Part shown: in pieces, positions 1 through 64,000 of the stretch
How the letters are laid out: each line of letters starts with the position of its first letter
Numbering within the stretch: position 1 is the stretch's first letter
From: Polaribacter filamentus
Lineage (GTDB): Bacteria > Bacteroidota > Bacteroidia > Flavobacteriales > Flavobacteriaceae
NCBI RefSeq assembly: GCF_002943715.1
Contig: NZ_MQUA01000013.1
Location: forward strand, 2,741,501 to 2,805,500
Length of the DNA: 64,000 nt
Direction: 5' to 3'
Notes under the pieces: model-generated
Told to the model about the DNA's origin: nothing
The model's input: the letters and a program-made list of their open reading frames with translations, nothing else
Databases searched by the model: none
Made by a program: the position numbers and the translations under genes

Positions 1-1
1 T

Positions 2-477
2 GATGATTGCGATTTATACAAGGACCGAATTGTTATAGTTGCCAACAGTTTTGTGGATAAAGTACTTGTTTTTAATTACAGTGGCGATTTTCCTTTTTTA
101 TGGAATGAAATAAAAGCACCTGTTCAGTTTGGAAGTAATTATAAAAAAGAAACCGAAATTTTAGAAAATTTGGGAAAGGAAATTGAAGCTAGTTTAAAAT
201 AGCGATTTAAAGAAGAATAGGCTGTTTTACAACAAAAATATAAATTAGAAGACGCCCACAAACCGACCCTATGGTTTCTTTAATTGCTAATGATAACTGG
301 ATTAAACTTACATTGCGATATGTTGTAAGTTATAACAAACAAAGAGCCACAAAAACAGCTTTATCTATAAATATTTTAGAAAAAACAGAAGGTTCTAATG
401 GCAAACTTAAATTTGCTTCTGTAACTTTTCAATTCGTGGAAGCGCCTGAATTTAAAGTAAATGTAAAACAGGTTTAA
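2..477 (+). pseudogene. Mechanosensitive (MscS-family) ion channel, decayed C-terminal part, cut by window edge
   Basis: Two reading frames together give the cytoplasmic C-terminal domain of an MscS-type channel. Frame 2 (bases 2-202) encodes a segment with NYSGDFPFLWNEI and continues after stops to YKLEDAHKP. Frame 1 (271-477) continues with LIANDNWIKLTLRYVV and ends at VKQV. From memory of larger bacterial mechanosensitive channels, these pieces are collinear parts of one domain. The reading frame is broken by TAG at 200-202, TAG at 218-220 and a one- or two-base shift at about 267-271. Three independent lesions argue for a true pseudogene rather than a sequencing slip. The membrane segments would lie upstream of the window. 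A separate, intact small MscS gene lies at 56471-56974. Confidence 0.75.
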
Positions 478-650
478 GTTTAAAGATTTCTTTTCATTAC
501 AATGTCACAAACACAACCTGCTTAAAAAAATTTCATTTCTTCAATAATAAAATACTGTTAAGTTCATCCCAAAAATTCTTAAATAGTATATAAACGACTT
601 AACTTTACAAGGGGTTTTACAAATAAAACGGATACTAAAATAATATAAAA

Positions 651-1369
651 ATGAAAATTTAAAAAATAAAAAAGCAATAATAACTGGAGGCAGTAGAGGT
701 TTAGGTAAGGCTACAGCTATCGCATTTGCAAAAGAAGGTATTGATGTTGCCATAACTGGCAGAAATGAAGCAACTTTAAAAACTACGGTTTCTGAAATAG
801 AAAAACTTGGCGTTAAAGCTATTTATGCAGTATTTGATGTTGGTAATTATGAAGAAGTAAAAGCAGGAATACAAAGTATTATAGAACGATTTGAGACTGT
901 AGATATTTTGGTAAATAATGCAGGAACTGCTGCCTTCGGAACGTTTAATGATATGGAAGTTGAGCAATGGAGCCAAATTATTCAAACTAATGTAATGGGC
1001 ATGTATTATGTTACTAAAGAAGTTTTACCTTATTTAATTGCCAAAAATGAAGGAGATATTATTAACATTTCTTCTACGGCTGGTTTAACTGGTAACGCAA
1101 ATACATCTGCTTATTCTGCATCAAAATTTGCAGTAATTGGCATGTCGGAATCTTTAATGAAAGAAGTGCGTAAAAATAATATTAGAGTTTGCACATTAAC
1201 ACCAAGTACAATTGCTTCGGATATGTCTATAGATTTAGGAATTGCAAATAAAGATTCTGAAGAAAGTGTTTTACAACCAGAAGATTTTGCCGAATTAATT
1301 CTTGCCGGATTAAAATTACCAAGAAGAGCAATGCTTAAAAGTGCTGCTTTGTGGTCTACAAATCCTTAA
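651..1369 (+). CDS. SDR-family NAD(P)-dependent oxidoreductase (3-ketoacyl-ACP reductase-like), start codon out of frame
   Basis: The protein is a classical short-chain dehydrogenase/reductase of about 239 residues. It has the dinucleotide motif TGGSRGLGKA at the N terminus, VNNAG in mid-domain, and the catalytic Ser with the YSASK (YxxxK) pair. It ends in LKSAALWSTNP, a tail I associate with flavobacterial 3-ketoacyl-ACP reductase-like SDRs. The substrate is unknown. The coding frame (frame 2) opens after a stop at 641-643 but has no ATG, GTG or TTG before the cofactor motif. The natural start, ATG at 651, is in another frame and reaches a stop after three codons. One extra A in the short A run at 654-657 would restore MKNLKNKKAIITGG. 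The gene is therefore either frameshifted at codon 3, begins at a rare codon, or reflects a base-calling error. TTG at 908 would remove the cofactor-binding half and is not credible as a functional start. Confidence 0.7.
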
Positions 1370-1381
1370 AAAAATTCAACC

Positions 1382-1424
1382 AAAAAAAAGAGTCAATAAT
1401 TATTTAATAGCTCTTTCTTTTTTT
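1382..1424. terminator. Possible bidirectional terminator between convergent genes
   Basis: AAAGAG (1387-1392) can pair with CTCTTT (1411-1416). The loop contains a further AATAATTATT palindrome. An A run lies on the left and a T run on the right, so the structure could stop transcription from both the SDR gene and the leftward esterase gene. The stem is short and A/T-rich. Confidence 0.4.
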
Positions 1425-2198
1425 CTATTTTAAAAAAACGCAAACTTCCTTATAAAAATCTTTCGGATTTTCTGCATGCAACCAATGACCCGCATTTGAA
1501 ATTTCTACAACTTTGTTGTTAGAGAAGTAATTGTCAATAATTATTTGTTCTGATAAAATAATATAACCAGATTTCTCTCCTTTTAAAAACAAGGCTGGGT
1601 TTTTAAAAGTTAAACCTACAGGCAACGGTTTACCAACTTCAAAATTATTCTCTGTTAACGATTGTAAATTAAATCTAAAGTCTAATTGTCCTTTTTCTTT
1701 CCAATACAAATTTTTCATCAAAAATTGACGAACTCCAATCTCTGGAATATAGTCAGCCAATTGTGCTTCAACTAAGTTTCTAGAAGTATGAATTGCAAAA
1801 TCAACCGAATTTAAACCTGCTAAAATTGTGTTATGATGTGGCTGGTATTCTTTAGGCGAAATATCAACAATAATTAGTTTATCAACCAAATCAGGATACG
1901 TTACAGCAAATAGCATCGCTGTTTTTCCGCCCATAGAATGGCCAATTAAATAAATTTTTCCTAATTGATGATATTGAATATAGTCATACAAATCACCCAC
2001 CAAAGCTTCATAATTAAATTCATCCGAATGAAAACTTCTTCCGTGGTTTCTTTGATCAATTAAATGAACTTGAAAATCATCAGCAAACTGATTTCCCAAT
2101 GTTTTCCAGTTATCGCTTGCACCAAAATAACCATGTAAAATTAATAACGGAAAACCTTCTCCTTGAATAATAGAATGTAATATTGGGTTTTTTGACAT
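1425..2198 (-). CDS. Alpha/beta hydrolase, YbfF-like esterase
   Basis: This is a soluble alpha/beta hydrolase of 257 residues. LILHGYFGASDNW forms the oxyanion-hole region, IDQRNHGRS follows strand 4, and GHSMGG is the nucleophile elbow (Ser about 88). SNAGHWLHAENP supplies the catalytic His (about 238). The layout matches the YbfF family of short-chain esterases, whose physiological substrate is unclear. I chose the ATG at 2198 (MSKNPILHS) because the sequence aligns with family N termini from there. The ATG at 2231 would add an atypical 11-residue leader. It lies downstream of pdxJ on the same strand, 108 bases away, and converges with the SDR gene. Confidence 0.88.
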   Translation of the reverse strand: MSKNPILHSIIQGEGFPLLILHGYFGASDNWKTLGNQFADDFQVHLIDQRNHGRSFHSDEFNYEALVGDLYDYIQYHQLGKIYLIGHSMGGKTAMLFAVTYPDLVDKLIIVDISPKEYQPHHNTILAGLNSVDFAIHTSRNLVEAQLADYIPEIGVRQFLMKNLYWKEKGQLDFRFNLQSLTENNFEVGKPLPVGLTFKNPALFLKGEKSGYIILSEQIIIDNYFSNNKVVEISNAGHWLHAENPKDFYKEVCVFLK

Positions 2199-2250
2199 TT
2201 TTGTTTTTATAATTATTGCAGAGCGTTTCACTGATAAAAAAACAGAGATT

Positions 2251-2296
2251 CTTAGGTTTGCTAAGAACTGCTAACGAGAACTGAGACTGAAAACTG
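2251..2296. repeat. Short AACTG-type intergenic repeat with small hairpin
   Basis: CTTAG (2251-2255) and CTAAG (2261-2265) form a small stem. They are followed by AACTG at 2266-2270, 2279-2283 and 2292-2296, with GACTG at 2285-2289. The AACTG spacing is 13 bases. Function unknown; it lies between pdxJ and the esterase gene. Confidence 0.4.
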
Positions 2297-2306
2297 CTTA
2301 CTAATA

Positions 2307-3020
2307 TTACTTCAATCGATGCAAATACATATTTACAACATTCTCCAATCCAAGATACAAACTTTCCGTAATTAATGCATGACCAATTGAAACTTCTGCC
2401 AAATTAGGAATGTTTTCTTTAAAGAATTTAATGTTATCCAAGCTCAAATCATGACCCGCATTAATTCCTAAACCTAATTTGTGAGCTAAAATTGCTGCAT
2501 CCGTGTAAGGTTTTATCGCATTTTTATTTCCTTTATCAAACTCGCTTGCAAAATATTCTGTATACAATTCAATTCTATCTGCACCTGTTTGCGCAGCAGC
2601 TTCAATCAACTTTGCATCCGTATCAATAAAAATAGAAGTTCTAATTCCGTTTTTCTGAAACTCGGCAATTACTTCTTTCAAAAAAGCTTGATGTTTAATT
2701 GTGTCCCAACCAGCGTTAGACGTGATTGCATTTATAGCATCTGGCACTAAAGTAACTTGCGTTGGCCTTACTTCTAGAACCAAATCCATAAAAGATTTCA
2801 CCGGATTCCCTTCAATATTAAACTCGGTTTTAACCGTTAGTTTTAGGTCCCGTGCATCCTGATACCGAATATGTCGCTCATCTGGTCTTGGGTGAATGGT
2901 AATTCCGTTTGCGCCAAATTCTTCAATATCTGCAGCAACTTTTAGTAAATTAGGCACATTACCACCTCTAGAATTACGTAAAGTTGCAATTTTATTAATA
3001 TTTACGCTTAACTTTGTCAT
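2307..3020 (-). CDS. pdxJ: Pyridoxine 5'-phosphate synthase PdxJ
   Basis: PdxJ condenses 3-amino-2-oxopropyl phosphate with deoxyxylulose 5-phosphate to give pyridoxine 5'-phosphate, the last ring-forming step of the DXP-dependent vitamin B6 pathway. The 237-residue TIM barrel has all landmark segments: [14 protein letters not shown] at the N terminus, [29 protein letters not shown], and GINAGHDL near the C-terminal phosphate site. The length is normal. The family's LVPE motif reads LVPD here, which I believe is common in Bacteroidota. The gene is divergent from the CBS gene at 3081, with only 60 bases between the two starts. A TACCTTTA box (complement of 3038-3045) is a plausible -7 element for it. 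Confidence 0.95.
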
Positions 3021-3066
3021 TTTATAAAATTAGGCTGTAAAGGTAACTCATTAAATCATTTTATCC

Positions 3067-3074
3067 TATATTCG
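3067..3074 (+). promoter_or_regulatory. Candidate -7 promoter box for the CBS gene
   Basis: TATATTCG differs at one position from the Bacteroidota -7 consensus TAnnTTTG. It ends only six bases before the ATG at 3081, so transcription would begin at or next to the start codon. No clear -33 TTTG is seen. Confidence 0.35.
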
Positions 3075-3080
3075 TAAAGA

Positions 3081-3740
3081 ATGAACACGAACGATTACAT
3101 ATTAAAAGATATCACAGCACTTCGTTTAAACGACAGTGTAAAAAGTGCACAAAATCTATTTAAAAACCTTCCAATAACGCATTTTCCTGTTGTTGAAAAT
3201 GATAAATTATTAGGCTCTTTTTCTGAGGATGACGCACAAACTATCGAAAATAAAGAGGATGTTTTAGAAAGCTATAGTTATTTATTTAGCTCTTTTTTTG
3301 CTAAAGAAAAGGCAACTGCTTTAGAACTGATAAAGATTTTTGCGGATAATAATGCAACGATAATTCCGGTTTTAAATGCTGATAAAAATTACATCGGTTA
3401 TTATGAATTGACCGATGTCATAGAAATTTTTTCGGCAAGCCCTTTTATGCATGAAGAAAGCGAAACTTTAATTGTAGAAAAACTAGAAAATGATTATTCT
3501 ATGAGTGAAGTTACTCAAATTGTAGAAACAAATGGAGGCAAAATTTTAGGAATCTATATTTCTGAAAAACAAGATGATTTTGTACAGATAACTTTAAAAG
3601 TAATTTCTAATGAAATCAATGAAATCATGCATACTTTTAGAAGATATAATTATGAAATTATTTCTACGCACGAAAATGACATTTACTTAGAGGATTTAAA
3701 AAATAGATCTGAATATTTACAAAAATACCTAGAAATGTAA
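3081..3740 (+). CDS. CBS-domain protein with C-terminal ACT-like domain
   Basis: This is a 219-residue soluble protein. The N-terminal half is a pair of CBS motifs: residues about 1-55 with THFPVVENDKLLGSFSEDD, and about 75-125 with ATIIPVLNADKNYIGYYELTD. The segment at about 140-205 has the alternating strand/helix pattern of an ACT-like fold. CBS pairs commonly bind adenine nucleotides and regulate partners; the partner here is unknown. It is first in a rightward run with nadK, DUF6089, uppS and bamA. The spacing to nadK is 64 bases, so co-transcription is likely. A regulatory role near NAD kinase is only an inference from position. Confidence 0.82.
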   Translation: MNTNDYILKDITALRLNDSVKSAQNLFKNLPITHFPVVENDKLLGSFSEDDAQTIENKEDVLESYSYLFSSFFAKEKATALELIKIFADNNATIIPVLNADKNYIGYYELTDVIEIFSASPFMHEESETLIVEKLENDYSMSEVTQIVETNGGKILGIYISEKQDDFVQITLKVISNEINEIMHTFRRYNYEIISTHENDIYLEDLKNRSEYLQKYLEM

Positions 3741-3804
3741 TCACATCAGTTGGTTTTATTAAAATTTAATTCTAGTATTTTTTCAAAGACAATCAATAAA
3801 AAAA

Positions 3805-4704
3805 ATGAAGAAAGTTGCAATTTACGGTCAATCCTATTCAATTTCTGCAGAGAAAGAAATTCAGATTTTACTGGATGTTCTTCTAGACCACAATATTAGC
3901 TGTTTTATTGAAAAACAGTTTTACGATTTATTGATTGAAGGAAATGTTTTAGAAAAAAAATATCCAACCTTTTCACATTTTTCTGATTTAAATAACTCTT
4001 TTGATGCAATTTTTACTTTAGGTGGAGATGGCACAATATTAAGAGCGGTAACCTATATAAGAAACTTAGGAATTCCTATTCTAGGCATTAATACTGGCCG
4101 ATTAGGTTTCTTGGCGACTATCAACAAAAAAGCAATAAAAGAAAGTGTCGAGCTAGTTTTAAAAGGCGAATACACAATTCAAGAAAGAACTTTACTTTCA
4201 ATAAAAACAGTGCCCGTTTTAAAGGAATTTAACGAACTTAATTTTGCATTGAACGAGGTTACAATTGCCAGAAAAAACACCACCTCTATGATTGGTGTTC
4301 GAACCTGTTTAAATAAAGAATATCTAACAAATTATTGGGCAGATGGCTTAATAATCGCAACACCTACAGGCTCTACAGGTTACTCTTTAAGTTGTGCCGG
4401 ACCTGTAGTGTCGCCAGGATCCAAAAACTTAGTTATTACACCCATTGCTCCTCATAATTTAAATGCAAGATCTATGGTGATTTCTGATGAAACTAGCATT
4501 CAACTAACCATAGATTCTAGAGAAAAAGATTTTTTAATTTCGTTAGATTCTAGAATCACTTCTGTACCAAAAAACACAAAGGTATATATAGAAAAAGCAA
4601 ACTTTAGTATTAAGACGATTACTCCAAACAATCAGTCTTTTTTACAAACTTTAAGAAGTAAATTATTATGGGGAGAAGATACTAGAAACGAGACCAATCT
4701 TTAA
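3805..4704 (+). CDS. nadK: NAD kinase
   Basis: NAD kinase phosphorylates NAD+ to NADP+ using ATP or polyphosphate. The 299-residue protein carries the family signature GGDGT at residues 73-77 and an NEV segment near 150. It also has the glycine-rich TPTGSTGYSLSCAGP segment of the C-terminal beta-domain, followed by SPGSKNLVITPIAPHNLNAR. Length is as expected for the bacterial PpnK/NadK family. It follows the CBS-domain gene and precedes the DUF6089-uppS-bamA block. Confidence 0.95.
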   Translation: MKKVAIYGQSYSISAEKEIQILLDVLLDHNISCFIEKQFYDLLIEGNVLEKKYPTFSHFSDLNNSFDAIFTLGGDGTILRAVTYIRNLGIPILGINTGRLGFLATINKKAIKESVELVLKGEYTIQERTLLSIKTVPVLKEFNELNFALNEVTIARKNTTSMIGVRTCLNKEYLTNYWADGLIIATPTGSTGYSLSCAGPVVSPGSKNLVITPIAPHNLNARSMVISDETSIQLTIDSREKDFLISLDSRITSVPKNTKVYIEKANFSIKTITPNNQSFLQTLRSKLLWGEDTRNETNL

Positions 4705-4786
4705 CAAACTAATTGCAATAAAACACCAAAATTGTTGTTATTCAAAAAAGACTGAATATTAACTTTTTAAAGCAAATTGAAATACT

Positions 4787-4794
4787 TATATTTG
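4787..4794 (+). promoter_or_regulatory. Candidate -7 promoter box for the DUF6089-uppS-bamA operon
   Basis: TATATTTG is a perfect match to the Bacteroidota -7 consensus TAnnTTTG. It lies 16 bases before the ATG at 4811. No convincing -33 TTTG is present at the usual 19-21 base distance. Confidence 0.5.
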
Positions 4795-4810
4795 CTCGCT
4801 ATTTTTTAGG

Positions 4811-5488
4811 ATGAAAAACTGTATTTTATTAGTGATTTTAACAAGCTTTTCTAATGTTTCATTGGGGCAAATGTATGAAGTAGGAATCTCTGTTGGTGGA
4901 TCTAATTTTGCTGGAGATATCGGTAGAACTAGCTATATCTATCCGAATAAAATTGGAGGCGCAGCATTTTTTAAATACAATAAGAACCCAAGAATGGCAT
5001 TAAGAGCAACCTACAGTTATTTGCCTATAAAAGCAAATGATTTAGATGCAGACACAGATTTTAGAAGAGATCGAGGCTTAAATTTTAAAAATACAATAAA
5101 CGAATTGGCAGTGGGTTTAGAATATAATTTTTACGAGTATGATTTATCAACACCTGGTAAAACTTGGACACCATATATTCTTTTAGAATTCGCAGCTTTT
5201 GACTATAAGTATATAACTTCTGAGCCACAGCCAGATCAATATGAATACAATTCTAAAAACTCATTTGCAATTCCATTTGGTGTAGGATTTAAATCAAAAT
5301 TATCTGGTTCTTTTGCTTTTGCATTAGAAACAAAATTTAGATATACTTTTGAAGATGATTTAGATTACAACAACGAGAAAATAGCAAAACTAAATTTTGG
5401 GGGCACAGGGAATGATTGGTATATGTTTACAGGTTTTTCATTAATTTACACTTTTGGAAGACCAGCCTGTTACACAAACGGATTATAA
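4811..5488 (+). CDS. DUF6089-family outer membrane beta-barrel protein
   Basis: The 225-residue protein has a signal peptide ending near SLGQ (residue about 20). Alternating beta strands rich in aromatic residues follow, including YEVGISVGGSNFAGDIG and a final WYMFTGFSLIYTFGR strand. This is the layout of the small barrel family placed just before uppS and bamA in Flavobacteriaceae. Only three bases separate it from uppS, so the genes should be co-transcribed. Its role is not known; the context suggests outer membrane assembly or cell envelope growth. Confidence 0.8.
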   Translation: MKNCILLVILTSFSNVSLGQMYEVGISVGGSNFAGDIGRTSYIYPNKIGGAAFFKYNKNPRMALRATYSYLPIKANDLDADTDFRRDRGLNFKNTINELAVGLEYNFYEYDLSTPGKTWTPYILLEFAAFDYKYITSEPQPDQYEYNSKNSFAIPFGVGFKSKLSGSFAFALETKFRYTFEDDLDYNNEKIAKLNFGGTGNDWYMFTGFSLIYTFGRPACYTNGL

Positions 5489-5491
5489 TAT

Positions 5492-6235
5492 ATGGATAAA
5501 AAACTACTAATTGATTTACAAAGAGTTCCAAAACACGTTGCCATTATTATGGATGGTAATGGCCGTTGGGCTAAAAGTAAAGGAATGAGCAGAATTTTTG
5601 GTCATAAGCATGCACTAACCGCGGTAAGAGAATCTATAGAAACTGCTGCTGAAATAGGAGTTGAAGCAATAACTCTTTATGCTTTTTCAACAGAAAATTG
5701 GAGTCGCCCTAAAATGGAAGTAGATGCTTTAATGAAACTACTTATACAATCACTCAAAAAAGAACTACCTACCTTTCAAAAAAACGAAGTAAAAGTGAAT
5801 GCAATTGGTAATATTGAAAGTTTACCAGAGAAAGCTCAAAAAACTTTAGAAGATGTTCGTGAACTAACCAAAAGCAATACTCGAATCACTTTAACTTTGG
5901 CCTTAAGTTATGGTTCTAGAGAGGAAATTGTTAAAGCAATCAAAAACATATCTAAAAAAGTTGTTAATAAAGAGCTTGATTTAGAAAAAATTGATGAAAA
6001 TACTATAAATAACCATTTATATACGTTTAATTTGCCCAACGTTGATTTAATGATAAGAACTAGTGGAGAACAACGCATTAGTAATTTCTTATTATGGCAA
6101 ATGGCGTATGCCGAATTATATTTTACAGATACACTTTGGCCAGATTTTAGACAAGAACATTTCTATGAAGCAATCATAGAGTACCAGAATAGAGAAAGAC
6201 GATTTGGAAAAACAAGCGAACAACTTACAGAATAA
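5492..6235 (+). CDS. uppS: Isoprenyl transferase (undecaprenyl diphosphate synthase)
   Basis: A cis-prenyltransferase that extends farnesyl diphosphate with isopentenyl diphosphate to undecaprenyl diphosphate, the lipid carrier for peptidoglycan and surface polysaccharides. The 247-residue protein has the pyrophosphate-binding DGNGRWA (Asp21 to Ala27), LYAFSTENW, the SYGSREEI block and the C-terminal DLMIRTSGEQRISNFLLWQ signature. It starts at the ATG three bases after DUF6089. Its 3' end approaches the bamA start (6243) with seven bases between, an organisation consistent with one operon. Confidence 0.95.
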   Translation: MDKKLLIDLQRVPKHVAIIMDGNGRWAKSKGMSRIFGHKHALTAVRESIETAAEIGVEAITLYAFSTENWSRPKMEVDALMKLLIQSLKKELPTFQKNEVKVNAIGNIESLPEKAQKTLEDVRELTKSNTRITLTLALSYGSREEIVKAIKNISKKVVNKELDLEKIDENTINNHLYTFNLPNVDLMIRTSGEQRISNFLLWQMAYAELYFTDTLWPDFRQEHFYEAIIEYQNRERRFGKTSEQLTE

Positions 6236-6242
6236 ATTTTAC

Positions 6243-8768
6243 ATGAAATTATTTTCTGCAACACTAGTGCTTTTTGCACTTTTTTTTAATCTTAATGCAA
6301 ACGCACAAATAGAAAAAGACAGTTTATCAATTGTAAAAATAGATACGACTTCGAACCAAAATATGTCCTTTGAAAAAGGAAAAGAATATATTTTGGGAGG
6401 GATTACTGTTACCGGATTAAAAAAATTTAGCGAAGAAACTGTAAAGGTTTTTACGGGTTTAAGAGATGGTCAGGCAATAAAATTGCCAGGAGACAAACTT
6501 ACAAGCGCTATAAAAAAATTATACGAAAGCAAACAATTTAGCAACGTAGATGTTTATTTAGCAAAAATAGATTCGAATGCTGTATACCTGCAGTTTGATG
6601 TGCAAGAATTACCTCAGTTAAATAAGGTTAAAATTGTTGGTATAAAAAAATCGAAAGCAAAAGAGCTTATAAAGGATGCTGAGTTAAAAACAGGTGCGAT
6701 GCTTACCGATAATTTAATAGTAACCACTAAAAACTATATAACAAAAAAATATACAGACAAAGGGTTTCTAAAAGCAAAAGTTAATTTAGACGTGCAACCG
6801 GATACTTCAGACATTAACACTGTTAATATGAAGGTTTTCATAGATAAAGGATCTAAAATAAAAATTAAAGACATTGTTTTTACAGGTAATAAAAAACTAT
6901 TAGACAAAAACCTTAGAAAAGAAATGTCTAATACCAAAAGAAAGTTTTTTGGTCGCTTTTGGAAAGGATCAAAATATATTGAAGAAAAGTATCAAGAAGA
7001 TTTAGAAAGCATTTTAGATAGATACAGTAGATTAGGCTTTAGAGATGCACGTATTTTAAGTGATAAAATATCTTGGAATGATGATAATACTATTAATATA
7101 AATATTGATTTAGAAGAAGGAAGACAATATAGATTTGCTGATATTCTATTTGTTGGTAATAAAGAATATACCGATGAGCAATTAAGACTTGTTTTAAGAA
7201 TAGATAAAGGTGACGTTTATAACGGTGCTGTTTTAAAAGAACGTGTAAAAGGTGATGGGAAACCAACATCCGAAGATTTATCTACGTTATATCAAGACAA
7301 TGGTTTCTTGTTCTCTCAAGTAAATGCGGTTGAAACAAGGGTACAGAATGATTCTATAACCGTAGAAATTAGAATTAGAGAAGACGAAAAAGCACGTATT
7401 AAGAAAGTTACAGTTTCAGGAAATGATAAAACTAATGATCATGTAATATTCAGAGAATTACGTGTAAAACCGGGAGACCTATTTAGTAGAAGTGCAATTA
7501 TAAGGTCTATTAGAGAAATTGGTCAATTAGGTTTCTTCGATCAAAATGTAACGCCAGATGTAGTGCCAGATTATCAAAATAAGACTGCGGATATCGATTT
7601 TACAGTTGTAGAAAAAGGTGGTAGTCAAATTGAATTACAAGGTGGTTATGGTGGTGGATCCTTTATTGGTACTTTGGGTTTGTCATTTAATAATTTTTCT
7701 ATCCGAAACATTTTTAACAAAGAAGCATATAAACCACTACCAATGGGAGATGGTCAAAGCTTAGCGCTACGTTTGCAAACAAGCAGAACATTTAACACGT
7801 ATAGCTTTTCTTTTACAGAACCTTGGTTAGGAGGTAGAAAACCGAAATCATTATCATTTTCTGTTTATTCTTCAAATCAATACCAATTTAATTTTCAAAC
7901 TGGCGATGTAGATAAAAGTCAAAGTTTGGGTATTATCGGTGCTTCTTTAGGCTTAGGGCAGCGTTTAAATTGGCCAGATGACTATTTTCAACTATCTCAA
8001 ACGGTCAGTTACCAAAGTTTTAATTTAAGTAATTATGGCTTTAGAGTAGGTGCAAATATTTTGAATAATGGTACCTTAAATAATTTGTCTTATAGTGCTG
8101 CTTTTACTAGAAATTCGGCAGGACCAAGTTTAATTTTCCCTACTTATGGATCAGAATTCTCTTTTGCGGTAAAAGCAACTTTACCATATTCATTATTCAG
8201 TAATAAAGATTATGATAATTTAGAAACTCAAGAAAAATATAAATGGCTAGAATACTATAAATTTACCGCAAAAGGTAAGTGGTATACTGCTTTTACGGAT
8301 AAATTAGTTTTAATGACCAATGCAGAAATGGGATATTTAGGATTCTATAATTCTGAACTAGGTCAAAATCCTTTTGAAAGATATTTTGTTGGTGGAGACG
8401 GTATTGCTCAGTTTCAGTTAGATGGTAGAGAAACTGTAGGTTTAAGAGGGTATGAAAACAATAGATTATCATCTGCCGAAGGGGGTACAATTTTCAATAA
8501 ATTTCAATTAGAATTAAGGTATTCTATAACGGATGCTCCTTCCGCTTCTATTTACACTCTTGGATTCTTAGAAGGTGGTAATTCTTATGACAATTTTGAA
8601 ACATTTAATCCGTTTGAAATAAAACGATCAGCAGGAGTAGGTGTAAGAATATTTATGCCTGCATTTGGTTTATTGGGTATAGATTTTGCGCATGGTTTCG
8701 ACCCTCTGCCAGGATTCACTGAAAAATCTGGCTGGCAAACACATTTTATCATCGGAAGACAATTCTAG
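6243..8768 (+). CDS. bamA: Outer membrane protein assembly factor BamA
   Basis: BamA is the central barrel of the BAM machine that inserts beta-barrel proteins into the outer membrane. The protein has 841 residues from the ATG at 6243, whose first 22 residues (MKLFSATLVLFALFF...NANA) form a clean signal peptide. A frame extends back to TTG at 6204 inside uppS, but that would bury the signal peptide. Five POTRA-type repeats occupy about residues 45-430. Each has the GN or G(I/L)K pattern, for example FTGNKKLLDKNLRKEM and VSGNDKTNDHVIFRELRV. The C-terminal barrel follows, with the lid-loop-like VGGDGIAQFQLDGRETVGLRGY and the terminal strand THFIIGRQF ending in Phe. Skp/OmpH chaperones follow directly. 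Confidence 0.95.
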   Translation: MKLFSATLVLFALFFNLNANAQIEKDSLSIVKIDTTSNQNMSFEKGKEYILGGITVTGLKKFSEETVKVFTGLRDGQAIKLPGDKLTSAIKKLYESKQFSNVDVYLAKIDSNAVYLQFDVQELPQLNKVKIVGIKKSKAKELIKDAELKTGAMLTDNLIVTTKNYITKKYTDKGFLKAKVNLDVQPDTSDINTVNMKVFIDKGSKIKIKDIVFTGNKKLLDKNLRKEMSNTKRKFFGRFWKGSKYIEEKYQEDLESILDRYSRLGFRDARILSDKISWNDDNTININIDLEEGRQYRFADILFVGNKEYTDEQLRLVLRIDKGDVYNGAVLKERVKGDGKPTSEDLSTLYQDNGFLFSQVNAVETRVQNDSITVEIRIREDEKARIKKVTVSGNDKTNDHVIFRELRVKPGDLFSRSAIIRSIREIGQLGFFDQNVTPDVVPDYQNKTADIDFTVVEKGGSQIELQGGYGGGSFIGTLGLSFNNFSIRNIFNKEAYKPLPMGDGQSLALRLQTSRTFNTYSFSFTEPWLGGRKPKSLSFSVYSSNQYQFNFQTGDVDKSQSLGIIGASLGLGQRLNWPDDYFQLSQTVSYQSFNLSNYGFRVGANILNNGTLNNLSYSAAFTRNSAGPSLIFPTYGSEFSFAVKATLPYSLFSNKDYDNLETQEKYKWLEYYKFTAKGKWYTAFTDKLVLMTNAEMGYLGFYNSELGQNPFERYFVGGDGIAQFQLDGRETVGLRGYENNRLSSAEGGTIFNKFQLELRYSITDAPSASIYTLGFLEGGNSYDNFETFNPFEIKRSAGVGVRIFMPAFGLLGIDFAHGFDPLPGFTEKSGWQTHFIIGRQF

Positions 8769-8776
8769 AAAAACTG

Positions 8777-8784
8777 TACATTTG
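8777..8784 (+). promoter_or_regulatory. Candidate -7 promoter box for the ompH gene pair
   Basis: TACATTTG fits TAnnTTTG and lies just after the bamA stop, 47 bases before the first ompH ATG. It could give the two chaperone genes a promoter separate from bamA. No clear -33 element. Confidence 0.4.
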
Positions 8785-8831
8785 TAATGTCATCGTTTTT
8801 TTGGCACGGTTTTTTCTAATACATCATACAA

Positions 8832-9629
8832 ATGAAAAAAATATTTACAGTACTAGTTCTTTTATTTACAGCAACAAATTTTTGGTCGCAGAGAAGTCAA
8901 ATTATAGCATATATTGATATGGAATATATTCTAGAAAATGTTCCAGAATATATGCAAGCCCAGAACACTTTAGATACCAAGATAGCTAAATGGAAAAATA
9001 ACTTGGATAAACAAGAACGTCATATTGAAGTTTTAAAATCTGACTTAGCCAACGAGAAAGCAATCTTAACGAAAGATTTAATTGAAGAGAAAGAAGAAGA
9101 AATTGAAATAAAACAAGTTGAATTAAGGAGATTAGAATCGCTATATTTTGGTCCAAATGGTAACATGTTTTTGGTAAGAAAACAATTAGTTAAGCCTATT
9201 CAAGACCAAGTTTATAATGCAATACAAAGTATAGCTGCAAGGAAAAAATATGATTTTGTATTTGACAAATCAAGTGAATTGGTTATGCTCTATTCAAATA
9301 AAAAATACGATATTAGCGAACTTGTTTTATCCTCGATAGATAGAACTCGATTATCAGAGGAAAAAAAGGAAAAGATAAACAAAAGGTCAGAAATTCCTAC
9401 TGAAGATTTAACTGAAAGACAAAAAGACCTTATTGAGATTAGGGAAGAAGCTAAAGATAAAAAAGTAGAAGCTATTGAAAAAAGAGTAGAAGAAAATAAA
9501 GCTAAAAAGGTAGCTATTGCAGAAAAAAGAGCCGATCTGATTAAAAAAAGAGAAGAACAAAGAAAAATATTAAGAGAGAAAAAGAAGCGCTTAGAAAAAG
9601 AAAGAAGAGGAAAAAAAGAAAATAATTAA
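8832..9629 (+). CDS. OmpH/Skp-family periplasmic chaperone, long form
   Basis: The 265-residue protein starts with a signal peptide ending near NFWSQ. An OmpH/Skp domain follows (IAYIDMEYILENVPEY, residues about 24-165) containing long coiled-coil arms. The last 90 residues are an extremely charged Lys/Glu helix (KKEKINKRSEIPTE... to RGKKENN) that ordinary Skp (about 160 residues) lacks. Skp chaperones hold unfolded outer membrane proteins in the periplasm before delivery to BamA. It sits between bamA and a second, standard-length ompH gene 35 bases downstream. The function of the charged tail is unknown. Confidence 0.88.
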   Translation: MKKIFTVLVLLFTATNFWSQRSQIIAYIDMEYILENVPEYMQAQNTLDTKIAKWKNNLDKQERHIEVLKSDLANEKAILTKDLIEEKEEEIEIKQVELRRLESLYFGPNGNMFLVRKQLVKPIQDQVYNAIQSIAARKKYDFVFDKSSELVMLYSNKKYDISELVLSSIDRTRLSEEKKEKINKRSEIPTEDLTERQKDLIEIREEAKDKKVEAIEKRVEENKAKKVAIAEKRADLIKKREEQRKILREKKKRLEKERRGKKENN

Positions 9630-9664
9630 ATCAAAAAAGGAATAATAATTAAATTAAAACAAGA

Positions 9665-10171
9665 ATGAAAAATTTAAAAACGTTACTATTAATTGCTGTG
9701 TTTACTTTAGGTTTGGGTGGTGTTGCAAATGCACAAAAGACGGGTCATATTGACTTTGAAAAACTAGTAGCTGAAATGCCTCAAACTAAAAAATTAAAAC
9801 AAGATATCGAAAAGCTTGGTAAGACTTATCAGGATGAGATTGAAGGAATGGCGAAAAAATTAGATGCCAAAATGAAGAAGTATACAGCTGAACAAAACAC
9901 TCAAACTCAAGAAATAAATGAGACTAGAGCGCAAGAAGTTCAACAAGAGAGAGCAAGATATGAGCAATTAAGACAAACTGCCTATCAAGAAATGCAAAAG
10001 AAACAAGCTGAAGGCCTAGAACCTATCATAGAAAAAGCTCAGAAAGCTATTGAAGAAGTCGCAGCCGCTAAAAGTATTTTATATGTTTTAGATGCTTCAC
10101 TTGGTAAAGGTTTATTAGTTTCTAAAGGAGATGATCTTTTTGGAGCTGTAAAAACAAAATTAGGTTTCTAA
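9665..10171 (+). CDS. OmpH/Skp-family periplasmic chaperone, short form
   Basis: A 168-residue protein with a signal peptide (cleavage near VANAQ) and a canonical Skp core: GHIDFEKLVAEMP, a Gln/Glu-rich coiled-coil hairpin (residues about 45-125), and YVLDASLGKGLLVSKGDDL, which corresponds to the closing body strands. It should form a trimeric tentacled chaperone for outer membrane proteins. It is the last gene of the bamA-ompH-ompH run, and a strong terminator follows 22 bases downstream. Confidence 0.92.
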   Translation: MKNLKTLLLIAVFTLGLGGVANAQKTGHIDFEKLVAEMPQTKKLKQDIEKLGKTYQDEIEGMAKKLDAKMKKYTAEQNTQTQEINETRAQEVQQERARYEQLRQTAYQEMQKKQAEGLEPIIEKAQKAIEEVAAAKSILYVLDASLGKGLLVSKGDDLFGAVKTKLGF

Positions 10172-10193
10172 GAAACCACGGATTAATTAAAAT

Positions 10194-10223
10194 AAAAAAC
10201 CTACTTTTTAAAGTAGGTTTTTT
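10194..10223 (+). terminator. Rho-independent terminator after ompH
   Basis: A perfect hairpin: AAAAAACCTACTTT pairs with AAAGTAGGTTTTTT, ending in a T run before ATTTTTA. It separates the bam/ompH operon from murI, which begins 14 bases further on. Confidence 0.85.
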
Positions 10224-10237
10224 ATTTTTACAGTATT

Positions 10238-11032
10238 ATGAAATCAAATAATTTACCTATTGGCATTTTTGACTCTGGGATTGGTGGCACCTCAATTTGG
10301 AAAGAAATTAAGGCACTTTTACCGAAGGAGAGCACTATTTATCTTTCTGACAGTAAAAACGCTCCCTATGGAGAAAAAAGTACACAAGAAATTATAGATT
10401 TGTCCATTAAAAATACCGAATTTCTTTTACAACAAAACTGTAAATTAATTGTTGTAGCGTGCAATACAGCCACTACAAATGCTATAAAAATACTGCGAAA
10501 GAAATATACAGTTCCCTTTATTGGCATTGAACCTGCGATTAAACCTGCAGCCTTAAAAACAAAAACAAATATTATTGGGATACTAGCAACGAAAGGTACG
10601 CTAATTAGCGAGTTATTTGAAAAAACATCTAGTACCATTAGGCAGCAAATAGTAATTAAAGAAAAAATAGGTACAGGTTTAGTAGAATTGATCGAAAGCG
10701 GTGAAATTAATTCAGCAGAAATAAAACAACTGTTAACCTCTTATTTACAACCAATGCTAGAGGAAAACGTAGATTGCTTAGTTCTGGGGTGCACCCATTA
10801 CCCTTATTTAATACCTCACATCCGGGAAATTGTTGGTGATAAAATGCAAATAATAGATTCAGGAGAAGCCGTGGCAAGACAAACCAAAGCTATTTTAGAA
10901 AAATATAAACTATTAAATATTGATCTAATAAACGGAACCAATCAATTTTACATCAATAAAATTAAAGACGTTTTAGAAACACTTCTATCTAAAGAGAATA
11001 TGTATATAACAATTGATGAAAAGGAATTTTAA
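10238..11032 (+). CDS. murI: Glutamate racemase
   Basis: Converts L-glutamate to D-glutamate for peptidoglycan. The 264-residue protein has IFDSGIGG (Asp12, Ser13), the first catalytic Cys in VACNTATTN (Cys75), and the second in LVLGCTHYPY (Cys185). LSDSKNAPYGEKS, the usual D-x-x-x-x-P-Y-G segment, is also present. Length is typical. It starts directly after the ompH terminator. Its stop codon overlaps the stop of the convergent PorP/SprF gene by three bases, with no intergenic terminator between them. Confidence 0.95.
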   Translation: MKSNNLPIGIFDSGIGGTSIWKEIKALLPKESTIYLSDSKNAPYGEKSTQEIIDLSIKNTEFLLQQNCKLIVVACNTATTNAIKILRKKYTVPFIGIEPAIKPAALKTKTNIIGILATKGTLISELFEKTSSTIRQQIVIKEKIGTGLVELIESGEINSAEIKQLLTSYLQPMLEENVDCLVLGCTHYPYLIPHIREIVGDKMQIIDSGEAVARQTKAILEKYKLLNIDLINGTNQFYINKIKDVLETLLSKENMYITIDEKEF

Positions 11033-12012
11033 AATCCTCCAAACGAAGAATTAATATTAGGACAGGCCGCTGCTCTTGGTTCTTTTGTCCATAAATTAAC
11101 CCCCACAGAAATTTGATGAAAGCCTGATGTTGTTAACACTGTCTCATTCATCTGGTTTGTATACGTATAAGAAAACATTAAATTTTCATAATTCAAACCA
11201 ACTATTGGAGATATAAATTGAGAATTTTCAATAGCATTAGAATCAAAACTTCTTCTATACGAAAGTGCTGCCCATAGTTGAGATTTCGAAATATTTTTAT
11301 AGGCTTTAACATTAAAATCAGCAATCCTTTCACCTATTCCCTCCCTAAACTGAAACATCACGGAAGGTTCAAATTGTACAGCAAGATCTTCTCCGAAATA
11401 ATATCCCGTAGAGAAAACATAATTTCTTAAATCTAAAGGTTCTTGAACATTCAAATTATTTTTAGCTGTTAACAGTAAATTCTTAATTGTAAAATAGGAT
11501 GAAAAACCACTTAAATGATATGCCATACTAAAATCCGCATTGTAATAACTTGTGCTCTCTATAATTGCTGCAATTGCTCTATCTCCAGTAAAGGATCTTT
11601 GATCTGATTGATTTTGCACAAATGTAAAGGCCAACCCAAAAGAAAGTTGGTTAAAAACTGCACCGTTACTCATTGGCAAATGATAAGAATACGAACCTTG
11701 CAAACCTTTTTGAGAATGAAATCCATTTTTATCATTAAATAAAACAAAACCGTAACCCGCATTAGAATCTTCACCCAGTCTTGTATGAAAACTCATCGTT
11801 TGTAAAGCTGGAGCATTTAGCATACCCGCCCACTGCTGTCTTGCTGTAAAACGCAATTTACTAGAATTACCAATTCCTGCTGCAGATGGATGAACTAAAT
11901 ACAAATTATCCGAAAGATAGTCTTGGTAAATAGGCAACGTTTCTTGAGAATTACTTTTTATTGAAAAAAGGAGAAAAATTAATAAACAAAATATATAGTG
12001 CATTAACTTCAT
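11029..12012 (-). CDS. PorP/SprF-family type IX secretion-associated outer membrane protein
   Basis: A 327-residue outer membrane barrel with a signal peptide (cleavage near SNSQ, residue 22). The PorP/SprF hallmark follows: YLSDNLYLVHPSAAGIG, FTARQQWAGMLNAPALQTMSFHT, and repeated beta strands up to SVGVNLW. PorP/SprF proteins work with the type IX secretion or gliding machinery, often anchoring the PorE complex or SprB-like adhesins. Members are numerous per genome, so this may be an accessory copy. It is leftward, downstream of the exbB/exbD cluster but separated from it by 522 bases and a terminator. Confidence 0.9.
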   Translation of the reverse strand: MKLMHYIFCLLIFLLFSIKSNSQETLPIYQDYLSDNLYLVHPSAAGIGNSSKLRFTARQQWAGMLNAPALQTMSFHTRLGEDSNAGYGFVLFNDKNGFHSQKGLQGSYSYHLPMSNGAVFNQLSFGLAFTFVQNQSDQRSFTGDRAIAAIIESTSYYNADFSMAYHLSGFSSYFTIKNLLLTAKNNLNVQEPLDLRNYVFSTGYYFGEDLAVQFEPSVMFQFREGIGERIADFNVKAYKNISKSQLWAALSYRRSFDSNAIENSQFISPIVGLNYENLMFSYTYTNQMNETVLTTSGFHQISVGVNLWTKEPRAAACPNINSSFGGF

Positions 12013-12037
12013 TAAAAGTCAGATTATTTTAAGTTCT

Positions 12038-12045
12038 CAAATATA
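12038..12045 (-). promoter_or_regulatory. Candidate -7 promoter box for the PorP/SprF gene
   Basis: On the minus strand this reads TATATTTG, a perfect match to TAnnTTTG. It lies 26 bases upstream of the ATG at 12012, a sensible leader length. Confidence 0.5.
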
Positions 12046-12483
12046 TCGATTTTATAAGAATAAATACTTTTTAACTTAAAGTTTTAACACACTTTAAAAT
12101 ATAAAAAATACTCCTTTATTGTTTATTCAGTTTGACTTATAGTCGTTTTATCATTTTTAAAAATAATAGCTCATCATAATAAATAAAATTTTCATGTAAT
12201 TCCATTTTAAAAACATCCTGAATTCAAAGCAAATTTATCAGATTACATAAATTAAGGAACACTATAAAACATAAAACTATGCATCAAAAAGAATTTTCCC
12301 TTCTAAATTCGCTACTATTATCAAATAGAGTTTAGATAATTACCTGTTAATAAATCTTCTTTACTTAATTAAAAAATACATTTTTTAACCATTAAAAAAA
12401 TTCCATATTCACAACAAAATATAGTTTTTATGAAAAAAATTAAAACTTTAAATCTAGCAATTTTTAAAATTCAAAGCACAAAA
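12046..12483. other. AT-rich intergenic stretch without recognisable gene
   Basis: This stretch is almost entirely A/T and has multiple stops in all frames. I see no coding sequence, tRNA or clear repeat. It separates the PorP/SprF gene with its promoter from the terminator of the exbB/exbD cluster. Confidence 0.6.
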
Positions 12484-12511
12484 AAAGGGTAATTCGTAAG
12501 AACTACCCTTT
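12476..12511 (-). terminator. Rho-independent terminator of the exbB-exbD cluster
   Basis: AAAGGGTA (12484-12491) pairs perfectly with TACCCTTT (12504-12511). On the minus strand the stem is followed by a run of T (complement of the A run at 12480-12486). It lies 24 bases past the last exbD stop codon. Confidence 0.8.
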
Positions 12512-12534
12512 CTTTCAAAAACTTTATTTTATAG

Positions 12535-13002
12535 TTAATTTCCACCGCCTTTCGATGCAGAATAACTAATTTTAAGAGCATTAACATCTCTTAATTTTAA
12601 TCTAATATCTGTAATAGTACCAACGTTAGATTCTTTATCAGCTTTGATTGAAGTTGTCATAAAAGGAACTTCTGCTTCCGATACTTTAGTTCTTGCATTT
12701 ATAATAAATGCAGGCACTTGATCTGCAGAAGCAATTTTATCGTTTAATTGAATTTTATTATAACCAACTCCATCTCTGTTAGGATCTTTAGATTTACCAA
12801 CATAAATAGTACATACCAAACTTTTATGTTCTAATTTTTTAACTTCAGAAGCACTTGGTAATCTTGGGTTTTCAATTCTTAAATCTGTCTCTCTCATAGT
12901 AGTTGTTACCATGAAGAAGAATAATAACATAAAAACGATATCCGGCAAAGCAGCAGTATTTACAGCTGGCATTCCTTTTTTCTTCTTTCTAAATTTAGAC
13001 AT
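12535..13002 (-). CDS. exbD: ExbD/TolR-family biopolymer transport protein
   Basis: This 155-residue protein starts with a short basic cytoplasmic segment (MSKFRKKKKGMPAVNTAALPD). One membrane helix (residues about 22-40, IVFMLLFFFMVTTTM) includes the conserved Asp before the helix, and a periplasmic domain follows. ExbD proteins couple proton flow through ExbB to TonB or Tol energisation of the outer membrane. It is the last of four leftward genes, and a second, divergent exbD lies immediately upstream (20-base gap). Confidence 0.9.
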   Translation of the reverse strand: MSKFRKKKKGMPAVNTAALPDIVFMLLFFFMVTTTMRETDLRIENPRLPSASEVKKLEHKSLVCTIYVGKSKDPNRDGVGYNKIQLNDKIASADQVPAFIINARTKVSEAEVPFMTTSIKADKESNVGTITDIRLKLRDVNALKISYSASKGGGN

Positions 13003-13022
13003 ATATTAAATTTTAATATTAA

Positions 13023-13646
13023 TTAAGATGTTGGTTCCGCATCAGAAATAATCTGAGGATATGATGTTTTAATATCTTCAACTTTTTTCTTTAAAGCTTC
13101 ATTCGTCTTATCACTATCATAAGCTTCTTCTAGCTCATCATATGAGACATTGTATCGTTTCTTAGACAATCTATTTCTAAGATCTGTATATGCTCTAAGA
13201 AGCTCATTCTGCACTTTAATATAGGTGCCATATTCGGTACCTCTATCGCTTTGCACAGATATAATCGCTTTATTTGGATGATCTGATGAAGAGTCACTTC
13301 TTTCTCCTTCACAATAGTCACAATCTTTACCTGGTGTACCATCTTCTTCTGCATTTCCAATTCCACCACCATTATCAATAAAGTCCATAGCGGCGGCTTT
13401 CAAGTCATTTATATCCATTCTTTGATCTTCAACCAATAACTCATTGTTTCTGTTGATAAGAACTATAAATATATTTTTCTCTTTAATAATTGGTGGTACA
13501 TAATCTGGTGGCGGTTTTTCTGATAACTTCTTAGAGACACCTGAATCTACATTCATTGTCGTTGTTACTAAGAAGAAAATTAATAACAGAAAAGCAATGT
13601 CTGCCATAGAACCTGCGTTAATTTCTGGATTTTCTCTTCTTGCCAT
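13023..13646 (-). CDS. exbD: ExbD/TolR-family biopolymer transport protein with periplasmic insertion
   Basis: The 207-residue protein has the ExbD start (MARRENPEINAGSMADIAF), one membrane helix at about residues 14-32, and a periplasmic domain. It is about 60 residues longer than a typical ExbD. The extra length includes a polar insertion with the pair CDYC (residues about 109-112) within GGIGNAEEDGTPGKD...GERSDSSSDHPNK. That insert could form a disulfide or bind metal, which is inference. It sits between the small membrane protein and the shorter ExbD, suggesting a hetero-oligomeric ExbD pair. Confidence 0.9.
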   Translation of the reverse strand: MARRENPEINAGSMADIAFLLLIFFLVTTTMNVDSGVSKKLSEKPPPDYVPPIIKEKNIFIVLINRNNELLVEDQRMDINDLKAAAMDFIDNGGGIGNAEEDGTPGKDCDYCEGERSDSSSDHPNKAIISVQSDRGTEYGTYIKVQNELLRAYTDLRNRLSKKRYNVSYDELEEAYDSDKTNEALKKKVEDIKTSYPQIISDAEPTS

Positions 13647-13653
13647 ATTTTTA

Positions 13654-14112
13654 TTATTTGATTAATCCTTTTATTAAATCCCAGACAAAGAATATACTAG
13701 CAAAACCACCTAAGATAATGCTATACCATATTCCTGCTCCTACCCAACGATTAATTGATGACCCTTCTTCTCCTCCTGGCTGTATCTTTCCTGCTGCATC
13801 ATAAACTACATCACTATCAGACAAGAAATAAGCGACAAGCAAAAGAACTGACAACACAGCTAATCCTGCTAAAGTTTTCTTTAAATTTTCTGGGTTTCTA
13901 ATTAAACTCCAAAAAGCGAGTCCAATTGTTACTATAACAGCTGCTATGAATAACCAAAAAGAGAAAGATATTAATGGACTTACTAAACTATTTTGTAAAT
14001 CTACACTCTCTTCTATTGCTACAGAATCTTCCATAAGAACTCTTATAAAAAGAACACCTCCAATAAGAGCAATGGCAGCAATTAAAATATTTAAAATTTT
14101 ATTACTTTTCAT
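13654..14112 (-). CDS. Small membrane protein of the ExbB-ExbD cluster
   Basis: A 152-residue protein with four predicted membrane helices (about 8-25, 47-70, 84-102 and 126-148). Short polar loops separate them, one of which contains KIQPGGEEGSSINRWVG. I recognise no functional motif. A gene of this shape is regularly found between exbB and exbD in flavobacteria. It is seven bases from the downstream exbD and eight from exbB, so it should be an accessory subunit or assembly factor of this proton-channel complex, by position only. Confidence 0.75.
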   Translation of the reverse strand: MKSNKILNILIAAIALIGGVLFIRVLMEDSVAIEESVDLQNSLVSPLISFSFWLFIAAVIVTIGLAFWSLIRNPENLKKTLAGLAVLSVLLLVAYFLSDSDVVYDAAGKIQPGGEEGSSINRWVGAGIWYSIILGGFASIFFVWDLIKGLIK

Positions 14113-14120
14113 ATTGAGTT

Positions 14121-14843
14121 TTATTTTTTATACTTTACTAATAAATCTACCAAAGAGATAGAAGCATCCTCCATACTATTTACAATACTATCGATTTTTG
14201 CAACGATGTAATTATAAAAAATTTGAAGAATAATAGCTACAATAAGCCCAAATACTGTAGTTAATAATGCAATTTTAATACCACCTGCAACAACTGCTGG
14301 AGAAATATCATTCGCAACCGCAATATCATTAAATGCTCCAATCATACCAATTACAGTACCCATGAAACCAAGCATTGGTGCTAAGGCGATAAATAAAGAA
14401 ATCCAAGAAACATTTTTCTCTAATTGTCCCATTTGAACTCCTCCATAAGAAACAACTGCTTTTTCAGCTTCTTCTACACCTTCATCAACTCTGTCTAAAC
14501 CTTGGTAAAAAATTGATGCAACAGGTCCTTTTGTGTTTCTACAAACCTCTTTTGCTGCTTCTACGCCACCTGAACTTAGGGCGTCATCTACACTTGCTAA
14601 TAATTTTTTAGTATTTGTAGTTGCCATGTTTAAATAAATAATTCTTTCAATGGCGATAGCTAACCCTAGGATTAATGCTACTAATACAATTCCCATGAAT
14701 CCTGGGCCACCGTCTATAAAGTTTTGCTTTAAGATTTGGTGAAATGTTTTTGCTTCTGTTGCCGCTTCTTGAGCGAAAGTTGATTGAATAGCTCCAAAAA
14801 ACATAAATCCTGTTACAGATAAGGCATTTACTACTTTTTTCAT
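14121..14843 (-). CDS. exbB: MotA/TolQ/ExbB proton channel family protein
   Basis: A 240-residue inner membrane protein. The N-terminal segment looks like a signal or helix (MKKVVNALSVTGFMFF). The first true helix is at about residues 50-72. The two helices forming the channel include LGFMGTVIGMIGAFNDIA (about 158-176) and PAVVAGGIKIALLTTVFGLIVAI (about 182-205), the most conserved part of the family. It energises outer membrane transport together with the two ExbD proteins downstream. It is first in the four-gene leftward run. Confidence 0.92.
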   Translation of the reverse strand: MKKVVNALSVTGFMFFGAIQSTFAQEAATEAKTFHQILKQNFIDGGPGFMGIVLVALILGLAIAIERIIYLNMATTNTKKLLASVDDALSSGGVEAAKEVCRNTKGPVASIFYQGLDRVDEGVEEAEKAVVSYGGVQMGQLEKNVSWISLFIALAPMLGFMGTVIGMIGAFNDIAVANDISPAVVAGGIKIALLTTVFGLIVAIILQIFYNYIVAKIDSIVNSMEDASISLVDLLVKYKK

Positions 14844-15085
14844 CTCTGTTATAAATTAATTTTAATAGTTAACGGGTTAAAGATATAATTTTCGTCTCAA
14901 ATAAAGAAAAATTAAGATTCTTAATATTTTATTAATTTTAAGAAACTAGACCCTTTTATATAAGAGACTGCCAAGTAACAAAAAATGTTATGCATAAAAA
15001 AATTTATTTTGTTCAATTTCTGTTTTTTTAGCACTTTTATTGTAGAAATGTTTCTTTTTTATTAAATCGATTGAATTTAAGAGCT

Positions 15086-16123
15086 TCATTTATTCGTAAT
15101 TTCACCTCTTAAAGACTTTTCAAAGTAAAAAGTAAAGTTTTCTAACGTAAGATTTTCATTTAACAAATACATCAATTTTGCTACCGCAGATTCTGTTGTA
15201 ATATCTTTTCCGCTAACAACTCCTATTTGTTTTAATGCAATACTGGTTTCATAATGACCTTGTATTACATTTCCACCAGAACATTGGGTAACATTAATAA
15301 TTCTAATATTTTTAGAAATTGCTTCTTTTAATAGGTTTAAAAACCAAATTTCATCTGGCGCATTTCCAGATCCATACGTTTCTAAAATAACTCCTTTTAA
15401 ATCATTTGTATTTAAAACACTTTTCACAACCTTTTCTGTAATCCCCGGAAATAGTTTCAAGATTAAAATATCTGTTACAAGATTTTTTCTAATAATTAAT
15501 TTCTTTTTTTCTTCTGATGGTTTATAAATAAAATGATCACTAAAGTTTAAATGCACACCGCTTACTGCCAAAGGCGGATAATTCATAGAAGCAAAAGCTT
15601 CAAATTGTTCTGCATTAATTTTTGTAGTTCTATTCGCTCTATATAACTTATATTCAAAATATAAACAAACTTCAGAAATAATTGGTTTATCGTCTTTTCT
15701 GGCGCTGGCAATTTCTATAGAAGTAATTAAATTTTCTTTTGCATCTGTTCTTAAATCTCCAATTGGCAATTGAGATCCTGTAAAAATAATTGGTTTCTGT
15801 AAGTTTTCTATCATAAAACTTATGGCAGAAGAAGTATAAGACATCGTGTCTGAACCTGTTAAAATTACAAATCCGTCAAAATCATTGTAATTAGTTTCAA
15901 TAATGACTGCAATATCTTTATAATATCGAGTGTTCATGTTGGATGAATCTATAGGAACATCAAAAGAAATACTTTTTATGACACAATTTAACTGCTCTAA
16001 TTCAGGGATTTTCTCCAAAATACGACTAAAATCAAACGCTTTTAATGCATTTGTTTTATAATCTTTAATCATTCCGATAGTTCCTCCTGTATAAACGATT
16101 AATATGTTCGGTTTTTTTGACAT
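15086..16123 (-). CDS. Type I (cytoplasmic) L-asparaginase
   Basis: Hydrolyses L-asparagine to aspartate and ammonia. The protein has 345 residues from the ATG at 16123 (MSKKPNILIVYTGGTIG). An upstream ATG at 16144 would add seven residues. The first catalytic Thr lies in YTGGTIGM and the second in VILTGSDTMSYTSSAI. The allosteric-type C-terminal domain is present (GVILETYGSGNAPD and QCSGGNVIQGHYETS). No signal peptide is visible, consistent with the cytoplasmic AnsA group. It is leftward and upstream of exbB, with a 242-base AT-rich gap that makes co-transcription uncertain. Confidence 0.9.
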   Translation of the reverse strand: MSKKPNILIVYTGGTIGMIKDYKTNALKAFDFSRILEKIPELEQLNCVIKSISFDVPIDSSNMNTRYYKDIAVIIETNYNDFDGFVILTGSDTMSYTSSAISFMIENLQKPIIFTGSQLPIGDLRTDAKENLITSIEIASARKDDKPIISEVCLYFEYKLYRANRTTKINAEQFEAFASMNYPPLAVSGVHLNFSDHFIYKPSEEKKKLIIRKNLVTDILILKLFPGITEKVVKSVLNTNDLKGVILETYGSGNAPDEIWFLNLLKEAISKNIRIINVTQCSGGNVIQGHYETSIALKQIGVVSGKDITTESAVAKLMYLLNENLTLENFTFYFEKSLRGEITNK

Positions 16124-16217
16124 TTTGGCATTTTTTTTATCCAAATTAAAATTGGAATACTTTATGTTATAATTTTGCAGAACAAAAATGAACTAAATTT
16201 TTAAAACAGTATATATT

Positions 16218-16916
16218 ATGATAGGATTTTATATTTTAATAGGTGTAATCTCTTTATTAAGTTGGTTAGTGAGTAATAAACTTAAAAAGAAATTTAAAAA
16301 ATATTCTGAAATTCAGTTACGAAACGGCATGAGTGGCGCTGAAATTGCTGAAAAAATGTTAGCAGATCATGGTATTTATGATGTAAAAGTAATTTCTACT
16401 CCTGGTAGATTGACAGATCATTACAATCCTGCTGATAAAACAGTAAATTTAAGTGAAGCTGTTTTCAACCAAAGAAACGCTGCTTCTGCGGCTGTTGCAG
16501 CCCATGAATGTGGACACGCTGTACAACACGCAAAAGCATACGAATGGCTAACAATGCGTTCAAAATTAGTCCCAATTGTAAGCCTTACTTCAAACTTTTC
16601 ACAATGGATGGTTTTTGGTGGTCTTATTTTAGGCGCAGGTTCAGGGCAAACGGGAATTGGCTTTATGGTTGCGGTTGCTGGTTTAGTTTTTATGGCCTTA
16701 GGTACAATTTTTAGCTTTATCACTTTACCAGTAGAATATGATGCAAGCAACAGAGCTTTGGCTTGGTTAAAAAATAAAAATATGGTTTCTCAAGAAGAAT
16801 TAGCAGGATCTACAGACGCCTTAAAATGGGCCGCTAGAACCTATTTAGTGGCTGCTTTGGGCTCTTTAGCAATGCTTTTATATTGGGGTTTGCAAGTTTT
16901 AGGAGGAAGAGATTAA
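16218..16916 (+). CDS. Membrane zinc metallopeptidase (YugP-like)
   Basis: This 232-residue protein has an N-terminal membrane helix (residues 1-20). The zinc motif HECGH is at 96-100, directly after AASAAVAA. Two or three further helices lie around 120-175 and 205-228. The conserved PVEYDASNRALAWL segment of the family is also present. Homologues are annotated as neutral zinc metallopeptidases of unknown substrate. It is divergent from the asparaginase gene. A TAATTTTG box at 16170-16177 could serve as its -7 element. Confidence 0.88.
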   Translation: MIGFYILIGVISLLSWLVSNKLKKKFKKYSEIQLRNGMSGAEIAEKMLADHGIYDVKVISTPGRLTDHYNPADKTVNLSEAVFNQRNAASAAVAAHECGHAVQHAKAYEWLTMRSKLVPIVSLTSNFSQWMVFGGLILGAGSGQTGIGFMVAVAGLVFMALGTIFSFITLPVEYDASNRALAWLKNKNMVSQEELAGSTDALKWAARTYLVAALGSLAMLLYWGLQVLGGRD

Positions 16917-17009
16917 ATGTCGTGAACACTTTTTTATCGCACTTTTGTGTCTACTATAACTTATAAATTGATGTACTTTAATTAGTGTTTTACGTTAATA
17001 ATTTCAAAG

Positions 17010-17038
17010 ATGCTTCGAATTTCTCGAAGCATTTTTTT
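17010..17038 (+). terminator. Rho-independent terminator after the zinc metallopeptidase gene
   Basis: ATGCTTCGA (17010-17018) and TCGAAGCAT (17024-17032) form a perfect 9-base stem followed by seven T. It lies about 95 bases past the gene's stop. Confidence 0.82.
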
Positions 17039-17278
17039 ATGCAGGAAACTTTTTTTTGATTTTAAGCGTCTTAACTTTTATAGAAAAGAAATTCTGGTTT
17101 AACCGAAATTTAACCCACTTCATCAGAATTTGATATTTCTTTTGTAACAAAATAGCCACTTTTGAAGTGTTATAAAAGAAAAGCAATTCTTTTTAGATTC
17201 TTGTTTCCACAGGAATGACAAACTAATAGAAACCTCAACTTAAAAAAAATTGAGGAGCCATTTTTAAAAACCAACCAA
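17039..17278. other. Upstream region of the outer membrane receptor gene, with inverted repeats
   Basis: No gene is visible. ATTCTTGT (17197-17204) pairs, with one wobble, to ACAGGAAT (17209-17216) and is followed by GACAAAC, resembling dispersed intergenic repeats of the ATTCCTG-n-CAGGAAT type. CCTCAA (17233-17238) and TTGAGG (17250-17255) form a second small stem in the probable 5' leader of the receptor mRNA, 23 bases before the ATG. Confidence 0.45.
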
Positions 17279-19654
17279 ATGAAACTTTTTACAACCAGTA
17301 TTTTTATTGTATTCTTCGGAATTTTAACGACCTTTTCTCAACACGCTATTTCAGGAAAAATTGTTGATGACCAAAACATATCTCTGCCATTCGCAAATAT
17401 TGTTTTGTATCAAATTGGCGAGGAAGCAAATCCAAAAGGAACTGTCTCTGATGATAAAGGAGAATTTAATTTTGATAAAATAGCAGCAGGGAACTATAAA
17501 ATTCAATTTTCGATGTTGGGTTTTAAAACTCAAAATATTGATGAATTCACATTAAATGAAAACAAAACGTATAACATCACTTTAAAAGAGGAAAGTCAAA
17601 CTTTAAATGAAATAGTTGTAAAAAGCAAACGACCAATTATTAGGCAAACTGCAGAAAAGCTAATCGTAGATTTAGAAAATTCAGAAATGATAAACACAAA
17701 CCTACAAGATGTTATGCGTAAAGTTCCTGGAGTTTTGGTTACAAATAACGGAATTTCAATTGCTGGAAATAGAGGCGTAAGAATCCTTATCAACGGAAAA
17801 ACTACAGAATATATGGATGTAGAAACACTTTTACGTGATTTTCCTGCAGATAATATATCAAAAATTGAAGTTGTAGAACAACCTGGTGCTGAATATGAAG
17901 CTTCTGGATCTGGAGCAATTATCAACATTATCTTAAAGAAAAACGTAAAATTAGGCACTCATGGAAGTGCAAATACTTGGGTTGGAGAAGACCAAGGTTT
18001 TGAGTGGGGTTCTGGGTTTTCAATTGCTAGTTATAAAAACAAACTAAATTGGCAAACAAGCATTGGGTATTCTCAGCCAACTTCTAGAGAAGATTTATTT
18101 TTGCTAAGAACTGTTGGTAATGAAACCTATGACCAAGTTACTAAAGAACCTTATGATCCTGATAATTTTAGAATTAGCGGCAGTATGGATTATTATTTAA
18201 ATGATAAAAATTCTATTGGAATTGGCGCAAGTTTAAACACAAGAAACTCTACCAGAATTGCCTCTAGTAAAACTGTTATTTCTGATGAAAACTCAGTAAA
18301 TACATTATTTTCTGAAAATAGTTTTAATAGACAAAGGAGCAATTATAGCATCAATCCTTATTACGAATACAAATCTGAAACTGATAGATTGTTAGTTGAT
18401 TTTACGTACATCGATTTTGTAAGTGACAACACCAACACACTATATGATGTTGCAGGAAGCACAATTCCTTTTACTGACAGAAAATATATACAAGATGGAA
18501 CATACAACATAAAAACCTATAGTTTAGATTATACAAAAACGTTTTCAGACAATCTTAAAATAAGTGCTGGCTCTCGTTTTGCAGATGTAGCAACAGACAA
18601 CGATTTAGAATCTCAAATTTTAAATAATACTGGAAATTTTAGAAAAATTGATAGTTTAAGTAGCCAGTTTTTAATTGATGAAACTATTTTTGCTGCATAT
18701 TCTAAAATAAATGCTACAGCTGGTAAATGGTCTTTTTCTGGAGGTTTGCGTTACGAAGATAGTGATACAGATGGCACATCAATATTTACGGAAAATGGCT
18801 CTTTGACTACAGAAGTTTTAAAAAGACCAATTCAAAAATTGTTTCCAAGTGCTTCTATCAGCAGAAAAATGACAGATGTTTTAGGCGCAAGTTTATCTTA
18901 TAGCTATAGAATTCAAAGACCTTCTTATAGTAGTTTAAATGCTTTTCAAACATTTTTAGATCCTTTTTCTGCAAGTCAAGGAAACCAAAGATTAACTCCT
19001 TCTTATACTAATAATTACCAATTTAATTTAACTTACGAAGGACAACCTTTTTTTACAATTGGGTATAGTAAAACTGATGATGTTATTTTCGATTTGATAA
19101 AACAAGACAATGAAACTGCGCAAATAAGGCAACAAGTTGTAAATGTAGAAAACAATGCCAATTGGAATTTTAGGTTGTTTGCACCTGTAAATTTTGTAGA
19201 TGGTTTAGATGGTTACACAGGTATTATTGTTACCAATACCGATTTTCAATCGTCATCTTTTGGCGTAGATTTAAATAAATGGAACTTAATTTGGTTTTTA
19301 CAAGCAAGCTACCAATTACCTTGGGATATTAATTTTGAAATTAGTGGAAATTATGGAACTGGTGCTTTAGAAGATCAAATTGAAGTAGATTGGTTTGCAG
19401 AGCTAGATTTTTCTTTCGGTAAAACTTTTTTAGACGATAAACTAAAAGCAAATCTTGGTTTTAATAAAATGCTAAATAGAGGTTTTGTAGGTACTATAGA
19501 TTATGGAAATGGAACAGCAGCAGTAGAGAGCAATGGTTCTAGACAAAATATTCAATTGCGTTTTACCTATAGTTTTGGCGATAAATTCGGAAAGAAAAAA
19601 TCTGGAAGAAAAACCAATAGAGATGAACAAGATAGAATAAATGATGATAGTTAA
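17279..19654 (+). CDS. TonB-dependent receptor-like outer membrane beta-barrel family protein
   Basis: A 791-residue outer membrane protein. It has a signal peptide (cleavage near TFSQ, about residue 21) and a CarboxypepD regulatory-like domain (ISGKIVDDQNISLPFANIVLY to NITLKEE, about 24-108). A plug domain follows (IRQTAEKLIVDLENSEMINT, MRKVPGVLVTNNGISIAGNRGVRILINGK, about 120-235), then a long C-terminal barrel. The C terminus is an unusual charged tail (GKKKSGRKTNRDEQDRINDDS) rather than a final aromatic strand. The OMP_b-brl_3 type of receptor is typically found beside LytS/LytT pairs, as here. The ligand is unknown. Confidence 0.85.
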   Translation: MKLFTTSIFIVFFGILTTFSQHAISGKIVDDQNISLPFANIVLYQIGEEANPKGTVSDDKGEFNFDKIAAGNYKIQFSMLGFKTQNIDEFTLNENKTYNITLKEESQTLNEIVVKSKRPIIRQTAEKLIVDLENSEMINTNLQDVMRKVPGVLVTNNGISIAGNRGVRILINGKTTEYMDVETLLRDFPADNISKIEVVEQPGAEYEASGSGAIINIILKKNVKLGTHGSANTWVGEDQGFEWGSGFSIASYKNKLNWQTSIGYSQPTSREDLFLLRTVGNETYDQVTKEPYDPDNFRISGSMDYYLNDKNSIGIGASLNTRNSTRIASSKTVISDENSVNTLFSENSFNRQRSNYSINPYYEYKSETDRLLVDFTYIDFVSDNTNTLYDVAGSTIPFTDRKYIQDGTYNIKTYSLDYTKTFSDNLKISAGSRFADVATDNDLESQILNNTGNFRKIDSLSSQFLIDETIFAAYSKINATAGKWSFSGGLRYEDSDTDGTSIFTENGSLTTEVLKRPIQKLFPSASISRKMTDVLGASLSYSYRIQRPSYSSLNAFQTFLDPFSASQGNQRLTPSYTNNYQFNLTYEGQPFFTIGYSKTDDVIFDLIKQDNETAQIRQQVVNVENNANWNFRLFAPVNFVDGLDGYTGIIVTNTDFQSSSFGVDLNKWNLIWFLQASYQLPWDINFEISGNYGTGALEDQIEVDWFAELDFSFGKTFLDDKLKANLGFNKMLNRGFVGTIDYGNGTAAVESNGSRQNIQLRFTYSFGDKFGKKKSGRKTNRDEQDRINDDS

Positions 19655-19702
19655 AGTTGGAAGTTAAAAAATGTAAAATAAATAATCTTTAAGTTTGTAA
19701 AA

Positions 19703-20260
19703 ATGATTTATAAAACACTTTTTATTATAGGGTTGATACTCCAAGTTGCTGCACAAATTCTATTGGCACAAGGAAATGAATTTGTCTATTCCTTAAAACC
19801 AATCGATTTTACACATTGGTTTATTTTAATTGGTGTTGTTTTTATGATTCCACAAGTGATAAATTTTCCTAACAAAATTTTTAGTTATGTTGGAACTCCA
19901 ATTGCATTAATTGGTATTGTTTGTTTAATTGGTATGTGTGTTTTAGATTTTATTTGGTGGAGCCAACCAACACAAGAAATTCGTCAAGAATTTGCGAATC
20001 AAATTGCTAAAGTGCCATCCATTTGGAAACCTTTTATTTCTTTTGGACCAAGTATCTTAAATTTTGGATTACTAATTTTGAGTTTTAACTTTTTAAAAAT
20101 AAATAAATTAGGTATTCTTATTATAATTTTAGCAACGCTTATTATTTATTTTGGAAGGTTTATTCCTCATAGATTAATTTATGGCTATGCTTTAACTGCT
20201 ATAGGATTTTCTATGTTATTTTATCAAAAAAAATTAAATTATGAACACAAAATTAAATAA
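19703..20260 (+). CDS. Hypothetical membrane protein upstream of a LytS-type kinase
   Basis: The 185-residue protein has about six predicted membrane helices (5-22, 37-53, 62-85, 110-128, 134-150 and 155-173). The loop around residues 90-110 (SQPTQEIRQEFANQIAKVPSIWK) is the only long polar segment. I recognise no family with confidence. Its last 20 bases overlap the start of the sensor kinase gene, so the two were translated as a unit, which suggests that this protein may have supported the kinase's sensing. It appears intact even though both downstream signalling genes are frameshifted. Confidence 0.7.
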   Translation: MIYKTLFIIGLILQVAAQILLAQGNEFVYSLKPIDFTHWFILIGVVFMIPQVINFPNKIFSYVGTPIALIGIVCLIGMCVLDFIWWSQPTQEIRQEFANQIAKVPSIWKPFISFGPSILNFGLLILSFNFLKINKLGILIIILATLIIYFGRFIPHRLIYGYALTAIGFSMLFYQKKLNYEHKIK

Positions 20261-21247
20261 ATCTGATTGGATAATTCTTGCCATCGTTTATGGAACAACT
20301 GTAATTTTAGGTTGTTACGATTACTATAAAGAAGATAATAAATTGATAGAGTATTTAGTTGATTTTCCAACAGATACCATTTTATCGATTGTAATTATTT
20401 TGGTTTTTATTCAAAAAATAGTCCCCAGTTTTTTGGTTGATAAAAAAACTACTTTCTGTTTTTTATTTCTAGCTTTATATTACTAACAGTTATAGGAACT
20501 TTAGATAATATTGTTGGGAGATATACTGCAGGTGCAAATTTAAGCTCAATTAAAAATATTGGCTCTTATTTAATTGGTGGCTTGTATAATGCTGTTGATA
20601 TGACTAGTTTTCCTTTGGGGATTTTATTAATTAAAAAATTCTACGAAAGTCAAACACAAATTATTGAAGCTGAAAAACAGCAAAAAGAAAACGAATTAAA
20701 ATTATTACGTTCACAAATAGATCCTCATTTTTTATTCAATAATTTAAATACGTTAGATAGTTTAATTGATAGCAATCCTAACAAAGCAAAAGAATATATT
20801 AATAGATTGTCCTTAATATATAGGTATTTAATCCAAACAAAAGACGCTGAAGTTATGGAACTTACTAGCGAAATTGAATTCGCAGAAAATTATATATTTC
20901 TGATGAAAACCAGATTTGGAGAAGATTATGAATTTGTCATCGAGAAAAATATTTCTTTAGTTGATAAATACATTCCAACAGGCGCTTTGCAAAGTTTGTT
21001 AGAAAATGTAGTAAAACACAATAAATCTGATGGAAAAAATGTAATAAAAACAGCTATTTTAATAAACGAAGGATGGTTAATTATTACCAACCCAAAAGCT
21101 ACATTAGCATCTAAAAACGAATCTTTTGGAACAGGTTTAGAAAACTTAAAAGCACGTTACAAATTACTTTCGGATGAAAAAATACAAGTACATAATATGG
21201 ACAAAAAGTTTGAAGTTTTTATTCCAATAATTGAATTGAGTAGTTAA
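20241..21247 (+). pseudogene. LytS-type sensor histidine kinase, frameshifted
   Basis: Two frames together encode one kinase of about 335 residues. The first (20241-20486 frame) gives two membrane helices, ending with FIQKIVPSFLVDKK. The second frame, open from 20444, continues with two more helices and then a coiled coil. After these come QIDPHFLFNNLNTL with the phospho-accepting His (His_kinase PF06580), a block with LSLIYRYLIQ, and the ATP-binding lid segment FGTGLENLKARYKLL. The join lies at the A7 run 20442-20448: one additional A would restore a single frame. No start codon precedes the second frame until TTG at 20582, which would lose the sensor. The gene is therefore inactivated, subject to slippage, or miscalled by one base. 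Its partner is the LytTR regulator at 21341. Confidence 0.75.
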
Positions 21248-21249
21248 GC

Positions 21250-21326
21250 GTCATTACGAATGTGGAACAATTGCAGCAATCTGTTTTTTTTTAAACTAAA
21301 CGATTGCTTCGTAAACTTGCAATGAC
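21250..21326. repeat. Degenerate long inverted repeat between kinase and regulator genes
   Basis: GTCATT at 21250-21255 and AATGAC at 21321-21326 form the ends. Inside them GCAATCTGTTTTTTTT faces ACGATTGC. The pattern GTCATTnCGAA...GCAATC / GATTGC...GCAATGAC matches a widely dispersed bacterial intergenic repeat in a decayed form. It fills the gap between the LytS-type and LytTR genes, and could act as a hairpin in their common transcript. Confidence 0.6.
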
Positions 21327-21340
21327 TTAAAAGAACAAAA

Positions 21341-22104
21341 ATGAAAATATTAATTTTAGAAGACGAAATTCCTGCATATCAAAAACTAACCAAGTGTTTA
21401 GATACTTTTTTTGATATAAAAATCTCACAAGACTGGGCACGCACTATTGTTGACGGTAAACAGTTACTTCAAGAAAATTCTTATGATTTTATTTTGTCTG
21501 ATATTCAACTCTTAGATGGTTTGTCTTTTGATTTATTCACTAAAATAGAAATTGATACGCCTATTATTTTTTGCTCTGCTCACGCTGAGTTTTTATTCCA
21601 AGCATTTAACACAAACGGAATAGCATACATTCTAAAACCCTATTCTCAAGACGATTTTAATAAGGCCATTTTAAAATATCAATCTTTATTTAATAAAGGT
21701 GATTATACTACTTTAAATACTTCAACCATTGATGCTTTAAAATCTGCATTACAAGAAGAATATACAACTTACAAAAAACGATTTGTGATTAAAAAAGCAT
21801 CAGGAATTCAGTTATTAAATGCTGTTGATATTACTTTAATTGCTGCCTCTGGAGATTTCTGCTTGGTAAATGATGCTATAGGAAAACGACATACAATTTC
21901 ACAAAATCTAGGAAGTATACATCAACAATTAAACCCTAAAAAGTTTTTAAAATCAATAGAAGTGAAATAATAAATATCGATTTTATCGAGAAAATAGAAA
22001 GTCATTTTAAAAATCGATTATTAATTTCTATCAAAAACTACAAAGAAAAAGTAATAACCAGTTCTAATACAACTTCAGATTTTAGAAAATGGTTGGATCA
22101 TTAA
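21341..22104 (+). pseudogene. LytTR-family response regulator, frameshifted in the DNA-binding domain
   Basis: The first frame (21341-21970) gives a receiver domain with acidic LEDE at 6-9, the phospho-acceptor Asp54 in SDIQLLDG, and KPYSQDDF. Most of a LytTR DNA-binding domain follows (KKRFVIKKASGIQLLNAVDITLIAASGDF). The frame then stops at SIEVK. Adding one T to the T5 run at 21944-21948 restores the natural continuation FFKINRSEIINIDFIEKI and a terminus at WLDH (stop 22102-22104), which is the normal family ending. Truncation removes the last strands and helix of the LytTR fold, so DNA binding is probably lost. Together with the frameshifted kinase, this implies that the whole pathway is off, or that both bases are miscalled. 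Confidence 0.75.
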
Positions 22105-22191
22105 AATTAAACATGTTTGTCATTATTGCGCAGTCAATAGTCTAAACTTACTTCTTATGATGGGTTCTTGCTAATGCGTTTGAAAACAAGT

Positions 22192-22264
22192 TTAGCCCAG
22201 ATTAAAAAGACATCCTTTTTTTGTTTTTCAAAAAAATATATAATGGAAAGCAGTAAAAAGCTTC
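22192..22264 (+). repeat. Flanked-hairpin intergenic repeat, copy 1
   Basis: The left flank is TTAGCCCAGATT (22192-22203) and the right flank GGAAAGCAGTAAAAAGCTTC (22245-22264). Between them TTTTTTTG (22216-22223) and CAAAAAAA (22229-22236) form a perfect stem around a T5 loop. A second copy with the same flanks and a different hairpin is at 52540-52617. The flanks resemble a dispersed element I believe is common in Flavobacteria. Function is unknown. It lies between the decayed LytTR gene and lepA. Confidence 0.6.
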
Positions 22265-22267
22265 AAA

Positions 22268-22301
22268 TAAAAAACCTCTCTGATTTCTCAAAAAAGGTTT
22301 C
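22268..22301 (-). terminator. Possible terminator downstream of lepA
   Basis: Read leftward, AAACCT pairs with AGGTTT and is followed by TTTT. It lies about 60 bases after the lepA stop. The loop is long (about 17 bases), so confidence is moderate. Confidence 0.45.
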
Positions 22302-22360
22302 TTTCTAATAGTATGTTTTTAAAGTTTTGGATCTTCCCTAAGCTTCTTACACTCTAAATT

Positions 22361-24157
22361 TTAATCATTCAACTTTAAAATCGCCATGAATGCTTCTTGC
22401 GGAATTTCTACATTCCCAACTTGACGCATTCTCTTCTTCCCTTTTTTCTGCTTTTCTAATAGTTTACGTTTACGAGAAATATCTCCTCCATAACATTTTG
22501 CAGTTACATCTTTACGCAACGCTTTCGTAGTTTCTCTTGCAATAATCTTAGCTCCAATTGCGGCCTGAATAGGAATATCAAACTGTTGTCTCGGAATTAA
22601 TTGCTTTAACTTATCTACAATTTTTTTACCAATTGTAAAGGCGTTATCGGCATGTAAAAGTGCAGAAAGTGCATCTACAGGTTGTGCATTTAATAAAATA
22701 TCTACTCTTACTAATTTCGATTCTCTCATACCAATTGGATGGTAATCAAAAGAAGCATATCCTTTAGAAACTGTTTTTAGACGATCGTAAAAATCAAATA
22801 CAATTTCTGCCAAAGGCATTTCAAAAGTAAGTTCAACTCTTTCTGTTGTTAAATACGTTTGATTTATAATTTGTCCACGTTTTTCGATACACAAATTCAT
22901 TACTTGACCAATAAAATCTGATTTTGTAATAATTGAAGCTTTTATAAATGGTTCTTCTACCCTATCTAATCTTGATGGATCTGGTAAATCTGTTGGATTA
23001 TTTAAAATAATAATTTCCTCCGGATTTTTCTTTGTATACGCGTGGTAAGAAACGTTTGGTACCGTTGTAATAACGGTCATGTTAAACTCACGTTCTAAAC
23101 GTTCTTGAATAATTTCCATGTGCAACATTCCTAAGAATCCACATCTAAATCCAAAGCCTAAAGCGGCAGAACTTTCTGGAACAAAAACCAAAGAAGCATC
23201 GTTTAATTGTAGTTTTTCCATCGAAAAACGTAATTCTTCAAAGTCTTCGGTGTCCACCGGATAAATACCCGCAAAAACCATTGGTTTCACATCTTCAAAA
23301 CCATCAATTCTCTCTGTAGTTGGGTTTAAAGCATCTGTGATTGTATCACCAACTTTTACTTCTTTTGCAGTTTTAATACCTGTAATTAAATAACCAACAT
23401 CACCAGTTTTTACCGATTTCTTTACAACCTGAGACAGCTTTAACGTTCCAACTTCATCCGCAAAATAATTTTTGCCGGTTGACATGAATTTAATTTGTTG
23501 TCCTTTTTTAATTTCTCCGTTTAAAACTCTAAAATAAGTTTCTATCCCTCTATAGGAATTGTAAACTGAATCAAAAATTAAAGCCTGCAATGGTCCATCT
23601 GGATTCCCTTTTGGAGCAGGAATTTTATTAATAATTGCTTCTAAAATATTTTCAACTCCAAAACCTGTTTTTCCACTCGCATGAATTACGTCTTCTGGAT
23701 TACACCCTAATAAATCGACAATATCGTCTGTAACTTCTTCAGGATTTGCTGATGGTAAATCTATTTTATTTAAAACCGGAATAATCTCTAAATCGTTCTC
23801 TAAAGCCAAATATAAATTAGAAATTGTCTGCGCTTGAATACTTTGCGCTGCATCCACAATTAATAAAGCACCTTCACAAGCGGCAATAGAACGCGAAACT
23901 TCGTAAGAAAAATCTACGTGACCTGGAGTGTCAATTAAGTTTAAAATATATTGTTCGCCATTGTGCGTATAATCCATTTGAATGGCATGCGATTTTATGG
24001 TGATACCACGTTCTCGCTCTAAATCCATACTATCTAGTAACTGTTCTTTTTTTTCACGATCAGTTACAGTGCCCGTAAAATCTAACAATCTATCTGCTAA
24101 CGTACTTTTACCATGATCAATATGCGCGATAATGCAAAAGTTTCTAATATTCTTCAT
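22361..24157 (-). CDS. lepA: Elongation factor 4 (LepA), ribosome back-translocase GTPase
   Basis: LepA/EF4 is a translational GTPase acting on stalled or initiating ribosomes. The 598-residue protein has the P-loop AHIDHGKS (11-18), the G2 region [14 protein letters not shown] (76-80) and NKID (130-133). EF-G-like domains II, III and V follow, and the LepA-specific C-terminal domain ends with the basic segment [25 protein letters not shown]. Length is canonical. It is leftward and probably monocistronic, with a good promoter upstream at 24186-24216. Confidence 0.97.
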
Positions 24158-24185
24158 TTGTTAAATTTGATTTCTAAAATGTCCG

Positions 24186-24216
24186 CAAATATAAGCTAAT
24201 TAAAAAGCAGAAGCAA
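24186..24216 (-). promoter_or_regulatory. Promoter of lepA
   Basis: On the minus strand a TATATTTG -7 box (24186-24193) is preceded, after 20 bases, by TTG (24214-24216). This matches the Bacteroidota promoter pattern TTTG-N19-21-TAnnTTTG except for the first T. The box lies 28 bases upstream of the ATG at 24157. Confidence 0.65.
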
Positions 24217-24377
24217 TAAAACATTTTTGCAAAATATTCAAATTTATAGAAGGGAAAAACAAGTCTATATTGCACAATTAATATTAAAATAATAGATTTA
24301 TAAACGAATGCCTTTTCCTTAAGAAATAAGCGAATATATGTTAAATAATCACTATTTTTAGTACTTAATTAAGCACC

Positions 24378-24968
24378 ATGAAAATGAAAGTTTTATTTAT
24401 AGTTTTAGGCCTAGTTGCTATCCTTTTCATCATATTTCAACTGTATTTTATGAACAGTCAAAAAAATATTGAAAAGTATCCTTATAAAGTGGTGAAAAAC
24501 TATAGTGATTTCGAAATTAGAATTTATGAAGCATCGCTTTTTACATCTGTAAAGCTTTCAAACAACACCTATAAAGAAACTTCCAGCAAAGGGTTTTCGA
24601 TTTTAGCAGGTTATATTTTTGGAGGAAATAACAAAAATGAAAAAATAGCCATGACATCCCCTGTAGCTATGACAATTGATGATGCAACCACAATGATGTT
24701 CTTAGTGCCAAAAAAATACACGAAAGAGACTTTACCTAAGCCAAACAATGGTGCTATCCAATTTACAGAAATGCCTGCCAAAAAAGTTGCTGCAATTACA
24801 TTTAATGGCTGGGCAAATGATGATAAAATAAAAGATTACAAAGAAAAATTGATGGCAGCTCTAGACAAGAACGGGATAAAATATACTGCCAATTTTTACT
24901 TTTTAGGATACAACGCACCCTTCGAATTGCTAAATAGAAAAAATGAAGTTATTGTGGAATTAGAGTAA
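24378..24968 (+). CDS. SOUL-family heme-binding protein
   Basis: A 196-residue protein with an N-terminal membrane anchor (residues 5-25). A SOUL/HBP domain follows: YKVVKNYSDFEIRIYEASLFTSV, a glycine-rich FSILAGYIFGGNNKNEKIAMTSPVAM segment, and a terminal YNAPFELLNRKNEVIVELE strand pair. The IAMTSPV block is the most conserved part of the family. SOUL proteins bind heme or other hydrophobic ligands; the cellular role here is unknown. The anchor suggests a periplasmic or membrane-associated location. It directly abuts the decayed EF-hand gene on the opposite strand. Confidence 0.88.
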   Translation: MKMKVLFIVLGLVAILFIIFQLYFMNSQKNIEKYPYKVVKNYSDFEIRIYEASLFTSVKLSNNTYKETSSKGFSILAGYIFGGNNKNEKIAMTSPVAMTIDDATTMMFLVPKKYTKETLPKPNNGAIQFTEMPAKKVAAITFNGWANDDKIKDYKEKLMAALDKNGIKYTANFYFLGYNAPFELLNRKNEVIVELE

Positions 24969-25244
24969 TTAGTAAACGCTATCCAATTCTGCTATAGCAA
25001 CTTTAAATTGGTCTTTATTATTGGTATCGTCTCCAGATTTATCCTAGCCTTTTATCATTTCGCCAGCAACAACTCCTCTTAAAAGCACGCTAAAACCGGC
25101 ATCTTTTAAGAGCGCTTTAATTTAGTCTCTGTTTAAACGACCATCTTTGTCTTTATTAAAATGAGTAAATGCTTCTTCTGGCGATTTAAATTTTTGATTG
25201 ATTAAAATATGAATGTCTTTTAAAATATTTTCTTTTGCACCCAT
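24969..25244 (-). pseudogene. EF-hand protein paralogue inactivated by two stop codons
   Basis: From ATG (25242-25244) to TAA (24969-24971) the minus strand reads as 91 codons plus stop. This is collinear with the intact 92-residue EF-hand protein encoded just upstream at 25325-25603. Examples of shared segments are ILKDIHILINQKFKSPEEAF and LLRGVVAGEMIK. There are in-frame stops at 25122-25124 (TAA) and 25044-25046 (TAG). The first falls exactly at position 12 of the first EF loop (NKDKDGRLNRD*), where Glu is expected, so a GAA to TAA change is likely. No frameshift is present. It is a tandem duplicate in early decay. Confidence 0.85.
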
Positions 25245-25324
25245 TTTATTAATCTTTAAGTTCCTATCACTTAATCAAGTTGATTAAAAATTACAGAGAA
25301 TAATACATTTAAAAAGGGTGTTAT

Positions 25325-25603
25325 TTACTTTTTTATTCCTGATTCTTTAATTGCTTCTTGAAATTCTTCCCAACTTACGGTATTATCGTTATTCTGATCA
25401 AAACTTTTCATCATAAACTCAGCAACCAAACCTCTGATTATAACACTGACTTTGGCTTCTTTTAATAAATTTTTAAAATCAGCTTTCGATAATAAACCGT
25501 CTTTATCACTATCATAATACATGAAAGCTTGTTGCGGAGTTTCAAATTTGCTGCGCATTAAAACTTCTATATTCTCTAATATTTTTTCTTTAGTCCAAGC
25601 CAT
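25325..25603 (-). CDS. EF-hand domain protein
   Basis: A 92-residue soluble protein with two EF-hand loops: DSDKDGLLSKAD (residues about 30-41) and DQNNDNTVSWEE (about 69-80). The second matches the calcium-loop spacing D-x-N-x-D-x-x-x-x-x-x-E; the first ends in Asp rather than Glu. No signal peptide or membrane segment is visible, so it is probably cytoplasmic. The intact member of a tandem pair, its downstream copy is a pseudogene. Calcium binding is inferred from motif only. Confidence 0.8.
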   Translation of the reverse strand: MAWTKEKILENIEVLMRSKFETPQQAFMYYDSDKDGLLSKADFKNLLKEAKVSVIIRGLVAEFMMKSFDQNNDNTVSWEEFQEAIKESGIKK

Positions 25604-25707
25604 TTTAATCTTGCCACTCTGTTATAAATAGATTTGTATCACGTCCTCCTCCATTATTTCTGTTTGATGAAAATACCATTGACAAATATAATTTCTTTAA
25701 AGCGATT

Positions 25708-25953
25708 ATGGGTTTGTATGTAGGCTTTTCTATTCTTTGGATATTAGGTGTTTTTAAAAACCCTTACTTAAAAACAGCTATACCAACAAATATGATTTTT
25801 CTGTTAGGTTTAGGTTTTGGGCGGATAATAAGTTTTTGTATTGACAGAACTCCTACTTTCGGATATGAATTTGGCCCTTTTGAAGAATTATTTTTAGGAT
25901 GCTACGGAATTTGGGTTCTAACAAATAAAAACACTAATTTTGCACAAAAATAA
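25708..25953 (+). CDS. DUF4345-like small membrane protein, probably 5'-truncated
   Basis: An 81-residue protein with two or three membrane helices and the motif GLGFGRIISFCIDRTPT, which I recognise from the DUF4345 family (normally about 120-130 residues). Upstream in the same frame the reading continues back to 25609. It contains DENTIDKYNFFKAIMGLY, which looks like genuine family sequence, but has no start codon and no first membrane helix. The normal N terminus appears to be lost or degraded, next to the start of the EF-hand gene. Either translation begins at the ATG at 25708, or this is a remnant. Confidence 0.5.
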   Translation: MGLYVGFSILWILGVFKNPYLKTAIPTNMIFLLGLGFGRIISFCIDRTPTFGYEFGPFEELFLGCYGIWVLTNKNTNFAQK

Positions 25954-25959
25954 TTTACC

Positions 25960-26958
25960 TTGGTAAAAATAGGCAAAATAGAATTACCAGATTTTCCATT
26001 ATTATTGGCACCAATGGAAGACGTTTCAGATCCTCCGTTTAGAGCTTTGTGCAAAGAAAATGGCGCAGATATTGTGTACACAGAATTTATTTCTTCTGAA
26101 GGATTGATTAGAGATGCTGCAAAAAGCATCATGAAATTAGACATTTACGAAAAAGAACGACCTGTAGGAATTCAGATTTTTGGCGCTAATTTAGAATCGA
26201 TGCTACAAACTATTGAAATTGTAGAAAAATCGAATCCAGATATTATTGACATCAACTTTGGTTGCCCTGTAAAAAAAGTAGTTTCAAAAGGTGCTGGCGC
26301 AGGAATTCTAAAAGACATCGACTTGATGGTTTCTCTCACAGAAGCTATGGTGAAACACACAAATTTACCAATTACTGTAAAAACACGTTTGGGCTGGGAT
26401 CATGATTCTATAAGAATTGTAGAAGTTGCCGAACGTTTGCAAGATGTTGGTTGTGCTGCAATTTCTATTCATGGAAGAACTCGTGCACAAATGTATAAAG
26501 GCAATGCAGATTGGAAACCAATTGCTGATGTAAAAAACAACCAACGAATGCACATTCCTGTTTTTGGAAACGGCGATGTTACGACCCCAGAAAAAGCGAT
26601 GGAAATGCGCGATACATATGGTTTAGACGGCGCTATGATTGGTAGAGCTTCTATTGGCTATCCTTGGTTTTTTAATGAAGTAAAACATTTTTTTGAAACC
26701 GGAGAGTATTTACCAAAACCTACAATTGCTCAAAGAACAGAAATGGCAAGAAGACATTTACAAATGGCAATTGACTGGAAAGGTGAACATTTAGGTGTTG
26801 TAGAAACTAGAAGACATTATACTAATTACTTTAAGGGAATTCCTCATTTTAAAGAATATAGAACAAAAATGGTCACTTCTGATGATGCAAAGGATGTATT
26901 TGCAGCTTTTGATGGAGTAGAAGAAATGTTTGGGAATCTGATTATTCCTCAATATTAA
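25960..26958 (+). CDS. dusB: tRNA-dihydrouridine synthase DusB
   Basis: This flavoenzyme reduces specific uridines in tRNA to dihydrouridine. The 332-residue protein opens with ELPDFPLLLAPMEDVSDPPFR, the FMN-binding strand 1 of the TIM barrel. It has catalytic Cys102 in INFGCPVKKV, followed by GAGAGIL, then VKTRLGWD, SIHGRTRAQMYKG and FGNGDVTTPEKA. The last part is a C-terminal helical domain with RRHYTNYFKGIP. The start is TTG at 25960, giving MVKIGKIELPDF, which aligns with family N termini; no ATG is available. It is seven bases from the DUF4345-like gene. Confidence 0.95.
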   Translation: MVKIGKIELPDFPLLLAPMEDVSDPPFRALCKENGADIVYTEFISSEGLIRDAAKSIMKLDIYEKERPVGIQIFGANLESMLQTIEIVEKSNPDIIDINFGCPVKKVVSKGAGAGILKDIDLMVSLTEAMVKHTNLPITVKTRLGWDHDSIRIVEVAERLQDVGCAAISIHGRTRAQMYKGNADWKPIADVKNNQRMHIPVFGNGDVTTPEKAMEMRDTYGLDGAMIGRASIGYPWFFNEVKHFFETGEYLPKPTIAQRTEMARRHLQMAIDWKGEHLGVVETRRHYTNYFKGIPHFKEYRTKMVTSDDAKDVFAAFDGVEEMFGNLIIPQY

Positions 26959-26974
26959 ACACTCTTTATTTTTA

Positions 26975-27522
26975 TCAATTTTCAATAATTTTAAAAGAAT
27001 TTACCATGTTTAATGCTTCATCTAAATATCTATCAAAATTAGAATCGGAACTTGAATAAAAGAAAATATAATTTTTTTTCTTAATACTAAAAACACTTGC
27101 CATTATGACCTCTATTCCCTTTATCTTTATTAAGCTAAATTTTATATTATAATATTTCCATACATTTTGTGATTTGCTTCTACTAAAATATATTGAAATT
27201 TTGGGTACGTATTTTTATAAAATCTCAAAAACGCTTTTAAATTTTTTTCAAGAGTTCTACCCTTAAAAATATTTTTTCTAATAATTACAGAAGGAAAAAT
27301 ATCTTTAGAATTAATGCTATCTTTAAATTCAATTGGTGAATGCGCCATTAAATTAGGGTCCGTTTTATATGAAAACCAATAATCTGGTACTTCAACAAAA
27401 TATCGTAAATAATAACTTTCAACACTCTTTTTATCTACTTCTTTATAATATTCTTGTTTTTGCTGTCCAGTCATTTTGGAAGCAAAAAAAAAGAAAGTAA
27501 TAAAAATTAAATATTTTTTCAT
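26975..27522 (-). pseudogene. Secreted protein of unknown function, single frameshift
   Basis: The first frame (27142-27522) starts with a signal peptide (MKKYLIFITFFFFASKMTGQ). It gives 126 residues ending prematurely at MYGNIII. One added base in the short A run (27155-27157 as written) lets the reading continue through SLIKIKGIEV, SVFSIKKKNYIFFYSSSDSN and LDEALNMVNSFKIIEN to a stop at 26975-26977. The product is then about 182 residues, and the restored tail has the look of a normal conserved C terminus. I do not recognise the family. It is five bases downstream of the ABC permease gene, so was probably co-transcribed with it. Confidence 0.65.
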
Positions 27523-27527
27523 TAATT

Positions 27528-28730
27528 TTACCTTTCAATAAACTCTTTTGATATTCTACTACTTGCAATCTTTGAAGCTATAAAACCTAGAACTATAATA
27601 GTCATCATCACAATTAATAGGTTTGAGAATCTGAACTCAATAGGATAAGCCAAATCTTGAGTAATCATAAACAAGCTGAATTTTTGCTGTAGAAAAACTA
27701 AAATTACTCCAATTATTAAACCTATTATCATCCCAAAAAAAGTTAATAAAAAACCTTGAAGCACAAATATTTTTTTGATTTCTTTTACAGTTGCTCCCAG
27801 ACTGAAAAGCGTTTTTAAATTATCTTTTTTATCAATAATCATCATAATAATGGCGCCAATGACATTAAATAATGCGATGATTACAATCAAGGTAAAAATA
27901 AGGTAAGAAACAAAATTCTCAGTATTTATAACTTTGTAAAACACTTCATTTAATTGTTCTTTGGTTTGTACTTTAAAAGAATCTCCAAGTTTTACTTGTA
28001 GTTCTTCTGAAATTGCAAATGCTTGTGTAGCATCAAACAATTTTAATTCCAACCCTGTAATTTGATTTTCTTTAAAATTTAATAACTCTTTTGCCTGAGA
28101 TAAATTTACAAAGACAAACTTACTTTCAAATTCTTCTGTACCCGTGTACAAACCAACAATTTGAACTTCCGTTTTATAAAATGCGTTCGTGGGGTTTATA
28201 AATCCCGTTCCGGGTTTCGGAACCATAATTTGTAATTGCTCGCCATAACTTCTAACGCCTAAAGATAATTTTATTGCAATTGTTCTGCCAATTACTGCCG
28301 TATTTACATAGGCAGTATCTAGCCACATACCTTGACTTAAAACAGCATCTATTTGTGTAATTTTTGAGTAATTATCCTCAACCCCTTTAATGTAAGCAAT
28401 TTCACTTTTATCAGTATATTCTAAAAAAACACGTTCTTCGATAACTTTAGAACTTGCTGCTATAGATTGATTTTTTTTTATGATCTGCTTAATATCATCC
28501 GTAATAAAAAAAGATTTGCCCTTTACTGATGTAATTTTAATGTCTGGATCGGATGAATCAAGTAAAGTATAACTAAAAGTTCGCAAACCAGAAAAACCAG
28601 AAAGAATAATAAAAAGCGCCAAAGAGCCTACAATTACGCCAAATGAAGCAATGATAGTAACGATGTTTATGGCATTATTACTCGTCTTGGTAAATAAATA
28701 TCTTTTGGCTATGTATAGAGAAAAATCCAA
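27528..28730 (-). CDS. LolC/LolE-type ABC transporter permease (FtsX fold)
   Basis: A 400-residue inner membrane protein with the MacB/LolCE layout. An N-terminal helix (residues about 22-45, IVTIIASFGVIVGSLALFIIL) is followed by a large periplasmic domain (about 50-265). Three C-terminal helices follow, in the FtsX domain (about 270-298, 320-348 and 372-390), with the conserved LFSLGATVKEIKKIFVLQG coupling segment. Such permeases extract lipoproteins or move other envelope substrates with a separate ATPase, which is not in this window. It lies just downstream of rbfA (15-base gap). Confidence 0.88.
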   Translation of the reverse strand: MDFSLYIAKRYLFTKTSNNAINIVTIIASFGVIVGSLALFIILSGFSGLRTFSYTLLDSSDPDIKITSVKGKSFFITDDIKQIIKKNQSIAASSKVIEERVFLEYTDKSEIAYIKGVEDNYSKITQIDAVLSQGMWLDTAYVNTAVIGRTIAIKLSLGVRSYGEQLQIMVPKPGTGFINPTNAFYKTEVQIVGLYTGTEEFESKFVFVNLSQAKELLNFKENQITGLELKLFDATQAFAISEELQVKLGDSFKVQTKEQLNEVFYKVINTENFVSYLIFTLIVIIALFNVIGAIIMMIIDKKDNLKTLFSLGATVKEIKKIFVLQGFLLTFFGMIIGLIIGVILVFLQQKFSLFMITQDLAYPIEFRFSNLLIVMMTIIVLGFIASKIASSRISKEFIER

Positions 28731-28745
28731 TTAAATTGTTTGAAT

Positions 28746-29141
28746 TTATTGTTTTCTACGTCTTGGTAAAACTTCTGGATTTTTAATAGGATCTTCGTTT
28801 CCTCCTTTTAAAGAATTATCTATTTTTTCTATATAATCGAGTGTATCATCACCAAAAAATAACAATTCCGGCATTCTACGCAATTGATTTTTAGTTCTTT
28901 TTGCCATTTCATGGCGAATTAAAACCGTATTAGAAACAACACCTTTTATTATTTCATCTCTTTTGATTGATGGAAAAATGCTTAAATATACTTTTGCAAC
29001 TCCTAAATCTGAAGTAACATGTACTTTAGAAACAGAAATAATAACTCCTTTCATACCATCTTGCGCCGCTTTTTGCAACACATCTACCAAATCTTTTTGC
29101 AAAACTCCTGCAATTTTTCTTTGTCTATTAGTTTCTTCCAT
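28746..29141 (-). CDS. rbfA: Ribosome-binding factor A
   Basis: A KH-like ribosome assembly factor needed for 16S rRNA maturation and 30S biogenesis in the cold. The 131-residue protein has the family pattern: RQRKIAGVLQKDLVDVLQ, ISVSKVHVTSDLGVAKVYLSIFP, and RHEMAKRTKNQLRRMPELLFFGDDTLDYIEKID, ending in a basic tail. The Q/R-rich N terminus replaces the common R-x-x-R-V-x-E start, as is usual in flavobacteria. It is probably in an operon with the permease gene downstream. Confidence 0.93.
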   Translation of the reverse strand: MEETNRQRKIAGVLQKDLVDVLQKAAQDGMKGVIISVSKVHVTSDLGVAKVYLSIFPSIKRDEIIKGVVSNTVLIRHEMAKRTKNQLRRMPELLFFGDDTLDYIEKIDNSLKGGNEDPIKNPEVLPRRRKQ

Positions 29142-29161
29142 GATGTAAATTTACGACATTT

Positions 29162-29802
29162 TTAGAGAGTGTAAATTTTATTTTTTATAGCATATGTAAC
29201 CATCCGGACTCTATTTTTTACATTTAATTTACAAAACAAACTATTTCTATAATTATCAATTGTTTTGGGACTTAAGTTCATTCTATAAGCAATTTCTTTG
29301 TAGGTTAATTCTGTACACGAAAGTTTTAAAAATTGATGTTCTTTATCGGTAATATCAATTTCTTTCACTTCATTCCCTAAAAGAGAATTCATTAAAATAT
29401 TTGTTACGTTTTTTGTGTGATAAAATCTGTTTTCTGCAATTTCAATTAAGGCTTTTCTAAAAGAAGCTTTTCCGTGCCTTTCTATAAATATGCAGCAGCA
29501 GAAGTTTTTAACATTTTTAAAATAGTAAACTCCTCATCTTCTGCAGAAAGTGCCATTACATTTACTTTTGGATGATTTTTAGTCACCCATTCCGTAGTTT
29601 CTAAACCATTCATAATTGGCATATTAATATCCATTAAAACGATATGTGGTATATTTTCATAATCAGAAAATATATCAAATAATTCTTGTCCATTTTTTTA
29701 AGTGTACAACACATTAAACTTTTCGAACGTGTTCAACATGGTTTGAATTGCTTGCGATAACAGTGTATGATCATCAACAATAACTGCTGTAAATTATTTC
29801 AT
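29162..29802 (-). pseudogene. NarL/LuxR-type response regulator, heavily decayed
   Basis: Read leftward from ATG at 29802, the sequence is a receiver domain (VIVDDH, LMDINMPIMNGLE, MALSAEDEEF). A LuxR-type HTH follows (LSCTELTYKEIAYRMNLSPKTIDNYRNSLFCKLNVKNRV). The frame is destroyed by TAA at codon 3, TAA after NVLYT (29698-29700), TAG after SAAAYL (about 29483) and a shift near 29440-29455. The HTH part alone (76 codons, 29162-29392) remains open. The ATG overlaps the TGA of the upstream kinase by four bases, a relic of translational coupling. Four lesions make this a certain pseudogene. Confidence 0.85.
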
Positions 29803-30552
29803 AATTTATAATGTATTTCTAATGATGTTCCTTTATTTTTTTCTGACTCAAAATTAATTTCTGCACCTATTAATTGGCTTCTTTTCTTAATATTTATCAA
29901 ACCTATTCCGTCTTTTTTAGCATCCGAAGAAAAACCTATTCCATAATATTTTGCCATAATATTTAAAGTATCTCCCTTAAAATCTAAAATAACTCTTAAA
30001 GTAGATACTTTTAAGTGCTTAATTGCATTTTGAGAAGAATTGTTGTAAAATCCTAAAAATAATAATCCCGTGTTTTTTATCAATATTCTTTTCATCGCCT
30101 AAAACAGCTAAGCTCGAGTCTAAAAAATTTAAACGGTTAAAACGATCTATTTCCAATTGAGCAGCGTCTTTCAATTGAATATTATTTATAGCTTCGGGGT
30201 TTATTAACTTTGATAAAGAACATACCTCTGTTAAACCTCTTGTTATTGTTTCGGAAACTTCTTTAATATATTCTTCAGTAGCACTCTACAATTGAATTTT
30301 TGCCAATATTAATAATTGACCAATATTATCATGCACCTCCCAACTACTATTTCTTAAAGTTTATTCTCTAATTTCTATTTGAGTTTCAGTTATTACTCTT
30401 TCAAAGGCCTTTTTTGCTCTTTCTTGTGCTTCTAAAAGTTCGTTCTTTCTTTTTTGAAAAACTGAAAAAAGAAACACAATACCTATAGTAATCAACAATA
30501 TTAAAATTGTAGAAATTCCTATAATTATTACTTCTGAATTCGATTGCTCCAT
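29799..30552 (-). pseudogene. NarX/DegS-type sensor histidine kinase, heavily decayed
   Basis: The frame starts at ATG 30552 with one membrane helix (VIIIGISTILILLITIGIVFLF) and a coiled coil. It then runs through a HisKA_3-like dimerisation segment, SSWEVHDNIGQLLILAKIQL, with the phospho-accepting His. After LTEVCSLSKLINPEAI comes an HATPase domain with GIGFSSDAKKDGIGLINIKKRSQLIGAEINFES and GTSLEIHYKL. The lesions are TAA at 30361-30363, TAG at 30286-30288 and an inserted A in the A4 run at 30028-30031 (as T on the + strand). The nucleotide-binding G1 region reads YYGIGF where D/NxGxGF is normal. It was the partner of the adjacent regulator pseudogene. Confidence 0.85.
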
Positions 30553-30886
30553 ATTAAACCTCCAATAAATATAAAATGCGCTATCATTACAATTAAAGAT
30601 ACCTTTGTAAACAAAATTTTCTTATTTTAGAATTCATAAGTAACAATTTTGGATTAATTTAAAACTAAAATACGATATAAAATACAATATATTTATATGT
30701 GAAATCAGAAAAACAGGTGTTTTACCAGCTTGATTTAGGGTGTTTTACCTGATCATAAATCTCATAATATTTGCGAATTTTGAAATATGAATTATTTGAA
30801 ATAATACTTCCTTTCGTTGGGAAGATTTCTAAGAAAAAACATTTTTACTTTTTAAAGATGTTTTTTTATTTGTATTATTTTTTAAA
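30553..30886. other. Intergenic region upstream of the decayed kinase gene, with operator-like direct repeats
   Basis: No gene is visible. The only clear structure is a pair of GGTGTTTTACC repeats at 30716-30749, described separately. The rest is AT-rich with long A and T runs. Confidence 0.6.
30714..30751. promoter_or_regulatory. Pair of 11-base operator-like direct repeats
   Basis: GGTGTTTTACC occurs at 30716-30726 and again at 30739-30749, exactly 23 bases apart, or about two helical turns. Each copy has GGT/ACC arms in opposite orientation around GTTTT. They lie about 165 bases upstream of the decayed kinase-regulator pair, the position expected for a site bound by a dimeric LuxR-type regulator. 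Function is inferred from geometry only. Confidence 0.4.
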
Positions 30887-30921
30887 ACAAAAAAATCTCA
30901 AAACATGTCTGTTTTGAGATT
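30886..30921 (-). terminator. Rho-independent terminator of atpDC
   Basis: AATCTCAAAAC (30894-30904) pairs perfectly with GTTTTGAGATT (30911-30921). Read leftward the stem is followed by a run of T. It is 24 bases beyond the atpC stop codon. Confidence 0.88.
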
Positions 30922-30944
30922 CTATAATTTATAATTTAAACTTA

Positions 30945-31238
30945 TTAATCAGCCAAAATAATAGCTTTGTTATCTTTTAATTCTAAAGTTCCTGATTTTA
31001 TTGCCAGCGTTAAGATTTTATCATCATCAATATGAGGTTCTAATTTCCCGCTAATTATATCAATCTCCAAATGTTCTAGAGTATGCAAATGAATCTTAAC
31101 AGTACCTTCTCTTAAAATTGAAACTACTGGTGCGTGATTATTCAGCATTTGAAATTCACCATCTAAACCCGGTACAGAAAAAGAATCAACTTTTGATGAA
31201 AATAAAACAGCTTCTGGTGTTACAATTTCTAAAAACAT
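30945..31238 (-). CDS. atpC: F0F1 ATP synthase epsilon subunit, short form
   Basis: The 97-residue protein contains only the N-terminal beta-sandwich of epsilon (FLEIVTPEAVLFSSKVDSFSVPGLDGEFQMLNNHAPVVSIL to the final strands). The C-terminal helical hairpin of the 130-140-residue E. coli type is absent. Short epsilon subunits of this kind are usual in Bacteroidota. The subunit connects gamma with the c-ring in the rotor. It is 11 bases downstream of atpD, and the other ATP synthase genes are not in this window, so atpDC is a separate operon as in many relatives. Confidence 0.95.
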   Translation of the reverse strand: MFLEIVTPEAVLFSSKVDSFSVPGLDGEFQMLNNHAPVVSILREGTVKIHLHTLEHLEIDIISGKLEPHIDDDKILTLAIKSGTLELKDNKAIILAD

Positions 31239-31249
31239 ATCTTTTAATT

Positions 31250-32818
<1,569 letters not shown>

Positions 32819-32840
32819 TTACACTTTAATTTTTAAGGTG

Positions 32841-32848
32841 CAAAGGTA
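32841..32848 (-). promoter_or_regulatory. Candidate -7 promoter box for atpDC
   Basis: On the minus strand TACCTTTG matches TAnnTTTG. It lies 79 bases upstream of the atpD ATG, implying a 5' leader of about 70 bases. No clear -33 TTTG. Confidence 0.45.
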
Positions 32849-32884
32849 CTTTATTTTTTAATTAAAAATTCTTTTTAGTTAAAA

Positions 32885-32924
32885 AAATTCTAAAAAAAAC
32901 TCCGCTCAAGATGAGCGGAGTTTT
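32885..32924 (-). terminator. Rho-independent terminator of the ompA-like gene
   Basis: AAAACTCCGCTC (32896-32907) and GAGCGGAGTTTT (32913-32924) form a perfect 12-base stem with a five-base loop. On the minus strand it runs into TTTTTTTTAGAA. It is the strongest terminator in the window, 29 bases past the OmpA stop. Confidence 0.92.
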
Positions 32925-32952
32925 AATTTATTTTTAAGTAAAATCAAAAAAC

Positions 32953-34311
32953 TTATTCAGTTAACTTAACATCAACTCTTCTATTGTCTTTTCTACCTGC
33001 TCTAGTATTATTACTTGTAAGAGGATTTTTCTCTCCAAATCCTAAAGTTTCTAATCTTTTAGCATCAAAACCTTTTTCAACTAAATATGCTTTTGCAGAT
33101 ACAGCTCTTCTTTCAGATAAATATTGATTATAACCAGCATTACCAATACTATCAGTATAACCTTCTATAACAAAGATTACATCTTTTACGGGACTAATTA
33201 AGTCATATATTTTATCTAATTTCTCAGCTGTTGACTTGTTTACCTCTGCTCTATCAAAAGCAAATTCAAGACCTTTACTGTATTCTGCTAAAGCAGCAAT
33301 TTGACTTGGAGTTATAAGTACTTCAGGACAACCTTTATTAGAAGCTGGTCCAGCTTCATCTTTACAATTATCATCTTTATCTAAAACACCATCATTATCC
33401 GTATCTGGCCAAGGACATCCATTATTAGCAGAAGGTCCTGCAACATTAGCACATTTATCATCTTTATCAACAACACCGTCACCATCAGTATCTGTACAAC
33501 CTTTATTAGCTTTTGTTCCTTTAGAATTAGGACACATGTCATCTTTATCAGCAACTCCGTCACCATCCGCATCAGGACAACCGTTCATATCTGCTAAACC
33601 AGCAACAGTAGGACAAGCGTCATCAGAATCTTTTATACCATCCCCATCCGCATCTGGACAACCATTAAATTCTATTAAACCCACAACTTCAGGGCACGAA
33701 TCATCTTTATCATATACTCCATCTCCATCAGTATCAATTCCTCCAAATTTAATAACTAAACCTAAAGAAGATTGGTAATGCCTTTCAACTTGGTCAGAAA
33801 AACCAGTAATCGTTGCATGTTGAAAACTCAAACCTACGTTTTCATTAAACCAAGTATTAAATCCAAGGCCTATATTAAGCATACCTTCACTTTCTGAATC
33901 TACAGAAACATAAGATCCTCCTAAATAAACAAACGGATCAAAATACTGAGAAGTATCTCCTATTAAATTATTTACATCATATTTTACATTAGCTCCGATT
34001 GAATAGTAAAGAAAATCAGAATCATCTTTACTTTTAAAGGTAGAAATCTTATTCAAAGATCCTGCTAATTGCAAAGAAAAACCTTTTTCTAGATACTTTT
34101 CAGCAGAAATTCTAGAAATGCTAGGCAAAACATTCCAGTCACTATTACCTAATAAGTCTTTCACTTGATCACCAAAATCAGTTCCTCCATAAAAATCTAT
34201 AGTATTTACGCCAAAACTTACAGCCCATGGGTTGTTTCGGTCTTGAGCATTTACGTTACTACCTAAAGCAAGCATAAATAAAGCTATCACAGCTATTTTT
34301 AATTGTTTCAT
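32953..34311 (-). CDS. OmpA-family protein with N-terminal barrel, TSP3 calcium repeats and peptidoglycan-binding domain
   Basis: From the ATG at 34311 (MKQLKIAV) the protein has 452 residues; an ATG two codons earlier is less likely because the paralogue starts at MKQ. Domains in order: signal peptide to NVNAQ, an eight-stranded type beta barrel (about 25-190), and five thrombospondin type 3 repeats of the D-x-D-x-D-G-x-x-D-x-x-D-x-C kind (about 192-305). The last is an OmpA C-terminal domain (about 335-450) with FVIEGYTDSIGNAGYNQYLSERRA and NRRVDVKLTE. It should tether the outer membrane to peptidoglycan, and the TSP3 rod probably binds calcium. It is next to a partial duplicate, and one of the strongest terminators follows. 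Confidence 0.93.
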   Translation of the reverse strand: MKQLKIAVIALFMLALGSNVNAQDRNNPWAVSFGVNTIDFYGGTDFGDQVKDLLGNSDWNVLPSISRISAEKYLEKGFSLQLAGSLNKISTFKSKDDSDFLYYSIGANVKYDVNNLIGDTSQYFDPFVYLGGSYVSVDSESEGMLNIGLGFNTWFNENVGLSFQHATITGFSDQVERHYQSSLGLVIKFGGIDTDGDGVYDKDDSCPEVVGLIEFNGCPDADGDGIKDSDDACPTVAGLADMNGCPDADGDGVADKDDMCPNSKGTKANKGCTDTDGDGVVDKDDKCANVAGPSANNGCPWPDTDNDGVLDKDDNCKDEAGPASNKGCPEVLITPSQIAALAEYSKGLEFAFDRAEVNKSTAEKLDKIYDLISPVKDVIFVIEGYTDSIGNAGYNQYLSERRAVSAKAYLVEKGFDAKRLETLGFGEKNPLTSNNTRAGRKDNRRVDVKLTE

Positions 34312-34422
34312 TATCATATTTTTAAATTAAAAGTTCGTTATTATTACGTGCAAAAGTAAGTTCTTAAAAGTTATTAACAAAGGTAAACATACAAAATATT
34401 TATAAAATTACAAATTTTTATT
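33733..34422. repeat. Tandem duplication, copy 1 (barrel part of ompA and upstream region)
   Basis: This segment is nearly identical to 34436-35115 through the barrel-coding part. It remains recognisably similar through the upstream region, for example AAGTTCTTAAAAGTTATTAACAA-like and ACAAATTTTTATT blocks in both. The duplicated unit is about 690 bases and joins at the end of the barrel (GGIDTDGDG versus GGTGADG). Confidence 0.85.
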
Positions 34423-35013
34423 TATGCCATCAGCACCAGTTCCTCCAAATTTAATAACTAAGCCTAAAGAAGATTGGTAATGCCTTGCAACTTGGTCAGA
34501 AAAACCAGTAATCGTTGCATGTTGAAAACTCAAACCTACGTTTTCATTAAACCAAGTATTAAATCCAAGGCCTATATTAAGCATACCTTCACTTTCTGAA
34601 TCTACAGAAACATAAGATCCTCCTAAATAAACAAACGGATCAAAATACTGAGAAGTATCTCCTATTAAATTATTTACATCATATTTTACATTAGCTCCGA
34701 TTGAATAGTAAAGAAAATCAGAATCATCTTTACTTTTAAAGGTAGAAATCTTATTCAAAGATCCTGCTAATTGCAAAGAAAAGCCTTTTTCTAGATACTT
34801 TTCAGCAGAAATTCTAGAAATGCTCGGCAAAACATTCCAGTCACTATTACCTAACAAGTCTTTCATTTGATCACCAAAATCAGATCCTGCATAAAAATCT
34901 ATAGTATTTACGCCAAAACTTACAGCCCATGGGTTGTTTTCGTCTTGAGCATTTACGTTACTACCTAAAGCAAGCATAAGTAAAGCTATCACAGCTATTT
35001 TTAATTGTTTCAT
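34408..35013 (-). CDS. Barrel-only partial duplicate of the OmpA-family protein
   Basis: A 201-residue protein made of a signal peptide (to NVNAQ) and one outer membrane barrel. It differs from the barrel of the downstream OmpA protein at only a few positions, for example ENN for RNN, YAGSD for YGGTD and QMKD for QVKD. It ends at IKFGGTGADGINKNL, exactly where the calcium repeats begin in the full-length gene. The last residues (INKNL) are read from duplicated upstream DNA. It lacks the peptidoglycan-binding domain. It keeps its own start region and signal peptide, so an outer membrane product is possible. It is probably the product of unequal recombination. Confidence 0.85.
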   Translation of the reverse strand: MKQLKIAVIALLMLALGSNVNAQDENNPWAVSFGVNTIDFYAGSDFGDQMKDLLGNSDWNVLPSISRISAEKYLEKGFSLQLAGSLNKISTFKSKDDSDFLYYSIGANVKYDVNNLIGDTSQYFDPFVYLGGSYVSVDSESEGMLNIGLGFNTWFNENVGLSFQHATITGFSDQVARHYQSSLGLVIKFGGTGADGINKNL

Positions 35014-35115
35014 TATCCAATTTTTTAAATTAAAAGTTATTTATTACCATTATAACCAAAATAAGTTCTTAAAACTTATTAACAAACATACAAAATATTC
35101 ATAAAACTACAAATT
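34436..35115. repeat. Tandem duplication, copy 2 (barrel-only gene and upstream region)
   Basis: Partner of 33733-34422. The coding parts are almost identical at the DNA level. The intergenic part (35014-35115) has drifted more, which suggests selection or gene conversion on the barrel sequence. Confidence 0.85.
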
Positions 35116-35125
35116 TTTATTAATT

Positions 35126-36319
35126 TTAAATAACTTTCAATTCTTTTCCTATCTTGATAAATGCAGATATAGCTTTGTCTAAATGTATTTTTTCATGAGC
35201 AGCTGATAGCTGTACTCTAATTCTAGCTTTTTCTTTAGGAACTACTGGAAAAAAGAAACCAACTACATAGATACCTTCTTCTAATAATTTATTCGCCATC
35301 GTCTGTGAAAGCTTTGCATCATATAACATCACAGGAACAATCGCTGCATCTGCCCCAACTAAATCAAAACCAGCTTTTTCCATTTCTGCTCTAAAGTAAT
35401 TTGTATTCCATTCTAGTTTATCACGAAGAGAAGTGTCCTCAGAAATTAAATCAAAAACCTTTAATGAAGCCCCAACAATTGCAGGCGCTAAGGAGTTTGA
35501 AAATAAATAAGGTCTTGAACGTTGACGTAGAATTTCAATAATTTCTTTTTTCCCTGTTGTGTAACCGCCCATTGCGCCACCTAAAGCTTTTCCTAAAGTT
35601 CCGGTAACAATATCAACTCTGTCCATTACGTTTTTAAGTTCGACAGTTCCACGGCCTGTTTTACCAATAAAACCGGTTGCATGACATTCATCAACCATCA
35701 CCATAGCGTCATATTTATCAGCTAAATTACAAATCTCGTCTAGTTTCGCGACAATACCATCCATAGAAAAAACACCATCAGTAACAATAATCTTAAAACG
35801 ATGATTTTGTTTATTCGCTTCAATTAACTGCTCTTCTAAAGAACTCATGTCATTATTATTATACCTATAACGAGCTGCTTTGCACAAACGAACTCCGTCT
35901 ATAATAGAAGCATGATTTAAACTATCAGAAATTATAGCATCTTCATTGGATAATAAAGGCTCAAAAACGCCACCATTTGCATCAAAAGCTGCTGCGTACA
36001 AGATGGTGTCTTCTGTTCTATAAAAACTAGCAATCTTTTGCTCTAATCTTTTATGAATATCTTGAGTACCACAAATAAATCGAACAGAAGACACCCCAAA
36101 ACCATGTGTATCCATTGTATCTTTTGCAGCCTGAATTACTTCTGGATGATTTGATAACCCTAAATAATTATTTGAGCAAAAGTTAATTACTTCTTGGCCA
36201 GTAGAAATTTTAATCACAGCATCTTGAGCCGATATTATAATTCTTTCTGACTTATACAAACCTGCGTCTTTTAGTTCTTGAATTTCTTTATTTAAAGTAT
36301 CTTTAATTTTACCGTACAT
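35126..36319 (-). CDS. kbl: Glycine C-acetyltransferase (2-amino-3-ketobutyrate CoA ligase)
   Basis: A PLP enzyme of the alpha-oxoamine synthase family, linking threonine breakdown to glycine and acetyl-CoA. The 397-residue protein has [14 protein letters not shown], the His of [28 protein letters not shown], and the PLP-binding Lys244 in [14 protein letters not shown]. Length and motifs fit Kbl better than KAPA synthase or serine palmitoyltransferase. No threonine dehydrogenase gene is nearby. It lies between the ompA duplicate and the helicase gene, both on the same strand. Confidence 0.93.
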
Positions 36320-36367
36320 TTATTATTTATTTAGGAATTACAAAGTTACAAAGTTTATTTTTTCTGA

Positions 36368-39300
36368 TTATACTTCAACAACATCAATTTCATCATTCAT
36401 ATAAATTAATATTTTTTTATCAATTTTAAAATTCATTGATTTTAAAACTCTTTCGTATTTTAATAACTGCTGATGATGTTCGTTTGAAGGATTCCCAGTC
36501 TTATAATCTATAATTACAACTTCATTTTTATCAGTAAAAACCAATCTATCCGGAATTATAACTTGATTGTCCACATCTACAATTTCTCTCTCATTGTATA
36601 TAATGACATCTTTTGAAAAATAGTTTTCTAGTTTTGGATGCGTTACAACCGCATTTATAGTCTTTTTTATAATCAAGGATTGCATTTCATCAATGAATCC
36701 TTGCTTCTGATATTGCTCAACCACTTTTTCGACGTCATTTTTAATGGTAATTTTCGCCAACATTTCATGAAATAAGTTTCCAAAATTAATAGCTTCTCCT
36801 TTCGCTGTGTTCCATAATTTTGAAGCGCTTGCTAACAAAACAACGTTGTGTTCTTGCCACGGAGTAGAAATAAATTTCTGATGCACTTCTGTTAGTGAAA
36901 TCTCTTGCTTTCTTTCACTAACTCGCATTTCATTACCAAAAGAATATTCTAAAACATCCTCATCCCAACGATTATTCTGAATTAAATAATTGATAAAAAC
37001 ACCCGAATAAAAATTTGTATTTTCTTCTCCTTTTATAGATATTCTCTTTTCTGTAACTACATGCAATTGCTCTACAGCTCTCGTTAAAGCAACATATAGC
37101 AAATTAAAATTATCTAATTCTAGCTCTTCTCTCTGCTGATTATAGATTTCTAAACCTCTGCTATTTACTTCGCTTAAGCTTTTACTAAAATCGACCAACA
37201 ATTCTTTGAAATTGTCATAATTTTCTGGCAATTCATCCAACCAAACTTTCGGATTTATTTGTCTATAAACATCTACATCACAAGGAAAAATAACCACTGA
37301 AAATTCTAATCCTTTCGATTTATGAATCGTCATAATCTGAACCGCATTTGCACTTTCTGGCGCAACAATACTTAATTTTTCTTTTTTGATTTCCCAAAAC
37401 TCTAAAAAAGCACCAATGTCTGTAGACTTTCTTTGCTGTTCTAGAACCACATCCAAGAAAAATTGCACATACGCATCCGAAGAATTTACCAAGTTAAAAC
37501 CCCTAATAATTTCTTCTATCTTCTCGTAAAAAGGCAATTGATGAAACGTTGAAATTTCAAAAGAAACTCCGTAATTTTTTAAGGATTCTAAAATAGTTGC
37601 ATTATCAGATTTTGCAAACTCTTTAAAGAAAACATGTTTTGGTTTTTCTACTTGTAAATGTTGATGTAAAAAATACAGCATTTCAAAACGTGTTTCTTCA
37701 TCATTAGGGTTTTGTAAAACCTTTAAAACGTCAATAATAAAGCAAACTTTTATACTGTTTTGTATCAGTAATGTTTCTGATGAAATAATATCAACTCCGT
37801 TTTCTGATAAATAATTTGCAACTGCTACTCCGTCTTTTTTCGTTCGCGTTAAAACACAAATTTCATTTAAAGCAAAACGATCTTTTAGTTGATTAATTTT
37901 CTCTAAAACTTTCTTCGGATATTTTACTTTGTTAGCATCCTTATCCTCCTCTTTATCCAGAAAAGTAAGTGAAACAAATCCGCCTTTTTTACTATTTTCT
38001 ACTTGTTTATTTCCTTCTAAAAAGAGGGTTTTATACGATTCATTCTGAAGAAAATTTGAGGTATGCTGAAAAAAAGAATTATTAAAATTAATAACCTCAG
38101 AATAGCTTCTAAAATTAGTTTCTAAATTCTTAATTTCTTTTGGAATATAGAAAGGGTTTTCGGCATCAGAACCAAGGGCTATAAACTGTTCTGCCTTTCC
38201 GCCTCGCCATCTGTAAATTGCTTGTTTACCGTCGCCAACCAACAATAAATTACCGTTTTCTTGCGCTAATGTATTATCAATTAAAGGAATTAAATTTTGC
38301 CATTGCAACACGGAAGTATCTTGCATTTCGTCAATAAAATAATGCTGAAAACGCTGCCCAATTCTTTCATAAATAAATGGCGCAGGTTGTTCTTTTATAT
38401 TATCAGAAATTAGTTGATTAAATTCTGCATTTAATCTGATGTTATTCTCCTCCTTAATTTGTTCTAACTCTAGGTTGATATTATTTAAAACCGCTAACGG
38501 AATAATATTTTTTAAGGCCAATTTATTCATTAAAAACTGACTAAAAATATCATTTGCTTTTTTATATAAATTGATGATTTCTGGAACAATATTTTCAATA
38601 GATGAAGCGATAACATCGGATGTTGATTTTGAATAATATTGATTGTTTTCAATCGCATTCTCAATAGTTTCTCCTCGTTTTAGAAAATCGATTTTCACAG
38701 AAACTGCACTCAAATCTGAAAAGAATTTAGGAATCGTTCCACGCATAAAATCTTTATGCTCTAAACCATGGTTTTCAATTAACTCTAAACAAGCTATTCC
38801 AATATTTTTTAAAGCTACTTTTAAATCTTTTTGATGTGTAAAAAGTTTCGATTTTAAATTCGTAAAATCTTCTAATTGTTTATCCGCTAAAACCCTAAAA
38901 TGCTTAATATCATCTTCATTTAAAAGTACTTTTGCAAATTCATTTAAATCTCTAGAAATATCCCAAGATTTGTCATCATCCGTCTTATCTAAAGAATAAT
39001 CTATTAGTAATTTTGTGAGTTTTTTATCAGTGCCTATTTTAGAAATCAACACATCTACGGCTTCATTTAAAAGAGAAATTGCATCCATTTCAACCTCAAA
39101 ATTAAGCGGTAAACCTAAATCGTAGGCAAAACTTTTAATGATTTTATGCGTAAAACTATCAATCGTAGTAATTGAAAAAGCCGAATAATTTTGTAAAATT
39201 ACCTCTAAAATCTTTTTACTCCGAACTTGAATTGTAGCTTTATCGATCGTAATTTCTTGCTGAATAATTTTGAGTAAATCATTTTCTTTTCCGTCCGCAA

Positions 39301-39496
39301 AATCTTCTAAATTAGAAAGTACGCGTTCTTTCATTTCACCAGCAGCCTTGTTGGTAAAAGTAATTGCCAATACTTTCTGAAACGTGAAAATATCCTCAGA
39401 ATTCAATAAGACTTTTAAATATTCTTTTACAAGTGTAAATGTTTTTCCACTTCCGGCAGAAGCATTGTAAACTTGAAAGGTTGATGGTTGTTGCAC
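36368..39496 (-). CDS. AddA/RecB-like UvrD helicase-nuclease
   Basis: A 1042-residue SF1 helicase with a C-terminal nuclease. Walker A is NASAGSGKTFTL at about 11-22. Further helicase motifs are AITFTNKAAGEMKERV, the DEMQD box (FIDEMQDTSVLQW), GDGKQAIYRWRGG, MTIHKSKGLEF and LLYVALTRA. The terminal domain has VVIIDYKTG, the PD-(D/E)xK nuclease signature. It should process double-strand DNA ends for recombination. An AddB-type partner, which such proteins usually need, is not encoded in this window. Downstream, on the same strand, is kbl (48-base gap). Confidence 0.92.
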   Translation of the reverse strand: MQQPSTFQVYNASAGSGKTFTLVKEYLKVLLNSEDIFTFQKVLAITFTNKAAGEMKERVLSNLEDFADGKENDLLKIIQQEITIDKATIQVRSKKILEVILQNYSAFSITTIDSFTHKIIKSFAYDLGLPLNFEVEMDAISLLNEAVDVLISKIGTDKKLTKLLIDYSLDKTDDDKSWDISRDLNEFAKVLLNEDDIKHFRVLADKQLEDFTNLKSKLFTHQKDLKVALKNIGIACLELIENHGLEHKDFMRGTIPKFFSDLSAVSVKIDFLKRGETIENAIENNQYYSKSTSDVIASSIENIVPEIINLYKKANDIFSQFLMNKLALKNIIPLAVLNNINLELEQIKEENNIRLNAEFNQLISDNIKEQPAPFIYERIGQRFQHYFIDEMQDTSVLQWQNLIPLIDNTLAQENGNLLLVGDGKQAIYRWRGGKAEQFIALGSDAENPFYIPKEIKNLETNFRSYSEVINFNNSFFQHTSNFLQNESYKTLFLEGNKQVENSKKGGFVSLTFLDKEEDKDANKVKYPKKVLEKINQLKDRFALNEICVLTRTKKDGVAVANYLSENGVDIISSETLLIQNSIKVCFIIDVLKVLQNPNDEETRFEMLYFLHQHLQVEKPKHVFFKEFAKSDNATILESLKNYGVSFEISTFHQLPFYEKIEEIIRGFNLVNSSDAYVQFFLDVVLEQQRKSTDIGAFLEFWEIKKEKLSIVAPESANAVQIMTIHKSKGLEFSVVIFPCDVDVYRQINPKVWLDELPENYDNFKELLVDFSKSLSEVNSRGLEIYNQQREELELDNFNLLYVALTRAVEQLHVVTEKRISIKGEENTNFYSGVFINYLIQNNRWDEDVLEYSFGNEMRVSERKQEISLTEVHQKFISTPWQEHNVVLLASASKLWNTAKGEAINFGNLFHEMLAKITIKNDVEKVVEQYQKQGFIDEMQSLIIKKTINAVVTHPKLENYFSKDVIIYNEREIVDVDNQVIIPDRLVFTDKNEVVIIDYKTGNPSNEHHQQLLKYERVLKSMNFKIDKKILIYMNDEIDVVEV

Positions 39497-39535
39497 AGTA
39501 CTATTTTTACTGCAAAATACAAAATATAGCGTTTG

Positions 39536-40696
39536 TTATCCTCTAAATAAAAAGAAATTATCTTTTATAGATTCTATTTTAGAATGATCATTGGTGATAA
39601 TATAATCAATTGCTTTATCGGTAAAGTTCTTTCCTTTATCCGTTAAAGAAATAACACTTTCCTCGATCATTATCATGTTGTTTTTTAAAGCTAAATCTAG
39701 CACAGATTTTGATTTTACACGTCGCCAATTAATATGTTCATTCAAATGATTTATATGACGTTCACTTACTTCTTGATGATTATTTAAGTGTAATAAAAAA
39801 GTTAATAATGAGACTTCTATTTGCTGTTGTTTATTTCTATATAACACAGAAATTAAACCTCTTTTGGGAGCGAATAAATACACCATTAAGAATACAAATC
39901 CTAAAATTGTAGTCATAGAGCCAGAAATAGAAGCATCTAACCAGTGCGCTAACCAATAGCCCGCAATCGCTGAAAAAACGGCGAATACCACCGATAAACC
40001 TAACATTCTCTTTAAATTATCGGTTAATAAATAGGCGGTTGCTGCTGGCGCGATCATCAAGGCTACTACTAAAATTGCGCCAACGGCATCAAAAGAACCT
40101 ACAATCGTTATCGAGGCAACACTCATTAATCCGTAGTGAATCATGATTGGCGAAAAACCTAAAGCTGTTGCCAAACCGGCATCAAACGTGCTAATTTTTA
40201 ATTCCTTAAAAAAAGCAAATAATAAACCTATGGTTATTAATAAAATAGTTCCTATGATCCAGAGAGATTTTGGACCTAGATCGAATCCATCAACTAAAAA
40301 CCGATCAAAAGGAGCAAAAGCTAATTCTCCTAATAAAATGGCATCCGTATCTAAATGAACATCATTGGCGTTTTTTGCAATCATAATAACGCCAATACTA
40401 AAGAGCACTGGAAAAACCAAACCAATTGCAGTATCTTCTTTTACCAATTTAGTTTTCTGAATAAACTCAACTAAAATAACTGTAACTACACCGGATAATG
40501 CTGCCATAACAATTAATAACGGCGAATTTAAATCGTGTGTGATGAAAAAACCCAACACTAAACCAGGTAATATAGAATGACTGATTGCATCGCTAATTAA
40601 CGCCATTTTTCGCAACACTAAAAAGGTACCCGGAATTGCACAGGCAATAGCTACGATACTCGCAATTAATTGTATTTCTATTTGAGCACTACTCAT
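39536..40696 (-). CDS. Metal ABC transporter permease (ZnuB/TroD-like) with winged-helix-like tail
   Basis: From the ATG at 40696 (MSSAQIEIQL) the protein has 386 residues. About eight membrane helices form the ABC-3 permease domain (about 10-275), with VLRKMALISDAISHSILPGLV and LLTDNLKRMLGLS. A soluble tail of about 105 residues follows (LLTFLLHLNNHQEVSERHINHL to DNFFLFRG). The tail contains VISLTDKGKNFTDKAIDYI, which resembles the wing of DtxR-type winged-helix domains. The start overlaps the end of the previous permease gene by eight bases. An upstream ATG would add 12 residues. It is the last gene of the metal uptake operon. Confidence 0.88.
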   Translation of the reverse strand: MSSAQIEIQLIASIVAIACAIPGTFLVLRKMALISDAISHSILPGLVLGFFITHDLNSPLLIVMAALSGVVTVILVEFIQKTKLVKEDTAIGLVFPVLFSIGVIMIAKNANDVHLDTDAILLGELAFAPFDRFLVDGFDLGPKSLWIIGTILLITIGLLFAFFKELKISTFDAGLATALGFSPIMIHYGLMSVASITIVGSFDAVGAILVVALMIAPAATAYLLTDNLKRMLGLSVVFAVFSAIAGYWLAHWLDASISGSMTTILGFVFLMVYLFAPKRGLISVLYRNKQQQIEVSLLTFLLHLNNHQEVSERHINHLNEHINWRRVKSKSVLDLALKNNMIMIEESVISLTDKGKNFTDKAIDYIITNDHSKIESIKDNFFLFRG

Positions 40697-41816
40697 TTTC
40701 GTTTCCTTGTTGATTGTATAAATTTGCTGCAAAATGATATCCTTTTAGCGTCATAGACCACATGGAACCTTCTACATTTATATATTCTTTTCTTTCTAAT
40801 TTTCCCAGTGATTTTCTTGTATAACCCTGAAAATTATTTAATATTTTCACGGCATGTGGATGCGAAATATTCTCGTGACCTTCAACAATCTCAAACATAA
40901 AAGCTAATGTTTTGTGTAACTGTAAATCTTTTCTATTCTGAATAAATCTGATTTGTTTGAATAATAATCCTCTCGACGGAGAAAAAATAAAAGAGAATCC
41001 CACAAAAACTGCTGCAACCAAAACAATTACGGGTCCGGTTGATAAATTATTCTGACTTGCACTAATTGCAGTACCTACAACTCCAGAAGTAGCTCCGAAA
41101 AACGCCGCCAGAACTACCATAACTCCTAAACTATTCGTCCATTGTCTTGCGGCTGCAGCTGGCGCTAATAGCATTGCACTCATTAATACAACCCCCACAG
41201 TTTGCAAACCTAAAACAATTGCAACTACAATAAATGAGGTTATTAAAATATCAATTCGTTGGATATTAAAGCCTAAAGTCTTCGCATAATCGGCATCAAA
41301 TAATAAAATTTTAAACTCTTTCCAAAACAACAGCAAAACCACTAAACAGATAAAAGTTACGATCGCCATAAACCAAACATCTCTTGCCAACAAAGTTGCT
41401 GCTTGTCCGAATAAAAATTTATCCAAGCCAGATTGGTTTGCATTTGGCAACTTTTGAATATAGGTTAGTAATAACATTCCAAATCCGAAGAAAATGGATA
41501 AAATTAAACCCAATGCCGTATCTGATTTTAAATGCGTTCTTTTGGTAATTCCCCGAATCCAAAATGCCCCTAACAAACCACTTACTAGAGCGCCAATTAA
41601 TAATACATTGGTTTCTTTTGTGCCTGTAATTAAAAAAGCGATTGCAATTCCTGGTAAAGCTGCGTGTGAAATAGCATCGCCCAATAAACTTTGTTTTCTT
41701 AATACTGCAAAACTACCTAACATACCGCAAATTGCACCCAATATTGCCGTCCCTAAGGTTATTGTCCGTAAGGTGTAATCTGTAAAAACGAGCTTTATGT
41801 ATTCTGAAAAATCGAT
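40689..41816 (-). CDS. Metal ABC transporter permease (ZnuB/TroC-like), start codon uncertain, winged-helix-like tail
   Basis: An ABC-3 family permease with VLRKQSLLGDAISHAALPGIAIAFL and about eight helices. A C-terminal soluble tail (KTLAFMFEIVEGHENISHPHAV to QQGNENE) includes MTLKGYHFAANLYNQ, again similar to a DtxR-type winged helix. The reading frame extends upstream to a stop at 41820-41822 and encodes DFSEYIKLVFTDYTLRTITLGTAI, which matches family N termini. The only initiator there is ATC at 41814-41816. TTG at 41741 would remove the first 25 residues and part of helix 1. I chose the longer form on sequence grounds; initiation from ATC is rare. Confidence 0.8.
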   Translation of the reverse strand: MDFSEYIKLVFTDYTLRTITLGTAILGAICGMLGSFAVLRKQSLLGDAISHAALPGIAIAFLITGTKETNVLLIGALVSGLLGAFWIRGITKRTHLKSDTALGLILSIFFGFGMLLLTYIQKLPNANQSGLDKFLFGQAATLLARDVWFMAIVTFICLVVLLLFWKEFKILLFDADYAKTLGFNIQRIDILITSFIVVAIVLGLQTVGVVLMSAMLLAPAAAARQWTNSLGVMVVLAAFFGATSGVVGTAISASQNNLSTGPVIVLVAAVFVGFSFIFSPSRGLLFKQIRFIQNRKDLQLHKTLAFMFEIVEGHENISHPHAVKILNNFQGYTRKSLGKLERKEYINVEGSMWSMTLKGYHFAANLYNQQGNENE

Positions 41817-41952
41817 GGTTTAGGTTTTTAGTTTTTGGTTTTTAATTTTTTGCTAATAACTTATATAATTACTACTAGTCTATAAAACATAAATATTTAA
41901 TTTATAAACGCTAAAATTTATCTCTTGTTTCTTGTCTCCATTCTAAAAAAAT

Positions 41953-42693
41953 CTACTTTTGTACACTCACCTTATAATTTATCCCATACGTTTTTGTCAA
42001 ATTATCATCATTAAAGATATCTTTTACGCGACCTGTTGCTATTTTTTTTACATTTAAAAACGTAACCCAATCAAAATATTCTGGCACGGTTTGTAAATCA
42101 TGATGCACAACCACCACTGTTTTTCCTGATTTTCTTAATTCCTTTAAAATATTGATAATCGTGATTTCTGTTGTGGCATCTACCCCTTGAAAAGGCTCAT
42201 CCATAAAATAAATTTCAGCATCTTGCGCTAAAGCTCTCGCCAAAAATACACGTTGCTGTTGCCCTCCGGATAATTGATTGATTTGTCGGTCTTTAAAAGA
42301 AAGCATCCCTACTTTTTCTAAAGACTCCAATGCTGTTTTTCGTTCTTTTTTGCCAGGTCTTTTAATCCAACCTAAACTTCCGTAAGTTCCCATCATTACC
42401 ACATCTATAGCTGTGGTTGGAAAATCCCAATCTACACTTCCTTTTTGAGGAACATAGCCTACTAATTTTCGTTGTTTGTCGTACGGTTTTCCATAAATAG
42501 AAACACTTCCTGCAATTGGATCAATAATTCCTAAAATAGCTTTTATCAAAGTTGATTTTCCTGCACCATTCGGACCCACAATTGCCATTAAAACACCTTC
42601 AGGAATCGCTAAATCAATATCCCATAAAACAGGTTTATAATTATATGCAACCGTTAAATCATCTACAGCGATCGCTATTTTTTGTGGTTCCAT
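41953..42693 (-). CDS. Metal ABC transporter ATP-binding protein
   Basis: A 246-residue ABC ATPase of the zinc/manganese uptake (ZnuC/TroB/MntB) group. Walker A is [16 protein letters not shown] (about 38-53), Q-loop [15 protein letters not shown], signature [17 protein letters not shown], Walker [14 protein letters not shown], and the switch His is in [14 protein letters not shown]. The phrase [20 protein letters not shown] is characteristic of the Mn/Zn-transporting subgroup. It is six bases downstream of the binding-protein gene and about 136 bases upstream of the first permease gene. Confidence 0.93.
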
Positions 42694-42698
42694 TCGTT

Positions 42699-43607
42699 TT
42701 ATTTTAAAGAGCTAACAATAATTTTAACGTTGTGTTTGTACATTCCAACATACGTAGCCTCAGCTGATCCTAAACTTCCTAAAGCATCAGAATATAAAGT
42801 TCCTCCAATCAATACCTCTTTACCTTTTGCTTTTACAGCTTCTTGCAAAGCTTCCACAGTTCTTTTTGGCACTGAACTTTCTACAAAAATGGCTTTCACA
42901 TTTTTTTCTTCAATAAAAATCGCTATTCTCTGAACGTCTTTTACGCCTGCTTCTGTTGCCGTAGATATGCCTTGTAAGCCAACTACATTAAATTGAAATT
43001 CTTTTCCGAAATAATTAAAAGCATCATGCGCTGTTACTAAAATTCTCTTTTCTATTGGAAGAGAATTTACTTGTGCGGTTATCACCGTTTTTAAAGACGC
43101 CAATGTTTTTAAATAGTTTGATCCGTTTAATTTATAAGTTGCTGCATTTTCAGCATCTAGCTCACATAACTTATCTGTAATATACTGTGTAATAATTTCC
43201 CAATTGGTAATACTAAACCAAATATGCGGATCGTAATTCGATGCAAAATATTCTGAGCCGATTAACGTAGCGGTATCAAGAGCATCAGAAGCTGCAATGG
43301 TTTGTTTATTTTGTTGACGCATTTTCTCGAACACATCTTCTAATTTTCCCTCTAAATGCAATCCATTATACACAATTACATCTGCATTAAAGAATTTACT
43401 CACATCTCCTTCACTTGCTTTGTATAAATGCGGATCTACACCTGCTCCCATTAATCCTTGTATGTCTATTTTATCGCCACCAATATTTTTTACCAAATCG
43501 GTAATCATAGTTGTTGTAGTAACCACTTGTAATTTCCCGTTCTTTTTAGCCTCTTTTTTACAGGAAAAAATGGTTATAAAGAACATTAAAATTATATATT
43601 TTTTCAT
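42699..43607 (-). CDS. Metal ABC transporter substrate-binding lipoprotein (TroA/MntA-like)
   Basis: The 302-residue protein has a lipoprotein signal ([12 protein letters not shown], with Cys about 16) and the cluster A-I fold of manganese/zinc/iron binding proteins. Probable metal ligands lie in [10 protein letters not shown] (His), [10 protein letters not shown] (His), and the later acidic [11 protein letters not shown] (Glu). [15 protein letters not shown] is also typical of TroA/MntA. There is no long His-rich loop of the ZnuA kind, which favours Mn or Fe over Zn, though this cannot be settled from sequence. Its gene follows the dtxR-type gene by seven bases. Confidence 0.92.
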
Positions 43608-43614
43608 CTTTCTT

Positions 43615-44268
43615 TTACTTCTTTATGTATAAGTTATTTGCTATTTTCTTTGAGATTGACAGTTTTTCTCCATCAATTTCTATGGATAAAGAGTCATCAA
43701 AATCTTCTTTTTCTAGAACGTTAATTTTTTTTCCTAGCATAATTTTCTTCTTATCTAAAAACCGTAAAAATTCTGATGAAGAATCATTTACTCCAACACA
43801 AACACCACTTTCATCTTTATTTAAGGTTGATAAAAGAATTTTATCAACTATGTTTACATGCCCGTCTTTATCAGGAATTGGATCTCCATGAGGATCATGT
43901 GTTGGGAAACCCAAAAGTGCATCTAATTGATTAATTAATTTTGGAGATTTTATATGCTCCAATTGTTCTGCAACATCGTGCACTTCATCCCAAGAAAAAT
44001 TTAATTTTTCCACCAAAAAAACTTCCCACAATCGGTGTTTTCGCACAATGTTTGCGGCTGTTTTTTTTCCGAATTCAGTTAACGTTACGCCTTGGTATTT
44101 TTTATAAATGATCAGTTCTTTTTCTGATAATTTCTGAACCATATCCGTTACAGAAGAAGCTTTGGTTTCTAATTTTTTAGCAATCGCATTTGTAGTAATT
44201 CCTTTGTTTGAAATTAAACTTAAATGATAAATTGTTTTTAGGTAATTTTCTTCTGATTGACTAAACAT
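43615..44268 (-). CDS. DtxR/MntR-family metal-dependent transcriptional repressor
   Basis: From the ATG at 44268 (MFSQSEENYLKTIYHL) the protein has 217 residues. The N-terminal winged helix has TNAIAKKLETKASSVTDMVQKLSEKELI and VTLTEFGKKTAANIVRKHRLWEVFL. A dimerisation and metal-binding domain follows (WDEVHDVAEQLEHIKSPKLINQL, FPTHDPHGDPIP), then a C-terminal FeoA/SH3-like domain (about 145-217). This long form is like DtxR/IdeR and MntR. It should repress metal uptake when Mn or Fe is plentiful. A matching palindrome lies 50 bases upstream (44318-44337). It heads the ABC uptake operon. An ATG at 44295 would add nine residues and is less likely. Confidence 0.92.
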   Translation of the reverse strand: MFSQSEENYLKTIYHLSLISNKGITTNAIAKKLETKASSVTDMVQKLSEKELIIYKKYQGVTLTEFGKKTAANIVRKHRLWEVFLVEKLNFSWDEVHDVAEQLEHIKSPKLINQLDALLGFPTHDPHGDPIPDKDGHVNIVDKILLSTLNKDESGVCVGVNDSSSEFLRFLDKKKIMLGKKINVLEKEDFDDSLSIEIDGEKLSISKKIANNLYIKK

Positions 44269-44284
44269 TTCTTTAATTATACTA

Positions 44285-44292
44285 CAAAGATA
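44285..44292 (-). promoter_or_regulatory. Candidate -7 promoter box for the repressor-ABC operon
   Basis: On the minus strand TATCTTTG matches TAnnTTTG. It is 17 bases upstream of the ATG at 44268. The operator palindrome (44318-44337) lies just beyond its expected -33 region. Confidence 0.55.
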
Positions 44293-44317
44293 CAATATTT
44301 TGATTTATATAAAACAT

Positions 44318-44337
44318 TTTTTAGGTAAGACTAAAAA
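44318..44337. promoter_or_regulatory. Probable DtxR/MntR operator palindrome
   Basis: TTTTTAGGTAAGACTAAAAA has perfect seven-base arms (TTTTTAG/CTAAAAA) around a six-base centre. Its core TTAGGTAAGACTAA differs at two positions from the first 14 bases of the classical DtxR/IdeR consensus TTAGGTTAGGCTAA. It sits between two divergent promoters, within the -33/-7 spacer of the receptor promoter, so a bound repressor would block it and probably the repressor operon as well. Confidence 0.65.
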
Positions 44338-44343
44338 TTATTT

Positions 44344-44351
44344 TATATTTG
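44344..44351 (+). promoter_or_regulatory. Candidate -7 promoter box for the TonB receptor gene
   Basis: TATATTTG is a perfect match to TAnnTTTG, six bases after the operator palindrome. Transcription should start near 44357, before the ATG at 44370. Confidence 0.6.
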
Positions 44352-44369
44352 TCAAATATGTAAAACTAA

Positions 44370-46612
44370 ATGAAACTAAAAAAATTATTTTATGTATAGG
44401 AATACTAAATTCAAGTATTATTTTTTCTCAAAATAGTTCTATTAAAGGATCGATTTCTAGCGATTCTGAAGCTTTACCTTTTGTAAATATTTATTTAAAA
44501 AAAACTAAAATTGGCATTACTTCGGATAAAAATGGATTTTACGAACTAAAAAATATTCCAAAAGGCAACTACATTCTGGTAATTAGTAGCATTGGGTATC
44601 AAACAAAATCAGTAGGAATAGCAATTGGAAATAATCAAAAGTTAACTAGAAATTTTTCTTTATCCGAAGACAATTCTTTGGATGAAATAGTAATTTCCGG
44701 AACTTTAAGACCTGTTTCAAAAACAGCAAGTCCTGTGCCTGTAGAAGTCTATAGCCAAACATTTTTTAAGAAAAACCCCACTCCTTCTATTTTTGAATCT
44801 TTGCAAAATGTAAACGGCGTTCGGCCGCAATTAAATTGCAACGTTTGTAATACAGGCGATATTCACATAAACGGCTTAGAAGGTCCTTATACTTTTGTTT
44901 TAATTGACGGAATGCCTATTGTTAGCGGACTTTCTACAGTTTACGGTTTAACCGGAATTCCACAAGCTTTAATTGAAAGAGTTGAAGTTGTTAAAGGCCC
45001 TGCTTCTACTTTATACGGTTCTGAAGCAGTTGGTGGCATTATAAATATCATCACTAAAAAACCATCAAATTCACCAAAGTTAACAACAGATACTTTTGCT
45101 AGTTCTTGGGGAGAAACAAATATAGATATAGGTTTACGCTATAATTTATCAGAAAAAACTCAAGGTCTTTTAGGTGTTAATCATTTTAATTTTCAGAATA
45201 GAATTGACAATAATAAGGACAATTTTACAGATTTAACACTACAAAATAGAATCTCCTTTTTCAATAAAATTAATTTTGAAAGAGAAAGTAACAAAGTTTT
45301 TACAATTGCAGCCAGGTATGTATACGAAGATCGTTGGGGTGGAGAGATGGATTGGGATAAAGAATTTAGAGGATCTGATCAAATTTACGGGGAAAGTATT
45401 TATACAAATCGTTGGGAAACTTTTGGTACGTATCAATTGCCAACATCAGAAAATATTAATTTTCAGTTTAGCGCAAATGGCCATTATCAAGATTCTTTTT
45501 ACGGATCGGATATGTATACTGCAGAACAATTAATTGGTTTTGGGCAATTTGTGTACAACAAACAAATTAAAGAAAACCACGATTTATTAGTGGGCTTAGC
45601 TTACAGATATACCTTTTATGATGACAACACTTTTGCAACCATTGATGAAAATGGAGTTGTAAATCAGCCTTCTGTAACCCATCTACCAGGGATTTTCTTG
45701 CAGGATGAAATCAGTTTAAACAAACAAAATAAACTGCTTTTGGGCACTAGATGGGATCACAATAGTGTGCATGGAAATATCTTTTCGCCAAGGATAAATT
45801 ATAAATGGAATTCTAAAGATAATGCAGATATTTTTAGAGCAAGCATTGGCAACGGCTTTAGAGTTGCCAATGTTTTTACAGAAGATCACGCAGCATTAAC
45901 AGGCGCTAGAGAAGTTGAATTTAAAGGCGAATTAAAACCGGAAACTTCTTGGAATGCAAATTTAAATTATGTAAAAAAAATTAATACAGAAAACGCATTT
46001 ATCACCTTAGATGCAAGTACTTTTTACACCTATTTTAATAACAGGATTCTGCCAGACTACGAAACAGATTCGAATAAGATAATTTATGCAAATTTAAACG
46101 GATTTTCAATTTCTAAAGGAATTTCTTTAAATACTGATATTTTATTCACAAATGGTTTAGCAGTCAATGCTGGCGCTACCTTAATGGATGTTTCTGTCAC
46201 TGAAAACAGCATAAAAACTAGACAATTATTAACCGAAAGTTTTAGTGGAGTTTGGAGTATTTCTTACAAGTTTAATAGCAGCTTTTCATTCGATTATACA
46301 GGAAATGTATACGGCCCAATGCGATTGCCTTTATTGGGCAAAAATGATAAAAGAGCAGCATATTCAACTTGGTATAGCATCCAAAATATACAAATCACCA
46401 AAAAGTTTTCGAATAGTTGGGAAATTTATGGTGGCGTAAAAAATCTCTTAAACTTTACACCAGCGGCAAATAGTATTAACAGTGCAGGCAATCCTTTTGA
46501 TGTTGGTGTGGATACGAAGCAGAACCCAGAACTCGCTTTTGACCCAAGTTACGTATACGCATCCAACCAAGGCATTAGAGCTTTTGCGGGTATTCGTTAC
46601 ACCATTTTTTGA
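44370..46612 (+). CDS. TonB-dependent receptor of the metal-uptake locus, start out of frame by one base
   Basis: An outer membrane receptor of about 747 residues. It has a CarboxypepD regulatory-like domain (SSIKGSISSDSEALPFVNIYL), a plug with a conserved double-Cys segment (NGVRPQLNCNVCNTGDIHINGLEGPYTFVLID-like, cysteines about 4 apart), and a 22-strand-type barrel ending at IRAFAGIRYTIF with terminal Phe. The promoter and operator imply that translation begins at ATG 44370, but that frame stops after nine codons. One added A in the A7 run 44378-44384 gives MKLKKIILCIGILNSSIIFSQ, an ideal signal peptide joined to the receptor. The only in-frame start as written is TTG at 44300, which lies upstream of the operator and promoter. 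The adjacent operon suggests the substrate is a metal complex or heme. Confidence 0.8.
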
Positions 46613-46622
46613 TATTTAACAG

Positions 46623-47099
46623 ATGAAAAAAACTATTCTTCTTATTTTTTTCTTTGGGTATTTTTCAACAAACGCCCAATCTAAAAATATAGACTTGCAA
46701 ATATTTACGTTTCCTGAAGTGGAAAAATTACAGCAACAAAATCCAAAACCAATCGTCGTATTTATCTATACCGATTGGTGTAATATTTGTTATGGTATGA
46801 AAAATAAAACGTTTAAAAATGAAAGAATAATTAGTTTTTTAAACGATCATTTCTATTTTGTAAACCTAAATGCGGAAGGTAAAAACAACATTACGTTTTT
46901 AGGAAAAACTTTTGTTTACAAACCATCAGGAACTAAATCAGGAATGCATGAATTGGCAAAAGAATTAGGGTCGATTAATGGACAAATAAGTTATCCAACA
47001 ACAACTATTTTAAATTCAGATTTTGAAATTGATGCTCAAGTAAACGGGTATATCAACAGCAATAAAATGAGTATTGTTTTAAAAAAGTATTTGAAATGA
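46623..47099 (+). CDS. Thioredoxin-family secreted protein
   Basis: A 158-residue protein with a signal peptide (cleavage near TNAQS). The thioredoxin fold has its active-site pair in YTDWCNICYGMK (Cys53 and Cys56). A later cis-Pro segment is ISYPTTTILN. The DUF255/thioredoxin_7 type uses such a site for disulfide exchange in the periplasm. It follows the TonB receptor gene by ten bases, so they share the metal-regulated promoter. It might act on the receptor's plug cysteines, which is inference only. Confidence 0.88.
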   Translation: MKKTILLIFFFGYFSTNAQSKNIDLQIFTFPEVEKLQQQNPKPIVVFIYTDWCNICYGMKNKTFKNERIISFLNDHFYFVNLNAEGKNNITFLGKTFVYKPSGTKSGMHELAKELGSINGQISYPTTTILNSDFEIDAQVNGYINSNKMSIVLKKYLK

Positions 47100-47102
47100 A
47101 AC

Positions 47103-47124
47103 CACTAAAACCTAGTGTTTTCTA
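47103..47124. terminator. Weak hairpin between convergent genes
   Basis: CACTA (47103-47107) and TAGTG (47113-47117) form a short stem with AAA before and TTTT after. It could mark the end of the receptor-thioredoxin operon. The stem overlaps the stop codon of the leftward barrel gene. Confidence 0.35.
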
Positions 47125-47660
47125 TCCCACAATCTCATGCTCATATTTCTTGGCTTAAAACTATAAACCAATCCAATTGAAGAATAAAAATGAGAAAACT
47201 GAGTTGTAAATCTAGCTTCAGAAAATTTATACATCAATTGAAAATTAACACCATAACTAGGTGAAAACCAAAACGTGTTACCAACTCCAAAATTTAATGT
47301 AGGCGTAAGCTGGTCAGCAGTTATAAAACTTCCTCCTAGCAACACATAAGGCACAACATTCTCATACGAAGCGCCAAAATCGTAACGCATCGTACCATCT
47401 AATGAAGTATATTCTTGAGTATCTAAAACTGAAGTAGAAAAAGATGCATCCATCGTTAAATTATTAAAAAGATATCTAGAAATACTAACTCTAGGTGTTT
47501 GGTTTATAAAAGTACCTCCAACCTTTTTTCCATCTTGCTCAAAATACAAAGCAGAAGCAGCGCTTAAACCAAAAGTCCATTTGTTCTCGCTATTTTGTGC
47601 TTTCATCACCAATGTGGACAAGAAAAAAAATAAAAAAACGATCGATAATTTTGATTTCAT
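47112..47660 (-). CDS. Outer membrane beta-barrel protein, relative of the OmpA barrel
   Basis: A 182-residue protein with a signal peptide (cleavage near VMKAQ) and eight predicted beta strands. The segments TPRVSISRYLFNNLTMDASFS, YVLLGGSFITADQLTPTLNFGVGNTFWFSPSYGVNFQ and HFYSSIGLVYSFKPR-type align by eye with the OmpA-family barrel at 32953-34311. This makes it a third, more distant member of that barrel family in the window. The function is unknown. The C-terminal tail RNMSMRLWDRKH extends beyond the last strand. Confidence 0.8.
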   Translation of the reverse strand: MKSKLSIVFLFFFLSTLVMKAQNSENKWTFGLSAASALYFEQDGKKVGGTFINQTPRVSISRYLFNNLTMDASFSTSVLDTQEYTSLDGTMRYDFGASYENVVPYVLLGGSFITADQLTPTLNFGVGNTFWFSPSYGVNFQLMYKFSEARFTTQFSHFYSSIGLVYSFKPRNMSMRLWDRKH

Positions 47661-47736
47661 TCTTAATGGGGATTTGTTAAAATGACAACTTCTTAATTAA
47701 CAAATATATTGTATTCTTTAATAAAAGAAAGTTCAA

Positions 47737-47769
47737 TTTGGCTTTTTATGCAATTACATAGTACATTTG
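47737..47769 (+). promoter_or_regulatory. Promoter of mfd
   Basis: TTTG at 47737-47740 and TACATTTG at 47762-47769 are separated by 21 bases, a full match to the Bacteroidota promoter pattern. The start codon is 16 bases further on. This is the best promoter in the window. Confidence 0.75.
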
Positions 47770-47785
47770 CATAAAATATTTTACG

Positions 47786-50700
47786 TTGAGTAAGCAGAAC
47801 ATTGTAAATCAATACCAAAAATCTGCGAATGTTTCGCAGTTAATTAAAGCACTTCAACAAGACAAAAACCATTTTCAAATTACGAATTTGGTAGGCTCAT
47901 CGTTGTCTTTTGTGATTTCTGAGACCTTTAAAAAATCAGAAAAACCATACCTTTTAATATTTAACGATAAAGAAGAAGCTGCCTATTATTTAAATGATTT
48001 AGAACAATTATTAGGTGAAAAAAATGTGCTTTTTTATCCTGGTTCGTACAGAAGACCATATCAGATAGAAGAAACAGACAACGCAAACGTTCTTTTGCGT
48101 TCTGAAGTTTTAAACAGAATTAATTCTCGTAAAAAACCAGCAATCATTGTTACCTATCCAACTGCGTTATTTGAAAAAGTAGTAACTAAAAAAGAACTTG
48201 AAAAGAATACTTTAAAAGTTGCTGTTGGCGAGAACTTATCTCTCGATTTTGTAAACGAAATTTTATTCGAATATAAATTTACACGTGTAGACTTTGTAAC
48301 AGAACCTGGCGATTTCTCTGTAAGGGGAGGAATTATTGATGTGTTTTCTTTCTCTAATGATGAACCTTACAGAATTGAATTTTTTGGCGATGAAATTGAT
48401 AGTATTAGAACGTTTGATGTGGAAACACAACTATCTAAAGAAAAGCTAAAAAAAATGGCTATCATGCCCAATGTTGAGAACAAAAATTTAAAAGAAAGCA
48501 GAGAAAGTTTTCTAAAATACATCTCGTCAGAAACGGTTGTTTTTGCTAAAAATATAGATTTAATCTCCGGAAAACTAGATAAATTCTATACAAAGGCAGA
48601 AGAAGCTTTTGCGGATGTTTCCAAAGAAGTAAAACACGGAAAACCAGAAGAATTATTTTGTGATGGAACTTTTATCAAAAATCAATTAAAAGACTTTTCT
48701 TTAGTGAATTTTGGAGGCTCAAAATCTGATGAAAAATTAGAAATTGCTTTCAAAACAAAACCTCAACCTGCATTTAACAAACAATTTAATTTGTTAATTG
48801 AAGATTTAAATGAGCATCACAAAGCAGGTTTTACCAATTATATTTTTTGTGCAAATGACCAACAAGCTAAACGTTTTCACGATATTTTTGATGATGCAGA
48901 CCAAGAAGTGCATTATGAAACATTGGTTCTTCCTTTATACCAGGGTTTTGTAGATATTGAGCAAAAATTAGTTTGTTATACAGACCACGAGATTTTTGAA
49001 CGCTATCATAAATTCCGATTAAAAAATGGCTACGCTAAAAAGCAAGCCATCACTTTGCAAGAATTAAACAAACTTGAAATTGGCGATTATGTGACGCACA
49101 TGGATCACGGAATTGGAAAATTTGGTGGTCTGCAAAAAATTGATGTCCAAGGCAAAAAGCAAGAAGCCATTAAGTTGGTGTATGGAGAAAGAGACATTTT
49201 ATATGTAAGTATTCACTCGCTTCACAAGATTTCTAAATTTAATGGTAAAGACGGCAAAGCACCAAAAATTTACAAATTAGGTTCTGGTGCTTGGAAAAAA
49301 ATCAAACAAAAAACAAAAGCGAGAGTTAAACATATTGCGTTTAATTTAATTCAGTTATATGCCAAACGAAAACTTGAAAAAGGGTTTGCTTTTGGTCCAG
49401 ATACCCATATTCAGCACGAGTTAGAAGGTAGTTTTATGTATGAAGATACGCCAGATCAATTTACAGCTACGCAGGATGTAAAAAATGATATGGAAAAGGA
49501 ACAACCTATGGATCGATTGGTTTGTGGCGATGTTGGTTTTGGAAAAACAGAAGTTGCAGTAAGAGCCGCTTTTAAAGCTGTTGATAATGGCAAACAAGTA
49601 GCCATTTTAGTTCCGACTACAATTTTGGCCTTTCAACATTACCAAACATTTACAGAAAGATTAAAAGATTTCCCAATCAAAATTGATTATTTAAACCGTT
49701 TTAGAACTGCAAAACAAAAATCGGAGGCAATTAATGGCGTAAATGACGGAAGTATAGATATTATTATAGGAACACATCAACTCACCAATAAAAAATTACA
49801 ATTTAAAGATTTGGGTTTATTAATTATTGATGAAGAACAGAAGTTTGGTGTTGCCGTTAAAGATAAATTAAAAACACTGAAAGAAAATGTTGACACGCTA
49901 ACTTTAACTGCAACTCCGATTCCAAGAACTTTACAATTTAGTTTGATGGCCGCAAGAGATTTATCAGTTATAAAAACCCCACCACCAAATAGGCATCCAA
50001 TCGACACAAACGTAATTCGTTTTTCGGAAGAAACGATTCGTGATGCAATTTCTTATGAAATTTCTAGAGGAGGACAGGTTTTCTTTATTCATAATAGAAT
50101 TGAAAACATTAAAGAAGTTGCTGGTTTAATTCAACGATTGGTGCCTTCTGCAAAAATCGGAATTGGTCATGGGCAAATGGAAGGCAAAAAACTAGAAGGT
50201 TTAATGCTTGGTTTTATGAATAATGAATTTGATGTTTTGGTTTCTACAACTATTGTTGAAAGTGGATTAGATGTACCAAATGCTAACACAATCTTCATTA
50301 ATAATGCAAATAATTTTGGATTGTCTGATTTACACCAAATGCGCGGTAGAGTTGGTCGTTCTAACAAAAAAGCGTTCTGCTATTTCATAACTCCGCCTTT
50401 TCATATGATGACCGATGATGCACGAAAACGCATCGAAGCGTTGGTTTTATTTTCTGATTTAGGAAGCGGAATTAGCATTGCCATGAAAGATTTAGAAATT
50501 CGTGGTGCAGGAGATTTATTAGGTGGCGAGCAAAGCGGGTTTATCAACGATATTGGGTTTGACACCTATCAAAAAATATTACAAGAAGCTATTGAGGAAT
50601 TGAAAGAAAATGAATTTAAAGAATTGTATCCAACCGATACTTTAAAACCAAAAGAATATGTAAAAGAGGTGACTATTGATACTGATTTCGAAATCTTATT

Positions 50701-51118
50701 TCCTGATAATTATATCAATTCTATCACAGAAAGATTGAGTTTGTATAGCAAATTATCGAATTTAGAAACAGAAGAAGAACTACAAATTTTTGAAACTGAA
50801 ATTATAGATCGTTTTGGAAAAATTCCAAAACAAGTTGAAGATTTACTAAATTCAGTTCGTATTAAATGGATCGCAAAAGGATTAGGTTTAGAGAAAGTAA
50901 TTCTTAAGCAAAAAAGAATGATGGGCTACTTTGTTGCGAACCAGCAAAGTGAATTTTATCATACAGAAGCTTTTTCAAAAATGCTAAAATATGTGCAGCA
51001 AAACGGTAAAAACTGTGTGATGAAAGAGAAAGAAACAAATAACGGATTGCGTTTACTGATTACTTTCATTAAAATTGATACTGTAAAAATAGCATTAGAA
51101 ATTTTGCAAAAAATATAG
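47786..51118 (+). CDS. mfd: Transcription-repair coupling factor Mfd
   Basis: Mfd removes RNA polymerase stalled at DNA lesions and recruits UvrA. The 1110-residue protein has a UvrB-homology N-terminal region (FLPGSYRRPYQ-like and DFVTEPGDFSVRGGIIDVFSFS), then a CarD-like RNA polymerase interaction domain (EIGDYVTHMDHGIGKFGGL, about 430-490). The RecG-like translocase follows, with Walker A GDVGFGKT (about 581-588), the DEEQ box (about 682), and GRVGRSNKKAFCYF. A C-terminal TRCF domain (ITERLSLYSKLS) completes it. It starts at TTG 47786; no ATG is suitably placed and the promoter fits this start. Confidence 0.96.
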   Translation: MSKQNIVNQYQKSANVSQLIKALQQDKNHFQITNLVGSSLSFVISETFKKSEKPYLLIFNDKEEAAYYLNDLEQLLGEKNVLFYPGSYRRPYQIEETDNANVLLRSEVLNRINSRKKPAIIVTYPTALFEKVVTKKELEKNTLKVAVGENLSLDFVNEILFEYKFTRVDFVTEPGDFSVRGGIIDVFSFSNDEPYRIEFFGDEIDSIRTFDVETQLSKEKLKKMAIMPNVENKNLKESRESFLKYISSETVVFAKNIDLISGKLDKFYTKAEEAFADVSKEVKHGKPEELFCDGTFIKNQLKDFSLVNFGGSKSDEKLEIAFKTKPQPAFNKQFNLLIEDLNEHHKAGFTNYIFCANDQQAKRFHDIFDDADQEVHYETLVLPLYQGFVDIEQKLVCYTDHEIFERYHKFRLKNGYAKKQAITLQELNKLEIGDYVTHMDHGIGKFGGLQKIDVQGKKQEAIKLVYGERDILYVSIHSLHKISKFNGKDGKAPKIYKLGSGAWKKIKQKTKARVKHIAFNLIQLYAKRKLEKGFAFGPDTHIQHELEGSFMYEDTPDQFTATQDVKNDMEKEQPMDRLVCGDVGFGKTEVAVRAAFKAVDNGKQVAILVPTTILAFQHYQTFTERLKDFPIKIDYLNRFRTAKQKSEAINGVNDGSIDIIIGTHQLTNKKLQFKDLGLLIIDEEQKFGVAVKDKLKTLKENVDTLTLTATPIPRTLQFSLMAARDLSVIKTPPPNRHPIDTNVIRFSEETIRDAISYEISRGGQVFFIHNRIENIKEVAGLIQRLVPSAKIGIGHGQMEGKKLEGLMLGFMNNEFDVLVSTTIVESGLDVPNANTIFINNANNFGLSDLHQMRGRVGRSNKKAFCYFITPPFHMMTDDARKRIEALVLFSDLGSGISIAMKDLEIRGAGDLLGGEQSGFINDIGFDTYQKILQEAIEELKENEFKELYPTDTLKPKEYVKEVTIDTDFEILFPDNYINSITERLSLYSKLSNLETEEELQIFETEIIDRFGKIPKQVEDLLNSVRIKWIAKGLGLEKVILKQKRMMGYFVANQQSEFYHTEAFSKMLKYVQQNGKNCVMKEKETNNGLRLLITFIKIDTVKIALEILQKI

Positions 51119-51119
51119 A

Positions 51120-51662
51120 ATGGCTTCACTATTTGGGCATGCATTTATCGCTATCGCTTTAGGAAAAAGTTTTTCTAGAAACCAGCGAACTTGGAAATTA
51201 ATTTTAATTGCAATTGTTTGTGCTATAATTCCAGATGCAGATATCATTGGCTTTCTATTTGAAGTTCCTTACAGCAGCTTTTGGGGACATAGAGGATTCT
51301 CTCATTCGTTTCTTTTTGCATTGTTGTTTAGTGCTTTAATGACCGCTATTTTTTACAGGAAACAATTTTTTAGTAAAAAAGGAATTTTTTTACTATTTTT
51401 TTTCTTTTTAAGTGGAGCTTCTCACTCAATTTTGGATGCTTTGACAAATGGTGGATATGGAGTCGCCTTTTTTTCTCCCTTTGATAATACTCGTTATTTT
51501 TTCCCTTTTACACCTATAAAAGTTTCACCGATAGGGATTTTTCGATTTTTTAGTGAACAAGGTGTTCAAGTTATTCGCAGTGAAATTGTTTGGATTGGAA
51601 TTCCCGGATTTATTTATATAATTATTGCTTTTCTTATCAGAAAAAAAAGAAATAAAATTTAA
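51120..51662 (+). CDS. YdjM/DUF457-type membrane-bound metal-dependent hydrolase
   Basis: A 180-residue inner membrane protein with about four helices and the family's polar motifs: FGHAFIAIALG at the N terminus, IPDAD (residues about 37-41), WGHRGFSHSF (about 55-64) and SGASHSILDALTNGG (about 98-112). Conserved His and Asp residues line up with the putative metal site of the LexA-regulated YdjM family. The true substrate is unknown. It starts one base after the mfd stop codon. Its own stop overlaps the start of the next gene by one base. Confidence 0.85.
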   Translation: MASLFGHAFIAIALGKSFSRNQRTWKLILIAIVCAIIPDADIIGFLFEVPYSSFWGHRGFSHSFLFALLFSALMTAIFYRKQFFSKKGIFLLFFFFLSGASHSILDALTNGGYGVAFFSPFDNTRYFFPFTPIKVSPIGIFRFFSEQGVQVIRSEIVWIGIPGFIYIIIAFLIRKKRNKI

Positions 51663-52519
51663 TGGAAAACTCACACAATAATAATTTATTACTTTTACTA
51701 TTAGCAACTCTTTTTATAAGTACTTCTGGAGTTTTAGGAAAATATATTGCTTTGCCAACAGAAGTTATTATCCTTTGCAGAGCTAGTTTTGCCACTGTTT
51801 TTATTTATATTTTTTGCAGGATTAAAAAGGTAGACTTAAAGATAAAGTCTAAAAAAGATTTTTGTTCTTTTGTAGTCAGCGGTGTTTTTATGGGTGCACA
51901 TTGGATTACCTATTTTATTGCTTTAAAATTATCTAACGTAGCTTTAGGAATGCTTTCTTTATTTACTTTTCCTGTAATTACAGCTTTACTGGAACCTCTT
52001 TTTACAAAGCAAAAGTTAAATCCTATTCATATTTTTCTTGCTGTTTTAGTGTTAACTGGTATGTATATTCTTGTACCCGATTTATCTCTAGAAAATGATC
52101 ATTTAAAAGGAATTCTATTCGGAATTTCATCTGCTTTCTGTTATTCTCTTAGAAATCTTACTTTAAAAAAACATGTGAAAAAGTACAATGGCAGCATGTT
52201 AATGTTGCATCAAATGATCATCGTCTCTGTGTTATTAATTCCTGTTTTATTTTTTAGCGATTTTTCGAATTTTGAAAGTCAGTTGCCTCTTTTAGTATTA
52301 GTTGCATTACTAACTACAGCAATTGGCCATACGATGATGGTACATTCCTTGAAACATTTCTCTGTGGCTACAGCAAGTATTATAAGCAGTGTTCAACCTA
52401 TTTTCGGAATTATAATAGCCTTTATATTTGTAAATGAAATTCCTAGTTTCAATACTTTTATTGGGGGAAGTTTAATTTTGTTGACGGTTGTTATTGAAAG
52501 CATTCGAAGTAAGAAATAA
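51662..52519 (+). CDS. EamA/DMT-family transporter
   Basis: The 285-residue protein has ten predicted membrane helices in two EamA repeats (about 8-140 and 150-282). Characteristic segments are ISTSGVLGKYIALPTEVIILCRASFAT and ASIISSVQPIFGIIIAFIFVNEIPSFNTFIGGSLIL. Members export amino acids, nucleosides or other metabolites, and the substrate cannot be inferred. It overlaps the preceding gene by one base and is followed by the flanked-hairpin repeat. Confidence 0.88.
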   Translation: MENSHNNNLLLLLLATLFISTSGVLGKYIALPTEVIILCRASFATVFIYIFCRIKKVDLKIKSKKDFCSFVVSGVFMGAHWITYFIALKLSNVALGMLSLFTFPVITALLEPLFTKQKLNPIHIFLAVLVLTGMYILVPDLSLENDHLKGILFGISSAFCYSLRNLTLKKHVKKYNGSMLMLHQMIIVSVLLIPVLFFSDFSNFESQLPLLVLVALLTTAIGHTMMVHSLKHFSVATASIISSVQPIFGIIIAFIFVNEIPSFNTFIGGSLILLTVVIESIRSKK

Positions 52520-52539
52520 CTAAAATCTGGTAAATAGGC

Positions 52540-52617
52540 TTAGCCCTGATTGATCGGCCTGTTTGAGCTCTCTCGCTTCTGGGCGTGAAGCGAGTAGCGA
52601 AAGCAGGAAATAGCTTC
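52540..52617 (+). repeat. Flanked-hairpin intergenic repeat, copy 2
   Basis: The left flank is TTAGCCCTGATT (52540-52551) and the right flank CGAAAGCAGGAAATAGCTTC (52598-52617). A perfect eight-base stem, CTCGCTTC (52572-52579) with GAAGCGAG (52587-52594), lies between them around TGGGCGT. The element is much richer in G and C than its surroundings. It shares flanks, but not hairpin sequence, with copy 1 at 22192-22264. It lies just downstream of the EamA gene, where it could also act as a 3' stem in the transcript. Confidence 0.65.
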
Positions 52618-52691
52618 AAAAAGTATTTATTTTAAAATTAAGGTTTCTGTTTTTACAAGAAGGATAAAGAAGTACAAAAATACACTGCGAA

Positions 52692-53738
52692 TCAAAACAA
52701 GTCTTTATTACTAATATTTAGGTAATTACGTTTTACAAAAGCTAAAATAGCTTCTAAAATTTCACCCATATTTTTGCAATCTTTAAACTTAACATCACCA
52801 ACATATTTTACTAATTGTTTTTTTAAAAGGTCCACATTTTCAGGAAAAGAAATCGTGTCTGCTTTCATACATTTTATTAAACGTGTAGTTCTTCTTGGTG
52901 CTGTTATCATTCTTTTGGCCATAAAAGAACGTTCTTCTATTTTATATTGTCGGATAGAATCGTTTTGTAATTTTTTACCCACCATTTCTATCATTTTAAA
53001 GTTCTCTTTCATAAACTGCAAGTTGTACACTTTTAAGTTTCCTTCAAAAGATTGCTGGTCGAAATCTATGGCTCTAATTTTATATATAATCTGGTCAAAA
53101 TCATGTATTGGGGTAATTACGTAATTGTAAGAACGCATATCGCCGAGCAAGCGTATTAAGCAACGTTCCTTGAATTTCACAAACTCTTTGGCGATTTGAG
53201 CTTTTTCTAGCTCTGTACATTTTGGTAAAATATCTCTAATAAAATCGTCTCCAGGAATCCCTGCAATGTGCTCTTCTATTAACGTATCTTTATAAACTAA
53301 AAAGTTCATATTATGTGGCGACAAAATATGCTCTAACTCCAAACCGTAAATACGAGACGCATCGGCCTTTTTTACATAGAAATACGTAAAGTTATCATTT
53401 AAAATATTTCTGATTTTTATTCTAAATGGTTTTGAATTCCCAAACGTACAATAATCAATAGCATCCACCGTTAAAAAGGGAATACTCTCTAAATTACCGT
53501 CTGAATGCAACCTTGCGTAAATTTCCTTTAAATTTCGATCGATCTCTTCTCTATCATACTGAGAATAATAGGTTCGTACCCAAAGGGTGTCTTCGTCATT
53601 CTTATCATAGACAATAATTGAGCCTTGAAAACGTAATAAATCGTCATAATAAAGAGAAGTGCCTATATTTCTGTTGTATTTCTTTAGATACTCATGAAGC
53701 ATTTCATTTACTGGAAATGTGGGCTTTTTCTTGGACAT
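52692..53738 (-). CDS. Conserved hypothetical protein with kinase-like motifs
   Basis: A 348-residue soluble protein from the ATG at 53738 (MSKKKPTFPVNEML); an earlier ATG at 53759 would add seven residues. I do not recognise the family. By eye it has a protein-kinase-like order of elements: FTYFYVKKAD then GLELEHIL (about 118-138) as a possible Lys/Glu pair, EEHIAGIPGDDF (about 155-166) as a possible hinge, LLGDMRSYNYVI (about 197-208) as a possible catalytic loop, and IRAIDFDQQSF (about 222-232) as a possible metal-binding DFD. No membrane segments or signal peptide. It is a single leftward gene between dprA and the flanked-hairpin repeat. Confidence 0.6.
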   Translation of the reverse strand: MSKKKPTFPVNEMLHEYLKKYNRNIGTSLYYDDLLRFQGSIIVYDKNDEDTLWVRTYYSQYDREEIDRNLKEIYARLHSDGNLESIPFLTVDAIDYCTFGNSKPFRIKIRNILNDNFTYFYVKKADASRIYGLELEHILSPHNMNFLVYKDTLIEEHIAGIPGDDFIRDILPKCTELEKAQIAKEFVKFKERCLIRLLGDMRSYNYVITPIHDFDQIIYKIRAIDFDQQSFEGNLKVYNLQFMKENFKMIEMVGKKLQNDSIRQYKIEERSFMAKRMITAPRRTTRLIKCMKADTISFPENVDLLKKQLVKYVGDVKFKDCKNMGEILEAILAFVKRNYLNISNKDLF

Positions 53739-53796
53739 CAATTTTTTATTTACCACCATCTTCTCTGCTGAATTTCCTCAAAAGTAAGGATTTTGT

Positions 53797-54900
53797 TTAG
53801 ATTATTTCGAACATTTTACCTGGTAAAGGATTTATAATTCCTTTTAATTCCATTTGTAATAAAGTTGATGACAATTGAAATAGCGGAATATTACAATCTA
53901 TAGCAATAATGTCTAGTAATTGCTTTCCGTCTTTTAGGAGATACTCATAAATAATTTGTTCGCTCGCATTTAACTCGATAAATAATTGTTTTTGAATTGA
54001 TTTTTTTGGTTTTTCTGATAAATCCCAATTCAGCATTTTTATAATATCATTTGATGATGTGAGCAAATTTGCTTGGTTACTTTTTATTAAATTATTACAT
54101 CCTTTACTATAAATATCTGTTGCTCTTCCTGGCAAAGCAAACACATCTCTGTTATAAGAATTGGCTATATCCGCAGTAACTAAAGAACCTCCTTTTTCTG
54201 CACTTTCTATAACAATTGTTGCTTTAGAAATACCTGCAACGATTCTATTTCTCTTTAAAAAATTTTCTCTTAAAGGATCCTCTTCATGCCAAAACTCGGT
54301 TAAAAAACCCCCATTTTCATTTACTTCATTAATATATTTTTTATGCACTTTTGGATAAATTTGCTCAAAACCGTGTGCCAAAACTGCAATAGTTTGCAAC
54401 TTATTTTTTACAGCCGCTTTATGCGCACAAATATCGACGCCGTATGCAAAACCACTCACAATTATAGGAGTAAACTCTGCTATATCTTCTATCAGTTTAT
54501 TGCAAAAATCCCGTCCATAAGAACTCATATTTCTTGTACCAACAATCGAAATAATTTTATCATTTTTTAAGTTGATATTTCCGTCTTTGAATAATAATAT
54601 GGGGCTATCTATACAATTAAGAAGATTTTTAGGATACTCATCCTCTAAAAAATAAGTATATCCTATTTTGTTTTTTTGGATGTACGCAAGTTCTTGTTCT
54701 GCAAGCTCTATATTTTTCTTATCAAATAAATGAGTTATTGCATGACTTCCTATGCCGTTAATATTTAATAAACTAGTTGATTTTTCTTTAAAAATTTGTT
54801 CAACGTCTCCCACCTTAACAATGAGCTTTTTAGCTAAAATATCGCCAATAGCTCTGCTTCTTTGCAATCTTAGAATTGCAAGTAATTTTTCTTCTTTCAA
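53797..54900 (-). CDS. dprA: DNA-processing protein DprA
   Basis: DprA loads RecA on single-stranded DNA taken up during natural transformation. The 367-residue protein has an N-terminal helix-hairpin region (LLNINGIGSHAITHLF). The extended Rossmann domain contains ISIVGTRNMSSYGRDF (about 115-130), IVSGFAYGVDICAHKAA, LAHGFEQIYPKVHK and EKGGSLVTADIANSYNRDVFALPG. A C-terminal winged helix (residues about 300-367) is typical. No comE- or comF-type gene is adjacent. It is divergent from the HU-SPOR gene. Confidence 0.95.
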   Translation of the reverse strand: MKEEKLLAILRLQRSRAIGDILAKKLIVKVGDVEQIFKEKSTSLLNINGIGSHAITHLFDKKNIELAEQELAYIQKNKIGYTYFLEDEYPKNLLNCIDSPILLFKDGNINLKNDKIISIVGTRNMSSYGRDFCNKLIEDIAEFTPIIVSGFAYGVDICAHKAAVKNKLQTIAVLAHGFEQIYPKVHKKYINEVNENGGFLTEFWHEEDPLRENFLKRNRIVAGISKATIVIESAEKGGSLVTADIANSYNRDVFALPGRATDIYSKGCNNLIKSNQANLLTSSNDIIKMLNWDLSEKPKKSIQKQLFIELNASEQIIYEYLLKDGKQLLDIIAIDCNIPLFQLSSTLLQMELKGIINPLPGKMFEII

Positions 54901-54982
54901 TATTTAACAATTTGAGTACTAATATATAACATAATTGTTAATAAAATTTACGAGAATCCGTTTTACAAAACATCAAAACTTC

Positions 54983-54990
54983 TATATTTG
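54983..54990 (+). promoter_or_regulatory. Candidate -7 promoter box for the HU-SPOR gene
   Basis: TATATTTG is a perfect TAnnTTTG match that ends only five bases before the ATG at 54996. If used, transcription would begin at or just beside the start codon, giving a leaderless mRNA. Confidence 0.45.
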
Positions 54991-54995
54991 TTAAT

Positions 54996-55907
54996 ATGAA
55001 TATAGCCAACTACATAAACGACTTATTATATAGATACAATTGTATTATTATTCCAAATTTTGGAGGTTTTGTTACCAATAAAATTAGTGCAAAAATAGAT
55101 GAGGCCTCTAATACCTTATATCCACCAAAAAAACAGATTACTTTTAATAGTCATCTAAAAGAAAATGACGGTTTATTGGCTAATTACATTGCTACATCAG
55201 AAAATATTTCTTTTGAAAAAGCCTCTAAAGTCATCGATTTAGCTGTTATTGAATGGAAAAACGAAATACAAACAATACCTTTACAAATTGGTTCTGTTGG
55301 TGTTTTAGTACTAAATGAAAGAGGGCAAATTATTTTTGAGCCAAATAAAACCGTTAATTATTTAACGGCATCTTTTGGTTTATCGCCTATTGAACCCGTA
55401 TCTATAAAAAGATATCAAGAACAAGTAAAAACTTTAATTCCTGTTCAAAATACAGAGGATAAAAAAGGGATTCCTACATTTATAAAGTATGCGGCGACTG
55501 CAGCTATTTTATTAACCTTAAGCTTCGTTGGTAATAACCTATATCAACAAAACGAAAAACAATCAATTTTAGCGAATCAAGAAAAGGCACTTGAGAAAAA
55601 AATTCAATCTGCTACTTTTGTAATAGCAAATCCGTTGCCAACGATAGAATTAAATGTCGTTAAAGAAATAGAAATTTTAAAACCTTTTCATGTGGTAGCT
55701 GGTGCTTTTCAGTTTACCGAAAATGCAGACAAGAAAGTAACTCAACTTAAAGAACTAGGGTATAATTCCAAAATTATTGGTGTTAATAAATGGGGATTAA
55801 CAGAGGTTTCTTTTGAAAGTTTTACAGACAGAAATGACGCAATTAATAGTTTGTATAGAATACAAAAAAGTGTTTCTGCAGACGCCTGGTTATTAGTGAA
55901 AAAGTAA
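54996..55907 (+). CDS. HU/CCDC81-like and SPOR-domain membrane protein
   Basis: The 303-residue protein begins with the bacterial CCDC81-like HU domain (MNIANYINDLLYRYNCIIIPNFGGFV-type start, to about 130). A linker follows, then one membrane helix (YAATAAILLTLSFVGN, about 168-184), a short coiled coil and a C-terminal SPOR domain (FHVVAGAFQFTENADKKVTQL to ADAWLLVKK, about 228-303). SPOR domains bind denuded peptidoglycan at division sites. The order HU-helix-SPOR links a cytoplasmic DNA- or protein-binding part to the cell wall, so a role at the septum is likely by family knowledge. Divergent from dprA; next is the thioesterase. Confidence 0.85.
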   Translation: MNIANYINDLLYRYNCIIIPNFGGFVTNKISAKIDEASNTLYPPKKQITFNSHLKENDGLLANYIATSENISFEKASKVIDLAVIEWKNEIQTIPLQIGSVGVLVLNERGQIIFEPNKTVNYLTASFGLSPIEPVSIKRYQEQVKTLIPVQNTEDKKGIPTFIKYAATAAILLTLSFVGNNLYQQNEKQSILANQEKALEKKIQSATFVIANPLPTIELNVVKEIEILKPFHVVAGAFQFTENADKKVTQLKELGYNSKIIGVNKWGLTEVSFESFTDRNDAINSLYRIQKSVSADAWLLVKK

Positions 55908-55928
55908 CTATTATTTAGGCGCTATACC

Positions 55929-55936
55929 TATCTTTG
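55929..55936 (+). promoter_or_regulatory. Candidate -7 promoter box for the acyl-CoA thioesterase gene
   Basis: TATCTTTG fits TAnnTTTG and lies 13 bases before the ATG at 55950. No strong -33 TTTG is seen. Confidence 0.4.
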
Positions 55937-55949
55937 CAGAAATTTTTAT

Positions 55950-56459
55950 ATGGAAGCAAAAACACCTAAAGAATCATTAACAGTTCTAACGGATTTAGTT
56001 TTACCTGGAGACACTAATTATTTAGACAATCTTTTTGGTGGAGAATTATTAGCAAGAATGGACAGAGCTTGTAGTATTGCTGCAAGGCGTCATTCTAATA
56101 GAATTGTGGTTACAGCCTCTGTAAATCATGTTGCCTTTAATAAATCTGTACCCGTAGGAAGTGTATTAACTATAGAAGCTAAAGTTTCGAGAGCGTTTAA
56201 ATCGTCAATGGAAATTTATGTAGACGTTTGGATAGAAGACAGACAATCTGGACAAAGAACAAAGGTAAATGAAGGTATTTATACTTTTGTTGCAGTAGAT
56301 GAAATAGGTAAACCGGTTGCTATACCCCAAATTAACCCAGAAACCCCTTTAGAAATAGAACGTTTTGAAGGCGCTTTAAGACGTAAACAATTAAGCTTAA
56401 TTTTAGCAGGTAAATTAAATCCAAGTGAAGCAACAGCTTTAAAGGCTTTATTTAATTAA
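55950..56459 (+). CDS. Acyl-CoA thioesterase (hotdog fold)
   Basis: A 169-residue hotdog-fold protein of the YciA/BFIT type. It has TNYLDNLFGGELLARMDRACSIAARRHS with the catalytic-region Asp and a conserved Gly-Gly, VNHVAFNKSVPVGSVLTIEAKVSRAF, and YVDVWIEDRQSGQRTKVNEGIYTFVAVD. It hydrolyses acyl-CoA to free fatty acid and CoA. Chain-length preference is unknown. It is followed after 11 bases by a small MscS-type gene in the same direction. Confidence 0.92.
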   Translation: MEAKTPKESLTVLTDLVLPGDTNYLDNLFGGELLARMDRACSIAARRHSNRIVVTASVNHVAFNKSVPVGSVLTIEAKVSRAFKSSMEIYVDVWIEDRQSGQRTKVNEGIYTFVAVDEIGKPVAIPQINPETPLEIERFEGALRRKQLSLILAGKLNPSEATALKALFN

Positions 56460-56470
56460 TAATATAAAAA

Positions 56471-56974
56471 ATGGAACTTTTAAATCAATATAAAATTATA
56501 GAATCTTTTATTGTTTTTATTCTAGCATTTATACTGCGTTTATTAATTACAAAATCGCTTGGTAAAATTCAATTAAAATTTGGTTTTCAAAAAGCAAGAA
56601 TTTTACTAACAAATAAAGTAATAAGCATACTTATTTACATAACTTTAATTGTGATCACTGCTTTTATTTGGGGTGTTGATGAAAAACAATTATTAATTTA
56701 TATTTCTTCTTTTTTAACCATTTTAGGAATTGCCTTTTTTGCACAATGGTCTATTTTATCAAATATTACAGCAGGTATCATTTTATTTGTGAATTACCCT
56801 GTAAAAATTGGAGATAAAATTACCATCCTAGAAAAAGACTATAATATTGATGGAGAGATTAAAGATATCGGCGCTTTTTTCATCACTCTAAAAACGGCTA
56901 AAAACGAATTTATAACGGTGCCGAATTCCATAATTCTACAAAAAAATATCAAATACTACCCGCAAGAAAGCTAG
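56471..56974 (+). CDS. Small MscS-family mechanosensitive channel protein
   Basis: The 167-residue protein has three predicted membrane helices (about 10-28, 48-66 and 76-102). The MscS pore-lining and beta-domain signature follows: ISSFLTILGIAFFAQWSILSNITAGIILFVNYPVKIGDKITI, then IKDIGAFFITLKTAKNEFITVPNSII. It ends just after the beta domain, lacking the C-terminal alpha/beta vestibule of standard MscS (about 286 residues). Short forms of this kind are known in Bacteroidota. Its stop codon meets the stop of the convergent EnvC-like gene with no gap. Confidence 0.85.
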   Translation: MELLNQYKIIESFIVFILAFILRLLITKSLGKIQLKFGFQKARILLTNKVISILIYITLIVITAFIWGVDEKQLLIYISSFLTILGIAFFAQWSILSNITAGIILFVNYPVKIGDKITILEKDYNIDGEIKDIGAFFITLKTAKNEFITVPNSIILQKNIKYYPQES

Positions 56975-58222
56975 TTATCTCGATAACATCCAAGAAGCAG
57001 GATTTAAGCGTGTTGTGTTTTTAAAAAGTACAAAAATTAAAGTTGTTTTTGCCGTAACTTTATCAGTAAAAATTTTACCAATTATTTGTCCTGTTACAAT
57101 TTTATCACCTTTTTTAACAGTGGTATTTTCTAGATTATTATAAGAAGTAATATAATTACCGTGTCTAATAAGTACATTTTTTGTCCCTCCAGAACCTAAT
57201 AAAATATTTAAAACTTCGCCACTAAAAATAGCCTCAGCATTGCTTCCTTTGCTGGTAACAATGTGCAAGCCTGTGCCATTTATAGAAATTCCCGGAAAAG
57301 TTGGGTGTGGCTGCTCTCCAAACCTTCTTACAACCAAACCTTCTTTAACTGGCCAAGGTAACCTGCCTTTATTTTGTTCAAACTCGGCGGCTAGCGCTTT
57401 TGCTTCCGGACTTAAAATAAATTCATTTTTAGAAGTTTTAACGGGCGCAGAAACATTATTCTTTTTAGCGTTTGCTAACGCAAGCCTGTTTGCTTTATCA
57501 ATTTCATCTTTTATGATTTTATCAATTTTAGCGGCAACTCTTTTATCTTCTTTTATATTATTTTGCAATTCTTTCTTATACTTGCCTTCCTTTCTTTTTA
57601 TCTCTGTAATTAAACTTTCTTGTTCACTTTTATCCTTTTCTATTTCCTTTTTTTCATTTAATTCTGATAAGATTAAAGTGTCTTTTACCCTTTTCTGATA
57701 CAATAAGGAATCTTTTAAAACTTTGATAACATTTGTTTGAACAATAATTTCGTCGCCTTGTTTTTTTCTGAAAGAAGTATATTGTTTCATATACTCTAAT
57801 CGTTTATATGCCTGATAAAAATTTTGTGAAGACAATAAAAACATCATTCTACTTTGTTGCGATTTACTTCTGTATGATTTAAAAATCATTTCACCATAAT
57901 CCGCCTTTAAATCTGTAAGTTTTTTATTGAGTTTGTTTATTTTCCTTTGATTTGTTACAATCCCTCTTGATAAAAGTTTTGCTTCTAAATTAATCGTTGC
58001 GATAAGCTTGTTTCTAGCATCAATTTTTAGTTTGATATCTCTTAAATCTTCTAATGCATTTTTTTCTTTTTTCTTTTCATTAAAAAGTAATGTATTCAGC
58101 TGCGCAATTGCTGTTTTATATTTTATCCGCTTAGATTCTAACTCGTATCGAGTTTGACTAAATACAGTAATATTCATCAGAAAGACTGACAAAAAGAGGA
58201 GGTGAAATTTACGAGTATTCAT
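56975..58222 (-). CDS. EnvC-like murein hydrolase activator (M23 domain)
   Basis: The 415-residue protein has a signal peptide (cleavage near VFSQ). A long coiled coil (about 25-255) precedes a C-terminal LytM/M23 domain (about 290-415) with NGTGLHIVTSKGSNAEAIFSGEVLNI and VLIRHGNYITSYNNLENTTVKKGDKI. The active M23 motif HxH near YxHL reads YNNL and the first metal His-Asp pair is incomplete. The domain therefore looks non-catalytic, as in EnvC, which activates amidases during cell separation. Last of a leftward operon; its start overlaps the DUF4292 stop by one base. Confidence 0.9.
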   Translation of the reverse strand: MNTRKFHLLFLSVFLMNITVFSQTRYELESKRIKYKTAIAQLNTLLFNEKKKEKNALEDLRDIKLKIDARNKLIATINLEAKLLSRGIVTNQRKINKLNKKLTDLKADYGEMIFKSYRSKSQQSRMMFLLSSQNFYQAYKRLEYMKQYTSFRKKQGDEIIVQTNVIKVLKDSLLYQKRVKDTLILSELNEKKEIEKDKSEQESLITEIKRKEGKYKKELQNNIKEDKRVAAKIDKIIKDEIDKANRLALANAKKNNVSAPVKTSKNEFILSPEAKALAAEFEQNKGRLPWPVKEGLVVRRFGEQPHPTFPGISINGTGLHIVTSKGSNAEAIFSGEVLNILLGSGGTKNVLIRHGNYITSYNNLENTTVKKGDKIVTGQIIGKIFTDKVTAKTTLIFVLFKNTTRLNPASWMLSR

Positions 58223-58992
58223 TAAAATTCTAAACGTTTATAACCATTAGGAATATCATAACTCATTTTTAAATAGGTATTAAATTCAACCGCTTTATAA
58301 ATAATATCAATATCTGTAAAAGAATCTGATGTATTGGCTCTTATATTAATTTCTGACGGAAAAACAACTTTATTTATTAAATTATACGAAGGATATTTTA
58401 CATCTAATCGTAAGTTTTTAGCAACATTTATAACAGATTGTTCATCTAATTTAAAATGCGAAGGATTAATTGTAAAGAAAATATCAAACAATTCTGCTTG
58501 TTTTTCTGGCGATAAAATATACCTATTATTTACAATTTGTAATTCTTGATTTTCTTCTTTTACATTAAGTAAAGATTGTCCTAAGAATAGATTTTGTAAT
58601 TGCTCGAAATTAATTTCTACGCCCAATAATTGCTTAATCATTGAAAAATCTCCTTCAAAATAATTTTTAGCAAAAGGGGAATAATAACTTACTGAAGTAG
58701 GGGTAATCTTCGCTTTAAAAATAGTTATAAACCTAGTGCCTTTTAACCAAATAACCTTGTCTTTTTCAATTAGTAAATTAACCGTTAAACTTTGATTTAT
58801 TTTGCCGTTATTAAAGTTTACTTTTAATTTAGCGTCTACCGTTTTTTTATCAAAATTGGCGGCAATATGTTTTTTTGCTACTTTTTTCGCAGAAATTTCT
58901 TTTGCAATTGCATTGGCATCAATCATATTTTTTTTTGTTTTACAAGAGGTTAAAACAATCATTAAAAGTAAAATATATTTTAAAAACTTCAT
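58222..58992 (-). CDS. DUF4292 lipoprotein
   Basis: A 256-residue lipoprotein with the lipobox LTSC at about residues 14-17. A predominantly beta body follows, with VDAKLKVNFNNGKINQSLTVNLLIEKDKVIWLKGT-type strands and PFAKNYFEGDFSMIKQLLG. The layout resembles outer membrane lipoproteins of the LolB/LppX superfamily. The molecular role is unknown. It is in a tight operon with the TPR protein upstream (4-base gap) and the EnvC-like protein downstream (1-base overlap), so it should act in envelope maintenance. Confidence 0.85.
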   Translation of the reverse strand: MKFLKYILLLMIVLTSCKTKKNMIDANAIAKEISAKKVAKKHIAANFDKKTVDAKLKVNFNNGKINQSLTVNLLIEKDKVIWLKGTRFITIFKAKITPTSVSYYSPFAKNYFEGDFSMIKQLLGVEINFEQLQNLFLGQSLLNVKEENQELQIVNNRYILSPEKQAELFDIFFTINPSHFKLDEQSVINVAKNLRLDVKYPSYNLINKVVFPSEINIRANTSDSFTDIDIIYKAVEFNTYLKMSYDIPNGYKRLEF

Positions 58993-58995
58993 GTA

Positions 58996-60039
58996 TTAAT
59001 TTTTTAAATTTTTAGCTTTTTGCAGGTATTTCATTTCTTCTTTATCATTTCCTAAACCTTTATTGGCTTTTGCTATTTCTAAATAAAAAGCGGCTTCCAT
59101 TTTATCATCGATAACAAAATCAATACCACTTTGTAATATGGTTAACGCCTTTTTATAATTTTTGGTATCATTTAAAACTTTGGCGTTTACAAAATACAAA
59201 TAGGCTTGTGCAGGAAAAAGCGCCATTCCTTCTTCACTAAACCTCAATAAATCATCATAATTTTCGATAGATTTTTTTAAAATTTCTTCTACTATTTTAT
59301 ATGATTTATCAGTTTTAAATTGATTGATTAAAACATTTAAATCTGCTGATAGTGCTTCTTCTTTAATAGGATTTTCTTCCTCTACATCTTCTTCGCCTGA
59401 TTCTTGATCATCTGATTTTTTTTTTACAGAATATTCTTTTTTACTTTCTAAGTTTGCTCTTAACTTTTTCAAATAAGAGGGCAATACATACTCTTTTTCT
59501 AAAGTATTCATTAAAGAAATTCCTTCTTTAATTTGACCATTATACACGTACAATCTTGCTAAAAAGACTCTTTCCTTCGGATTGATTGCAACTATTTTTT
59601 GCTGCGTTTTAATAGCTTCTGCATACTTGTTATCCTTTAGATAAATCTTTACCAAATGCGAAAGCATCCATCTATTAGTAGGCTGTTCTGCTAAAGATCT
59701 TTCTATATATTCTTTTGCTAAAAATGTATTATTTAAAAATAAATAATTTTTAGAAAACTCAAAAAAAACAGCACTATCGTTGGATAAAATCTGATTACAG
59801 CTTTCTAAATTTTCAATTGCTTTTTGATAATTTCCAATCGATTTTTCTGACAATGCTTTAAAAAAGAATTGTTGAAACTTTAATTCAGTTTCTTCAGTTA
59901 CATCTTCCTTTTCAGGAATACTATCTTGTGCGATACTATCAATTGAAAAAAGAAAAATAAAAAAAGAAAAAAGAGCCAATTTAAAATAGTTAAACAGCCT
60001 GTCTTTTTTGTGTTCTATGTTCTCTTTTCTTTGAATCAC
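58996..60039 (-). CDS. Tetratricopeptide-repeat protein
   Basis: The 347-residue protein has an N-terminal signal or anchor helix (LFSFFIFLFSIDSIAQ) and about six TPR-like helix pairs. Examples are FFKALSEKSIGNYQKAIENLESC (about 50-72), EAIKTQQKIVAINPKERVFLARLYVYNGQIKEGI, and AYLYFVNAKVLNDTKNYKKAL. An acidic low-complexity stretch (GEEDVEEENPIKEE) interrupts the middle. It should be a periplasmic or outer membrane-associated scaffold. It overlaps the upstream nucleotidyltransferase stop boundary without gap and precedes DUF4292. Confidence 0.85.
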   Translation of the reverse strand: MIQRKENIEHKKDRLFNYFKLALFSFFIFLFSIDSIAQDSIPEKEDVTEETELKFQQFFFKALSEKSIGNYQKAIENLESCNQILSNDSAVFFEFSKNYLFLNNTFLAKEYIERSLAEQPTNRWMLSHLVKIYLKDNKYAEAIKTQQKIVAINPKERVFLARLYVYNGQIKEGISLMNTLEKEYVLPSYLKKLRANLESKKEYSVKKKSDDQESGEEDVEEENPIKEEALSADLNVLINQFKTDKSYKIVEEILKKSIENYDDLLRFSEEGMALFPAQAYLYFVNAKVLNDTKNYKKALTILQSGIDFVIDDKMEAAFYLEIAKANKGLGNDKEEMKYLQKAKNLKN

Positions 60040-61056
60040 TTACATTAACTCGGTATAATCACCAATACTTACAGAAGAATATTTCGCGTTGTATTTTGCA
60101 TAATTTCCAATCATCGCATTGTTTAAGTTGGCATTCAAAATTTCTACATTAGTTTGTATCAACGAGTTTACAATAGTAGAATTGACTACAATACTATTTT
60201 TACCAATAGAAACATATGGGCCAATTTTAGTATCTGTTAACACCACATTTTTACCAACATAACAGGGTTGAATTATTTCTGAATTATTTAAAACAACATC
60301 CGAAGAAACCAAATTTTTCCCTGCTGCATATTCAAAACCCAAAGTTTGTTTATTTGTATCTACAGTTGGATCTTTCTTACCACAATCCATCCAAGCACTT
60401 ACAGTTCCTGGAATAAATTTTGCCCCTTGTAGTTTTAAAGATTCTAAAACATTTGTTAATTGGTATTCGTTGTTTTCCTTTAAATCATTATCAATTAGAT
60501 ATTGAATTTCTTCTAATAATTTTTCACCACTTTTAAAATAATAAATTCCGATAATCGCTAAATCAGAAACAAAATCTTTTGGTTTTTCTATAAAATCGGT
60601 AATAAAACCATCTTGTACCTTTACAACTCCAAATGCACTTGGATTATCAACTTTACTTACCCAAATTGCACCATCCGCATTTACATCCAACGTAAAATCT
60701 GCTTTAAATAAAGTATCTGCATAGGCAACAACACAAGGGCCGCTTAGAGATTCTTTGGCCATATAAATTGCATGTGCCGTTCCTAAAGCTTCATCCTGTA
60801 TATAAACAGCCCCTTTTGCACCTAACTCTTTTGCTATTTTTAATAGTTTTTCTTTGGTATCACTTGGAAAACCTTTTGCAACTGAACCAATTACAAAAGC
60901 AATTTCATCTATCTTTTCATCAATCACAGAAGCAATATCTTCTACCAAACGTTGTACAATTGGCTTGCCTGCAATAACGGTTAAAGGCTTTGGTACCGTA
61001 AGTGTGTGTGGTCTTAAACGAGATCCAATTCCGGCCATTGGTACTATAATTTTCAT
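60040..61056 (-). CDS. Sugar-phosphate nucleotidyltransferase (RmlA/GlmU-like)
   Basis: A 338-residue enzyme with the nucleotidyltransferase start MAGIGSRLRPHTLTVPKPLTVIAGKP (G-x-G-x-R-x-R-P-x-T and PKP). It has VVAYADTLFKADF (catalytic Asp) and TDFIEKPKDFVSDLAIIGIYYF. The C-terminal part carries left-handed beta-helix repeats (about 245-335). It transfers NMP to a hexose-1-phosphate. The exact sugar (glucose, glucosamine or mannose) cannot be told from this sequence. It is the first gene of the leftward envelope operon with TPR, DUF4292 and EnvC proteins. Confidence 0.9.
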   Translation of the reverse strand: MKIIVPMAGIGSRLRPHTLTVPKPLTVIAGKPIVQRLVEDIASVIDEKIDEIAFVIGSVAKGFPSDTKEKLLKIAKELGAKGAVYIQDEALGTAHAIYMAKESLSGPCVVAYADTLFKADFTLDVNADGAIWVSKVDNPSAFGVVKVQDGFITDFIEKPKDFVSDLAIIGIYYFKSGEKLLEEIQYLIDNDLKENNEYQLTNVLESLKLQGAKFIPGTVSAWMDCGKKDPTVDTNKQTLGFEYAAGKNLVSSDVVLNNSEIIQPCYVGKNVVLTDTKIGPYVSIGKNSIVVNSTIVNSLIQTNVEILNANLNNAMIGNYAKYNAKYSSVSIGDYTELM

Positions 61057-61227
61057 ATACTATTTTTTCAATTAAGTACGTGCAAGATAGTATTAATTAA
61101 GAGATTTTAAAAATAGTTTCAAAACAAAAACAATGCTTTATTGTTGTAAAATAACGGTTTAAAAAATGATTTTTTTAAATCCTTAAAATTAGCTGTTGAT
61201 TTTGTTTCTTTGCAAAAAATATTACTT

Positions 61228-63096
61228 GTGAATTATCTTTCAGTAGAAAACATTTCTAAATCTTACGGTGAACGTATTTTGTTTCAAGACATTTCTTTTG
61301 GAATAAATAAAGACCAAAAAGTTGCCTTTGTTGCTAAAAACGGAACAGGAAAAACATCTATCCTTAATATTATTGCCGGTTTGGATGTGCCAGATTCTGG
61401 ACAAATTGTAACCAGAAAAGATGTTTCTATTGCTTATTTAGCGCAAAATGACGTTTTAAATCCAGATTTAACCATCGAAGAAACTATTTTTGCTACGGAT
61501 AATATTATCCTTTCTGTTATTAATAAATATGAAAAAGCATTAAAAAATCTTGATGATACAGAAGCATATCAAAATGCTTTTGAGTTAATGGAGCAATACA
61601 ATGCATGGGATTTTGAAACGCAATACACGCAAATTTTATCTAAATTAAAATTAGATGATTTATCGCTAAAAATATCTACCCTTTCTGGAGGGCAAAAAAA
61701 GCGTTTGTCGTTAGCTATTGTTTTAATTAGTAAGCCCGATTTTTTAATTTTGGATGAACCAACCAATCATTTAGATTTAGAAATGATTGAGTGGCTAGAA
61801 TCCTTTTTTGCTAAGGAGAAAATAACCCTTTTTATGGTTACCCACGACCGTTATTTCTTAGAACGTGTTTGTAATGAAATTTTAGAATTAGATGAAGGTA
61901 AAATCTATAAATACAAAGGTAATTATTCGTATTATTTAGAGAAAAGAGAAGAAAGAATTCAACTAGAACAAGTTACTACTGACAAAGCTAAAAACCTTTT
62001 TAAAAAGGAATTAGATTGGATGCGCAGACAGCCAAAAGCGAGAACTACTAAATCTAAATCTAGAATTGATGATTTTTATCAGATAAAAGAAAAAGCTAGT
62101 CAACGACGACTAGACCATAAAGTTCAACTAGAAATAAATATGGAACGTTTAGGAAGCAAAGTTTTAGAGCTTCATAAATTGTACAAATCTTATGGTGATA
62201 AAAAGATTTTAGACGGATTTGATTATATTTTTAAACGTGGCGAACGTATAGGAATTATTGGTAAAAACGGAACGGGAAAATCGTCTTTCTTAAATATTAT
62301 TACACAACAAAACGAAGTTGATGGAGGTAAAGTTGTAGTTGGAGAAACTGTTAAATTCGGGTATTACACACAATCTGGAATCAACATAAAAGAAGGTCAA
62401 AAAGTAATTGAAGTTGTTAAAGAATTTGGTGAATTTATCCCTTTAACAAAAGGAAGAAAAATTTCTGCTTCACAACTTTTAGAGCGCTTTTTGTTTGATA
62501 AAAAGAAACAATATGATTTTGTTGAAAAACTTTCTGGTGGAGAGCAGAAACGCCTTTATTTATGTGCCGTTTTAATTCAGAATCCTAACTTTCTAATTTT
62601 AGATGAGCCAACAAACGATTTAGATGTTGTAACCCTAAACGTCTTAGAAAATTTCTTATTAGATTATCCTGGAAACTTATTAGTAGTATCGCATGACCGA
62701 TACTTTATGGATAAAATTGTAGATGCTTTATTCGTTTTTAGAGGCGAAGGAATTGTAGAAAATTTTCCTGGAAATTATTCTGATTTTAGAGCATATGATA
62801 GTTCTGATCCTGTTGAAACAATAGATGAGAAACCTGTAGAAATAGTCGTTGAAAAAACCGAAAAGAAAGCAACCAAAAGTACCTTAACTTTTAATGAAAA
62901 AAGGGAATTTGGTGCTTTAGAAGTAGAAATTGAAAGACTTCAAAAAAGGAAAGCATCCATCGAGAACCAATTTTTAAATGTAGAGATTGAGCCTGATGAT
63001 ATTGCAAAAAAATCTGAAGAGTTACAAGAAATTATCACTACAATTGAACAAAAAGAAGAGCGCTGGTTTGAACTTTCTATGAAACAGGAAGATTAA
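61228..63096 (+). CDS. ABC-F family ATPase, Uup-type
   Basis: The protein has 622 residues from the GTG at 61228 (MNYLSVENISKSYG), the start that matches family N termini; an upstream TTG at 61210 is less likely. It has two ABC domains and no membrane segments. Domain 1 has VAKNGTGKTSIL, LSGGQKKRLSLA and DEPTNHLD, then an ABC-F linker (RREPKARTTKSKSRID-like basic region). Domain 2 has IGKNGTGKSSFL, LSGGEQKRLYLC and DEPTNDLD. A C-terminal coiled-coil extension (about 550-622) places it with Uup rather than EttA. Uup proteins act on ribosomes and on branched DNA. Divergent from the nucleotidyltransferase operon. Confidence 0.92.
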   Translation: MNYLSVENISKSYGERILFQDISFGINKDQKVAFVAKNGTGKTSILNIIAGLDVPDSGQIVTRKDVSIAYLAQNDVLNPDLTIEETIFATDNIILSVINKYEKALKNLDDTEAYQNAFELMEQYNAWDFETQYTQILSKLKLDDLSLKISTLSGGQKKRLSLAIVLISKPDFLILDEPTNHLDLEMIEWLESFFAKEKITLFMVTHDRYFLERVCNEILELDEGKIYKYKGNYSYYLEKREERIQLEQVTTDKAKNLFKKELDWMRRQPKARTTKSKSRIDDFYQIKEKASQRRLDHKVQLEINMERLGSKVLELHKLYKSYGDKKILDGFDYIFKRGERIGIIGKNGTGKSSFLNIITQQNEVDGGKVVVGETVKFGYYTQSGINIKEGQKVIEVVKEFGEFIPLTKGRKISASQLLERFLFDKKKQYDFVEKLSGGEQKRLYLCAVLIQNPNFLILDEPTNDLDVVTLNVLENFLLDYPGNLLVVSHDRYFMDKIVDALFVFRGEGIVENFPGNYSDFRAYDSSDPVETIDEKPVEIVVEKTEKKATKSTLTFNEKREFGALEVEIERLQKRKASIENQFLNVEIEPDDIAKKSEELQEIITTIEQKEERWFELSMKQED

Positions 63097-63158
63097 AACC
63101 TCTATTTAACTCTAATAAAAATCGCATATTTTAAATTAATTGTATTAAATATATTTAC

Positions 63159-63166
63159 TATATTTG
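63159..63166 (+). promoter_or_regulatory. Candidate -7 promoter box of the antitoxin-like gene
   Basis: TATATTTG is a perfect TAnnTTTG match, 29 bases before the ATG at 63196. It overlaps the palindrome at 63164-63176. Confidence 0.5.
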
Positions 63167-63176
63167 TTAATAACAA
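63164..63176. promoter_or_regulatory. Palindrome overlapping the antitoxin promoter
   Basis: TTGTTAATAACAA is a perfect six-plus-six inverted repeat around one A. It starts inside the -7 box and covers the expected start of transcription, the usual place for an autoregulatory antitoxin operator. Confidence 0.45.
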
Positions 63177-63195
63177 CACAAAAATATACTAAAAT

Positions 63196-63492
63196 ATGCT
63201 ACAAATAGTATCAAAATATAATACTTTTTTAGATGAATTAAAAGACTATTTAGACAGTTCGCCTTTTAAGATAAGTTTTATTTACCAAAATTTAGGAATG
63301 TCAAAACAAGTTTTTTACCGAAAATTAAAAACTAAAACATTTACCGCGAATGAGGTTTTTACAATTTCAAAAATCTTATTTCCTAGTGAAGCTTTGATAA
63401 TGGAGTTAGAAAAATCTAATGCAGATAAAAAAGCAGGTAGGATAATAGAACACAGTGAAGCAATGAAAATGTTACGAAAGAAGCATTTGTAA
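63196..63492 (+). CDS. HTH antitoxin-like protein paired with a convergent ParE-like toxin
   Basis: A 98-residue protein. Residues about 20-65 read as a helix-turn-helix domain (FKISFIYQNLGMSKQVFYRKLKTKTFTANEVFTISKILF-type pattern). The C-terminal tail AGRIIEHSEAMKMLRKKHL is basic and amphipathic, similar to toxin-binding tails of antitoxins. A RelE/ParE-type toxin gene overlaps its 3' end by 21 bases on the opposite strand, and the promoter has a palindrome suitable for autorepression. Antitoxin function is inferred from size, domain order and neighbour; I cannot assign a named family. Confidence 0.6.
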   Translation: MLQIVSKYNTFLDELKDYLDSSPFKISFIYQNLGMSKQVFYRKLKTKTFTANEVFTISKILFPSEALIMELEKSNADKKAGRIIEHSEAMKMLRKKHL

Positions 63493-63771
63493 TTCTAATG
63501 AATCGCTGAAATTTAACCAAAATAAATGTAAATAAATTTCATCAGTTTCTACTTCGTAAAATAGTGTAATGTGTTTTGTAATGACCAATTGACGAAATAT
63601 TGGTTTGAATTCACAAATTATTCCCATTTCAGGGTAAGTTTTTAAAAGCTCAACCTTTTCATCTACAATATCTAAAAAATTTACAAGTACATCTGTCGAC
63701 CAATTCTTTTTAAGATGATTTATATTTTTATCTAAACTATCTAAAGCGTTTTGATTCCATACAATTCTCAT
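63472..63771 (-). CDS. RelE/ParE-family toxin, convergent with the antitoxin-like gene
   Basis: The 99-residue protein has the compact ParE/RelE fold pattern. WNQNALDSLDKNINHLKKNW (helical hairpin), LDIVDEKVELLKTYPEMGIIC, then strands FRQLVITKHITLFYEVETDEIYLHLFWL. These toxins either cut mRNA on the ribosome or poison gyrase; which applies is not visible. It starts 17 bases after the stop of the exonuclease gene on the same strand, so it may be co-transcribed with that gene. Its 3' end overlaps the antitoxin-like gene tail to tail by 21 bases, whereas type II pairs are normally co-directional. Confidence 0.8.
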   Translation of the reverse strand: MRIVWNQNALDSLDKNINHLKKNWSTDVLVNFLDIVDEKVELLKTYPEMGIICEFKPIFRQLVITKHITLFYEVETDEIYLHLFWLNFSDSLELQMLLS

Positions 63772-63788
63772 AATACAATTGTTTTCAA

Positions 63789-64000
63789 CTAAACTCGAAT
63801 AATATTTTCGTCCTTTAATAAGGCTTCATTATTAAAACGTAATAAAATTTGTGCAACGGCAATGGTGTCTTTTTCGCAATAGGTAACAATTCTATCAATA
63901 TTTTTTTCTTTGTAATAAACACCTGCAACTTCACTACCATCAATATCATCTTTTGGCGAGGGAACTCCTAAAATAGAAGTTAATAACTTTAGTGATGTAT
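63789..64000 (-). CDS. 3'-5' exonuclease (PolB/DnaQ-like), C-terminal part only
   Basis: The gene enters from the right edge, so only the last 70 residues are visible. ILGVPSPKDDIDGSEVAGVYY followed by IDRIVTYCEKDTIAVAQILLRF is the Exo III end of a predicted 3'-5' exonuclease related to the PolB proofreading domain, with the YCEKD segment carrying the catalytic Tyr and Asp. It ends at ENIIRV. The ParE-like toxin gene follows 17 bases downstream in the same direction. Confidence 0.75.
   Translation of the reverse strand, partial: TSLKLLTSILGVPSPKDDIDGSEVAGVYYKEKNIDRIVTYCEKDTIAVAQILLRFNNEALLKDENIIRV

Follow-up and report, generated by a model that had tools for sequence, protein, structure and literature searches.

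Flavo-1 elements at gene ends in Polaribacter: inherited frames and exchanged cores

Two short stretches of the window, the 64,000-nucleotide piece of the Polaribacter filamentus genome analyzed here, carry the same outer blocks around differently lettered hairpins, which raises the question of whether such an element is the gene of a small RNA or a repeat of the DNA itself. Our findings favor the second answer, with a probability of about 0.6: Flavo-1, the family to which the first copy is assigned, would be a REP-like dispersed extragenic element that acts via one folded strand, and not an independently expressed small RNA. Flavo-1 has been listed since 2010 as a candidate RNA without an assigned function (PMC2864571), and a 2022 review (PMC9029176) includes it in a section and a table on the most abundant sRNAs that give no function for it. 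Rfam types the family as 'Gene; sRNA', whereas the reading proposed here is that of a dispersed repeat with exchanged cores and a placement at gene ends. The features concerned are these:

22190..22261, + strand: Flavo-1 copy 1, frame A, core type i, worn (RF01705 match over the full length, 1-76; frame and core from comparison with 164 copies)
22216..22236, + strand: apical stem of copy 1, TTTTTTTG / CAAAAAAA, loop TTTTT (sequence and Rfam alignment)
22262..22264, + strand: conserved TTC closing frame A (TAGCTTC; AAGCTTC in copy 1; sequence and alignment of 30 copies)
21341..21970, + strand: left neighbor gene of copy 1, an ORF with nine relatives in named genomes, presumably a gene resembling a LytTR-type response regulator
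22361..24157, - strand: right neighbor gene of copy 1, an ORF with its 3' end towards the element and matched beside the site in related loci, which we take to be lepA-like
52538..52614, + strand: Flavo-1 copy 2, frame A, core type ii, with a G+C-rich apical stem (RF01705 match below the cut-off; DNA matches to other copies)
52572..52594, + strand: apical stem of copy 2, CTCGCTTC / GAAGCGAG, loop TGGGCGT (sequence; present in all four of four fold predictions of copy 2)
52692..53759, - strand: right neighbor gene of copy 2, an ORF with its 3' end towards the element and conserved beside the site

Family membership, copy number and anatomy

The letters of both copies are as the earlier note had described them, with conserved outer blocks and paired central stems. 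Copy 1 consists of GTTTAGCCCAGATT (22190-22203), the stem arms TTTTTTTG (22216-22223) and CAAAAAAA (22229-22236) and a closing block, GGAAAGCAGTAAAAAGCTTC, that ends at 22264; copy 2 has the same outer blocks around the arms CTCGCTTC (52572-52579) and GAAGCGAG (52587-52594). A relation to Flavo-1, which had been offered as a guess, is confirmed by the match of copy 1 to RF01705 at 47.0 bits (E 5.4e-7, full length), above the curated gathering score of 42, so that copy 1 is a member of the family in spite of its wear (its diagnostic frame pair is A/A, and GATTA stands in place of GATTG). Copy 2 scores 22.1 bits and falls short of that cut-off, yet is homologous to members. It is the sole other Flavo-1 match in the window with the Rfam model at E <=5, and a DNA query that contains it finds two further places in the same genome that match along the element, one at 83% over 112 bases (E 5.3e-26) and one at 82% over 103 bases (E 1.7e-21). 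Similar G+C-rich apical stems occur in five relatives located elsewhere, of which two belong to the own genome. A model made from 30 own-genome copies, both window copies included, gives copies 1 and 2 scores of 72.7 and 45.6 bits and finds no third copy in the window, where the next-best place reaches 17.8 bits. The Rfam model represents mainly core type i, whereas variants with core ii or frame B get low scores or escape detection, and the Flavo-1 copies at three own-genome loci (L021, L237 and L238) are absent from the Rfam listing for this genome. Elsewhere in the window, positions 32892-32980 on the - strand resemble Trp_leader weakly (23.2 bits, where the gathering score is 41) and have a strong terminal stem, CTCCGCTCA...TGAGCGGAG, followed by a T-run, which is probably an ordinary terminator.

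The own genome holds at least 35 matches to the Rfam model at E <=10 among the best 150 of 1091 candidates scored, two of these matches, under 20 bits, being left out of the later counts, and extra copies beyond the Rfam matches were found by eye and by DNA search. One of the two low-scoring matches, at C13:3061510, looks like a real Flavo-1 fragment. Across the genus, 49 of 58 genomes have a match at E <=0.001, with counts from 0 to at least 67 per genome (the best 67 candidates of each being scored), and two complete genomes that were scored more deeply hold 69 (G029) and 60 copies (G053). These, together with the 35 own copies, form the comparison set of 164, so that the main result comes from three species of a single genus; the own copies at L237 and L238, found later, lie outside it. 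Flavo-1 was studied here in a marine Polaribacter-like genus and is present more widely across its order, in 65 of 196 genomes and 16 of 62 genera of an order-wide sample (E <=1e-7).

Comparison of these copies resolves the element into two outer frames, A (TAGCCC-N-GATTG ... AAAGC-N'-GGAAATAGCTTC) and B (GCGTTAG-N-GATTG ... AAAGC-N'-CGA-(hairpin)-AACGCCC), that enclose cores of three types, for which the typical letters are CGGCATCC-T5 ... A5-GATATAGTG for core i, CGGTTTGTTTGAGCTC-T6 ... A7-GCGAGTAGTG for core ii and AAAAGCCCACAG ... GAGGACTTGTAG for core iii, a core of frame B. The combinations are A/i in 50 copies (one of them a script miscall that should be B/i), A/ii in 41, A/unclear in 1, B/i in 63, B/iii in 6, B/ii in 1 and an unclear frame in 2. 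Core ii is thus found in 41 of 92 frame-A copies against 1 of 70 in frame B (p 2e-11). The central stems of the two window copies had been taken as compensating versions of one stem, but they are not alleles, copy 1 having core i and copy 2 core ii; the "sequence-free core" of the same proposal survives for the apical stem, which is indeed free, and otherwise gives way to exchange among distinct core types. The second hairpin of frame B is also free in sequence, with a stem of at least three pairs in 41 of the 59 copies that have a recognised 3' end (11 of 70 without one being left out); three-pair stems by themselves are insufficient, and the case for this hairpin rests on long examples such as ACTTTATGCTGA...TCAGCATAAAGT. 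A frame without a core, its 5' arm closely followed by the 3' arm, was found at none of 125 frame-A 5' arms, some of which were counted twice.

Fifteen of the 164 copies exceed 100 bases, and in 11 of these the insert fits one of four repeat patterns recognised by eye. Some Flavo-1 copies carry other hairpin repeats (e.g., TTCGAGT...ATCGAGAAC and GAGATTGC...GCAATG) nested within their apical loop, where the T/A stem has its tip; this is seen in three loci that correspond to the copy 1 site in relatives (L054, L056 and L065) and in twelve further loci. At one own-genome locus (L031), two copies stand head to head 85 bases apart (C4:349724-349807 on the - strand and 349893-349965 on the + strand) with an inverted repeat between them, and one of the pair has core ii and the other core i.

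Covariation and the strand that appears to fold

Structural selection, which the earlier note read from two copies, draws its support from the whole set. Folded singly, either window copy has z-scores between -2.2 and +0.2, and two copies are therefore insufficient as proof; the 164 copies supply both further examples with flanks and a paired core and the covariation itself. Of the 156 copies that have both anchors (8 of 164 lack them), 150 have a Watson-Crick frame pair N-N', as T-A in 78, G-C in 46, C-G in 17 and A-T in 9, with 6 others; 1000 shuffles average 58 and never exceed 75, and slid registers give 17 to 48. The two base pairs of the short helix beside core i are formed in 102 and 103 of 107 copies, against 58 and 54 when shuffled. 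Three base pairs accordingly covary almost perfectly, by changes that recur both within and between genomes, and the shuffle controls are to be read as ignoring relatedness. RNAalifold kept five pairs in a mixed alignment.

Wobble pairs distinguish the two strands. Written on the + strand, the central stems of 154 copies contain 1227 Watson-Crick pairs, 23 G.T, 3 A.C and 7 others, and the three covarying pairs show G.T over A.C at 8 to 1. Judged from this excess, the strand as Rfam writes it appears to be the one that folds. Folding energies computed for RNA of the two strands differ in sign with frame and core and single out neither.

A conserved fold on a preferred strand is what would be expected if, as filed by Rfam, each copy were the gene of a small non-coding RNA whose + strand transcript acts by its fold, and near-perfect covariation, the strand preference and the Rfam type all speak for it, as does the report that several 5' transcribed regions coincide with Flavo-1 matches (PMC9723704). 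That published transcriptome also has matches that lie sense or antisense to transcripts without preference, and many outside them (PMC9723704), and copy number among relatives starts from zero. The dozens of copies moreover carry no promoter signal upstream: a Bacteroidetes-type promoter pair precedes the + strand of 0 of 164 copies under strict and 2 of 164 under loose settings, and the -7 box alone precedes 8 of 164 against 15 in a shuffle. The earlier note's non-coding RNA reading, in the sense of an independent RNA, is left unsupported by the lack of promoter enrichment and of a sense preference, and we hold the small RNA gene to be improbable. On the other side of the element, TAnnTTTG reading into the - strand was seen at 23 of 164 copies against 15 in a shuffle of that side.

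Inherited sites and exchanged cores

The flanks of all 164 copies, up to 1.5 kb, were compared all against all, and homology extends to both flanks in 63 cross-species pairs and to a single flank in 26. The 26 one-flank pairs and 3 of the 63, with inverted or doubled flanks, were left out, and 60 site pairs were used. The frame is identical in 59 of these 60 same-site, same-orientation pairs, where 29.7 would be expected, the exception being a script miscall, and of 39 testable pairs 23 agree to within 3 nt in their distance to the stop codon of the right-hand gene, against 7.4 expected. This agreement in frame and stop distance indicates that shared copies generally go back to one and the same insertion. 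G029 has counterparts of 15 of the 35 own copies and G053 of 19, and these two genomes have 26 copies in common; copies without a counterpart may be absent, have moved, or lie beyond the reach of the flanks.

The cores do not follow the frames. Among 37 frame-A site pairs the core type is identical in 19, with 18.2 expected by chance, and 12 of 25 shared frame-A loci hold mixed cores (one of the 12 includes an unclear core). At shared sites, then, frame, position and orientation are inherited and the core is exchanged. Cores of the same type are somewhat more alike at one site than at random sites (0.769 vs 0.671 for core i, 0.847 vs 0.81 for core ii), which indicates that the core is partly inherited and that turnover within a type is incomplete. 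Homogenization of cores within a genome was not seen, identities within and between species being 0.813/0.805, 0.787/0.778 and 0.693/0.687, so that exchange shuffles a shared pool and does not make the copies uniform.

Across species, each of the two window sites combines a single frame with different cores and, in some loci, lacks the element. The closest named relatives of the copy 1 site are Polaribacter species, with 81-86% identity in the protein of the left neighbor. At this site other species carry core i with a nested hairpin (the three loci named above), core ii (L063, L069 and L064, the last equal in sequence to L055) or worn or odd cores (L066, equal in sequence to L057, and L076). 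Neither frame pattern was found in ten loci, in which worn copies could escape and two of which (L068 and L089) hold loose core patterns, and in one locus (L059) the spacer contains no element; four loci, and a dozen that retain one neighbor only, are uninformative. At the copy 2 site, G001 and G029 share core ii with the own genome, G053 has core i, G004 has a core i enlarged by a long insert, and G050 has a hybrid core. Ten loci are element-free there, with spacers of 6 to 83 bases, one (L103) has a 1.3-kb spacer without a frame pattern, and the remaining loci from the copy 2 DNA query retain one neighbor only.

Placement, mobilization and kinship with other repeats

Three of the 164 copies lie inside a called ORF. 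For the 154 that have a called gene on either side (7 without genes on both sides and the 3 in ORFs being omitted, and genes being called by open-frame length only), the 3' end of the right neighbor points towards the element in 115, and the neighbor orientations are -- in 68, +- in 47, ++ in 26 and -+ in 13, with no bias in the left neighbor (73 facing, 81 not). Counted once per locus, with four loci of discordant context omitted, the numbers are ++ 16, -- 45, +- 32 and -+ 8. The asymmetry between ++ and -- is significant (p 2.6e-4), by frame for A (p 9e-4) and not for B alone (p 0.11). Where the right neighbor of a frame-A copy faces it, the stop codon lies 0-19 nt from the model end in 39 of 73 copies, which together with the 115 of 154 ties placement to the 3' end of the right neighbor.

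Such a placement could mean that the reverse-complement strand is transcribed with the preceding gene and acts on mRNA 3' ends, on their stability or termination, as REPs do in E. coli. The ++/-- asymmetry (16 against 45 loci) and the stop codons within 20 nt agree with this, and REPs of E. coli are described as often lying 1-20 nt past the stop codon (PMC12306157). The wobble pairs point to the other strand, by 23 to 3 in the central stem and by 8 to 1 in the covarying pairs, and because the apparent folding strand is opposite to the mRNA of the right neighbor, an E. coli REP-like action on that mRNA is unsupported. The left neighbor, moreover, is unbiased, and a T-run of at least five within 30 nt follows 30 of 164 elements on the - strand and 24 of 164 on the + strand, which is no terminator signature. 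We regard action in the 3'-UTR as unlikely, if the more credible of the two RNA readings. An intrinsic terminator was rejected, since the U-run is missing from the right place across the 164 copies and none is called near copy 1.

Our preferred reading, a REP-like DNA repeat, draws on elements that are repetitive, variable in number, covarying on the + strand and placed beside the 3' end of a convergent neighbor. Like REPs and BIMEs, Flavo-1 is extragenic, repetitive, folded and near gene 3' ends, and in the broad sense of REP-like dispersed elements, with many extragenic foldable copies at such ends, it belongs among them. It differs from REPs in the strict sense by the rarity of their GTAG tag (GTAG in 6 and CTAC in 12 of 164 copies, within 18-20 nt around either model end), by its greater length and branched fold (the second hairpin of frame B), and by genomes rich in Flavo-1 that are without Y1_Tnp, the REP-associated transposase. 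The inherited frame with an exchanged core is a feature of Flavo-1 for which we have no reference in REPs, although the title of Higgins 1988, as given in the reference list of PMC12306157, asks whether gene conversion drives REP evolution. Flavo-1 works like a REP, yet is not filed as one. CGTC-tagged palindromic repeats, as portrayed in PMC3733652, are likewise dispersed, have no associated transposase and count Bacteroidetes among their hosts; in Flavo-1 CGTC stands near an end in 2 and GACG in 1 of 164 copies. In the open-licence papers searched we saw no description of Flavo-1 as a REP-like repeat or of core exchange, and nothing was found there on palindromic intergenic repeats in Polaribacter.

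Among the three readings that the earlier note had offered, a dispersed, transposition-like substrate fits best, though no mobilizing enzyme was found, and a protein-bound element stays a further candidate. The obvious candidate is a resident Y1 transposase (IS200/RAYT-type) that would move Flavo-1 as REPs are moved, and a folded single-strand repeat of REP style at gene ends, in a genome with seven Y1_Tnp matches, is in keeping with it. Five genomes with 51 to 60 Flavo-1 matches among the best 67 candidates of each (G001, G008, G021, G029 and G053) have no Y1_Tnp match, whereas G002 has 6 Y1 matches and no Flavo-1, and G056 11 and 2, and within 1.5 kb on either side of the seven own Y1 loci only one, L021, holds Flavo-1 ends, about 1.2 kb away. 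Targeting of a replication strand was also rejected: an origin placed at dnaA, with the terminus across from it, gives no bias (29/60 and 35/69), and with a skew-fitted origin the leading sense takes 23/60 (p 0.09) and 23/69 (p 0.008), a bias that follows the orientation of the neighboring gene. Since Y1 presence does not track copy number, a resident Y1/RAYT partner is largely refuted and we consider it very improbable, although a Y1 transposase may have been a past or occasional donor. The own Y1_Tnp matches at L018, L021 and L023, partly stop-broken or short, have in common a ACTTGAAGTCCATAG-type palindrome, which resembles IS200 ends.

In the REP-like reading, copies beside a gene end would persist by descent while trading cores with other copies of the same frame. 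The exchange might proceed by ectopic gene conversion or template switching between copies, with the frame arms as homology, and guidance by these arms is suggested by core ii being common in frame A and nearly missing from frame B. A putative mobilizer, with the folded single strand as its substrate, would carry the element to new sites, and the placement at gene ends may show where insertions are tolerated or favored. Against this reading stands the observation that plain concerted evolution would predict homogenization of cores within a genome, which is not seen. The frames could instead be fixed chromosomal sockets between which a dedicated process swaps hairpin cores, a cassette exchange for non-coding folded DNA, with a putative recombinase or single-stranded hairpin annealing at the replication fork as candidate process; we give sockets little credence. 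Integron attC sites are recognised as folded single strands with a free terminal loop, and Flavo-1 would resemble them in both respects, but no cassettes or array were seen around the copies looked at.

Should Flavo-1 prove to be a REP-like repeat of the DNA, many of the 'sRNA genes' annotated in Flavobacteriales would not be genes. An inherited site with a swapped core offers a natural system in which to measure exchange between very short dispersed repeats, and the same pattern a direct test of what moves Flavo-1 repeats.
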